From the NCBI GenBank assembly GCA_905207905.1, contig CAJLNC010000070.1:1-13082 (forward strand): a DNA stretch of 13,082 bases, read 5' to 3'. A model generated the notes under the pieces. That model was not told where the DNA came from. It searched no databases and worked only from the letters and a program-made list of their open reading frames with translations. Origin of the DNA: an uncultured Lachnospiraceae bacterium. GTDB taxonomy: Bacteria; Bacillota_A; Clostridia; Lachnospirales; Lachnospiraceae. Every line of letters begins with the position of its first letter. Positions within the stretch are counted from its first letter, which is position 1. Made by a program: the position numbers and the translations under genes. Positions 1-13,082 of this stretch are shown here, one piece after another.

Positions 1-86
1 ATGATAAGATAAATAACGTTGTGAGAAAGAGATGGTCCTCTGTTGCCCAGCGCATTAAGAACATCCAATAGATGAGGAGGAACACA
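1..86 (+). promoter_or_regulatory. rplS leader with possible SD-masking hairpin
   Basis: This is the untranslated stretch in front of ribosomal protein L19. The Shine-Dalgarno sequence AGGAGG lies at 75-80, six bases before the ATG at 87. Bases 40-45 (CTGTTG) can pair with 66-71 (CAATAG, one G-U pair), and the adjoining TCCT at 36-39 can pair with AGGA at 75-78 across a three-base bulge, which would cover part of the Shine-Dalgarno. Autoregulatory L19 leader RNAs are known upstream of rplS in low-GC Gram-positives, but I cannot confirm membership in that family by eye. No promoter is visible in the few bases available. rplS commonly follows trmD, whose end may lie just left of the window. Confidence 0.45.
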
Positions 87-434
87 ATGAACGAAATTAT
101 CAGAAACATCGAAGCTGCTCAGATGAAGGCAGAAGCACCTCAGTTTAATGTTGGAGATACTGTAAAAGTATATGCTAAGATTAAAGAGGGTAACCGTGAA
201 CGTGTACAGGTATTCGAAGGCGTTGTCCTGAAAAAACAGGGCGGCAGCAACAGAGAGACCTTTACAGTTAGAAAGAATTCTAACGGCATCGGCGTTGAGA
301 AGACCTGGCCGCTGCATTCTCCCACAGTAGAGAAGGTAGAAGTGGTAAGACATGGTAAAGTAAGACGTGCAAAACTGAACTACTTAAGAGGCCGTGTTGG
401 TAAACGCGCTAAGGTAAAAGAATTAGTAAAATAA
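87..434 (+). CDS. rplS: 50S ribosomal protein L19
   Basis: The product is 115 residues, the normal length for L19, which sits at the 30S-50S interface of the ribosome. The sequence is recognisable along its length: the N-terminal [12 protein letters not shown], the core [19 protein letters not shown], the motif [10 protein letters not shown], and a very basic C-terminus with [10 protein letters not shown] and GKRAKVKE. The start is set at the ATG at 87 because it has AGGAGG six bases upstream. An in-frame ATG at 72 overlaps that Shine-Dalgarno and would add only five residues (MRRNT), so it is rejected. The gene is followed immediately by a hairpin terminator at 446-481, so it probably ends the upstream ribosomal/tRNA-modification operon, with some read-through into lepB possible. 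Confidence 0.97.
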
Positions 435-445
435 GTCTGGTGGCT

Positions 446-481
446 GAGGGACAAGTACAGAATGTATTTTGTCCCTCTTTC
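446..481 (+). terminator. Rho-independent-type terminator after rplS
   Basis: A nine-base perfect stem (GAGGGACAA at 446-454 with TTGTCCCTC at 469-477) is capped by a further five pairs (455-459 with 463-467, one G-U) and a GAA triloop. It is followed by TTTC. The T-tract is short, so termination may be partial. It lies 11 bases after the rplS stop codon and just before the ribosome binding site of the next gene. Confidence 0.65.
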
Positions 482-500
482 AGTATGCAGGAGACTTACA

Positions 501-1157
501 ATGAGCAGATGGAAGAAAAACAGAGAAGAAGATAGCTGGATAAAACAGGATGGGATTGTCCCGACCGCCAGGGAGCGTAAACGTATGGAAGCCCAGCGGA
601 AAGAGATCTTTCCGGATCAGAGAAGAAAGAAAATACCAAAGGTGGTGTTTTCTTGGACCTTTCAGATTTTAATTGTGATTATGTTCGCCTATGTGATAGT
701 CTATTTTTTTGGGCAGACCAGGACGAATGTTGGGCAGTCTATGGATGTGACTCTTTCCGGCGGCGATAAAGTGCTGTTAAATGTGATGGCGTACCAAATC
801 GGCGGCCCGGATCGGGGCGATGTGATCTCTTTTAAGCCGAATGGCAGCGAGAGCAGTCATTCCAATATTAAGCGGGTGATTGGACTGCCAGGAGAGACGA
901 TTCAGATCAGGGATGGTATGATTTATATAGATGGAAAGGCTTATTTGGAGAAAGCCAATTATCCGGTGATCACCAATCCGGGCATGGCGGCTGAGCCGAT
1001 TACACTTGGTGAGAAAGAGTATTTTGTACTGGGAGATAATCGGAATAACAGTGAGGACAGTCGGTTTGCGGATATTGGATTGGTGGAGTCGGATACCATC
1101 GAGGGCAAAGTCTGGTATGTGATTAGCCCGGGGGAGCGTAGAGGAAGAGTGTCCTAA
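501..1157 (+). CDS. lepB: Type I signal peptidase (first of two paralogues)
   Basis: This membrane-anchored serine/lysine protease of 218 residues cleaves signal peptides from exported proteins outside the membrane. A charged cytoplasmic N-terminus (about 1-47) precedes one membrane segment (about 48-70). The catalytic domain carries the nucleophile Ser80 in GQSMDVTL, the general base Lys124 in IKRVIGLPGE, and the conserved GDNRNNSEDSR at 178-188. The usual SMxPT motif reads SMDVT here, so the conserved proline is missing, although Ser and Lys are intact. The start is the ATG at 501, with AGGAG seven bases upstream; an in-frame ATG at 462 lies inside the rplS terminator hairpin and is rejected. 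A second signal peptidase follows at 2187, with rbgA between them, and the two are clearly related around the Lys box and GDNRNN box. Confidence 0.93.
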   Translation: MSRWKKNREEDSWIKQDGIVPTARERKRMEAQRKEIFPDQRRKKIPKVVFSWTFQILIVIMFAYVIVYFFGQTRTNVGQSMDVTLSGGDKVLLNVMAYQIGGPDRGDVISFKPNGSESSHSNIKRVIGLPGETIQIRDGMIYIDGKAYLEKANYPVITNPGMAAEPITLGEKEYFVLGDNRNNSEDSRFADIGLVESDTIEGKVWYVISPGERRGRVS

Positions 1158-1281
1158 AAGCAGGAATAAGAGGCGTACCGCAAGAGCAGGTACGAATGGA
1201 AGCAAAATAAGAAATTGGCGTATAGATGCCTGCGGGCTGGACGCTGGATGAATTAGAATGCAAAAAAAGTGAGGAAAAAAT

Positions 1282-2142
1282 ATGAATTATCAGTGGTATC
1301 CAGGCCACATGACAAAAGCCAGGCGCATGATGCAGGAGGATATGAAGCTGATTGACCTGGTGATGGAATTGATTGATGCCAGAATTCCTATTTCCAGCAG
1401 AAATCCGGATATCAATGAGCTGGGCAAGGGAAAGGCACGCATTGTATTGTTAAATAAGGCAGATCTTGCGGATGAACGTCAGAATCTTGCCTGGACCAAA
1501 TATTTCCAGAGTACTGGCTGCTTTGTGGCCAATATTAACTCCAGGAATGGAAAAGGGATCCGGGAAATTCAGCCATTGATTCAGGAGGCCTGCCGGGAAA
1601 AGATGGAGCGGGATCGGAAAAGAGGTATACTGAACCGGCCGGTACGAGCCATGGTGGTGGGCATCCCCAATGTAGGGAAATCCACTTTTATCAATACGTT
1701 TGCAGGAAGAGCCTGTGCAAAAACAGGAAATAAGCCAGGAGTTACTAAGGGAAAACAATGGATTCGCTTAAATAAAAATGTAGAGCTTTTGGATACTCCG
1801 GGGATTTTGTGGCCTAAATTTGAGGATCAGACAGTTGGGTTGAAACTGGCTTTGATTGGTTCCATGAAGGATGAATTGTTAAATGCAGAGGAGCTGGCAC
1901 TGTGGCTGCTTCGTTTTCTCGCAAAGCAGTATCCTGGAGTTTTGTCAGGCCGCTATGGAGCAGATGAAGAGCAGACGGAGCTTCAGATGCTGGAGGCTGT
2001 GGCAGAAAATAGAGGATGTAAAAACAAGGGGGATACGTTGGATCTTACAAAGGCTGCTGCGCTTTTGCTGGATGATTTTCGGTCGGGGCGGCTGGGACGA
2101 TTGTCTTTGGAGATGCCGGAAGATCAGGGAACGCAGAATTGA
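1282..2142 (+). CDS. rbgA: Ribosome biogenesis GTPase RbgA (YlqF)
   Basis: A circularly permuted GTPase that acts in late maturation of the 50S subunit. The 286 residues match the length of Bacillus subtilis RbgA. The permuted motif order is visible: G4 NKAD at 58-61, a G5-like NSRNGKG at about 86-92, then G1 GIPNVGKS at 127-134, a G2-like threonine in the PGVTKG stretch (152-157), and G3 DTPG at 171-174. The N-terminal WYPGHMTKA is typical of the family, and the C-terminal RNA-binding (ANTAR-like) helical domain fills about residues 190-280. The ATG has GAGGA six bases upstream. The 124 bases before it contain only a weak six-base hairpin (1174-1194) without a T-tract. It lies between two signal peptidase genes, an arrangement that I infer is simple co-transcription of growth genes. 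Confidence 0.95.
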   Translation: MNYQWYPGHMTKARRMMQEDMKLIDLVMELIDARIPISSRNPDINELGKGKARIVLLNKADLADERQNLAWTKYFQSTGCFVANINSRNGKGIREIQPLIQEACREKMERDRKRGILNRPVRAMVVGIPNVGKSTFINTFAGRACAKTGNKPGVTKGKQWIRLNKNVELLDTPGILWPKFEDQTVGLKLALIGSMKDELLNAEELALWLLRFLAKQYPGVLSGRYGADEEQTELQMLEAVAENRGCKNKGDTLDLTKAAALLLDDFRSGRLGRLSLEMPEDQGTQN

Positions 2143-2186
2143 GAGAGGAACAGGAGCGCCTGCAGGAGAGAGAATGGTGAGAAGTA

Positions 2187-2738
2187 TTGAAAAATAAAGA
2201 AGCGAAAAGAAAAGGGCCTGTAGGGGTGGCTCTTAGCTGGATTTTTTATATTGCGGCAGTGCTTGTGCTGGCTTTTGTGTTGGTAACTTTCGTAGGGCAG
2301 CGCACCGTGGTGAGCGGTATTTCCATGTATCCCACGCTGGATGATGGAGATCAGCTGATCGTGGATAAACTGACTTACCAATTCAGGGATCCCAGGCGGT
2401 TTGAAGTGGTGGTTTTTCCCTTTCAGTATCAGGAAGACACCTACTATATTAAGCGTGTGATTGGACTTCCGGGAGAGACCGTGCAGATTGCAGACGGAGT
2501 GATTACCATTAATGGACAGATTCTTTCGGAGGATTACGGCTGGGAGAAAATGGAAAATGAAGGGTTGGCTTTTGATCCCATCACGCTTGGAGAGGATGAG
2601 TACTTTGTGCTGGGAGATAATCGGAACAACAGCTCCGACAGTCGGGAACCCAGTGTGGGAAATGTAGAGAAGGGTACGATCATTGGAAAGGCCTGGCTGA
2701 AGATCTGGCCCTTGAATGAGGCGGGATTTGTAGAGTGA
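2187..2738 (+). CDS. lepB: Type I signal peptidase (second paralogue)
   Basis: A second membrane-bound signal peptidase, 183 residues and more compact than the first. A short basic N-terminus (1-11) precedes a single membrane segment (about 12-36). The catalytic domain has Ser46 in the canonical SGISMYPTL, Lys89 in YYIKRVIGLPGE, and GDNRNNSSDSR at 143-153. All classical motifs are intact, unlike the upstream copy, where SMxPT is altered. The start is a TTG at 2187, with GGTGAG five bases upstream; an in-frame stop at 2178-2180 and the lack of any ATG before the membrane segment make the TTG the only sensible choice. It lies 44 bases after rbgA and 79 bases before rnhB, consistent with one transcription unit. 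Confidence 0.94.
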   Translation: MKNKEAKRKGPVGVALSWIFYIAAVLVLAFVLVTFVGQRTVVSGISMYPTLDDGDQLIVDKLTYQFRDPRRFEVVVFPFQYQEDTYYIKRVIGLPGETVQIADGVITINGQILSEDYGWEKMENEGLAFDPITLGEDEYFVLGDNRNNSSDSREPSVGNVEKGTIIGKAWLKIWPLNEAGFVE

Positions 2739-2817
2739 GCATTCTGTTTATGGATCCTGCGCACCCGCTGCTTTGGTGTTTGAAGCAAGGGAGTAAAAAT
2801 GGAAAGGATAAAAGCGT

Positions 2818-3576
2818 ATGGCAGGAAGTATCGGGGAAATCAAAAAAGAATTTGAAGCGGCCGGAGAGGATGCATTGCAGGAACTGTTTGCGAAGTATGG
2901 TCAGGATCCCAGGGCAGGCATCCAAAACTTGATCAGAAAATATCAGGGGCAGTTGAAAAAACTGGAAGCGGAGCGCTGCAGGCTGGAACGGATGCGCTGC
3001 TATGAGCAGAAATACAAGGATTTAGGGTATGTGTGCGGTATTGATGAGGCAGGAAGAGGCCCTTTGGCAGGTCCGGTGGTGGCCGGAGCGGTGATTCTTC
3101 CCCAGGATTGTGAGATTCTGTATCTTAACGATTCCAAGCAGCTTTCAGAAAAGCGCAGGGAAGCGTTATTCTGTGAGATACAGGAGAAAGCGGTGGCTGT
3201 GGGGGTGGGGATTGTGGGTCCCAGGAGAATTGATGAAATCAATATTCTTCAAGCTACCTATGAGGCCATGTGTGAAGCCATTGGCCATCTGAAGGTAATG
3301 CCCCAGATTCTGCTGAATGATGCGGTGACCATTCCTCAGGTGACCATCCCTCAGGTGCCCATTGTTAAGGGAGATGCCAAAAGTTTGTCCATAGCGGCGG
3401 CCAGCGTGGTGGCCAAGGTTACAAGGGACCGGATGATGCGGGAGTATGATGAGTTGATGCCGGAGTACGGTTTTGCAGGACACAAGGGATACGGTTCGGC
3501 TGCCCATATAGAGGCAATCCGAAAATATGGGCCATCGCCTATTCACAGAGCAAGCTTTATCAAGAATTTTGTGTAA
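2818..3576 (+). CDS. rnhB: Ribonuclease HII
   Basis: Cleaves RNA in RNA-DNA hybrids, including single ribonucleotides misincorporated in DNA, using two divalent metal ions. The protein is 252 residues: a charged, helical N-terminal extension of about 70 residues as in other Firmicute RNase HII proteins, then the catalytic domain. The acidic tetrad can be placed at Asp76 and Glu77 (GIDEAGRG), Asp168 (LNDAV) and Asp186 (KGDAKS). Other family motifs are DSKQL at 105-109, SIAAASVVAKVTRD at about 191-204, and YGFAGHKGYGS followed by HRASF near the end. The ATG has GGAAAGGA nine bases upstream. A stronger GGGAG precedes an out-of-frame ATG at 2799 that opens an 18-codon reading frame overlapping this start. 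Confidence 0.96.
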   Translation: MAGSIGEIKKEFEAAGEDALQELFAKYGQDPRAGIQNLIRKYQGQLKKLEAERCRLERMRCYEQKYKDLGYVCGIDEAGRGPLAGPVVAGAVILPQDCEILYLNDSKQLSEKRREALFCEIQEKAVAVGVGIVGPRRIDEINILQATYEAMCEAIGHLKVMPQILLNDAVTIPQVTIPQVPIVKGDAKSLSIAAASVVAKVTRDRMMREYDELMPEYGFAGHKGYGSAAHIEAIRKYGPSPIHRASFIKNFV

Positions 3577-3610
3577 AAGACGCTTTTTGGGGAGAGAGCG
3601 GGTATTTTAT

Positions 3611-3967
3611 TTGAACAAACGGAAAGTAGGAGCTAATGGGGAACGAATTGCGGGGATTTTTCTGGAAAAACAGGGATATCAGATTTTGCAGTACAATTTC
3701 CGCTGCCGCAGCGGAGAGATTGATCTTATCGCCAGAGAGGGCGCTTATCTGGTATTTGCAGAGGTAAAGTACCGAAGGAATGGAACCTTTGGAACTGCGC
3801 TGGAAGCGGTAAATGTCCGTAAGCAGCGGCAGATCTGCCGGACAGCCCGGATATTTTTGCTGCGACATCCCTCTTATTGGGAGTTTCCCAGCAGGTTTGA
3901 CGTGGTGGCGATACAGGGAGAGGAAATATTCCTTATAAAGAATGCATTTTCCTATCTGGAGGAATAA
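3611..3967 (+). CDS. yraN: YraN family protein (UPF0102), nuclease-like fold
   Basis: A small protein of 118 residues whose family has a restriction-endonuclease-like fold but no firmly assigned function; it is often found beside rnhB. The visible signature is SGEIDLIAREGAYLVFAEVK: Glu36, Asp38, Glu51 and Lys53 form the E-x-D...E-x-K arrangement of that fold. The N-terminus NKRKVGANGERIA is the usual beginning of the family. I place the start at TTG 3611, because the family begins there; the Shine-Dalgarno is weak (AGCGGG eight bases away, or GGGGAG further off). An in-frame ATG at 3527 would give a 28-residue extension, overlap rnhB by 50 bases and lack a ribosome binding site. The 138 bases after the gene contain only loose hairpins. 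Confidence 0.88.
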   Translation: MNKRKVGANGERIAGIFLEKQGYQILQYNFRCRSGEIDLIAREGAYLVFAEVKYRRNGTFGTALEAVNVRKQRQICRTARIFLLRHPSYWEFPSRFDVVAIQGEEIFLIKNAFSYLEE

Positions 3968-4105
3968 AAAAGCGATTACACAGCAGAGAGACTAGAAAAC
4001 AGCGCTGTGCAGAAGAGATTTTTGGAAAACAGAGTGTTCCCAAAAACGGTTCGTTTTCCATTGCTGAAACCGAAAATGAAAGAGTCTGGGAGGTAAAGGG
4101 GGAGT

Positions 4106-4972
4106 ATGGGAAAGATGAATTGGAAACGAAAAGAGGATGAGAATCCCATGAATCATATCTCTGTCCATGAAAAGGGCGAAGTGGTTTATCTGACCTTTCC
4201 CATATTGGAACAGTTTTCCTGGATTACCCATGGATTCAGTACCAGGCTGGGCGGGGTGAGCCAGGGAGAGATCGGTTCTATGAACTTAAGCTTTGGCCGG
4301 GAACCGGACAGGGAGAATGTGGAAGAGAATCATAGGCGTCTGGCAGCTGCTATTGGTTATGAACCGGAGAACATGGTGTTTTCCAGACAGACGCACACTA
4401 CCAATATCATGAAAGTGACAGAGGAAGATCGGGGACTTGGGTTTATTCGAGAACAGGATTATAATAATATTGACGGTCTGATCACCAATGTGCCGGGGCT
4501 GGTACTGGTGACCTTTTATGCGGACTGCGTACCTTTGCTTTTGGTGGATCCGGTACACCGTGCCATCGGTTCTGCGCATTCAGGCTGGAGGGGAACCGTA
4601 GGAAATATAGGAAAGACAGTGGTGGAGGCTATGACAAAGGCTTACGGAACAAGGCCGGAGGATGTGGTGGCATCCATTGGCCCTTCCATTTGCCAGGATT
4701 GCTATGAAGTGAGCGGGGATGTGATTGAGGAGTTCCGGAATGCCTATGCTTCGGATTTGTGGCCTTTTCTTTTCTATGGAAAAGATGATGGGAAGTACCA
4801 GCTAAATCTCTGGCGGGCCTGCTATGAGAATTTTCTCGGAGCCGGACTTCTGCCGGAGCACATCAGTCTGCCTGATCTTTGTACCTGCTGCAATCCCAAA
4901 CTTCTTTATTCTCACCGGGCATCCGGCGGCAGAAGAGGAAATTTGGCGGCATTTTTGATGATAAAAAAATAA
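4106..4972 (+). CDS. pgeF: Peptidoglycan editing factor PgeF (YfiH, multicopper-oxidase-like laccase domain)
   Basis: Member of the YfiH/DUF152 family. In Escherichia coli the homologue removes misincorporated L-serine from peptidoglycan precursors, and purine-nucleoside-phosphorylase-type activity has been reported for other members; which applies here is not shown by the sequence. The metal-site residues are visible: His97 (SRQTHTTN), Cys141 (FYADCVPLL) and His158 (SAHSGWRG). Further signatures are HGFSTRLGGVS at 42-52, IGPSICQDCYEV, and the C-terminal SHRASGGRRGNLAAFL. Length is 288 residues from ATG 4106, which has GGAGG 12 bases upstream. Starts at 4115 (AGGGGGAG about ten bases upstream) and 4148 (AGAGGA ten bases upstream) are also possible, and the last gives a more family-like N-terminus. 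It ends the left operon before a strong terminator hairpin. Confidence 0.93.
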   Translation: MGKMNWKRKEDENPMNHISVHEKGEVVYLTFPILEQFSWITHGFSTRLGGVSQGEIGSMNLSFGREPDRENVEENHRRLAAAIGYEPENMVFSRQTHTTNIMKVTEEDRGLGFIREQDYNNIDGLITNVPGLVLVTFYADCVPLLLVDPVHRAIGSAHSGWRGTVGNIGKTVVEAMTKAYGTRPEDVVASIGPSICQDCYEVSGDVIEEFRNAYASDLWPFLFYGKDDGKYQLNLWRACYENFLGAGLLPEHISLPDLCTCCNPKLLYSHRASGGRRGNLAAFLMIKK

Positions 4973-5026
4973 AAAGAGACGGTTATGTACCAGGTATATG
5001 GATGCCAGGAAAGATCTGTATAGGAC

Positions 5027-5087
5027 ACAAACAGGCCGCCGCAGCTTAGGATGCTTTGCAATCCCATGGCTGTGACGGCCTGTTTGT
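5027..5087. terminator. Bidirectional terminator between convergent pgeF and prs
   Basis: A perfect 12-base stem (ACAAACAGGCCG at 5027-5038 with its complement at 5076-5087) continues, after a 2x2 internal loop, into GCAGC/GCTGT (5041-5045 with 69-73 of that hundred) and then GGAT/ATCC. On the plus strand the GC core is followed by TTTGTTTA; on the minus strand it is followed by TTTGTGT. The position, between the 3' ends of two convergent genes, fits a terminator serving both. Confidence 0.8.
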
Positions 5088-5145
5088 TTATGAGCAGGAA
5101 CTGATAAAACGAAAGCACGCGGCCTTCTCTTAATCTGAACAAATA

Positions 5146-6318
5146 TTATTTTGTTTTCAGGCTCTCCAGAAGTTCCCGGATTTTTTCGGTGGGAGACTGG
5201 ATGCTGCTGATGGATACATCGTGGTTCAGATGGTCGATAATGCTGGCAAGATATTTGGTCATATCTGCTTCTGCATACCACTCTCTCTTCAAAAGTTCCG
5301 GCGTTCGATAGTTTAAATTGGTGGTTACCACTTTGTAGATATAGCCCTTTTCGTAGTATTCGTCAAACTTGGCCAGGCCGTCTGTAAAAAGACCGAAAGT
5401 GGTGCAGACAAATACCCGGCGTGCTTTCCGTTCCTTTAACTGTTTTGCTACATCCAGCATACTTTCGCCGGAGGAGATCATATCGTCGATTACCAGCACG
5501 TCTTTGCCTTCCACAGAGTCGCCCAGGAATTCGTGGGCAACAATGGGGTTCTTTCCGTTAACAACAGTGGAGTAGTCTCTTCTCTTGTAGAACATTCCCA
5601 TATCAATACCAAGGATATTGGCAAAGTATACTGCTCGCTCCATGGCTCCCTCATCCGGGCTGATGGCCATTAGGTGATCGCTGTCAATGCGAAAATCCGG
5701 AACAGCTTCCACCAGAGCTTTCAAAAACTGGTAGGTGGGCATAAAGGAGTCGAAACCGTGGAGCGGGATGGCGTTCTGGACTCTGGGATCATGGGCGTCA
5801 AAGGTGACGATATTGGTCACGCCCATATCGATCAGTTCCTGAAGGGCGAGAGAGCAGTCTAAGGATTCTCTCTTGGAGCGCTTATGCTGCCGGCCTTCAT
5901 AGAGGAAGGGCATGACAACCGTAATCCTCTTAGCTTTTCCGTTGGCAGCGGAGATAATGCGCTTTAAATCCTGAAAATGATTGTCCGGGGACATGTGATT
6001 TTCATGGCCGCAGACCGTATATGTAAGGCTGTAGTTGCACACGTCAACTAAAATGAACAGATCGCATCCTCTCACAGAGTCCATAATCTGTCCTTTTCCC
6101 TCTCCGGTTCCAAAACGGGGGCAGCTGCAGTTTAAAAGATAGCTGTCCTCGCAATAGCCTGGAAGCGGGAGGAGCGGATCGGAATTCATGGGAGAATTGT
6201 GGCGAAAATCCACCAAATACTTGTCCACGATACCAGCAAAATCTCGGCAGCCTTCCAATGCTGCGATCTTCAGCGGTCCTACCGGCATTACGTGTTCTGG
6301 CAGTTTGATAGTTGTCAT
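5146..6318 (-). CDS. prs: Ribose-phosphate pyrophosphokinase, long divergent form
   Basis: Makes PRPP from ribose-5-phosphate and ATP, the precursor of purines, pyrimidines, NAD, histidine and tryptophan. The product is 390 residues, against about 310-320 for classical Prs. Two phosphoribosyltransferase-fold halves are visible. The ATP/ribose-phosphate segment reads FLYEGRQHKRSKRESL (about 138-153) where classical enzymes have RQDRK...REPI. FDAHDPRVQNAIP (173-185) is well kept. The PRPP loop is VIDDMISSGESML (about 276-288), with SSGES in place of the usual DTAGT-type ending. The N-terminal 70 or so residues and the C-terminal 60 exceed the standard fold. ACGGAGGTG lies just before the ATG on the minus strand, so the start is firm. 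It is a single gene, with its own promoter and convergent with pgeF. Activity as PRPP synthetase is likely but unproven for this variant. Confidence 0.85.
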   Translation of the reverse strand: MTTIKLPEHVMPVGPLKIAALEGCRDFAGIVDKYLVDFRHNSPMNSDPLLPLPGYCEDSYLLNCSCPRFGTGEGKGQIMDSVRGCDLFILVDVCNYSLTYTVCGHENHMSPDNHFQDLKRIISAANGKAKRITVVMPFLYEGRQHKRSKRESLDCSLALQELIDMGVTNIVTFDAHDPRVQNAIPLHGFDSFMPTYQFLKALVEAVPDFRIDSDHLMAISPDEGAMERAVYFANILGIDMGMFYKRRDYSTVVNGKNPIVAHEFLGDSVEGKDVLVIDDMISSGESMLDVAKQLKERKARRVFVCTTFGLFTDGLAKFDEYYEKGYIYKVVTTNLNYRTPELLKREWYAEADMTKYLASIIDHLNHDVSISSIQSPTEKIRELLESLKTK

Positions 6319-6414
6319 TAGGGCACCTCCGTAAAAGTGTATCTGTTGATAATCACTTGTTTTGTTGAATTATGAAATGAATTGTCCAAAAGAATCCTGC
6401 GGAGCACGTTTTGT

Positions 6415-6444
6415 TTTATAGGAAAGAAATTCCTGTGAAATCAA
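6415..6444 (-). promoter_or_regulatory. Sigma-A type promoter of prs
   Basis: Read on the minus strand: -35 TTGATT (6439-6444) and -10 TATAAA (6415-6420), spacer 18. Transcription would begin near 6408, giving an untranslated leader of about 90 bases before prs. Matches are 4/6 and 5/6 to consensus. The call rests on sequence only. Confidence 0.6.
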
Positions 6445-6447
6445 AAC

Positions 6448-6464
6448 GTATGCAGATTGCATAC
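6448..6464. promoter_or_regulatory. Palindromic operator-like site upstream of prs
   Basis: GTATGCA-GAT-TGCATAC: perfect seven-base arms around a three-base centre. It sits three bases upstream of the prs -35, the usual place for an activator site, and also lies upstream of the plus-strand promoters for the DUF512-der operon. The binding protein is not known to me. Confidence 0.45.
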
Positions 6465-6560
6465 ATCCACAACCTAAGTTATAGCATGTTACAATGGAAA
6501 GAGTCAAGCCTATTGTGCCGGAGAACTGTCTTTATTTCAGAACAAAATCTTTTGGAAAGG

Positions 6561-6589
6561 TTGCATTTTGTGCTGGCAGAGGGTATGAT
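6561..6589 (+). promoter_or_regulatory. Candidate promoter of the DUF512-der-plsY operon
   Basis: TTGCAT at 6561-6566 and TATGAT at 6584-6589 are separated by exactly 17 bases. The -10 matches consensus at 5/6 and the -35 at 3/6. Transcription would start near 6596, about 75 bases before the DUF512 start codon. Confidence 0.5.
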
Positions 6590-6671
6590 AGCGTCAGTGA
6601 AAGAGGATCGTTTATCAAGGAAGTGCCAGAAAGATAATTGAATTAAGATAGTTTATAAAAGGATGGACTGT

Positions 6672-7991
6672 ATGAAAAAGAAAATTTTTGAACATAAAAT
6701 CCAGGCTGTAGAACCAGGGAGCATTGGAGCAGAGCTGGAATTGGAACCGGGGGATGTGCTTCTTTCTGTGAACGGGGAGCAGGTGGAGGATATTTTTGAT
6801 TATCATTACCTGACCAATGAGGAATACCTGGAACTGCTGGTGAGAAAGGCGGATGGTGAAGAATGGGAGTTGGAGATTGAGAAAGAATTTGAGGAAGATC
6901 TGGGGCTGACCTTTGAAAACGGTCTTATGGATGAGTATCGTTCCTGCAGGAATCACTGTATCTTTTGTTTTATTGATCAGATGCCAAAGGGAATGCGGGA
7001 AACTTTATATTTTAAAGATGACGATTCCAGACTGTCTTTTCTCCAAGGCAACTATGTGACGCTTACGAATATGAGTGATCATGATATTGACAGAATCATT
7101 AAATATCATTTGGAACCGATCAATATTTCTTTCCAGACCATGAATCCGGATCTGCGCTGTAAAATGCTGAACAATCGATTTGCCGGGGAGGCGTTTGAGA
7201 AAATTCGGAGACTGTATGAGGCGGGAATTGAGATGAATGGTCAGATCGTGCTATGCCGGGGATACAATGACGGTGAGGAGCTTGAGTATTCCCTGGCTCA
7301 AATGGAACGGTATCTTCCTTATCTTAGAAGCGTTTCCGTGGTGCCGGTGGGACTTACGAAATTTCGGGAACATTTGACACCGCTGCTCCCCTTTGGAAAA
7401 CAGGAAGCGGAACAGGTTCTGGGGACGATTGAAAAATGGCAGGGTTACTACTGGGAAAAATACGGTACCCATCTGGTACATGGAAGCGATGAATGGTATT
7501 TTTTGGCGGAAAGGCCTGTGCCGGGGGAAGAAAGCTATGATGGATATTTGCAGTTGGAAAATGGCGTAGGCATGGTGCGTTTGCTGTGCCGGGAGGTGGA
7601 AAAATACCTGGACGGACTTTCGGGAGATGGACGGAAGAGACACCTTTCTGTGGCTACCGGAAAGCTGGCAGGGCCGGTGATCCGAAATCTTCTAGATCAG
7701 ATAAAGGAAAAGTTTCCGGGACTTCAGGCTCATGTATATGAGATTGATAACCAGTTTTTCGGGGAACAGATCACGGTGTCAGGTCTGATTACCGGTCAGG
7801 ATCTTAAGGTGCAGCTTTCAGAAAAAGAACTGGGGGAGCGTCTTCTGCTCTCTGGAAATATGCTTCGGGACGGGGAAAACGTATTTCTGGATGACGTTTC
7901 TGTGGAGGAGCTGGAAAAAACTTTACAAATTCCTATCCGTATTGTAAAATCAAGCGGTCAGTGTTTTGTACAGGAAGTTTTAGGAGGTTGA
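6672..7991 (+). CDS. PDZ-radical SAM protein, DUF512 family
   Basis: The product is 439 residues and of unknown reaction. Domains in order: an N-terminal PDZ-like domain (about 5-70, with PGSIGAELELEPGDVLLSVN), a radical SAM-type segment with the cluster-binding cysteines Cys92, Cys96 and Cys99 in CRNHCIFCFIDQ, and a C-terminal DUF512 domain (about 220-430). The Cx3Cx2C spacing is the standard one for binding a [4Fe-4S] cluster and S-adenosylmethionine. The gene commonly stands beside der in Clostridia, and this neighbourhood hints at a link to ribosome or tRNA work, which is inference only. The ATG at 6672 is chosen because AAAGGA lies eight to nine bases upstream; the in-frame ATG at 6663 abuts that sequence. 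The stop is four bases before der, with the der ribosome binding site inside this gene's last codons. Confidence 0.9.
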   Translation: MKKKIFEHKIQAVEPGSIGAELELEPGDVLLSVNGEQVEDIFDYHYLTNEEYLELLVRKADGEEWELEIEKEFEEDLGLTFENGLMDEYRSCRNHCIFCFIDQMPKGMRETLYFKDDDSRLSFLQGNYVTLTNMSDHDIDRIIKYHLEPINISFQTMNPDLRCKMLNNRFAGEAFEKIRRLYEAGIEMNGQIVLCRGYNDGEELEYSLAQMERYLPYLRSVSVVPVGLTKFREHLTPLLPFGKQEAEQVLGTIEKWQGYYWEKYGTHLVHGSDEWYFLAERPVPGEESYDGYLQLENGVGMVRLLCREVEKYLDGLSGDGRKRHLSVATGKLAGPVIRNLLDQIKEKFPGLQAHVYEIDNQFFGEQITVSGLITGQDLKVQLSEKELGERLLLSGNMLRDGENVFLDDVSVEELEKTLQIPIRIVKSSGQCFVQEVLGG

Positions 7992-7994
7992 TGT

Positions 7995-9323
7995 ATGAGC
8001 AAACCAATTGTGGCCATTGTAGGCAGGCCTAATGTGGGGAAATCTACGTTATTTAATGCCCTGGCCGGAGAAAATATATCTATTATCAAGGATACACCTG
8101 GAGTCACCAGAGACCGCATCTATGCGGATGTGGAGTGGCTGAACACAGCGTTCACCTTGATTGATACTGGAGGTATTGAGCCGGACAGCAGTGATGTGAT
8201 TTTATCTCAAATGCGGGATCAGGCTCAGATTGCCATCGACACTGCGGATGTGATTCTTTTTATGACAGATGTAAAGCAGGGGCTGGTAGATTCGGATTCC
8301 AAGGTGGCAGATATGCTTCGCCGTTCCCACAAACCCGTGGTGCTGGTGGTGAACAAGGTAGACAGCTATCAGAAAGAAATGGCAGAGGTCTATGAGTTTT
8401 ATAATTTGGGTATCGGAGATCCTCATCCGATTTCTGCTGCCAATCGCACCGGGATCGGCGATCTTTTAGATGAGGTGATGAAGCACTTTGGGGAACAGCA
8501 GATGGCAGAGGAAGAGGATGACCGTCCCAGAATCGCCATTGTGGGAAAACCTAATGTAGGAAAATCTTCCCTGGTGAATAAACTGCTGGGTGAACAGCGG
8601 CTGATTGTGTCCGATATCGCAGGAACCACCAGGGATGCGGTGGATGCTGCGGTAAAATGGCAGGATCGGGAGTATGTATTTATTGATACGGCAGGACTCC
8701 GCAGAAAGAATAAGATCAAGGAGGATCTGGAGCGATACAGCATTATCCGCACGGTCACTGCAGTGGAGCGGGCAGATGTGGTGGTGCTTCTGATCGATGC
8801 CACAGAAGGGGTTACGGAGCAGGATGCTAAGATTGCCGGGATTGCGCATGATCGAGGCAAGGGCATTATCGTGGCAGTCAATAAGTGGGATGCCATTGCA
8901 AAAGATGACAAGACGATCTATAGGTTTACGGCAAAGGTACGGGATACTCTGTCTTTTATGCCCTATGCGGAAATTTTGTTTATTTCTGCCCAGACAGGCC
9001 AGCGTTTGCCGAAGCTTTTTGAGTGCATTGATATGGTGATTGCCAACCAGAGCATGAGGGTGGGAACTGGTGTGCTCAATGAGATTATGGCAGAGGCAGT
9101 GGCTCTTCAGCAGCCTCCTTCTGACAAGGGCAAACGCTTGAAGCTGTTTTACATTACTCAGGTGGCCATCAAGCCTCCTACGTTTGTAATTTTTGTAAAT
9201 GATAAAGAACTGATGCATTTTTCTTATACAAGATATATTGAGAACAAGATCCGGGATACCTTTGGATTTAAGGGCACCTCTTTGAAATTCATTATTCGCG
9301 AGCGGAAAGATAAGGAGAACTAG
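7995..9323 (+). CDS. der: Ribosome biogenesis GTPase Der (EngA)
   Basis: An essential double-GTPase required for 50S subunit assembly, 442 residues. First G domain: GRPNVGKS at 10-17, DTGG at 57-60 and NKVD at 120-123. Second G domain: GKPNVGKS at 184-191, DTAG at 231-234 and NKWD at 296-299. A KH-like RNA-binding domain fills about 350-442. All GTP-binding motifs are intact. AGGAGG lies seven bases before the ATG. It starts three bases after the DUF512 stop and ends two bases before plsY, so these three genes are almost certainly one transcript. This is the second 50S-assembly GTPase in the window, besides rbgA. Confidence 0.98.
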
Positions 9324-9325
9324 AA

Positions 9326-9976
9326 ATGATCAGAATCATTTGTCTGGCCATCGGCTATGTGTTCGGCCTGTTTCAGACCAGCTATATTATTGGAAAAATG
9401 AATGGGATTGACATCCGAGATTATGGCAGCGGCAATGCAGGGACTACCAATATGATGCGGACTTTGGGGAGAAAGGCAGGTTTTCTTACTTTTGCAGGAG
9501 ACTGCCTGAAATGCATTTTTGCAGTGGTGCTGGTGCGGATGCTTTTTGGAAAGCAGTATCAGCAGCAGCTTCCGCTGCTTACCTTTTATGCGGCGGCAGG
9601 CGTGATCCTGGGGCACAATTTCCCCTTTTATCTGGGCTTTCGGGGAGGAAAGGGGATTGCGGCTACGGCAGGATTGGTGCTGTCCTTTAATCCTATTATG
9701 TCTGTGTGCGGAATTATTACTTTTTTTGGCACCTTGTTTCTCACCCACTATGTGTCTCTTGGTTCCATTTTGGTGTATGTAGGTATTCTCATTGAGCTTC
9801 CTATTCTTGGTCAGAACGGCTATTTTGGAATGGATCAGGCTCATTTAAATGAGATGTATGGAGTGGCTTTGTTCCTGGCTTTGCTGGCTTTCTGGAAACA
9901 TCGCGAAAATATTAAGCGGCTGTTAAATGGGACAGAGCGCAAAACTTATCTTGGAAAGAAAAAACCGGAGATCTAA
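9326..9976 (+). CDS. plsY: Acyl-phosphate:glycerol-3-phosphate acyltransferase PlsY
   Basis: An integral membrane enzyme that transfers an acyl chain from acyl-phosphate to the sn-1 position of glycerol-3-phosphate, the first committed step of membrane phospholipid synthesis in Gram-positives. The 216 residues are hydrophobic, with about five membrane segments. The three family motifs are visible: YGSGNAGTTNMMR (33-45), GHNFPFYLGFRGGKGIAAT, and HYVSLGSIL. The glycine-rich second motif contributes to glycerol-3-phosphate binding in the family. AAGGAG lies eight bases before the ATG, inside the end of der. It neighbours gpsA, which makes its substrate glycerol-3-phosphate, though 252 structured bases separate the two. 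Confidence 0.96.
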   Translation: MIRIICLAIGYVFGLFQTSYIIGKMNGIDIRDYGSGNAGTTNMMRTLGRKAGFLTFAGDCLKCIFAVVLVRMLFGKQYQQQLPLLTFYAAAGVILGHNFPFYLGFRGGKGIAATAGLVLSFNPIMSVCGIITFFGTLFLTHYVSLGSILVYVGILIELPILGQNGYFGMDQAHLNEMYGVALFLALLAFWKHRENIKRLLNGTERKTYLGKKKPEI

Positions 9977-10228
9977 GTTGGAGCGAATAAGCCGGGAAGC
10001 TTGGCCTGTAAAGATGCATGAGGAAATAAGAGAGGCTGCCGCAATGCAGAGAGGGAAGGCTTTGCACACCCGGGTGTGTGAAGTTGAGCTGCTCCTGCTT
10101 TGCAGCAGCCTTTTGAGTTCGTAAGAGAGGGCTGCTGCAGAAATAAGACGTTTTCCTGAGAAAGCGACGTATCGGACAAGCGTACGAAAAAGAGAAAAAC
10201 GGAAGAATAGAAAAATAAGGAGGAAAAT
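9977..10228 (+). promoter_or_regulatory. Structured plsY-gpsA spacer with competing hairpins
   Basis: A 252-base spacer inside an otherwise tight gene set. Block B (TGCAGCAGCC, 10101-10110) can pair with three others: A (GCTGCT, 10088-10093, six pairs, followed by CTTTTG), an upstream copy (GGCTGCCGCA, 10034-10043, nine of ten pairs), and a downstream copy (GGCTGCTGCA, 10130-10139, ten of ten). Also present are a 14-base palindrome CACACCCGGGTGTG (10065-10078) and a seven-pair hairpin with a CTGA loop (10049-10066 of the following hundred, i.e. 10149-10166). The A:B hairpin could terminate transcription weakly and the upstream copy could prevent it. No known riboswitch or T-box motif is recognised. 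The gpsA ribosome binding site AAGGAGG is at 10217-10223. Confidence 0.4.
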
Positions 10229-11236
10229 ATGGCGGAAATCGGAATTTTGGGAGCCGGAAGCTGGGGAACCGCTCTGGCTATTTTACTGAGCAATAATGGA
10301 CAGCAGGTGACGCTGTGGTCCCATAGACCGGAGGAAGCAAAACGTTTGGATCAGACCAGGCTCCATGAGAATAAACTGCCGGGGGTAAGAATCCCTGATG
10401 AGATCAAAATCACTGCGGAACTGGATCAGGCTATGCGGGGGAAGCACGTGCTGGTGCTGGCAGTGCCCTCCTCCCAGATGAGAACGACCTGTAAAAGGAT
10501 CAGTCCCTGGGTGAAACCGGGTACCATCCTGGTGGATGTGTCAAAAGGTATTGAAGAGGGCACCTTCGCTACCATGACGGATATGATCACAGAAGAGATA
10601 CCGGGAGCAGAAGCGGCAGTGCTTTCCGGGCCAAGCCATGCGGAGGAAGTGAGCCGGGGGCTGCCTACCATCTGTGTGGTAGGGGCAGTCAGGGAGGAGA
10701 CGGCCAGATATCTCCAGAAGATTTTTGCCAGTCCGGTTTTTCGGGTGTACATCAGTCCGGATATGAAAGGAATAGAGCTGGGCGGCGCTTTGAAAAATGT
10801 TATTGCCTTAGCGGCGGGGATGGCGGACGGCCTGGGATACGGAGACAATGCGAAGGCAGCGCTTATCACCAGAGGCGTGGCGGAGATTACCCGGCTGGGG
10901 GTAAAGATGGGAGGCAGGGCGGAGACTTTTGCCGGACTTACCGGAATCGGCGACTTGATTGTAACCTGCGCCAGTGTCCACAGCAGAAATCGGAGGGCAG
11001 GAGTGCTGATGGGACAGGGGTTTTCCATGGAGGAGGCCATGAAAGAAGTAAATATGGTAGTGGAGGGAGTTTACTCTGCCAAAGCGGCCCTTGGCCTTGC
11101 CAGAAAGTATCAGGTGGAGCTGCCTATTATAGAGCAGGTTCATGCCATTCTGTTTGAAGGGAAGGAGCCAAGAGAAGCAGTGGCAGAACTGATGCAGCGG
11201 GATCCCAAGATTGAGAATCCTCTGCTGCCATGGTAG
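10229..11236 (+). CDS. gpsA: NAD(P)H-dependent glycerol-3-phosphate dehydrogenase
   Basis: Reduces dihydroxyacetone phosphate to sn-glycerol-3-phosphate in the cytoplasm, supplying PlsY and thus phospholipid synthesis. The 335 residues match the usual length. The N-terminal Rossmann fold begins EIGILGAGSWGTALA, with the dinucleotide-binding GAGSWG at 8-13. The catalytic domain contains ELGGALKNVIALAAG, with the conserved Lys189, then GDNAKAALITRG, GLTGIGDLIVTC, and HSRNRRAG. The ATG has AAGGAGG five bases upstream, so the start is firm. No convincing terminator follows: the CCCGGGATTCTTCTGGG hairpin after the stop lacks a T-tract. In many Clostridia the next gene is spoIVA; here it is a metV-rnfC-type gene with its own promoter. 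Confidence 0.97.
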   Translation: MAEIGILGAGSWGTALAILLSNNGQQVTLWSHRPEEAKRLDQTRLHENKLPGVRIPDEIKITAELDQAMRGKHVLVLAVPSSQMRTTCKRISPWVKPGTILVDVSKGIEEGTFATMTDMITEEIPGAEAAVLSGPSHAEEVSRGLPTICVVGAVREETARYLQKIFASPVFRVYISPDMKGIELGGALKNVIALAAGMADGLGYGDNAKAALITRGVAEITRLGVKMGGRAETFAGLTGIGDLIVTCASVHSRNRRAGVLMGQGFSMEEAMKEVNMVVEGVYSAKAALGLARKYQVELPIIEQVHAILFEGKEPREAVAELMQRDPKIENPLLPW

Positions 11237-11292
11237 CATCTTTTTCGCCCGGGATTCTTCTGGGAAAACAGTGGGAAAAACTATGTTTGCTC

Positions 11293-11321
11293 TGGACGAT
11301 ATAGTTATTATGTGTTATAGT
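11293..11321 (+). promoter_or_regulatory. Promoter of the metV-rnfC gene
   Basis: -35 TGGACG (11293-11298) and -10 TATAGT (11316-11321) are separated by 17 bases, and TG at 11313-11314 makes an extended -10. Transcription would start near 11328, leaving a leader of about 114 bases. The leader can form TGCCTG/CAGGCA (11352-11357 with 11377-11382), but I recognise no riboswitch. Confidence 0.6.
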
Positions 11322-11441
11322 AAAAAGCGGATATGCAGACCGGAAAATTTCTGCCTGCAGTCTCCTTTTCTTTGTCCAGGCATAGGAGAATAGGCGGATA
11401 CTGGAAGGCCTCAGGAAGAAATACATAAGGAAGGTGAGCGA

Positions 11442-13082
11442 TTGGAAAACTATACCAAGTATAAGTTGAAAAGCAGCGAAGAACTGGCAGCATTGCTGGC
11501 AGATAAGGACAATCTGTTCTTGGTTGCCTGTAACAAATGCTTCAAGGAATTTGATACCGTTGACGAGCCAGATTGTGATGAGCTTGCGAAACTGGCGGCT
11601 GAACAGGGTAAAACAGTGATCGGCAGTGCAAAGGTTGATTTTTTGTGCAATAAAATTCAGACAGAAAGAAAACTGCAGGGCATGATTCCGGAGAATGCGG
11701 AGCATGTGCTGGTAGTATCCTGCGGACTGGGAATCCAGACCATGGCGGATCTGACGGACAAGCCTGTGTATGCAGCCAGCAATTCTCTGAATTACAGGGG
11801 ACATCACGGGATGGCTCTGACTGCCAAAAGCTGTGATGCCTGCGCCCAGTGTTACTTAAATATCACTGGAGGTATCTGCCCCATCGTGGACTGTTCCAAG
11901 AGCCTGGTGAACGGACAGTGCGGCGGCGCCAAAGACGGCAAGTGCGAAGTGGACGGCAGCAAAGACTGTGCCTGGGAGAAGATCTACCGTAGATTGGAAA
12001 AACAGGGACGGTTGGAAGAATTTTTGAAACAGCCGGTGCAGGTGCGTGATTACTCCAAGACAAATGTGAAAGTGATCAGCGACTATGTGAAATCCATTCG
12101 GGAAAACCGTCTGGACGGGTACTACGGCGGTGTGCATCCCTCTGAGAGGAAGGAATACACGGAACATCTGCCTCTGGTGAGATTCCCAGAACCGGAAGAA
12201 GTGGTGATTCCTCTGTCCATGCATGCAGGCGCTCCGGCAAATCCTGTGGTACAGGTGGGCGATACGGTAAAGGTGGGCCAGAAAATCGGCGAATCGGCAG
12301 GCTTTATCAGCAGCAATATCCATTCCAGTGTCAGCGGAACGGTGATCGCGATTGAGGAGCATGCACACGCTACTAGAGGTACCTGCCTGTCAGTTGTGAT
12401 AAAATCGGATGGAAAGAATACATTGGATGAAACAGTGCAGCCTAAGGGTGATTTGGACAGCCTGACTCCTGATGAGATTGTGGAGATCGTGAAAGAAGCA
12501 GGCATCGTTGGCATGGGCGGCGCAGGTTTCCCCACTTCTGTAAAACTTAAACCGCCAAAGCCTATTGATACGATTTTGTTAAACGGTTGTGAATGCGAAC
12601 CCCTGCTGACAGCGGATCATCGGGTACTCTTAGAATTTGCGGATGACGTGGTATACGGCCTGAAGGCTGTGATGAAAACGGTGAACGCAGAGCGGGGCGT
12701 AATCGTCATTGAGGATAACAAGCCGGATGCCATTGAACTGATGCAGGAAAAAGTTGCAAATATCGGTAACATGGAAGTATTCGTAGCAAGAACCAAATAC
12801 CCACAGGGTGCTGAGAAAACTCTGATCAAACGTGTCATGGGCAGACAGGTTCCAAGCGGCGGACTCCCGGCAGATGTTGGCGTTGTGGTAGATAATATCA
12901 GTACTGTGAAAGCAATTTCCGATGCGATCCAGAAGGGTATGCCGCTGATCGAGCGTGTTGCAACCGTAACAGGCGAGAAGATCAAGAATCCTGGCAACTT
13001 TATCATCAAGATCGGTACCAGCGTAAAAGAGCTGATCGATTACTGCGGCGGATTTACAGATGACGATGTTCTGGTTAAGATG
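11442..13082 (+). CDS. MetV-RnfC fusion: methylene-THF reductase small subunit joined to an NADH-binding RnfC-like subunit (3' end outside window)
   Basis: The visible 547 codons remain open at the right edge. Residues about 1-195 are a MetV/MTHFR C-terminal domain: Cys-rich, with CNKC at 30-33, HH at 121-122, CDACAQC at 131-137, NITGGICPIVDCSKSLVNG, then CGGAKDGKCEVD and KDCAW at 174-178. From about 229 it becomes RnfC: GGVHP, the barrel-sandwich PLSMHAGAPANPVVQVGD, IHSSVSGTV, the flavin/NADH-fold glycine loop GMGGAGFPTSVKL at 357-369, and NGCECEP at 381-387. The ferredoxin-type clusters expected at the RnfC C-terminus lie beyond the window. The start is TTG 11442, with AAGGAAGGTGAG just upstream; the frame has a stop at 11391 and no ATG between. 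In acetogens MetV partners MetF, and in Acetobacterium woodii RnfC2 as well. I infer a role delivering NADH electrons to a MetF encoded downstream. Confidence 0.88.
   Translation, partial: MENYTKYKLKSSEELAALLADKDNLFLVACNKCFKEFDTVDEPDCDELAKLAAEQGKTVIGSAKVDFLCNKIQTERKLQGMIPENAEHVLVVSCGLGIQTMADLTDKPVYAASNSLNYRGHHGMALTAKSCDACAQCYLNITGGICPIVDCSKSLVNGQCGGAKDGKCEVDGSKDCAWEKIYRRLEKQGRLEEFLKQPVQVRDYSKTNVKVISDYVKSIRENRLDGYYGGVHPSERKEYTEHLPLVRFPEPEEVVIPLSMHAGAPANPVVQVGDTVKVGQKIGESAGFISSNIHSSVSGTVIAIEEHAHATRGTCLSVVIKSDGKNTLDETVQPKGDLDSLTPDEIVEIVKEAGIVGMGGAGFPTSVKLKPPKPIDTILLNGCECEPLLTADHRVLLEFADDVVYGLKAVMKTVNAERGVIVIEDNKPDAIELMQEKVANIGNMEVFVARTKYPQGAEKTLIKRVMGRQVPSGGLPADVGVVVDNISTVKAISDAIQKGMPLIERVATVTGEKIKNPGNFIIKIGTSVKELIDYCGGFTDDDVLVKM

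Follow-up and report, generated by a model that had tools for sequence, protein, structure and literature searches.

The window, the whole 13,082-nucleotide stretch of contig CAJLNC010000070.1 analyzed here, ends in an open reading frame that combines a MetV-like domain and an RnfC-type protein in one polypeptide. This raises the question of whether the frame encodes part of a new, two-gene methylene-tetrahydrofolate (methylene-THF) reductase or a subunit of a known enzyme. We have little doubt that it is rnfC2, encoding the NADH-oxidizing subunit of the type III (RnfC2-MetV-MetF) methylene-THF reductase in the Wood-Ljungdahl pathway of a Lachnospiraceae acetogen. A fusion of MetV-like and RnfC domains has been on record for RnfC2 since 2012 (PMC3315566, in excerpt).

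Domain composition of the open reading frame

The ORF listing with translation places the frame at 11442..13082 on the forward strand, with 547 codons from a TTG start and no stop up to the end of the window. It is the 5' part of rnfC2, open at its 3' end, as judged from the frame itself and from Pfam, NCBIfam and protein searches. A Shine-Dalgarno-like AAGGAAGG at 11427..11434 (+), recognized by eye only, precedes the TTG start, which follows 7 bases further on. The MetV-like N-terminal domain comprises residues 1–204 (11442..12053, +), as delimited by Pfam and by cysteine columns shared with the separate MetV of relatives; the PF12225 match itself covers residues 110–204 (11769–12053, E 5.6e-30). 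After a linker of residues 205–227 (12054..12122), taken as the gap between the Pfam matches, the RnfC part continues on the same strand with the RnfC_N barrel-sandwich hybrid (PF13375, residues 228–325, 12123..12416, E 3e-34), the FMN-binding Complex1_51K or Nuo51 domain (PF01512, residues 350–493, 12489..12920, E 1.3e-50) and an SLBB domain (PF10531, residues 506–542, 12957..13067, E 2.3e-11). All four Pfam matches exceed the cut-off, and NCBIfam TIGR01945 (rnfC) matches with 366 bits, above its cut-off of 246.

The initial annotation, which had seen MetV and RnfC in a single open frame, was right on this point: no stop interrupts the transition from PF12225 to RnfC_N, and all the MetV and RnfC motifs it listed are found in the translation. 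Its linker of about 30 residues shortens to 23 between the two Pfam matches. A MetV-like domain N-terminal to RnfC in one polypeptide, by which RnfC2 is defined in the cited portions of PMC3315566, PMC8515935 and PMC8760232, is thus what the window encodes. The Complex1_51K domain, which binds FMN for NADH oxidation, is present, with its portion after 12723 lying in a stretch of probably other origin (see below). The end of the window cuts rnfC2; the missing ∼106 residues, with two CxxCxxCxxxC motifs, are visible only in relatives (P0002 and others).

Eight window ORFs were tested with Pfam. Upstream of rnfC2, the matched genes encode ribosomal protein L19, a ribosome-binding-type GTPase, ribose-phosphate pyrophosphokinase, glycerol-3-phosphate (G3P) acyltransferase and G3P dehydrogenase, the last directly preceding rnfC2; they look like housekeeping genes. 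Two signal-peptidase-like ORFs (462–1157 and 2187–2738, +) were noticed by eye on either side of the YlqF/RbgA-like GTPase gene.

Conservation of the fusion and its operon

A collection scan returned 264 encoding stretches, the best 80 of which were retained as loci. All 80 contain a fused ORF of 653–704 residues, and PF12225, RnfC_N and Complex1_51K occur together in all of the best 120 of 7996 scored protein matches. Since the fusion is present in every retained locus and every listed protein match, the gene is common and conserved, and the fusion is neither a chance event nor an accident of domain boundaries. The locus nearest to the window among these 80 is L001 (88%, best segment).

Among the same best 80 of 264 loci, a separate metV ORF begins 1 base past the rnfC2 stop in 76 and metF lies downstream in 73; the four loci without metV have 12–528 bases of locus left, and the seven without metF 12–1161. 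In the copies checked, those of Blautia massiliensis (L020), metV (206 residues) matches PF12225 alone and metF matches PF02219. The metV ORF and metF following rnfC2 thus indicate a three-gene operon, rnfC2-metV-metF, in the relatives. Several of the listed protein matches carry the source name “electron transport complex subunit RsxC”, which may mislead annotation of the Rnf complex. One database protein (P0001, 823 residues) continues by eye from RnfC2 straight into the separate MetV; the join has cost RnfC2 its C-terminus and MetV its N-terminus, perhaps through a deletion or faulty assembly.

Comparison with known methylene-THF reductases

The best-described counterpart is RnfC2 of Acetobacterium woodii (Awo_c09290; type III / 3S), which according to excerpts of PMC3315566 (2012), PMC8515935 and PMC8760232 has a MetV-like N-terminal extension of 220 residues. 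Like the window gene, it thus joins this extension to RnfC and serves as the NADH input subunit, and these published descriptions reveal no architectural difference between the two. Its gene adjoins metV and metF, and the relatives of the window gene have this same set of three. The purified A. woodii trimer, as given in part of PMC8760232, has a 1:1:1 composition and contains 23.5 Fe, a content that fits six [4Fe-4S] clusters; with NADH it reduces methylene-THF. An rnfC2-metVF cluster is reported in the same excerpt for Blautia schinkii and B. wexlerae; L014 and L017, one strain of each, match the window gene with 82% identity (best segment), have the same gene and order, and differ, as far as seen, by sequence divergence alone. 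In an excerpt of PMC11338639, rnfC2 is listed as K25008. Type II enzymes (Clostridium ljungdahlii, Eubacterium callanderi) share the MetV and MetF core, but consist of MetVF alone, and the cited parts of PMC8760232 and PMC8515935 report no in vitro use of NADH by them. No assay of an RnfC2-containing Lachnospiraceae enzyme was found in the portions of the literature covered; the sole Blautia enzyme mentioned there is that of B. producta, a MetF-only type I reductase.

The initial annotation had contrasted the window gene with A. woodii, where it took RnfC2 to be a separate subunit that receives electrons from NADH. Since RnfC2 is a MetV-RnfC fusion there already (PMC3315566, PMC8515935 and PMC8760232, in the parts cited), nothing in the window is newly tied together covalently. 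The overall interpretation therefore holds for an NADH-oxidizing, RnfC-like subunit of a MetVF-type reductase, and fails for the contrast with A. woodii and for the two-gene enzyme. NADH-linked methylene-THF reduction, which it had also raised, is the activity to be expected, with metF downstream in 73 of the 80 relatives.

The MetV-like domain and separate MetV

The consensus of the fused domain agrees with that of separate MetV at 93 of 204 aligned positions. Separate MetV (76 sequences) has 13 cysteine columns conserved at 100%, 12 of which are equally invariant among the 80 sequences of the fused domain. Missing from the latter are the thirteenth, in column 127, and the cysteine in column 211 (96% in MetV), and column 56 (95%) holds a cysteine peculiar to the fused domain. 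The cysteine columns retained make it very likely that clusters are still bound by the fused copy. A phmmer search of the PDB with the L020 MetV had no matches at E ≤ 0.001; the same database searched with the L020 MetF yielded 15 sequences, named methylene-THF reductases or reductase-like protein.

Relation to the Rnf complex

Residues 224–543 of the window ORF are homologous to RnfC of the Rnf complex, with the solved 9eri_C matched at E 6.9e-99. The solved proteins (9eri_C, 7zc6_C, 8ahx_C) are 435–496 residues long and are matched from near residue 1, which means that they have no MetV-like front domain. An RnfC of the Rnf complex has no N-terminal MetV and lies beside rnfD; the window ORF has a MetV domain, and the genes downstream of it in relatives are metV and metF.

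We examined 22 rnfC2 genomes, 13 from the family sample described below and 9 reached via the loci. All 22 contain an RnfD/NqrB-type gene (PF03116). In 21 of them, an RnfC_N ORF of 436–491 residues with no MetV-sized extension lies beside the PF03116 gene on the same contig; in the remaining one (G091), the RnfC_N ORF is a 242-residue fragment on a different contig. With a separate RnfC_N ORF in 22 of 22 genomes, RnfC2 is no replacement for a missing RnfC. Such a substitution had been hinted at by four of 13 genomes (G001, G059, G091, G153) having a single match at E ≤ 1e-100, but Pfam models found a separate RnfC in these as well (in G091, the 242-residue fragment).

A 744-residue ORF in the family sample (G106, open frame 746; L084:2032–4263, +) resembled a further fusion involving RnfC, but the domain in frame before RnfC is ABC_trans_CmpB (PF06541) and not MetV. 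It is an unusual RnfC fusion in its own right, and an rnfD-like ORF comes after it.

Origin of the 3' end

The last 360 bases of the window (12723..13082, +) are probably of other, Oliverpabstia/Blautia-like, origin according to DNA and protein identity. Over residues 1–430 the ORF shares 99.8% identity with the database protein P0002, and over residues 431–546 only 78%. At the DNA level, the tail (12741–13082) shares 96.5% identity with Oliverpabstia intestinalis (L019) and 93.9% with Blautia massiliensis (L020), and the head 71.7% and 72.0%, respectively. The change is abrupt, with a single mismatch to L019 in 12723–12930. From 12931 to the end there are 11 mismatches to L019, and from 12918 to the end 3 to L020, so that the last 165 bases are nearer to B. 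massiliensis than to O. intestinalis.

Because the tail switches affinity twice at the end of the sequence, within a conserved operon, it is probably a chimeric contig end; our guess is that the window ends where the contig does. Alternatively, it may be a recombination tract or an unsampled allele of the Blautia group. The domain fusion is unaffected, since its boundary lies ∼600 bases upstream of the join. Given the probable foreign origin of these 360 bases, the window says little about the organism's own residues after ∼427.

Alternative explanations

The probable chimeric join at ∼12722 could lend some color to the view that the fusion itself arose in assembly. However, ∼600 bases separate the join from the MetV-RnfC boundary (12054–12122) further upstream, and the same fusion in 80 of 80 retained relatives already refutes this explanation, to which we assign next to no probability. 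It is also extremely unlikely that the window encodes part of a new two-gene enzyme, as the initial annotation had it, in which the fused protein takes the place of MetV and pairs with MetF alone. With 12 of the 13 invariant MetV cysteine columns, the fused domain might in principle do the job of MetV, but in 76 of 80 loci a separate metV intervenes between rnfC2 and metF, the other four end within 528 bases, so that metV is present in every relative with sufficient sequence, and A. woodii has the same three subunits in a 1:1:1 ratio (PMC8760232, in excerpt).

Docking of RnfC2 on the membrane Rnf complex instead of RnfC, which would link Rnf directly to MetF, was suggested for A. woodii in 2012 (PMC3315566, in excerpt). 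The close relationship of the RnfC part to 9eri_C, the RnfC of a solved Rnf complex, and the PF03116 gene in 22 of 22 rnfC2 genomes are in agreement with this proposal; yet each of these genomes also has a further RnfC_N ORF lacking a MetV-sized extension, so that RnfC2 is not needed as the sole RnfC, and we consider the docking very improbable. A broader scenario would have the fused second MetV copy allow the reductase to swap partners: through RnfC2, MetVF would be connected at times to soluble NADH oxidation and at others, transiently, to the membrane-bound Rnf complex, so that methylene-THF reduction in gut Lachnospiraceae could be membrane-coupled. As a separate point, rnfC2 segments would be undergoing exchange between Lachnospiraceae genera by recombination if the join at 12723 is real. 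Taken jointly, these proposals seem to us very unlikely to hold. The reading we prefer remains that of RnfC2 in a soluble, three-subunit enzyme.

Co-occurrence with CODH/ACS

In the nearest locus, L001, rnfC2-metV-metF is followed by ORFs that by eye resemble CooC and a CODH subunit, and the same contig carries acsB (PF03598, E 3.9e-67) ∼7 kb downstream of rnfC2. Ten rnfC2 loci were traced to their genomes, and all ten of these contain acsB.

For a wider view, 200 genomes were drawn from the family of the nearest relative (G001), and at most six rnfC2 candidates per genome were scored among the matches listed, a procedure that a split or divergent rnfC2 could escape. Among these matches, the fused protein is matched over its full length in 13 of the 200 genomes (1031–1400 bits); the next best match has 414 bits and covers the RnfC part only. 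PF03598 matches in 36 of the 200 genomes, 23 times strongly (E < 1e-60) and 13 times weakly, in ORFs of 238–274 residues that are probably not acsB. Among the matches listed, all 13 genomes with full-length rnfC2 have a strong acsB match, and none of the 177 genomes without a strong acsB match has full-length rnfC2. Ten genomes have a strong acsB match but no full-length rnfC2, which shows that acsB does not depend on rnfC2 and that the link is one-way. Nine of these ten have no PF12225 match (E ≤ 0.001), which would be in keeping with a type I reductase made of MetF alone, such as that reported for B. producta; the tenth has a separate ORF of MetV size.

Proposed electron path

Domain order, conserved cysteines, the metV and metF genes downstream in relatives and the co-occurrence with acsB support the assignment to rnfC2; the electron path is modeled on the purified A. 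woodii enzyme. By this analogy, NADH would reduce the FMN of the RnfC part. The electrons would then travel through both [4Fe-4S] clusters at the C-terminal end of that part and through those of the MetV-like domain at the N-terminus before reaching the separate MetV. MetV would in turn reduce the flavin of MetF, where methylene-THF would be converted to methyl-THF. Most likely, the MetV-like domain bears clusters and connects to the MetVF core. The reduction step would be soluble and exergonic; our analysis yielded no evidence for its membrane coupling, and nothing in the window sequence bears on the energetic coupling that had been raised for it.

The window gene supports NADH-linked methylene-THF reduction in gut acetogens and leaves the known picture unchanged, with RnfC2, the MetV-RnfC fusion, present in many gut Lachnospiraceae that have CODH/ACS.
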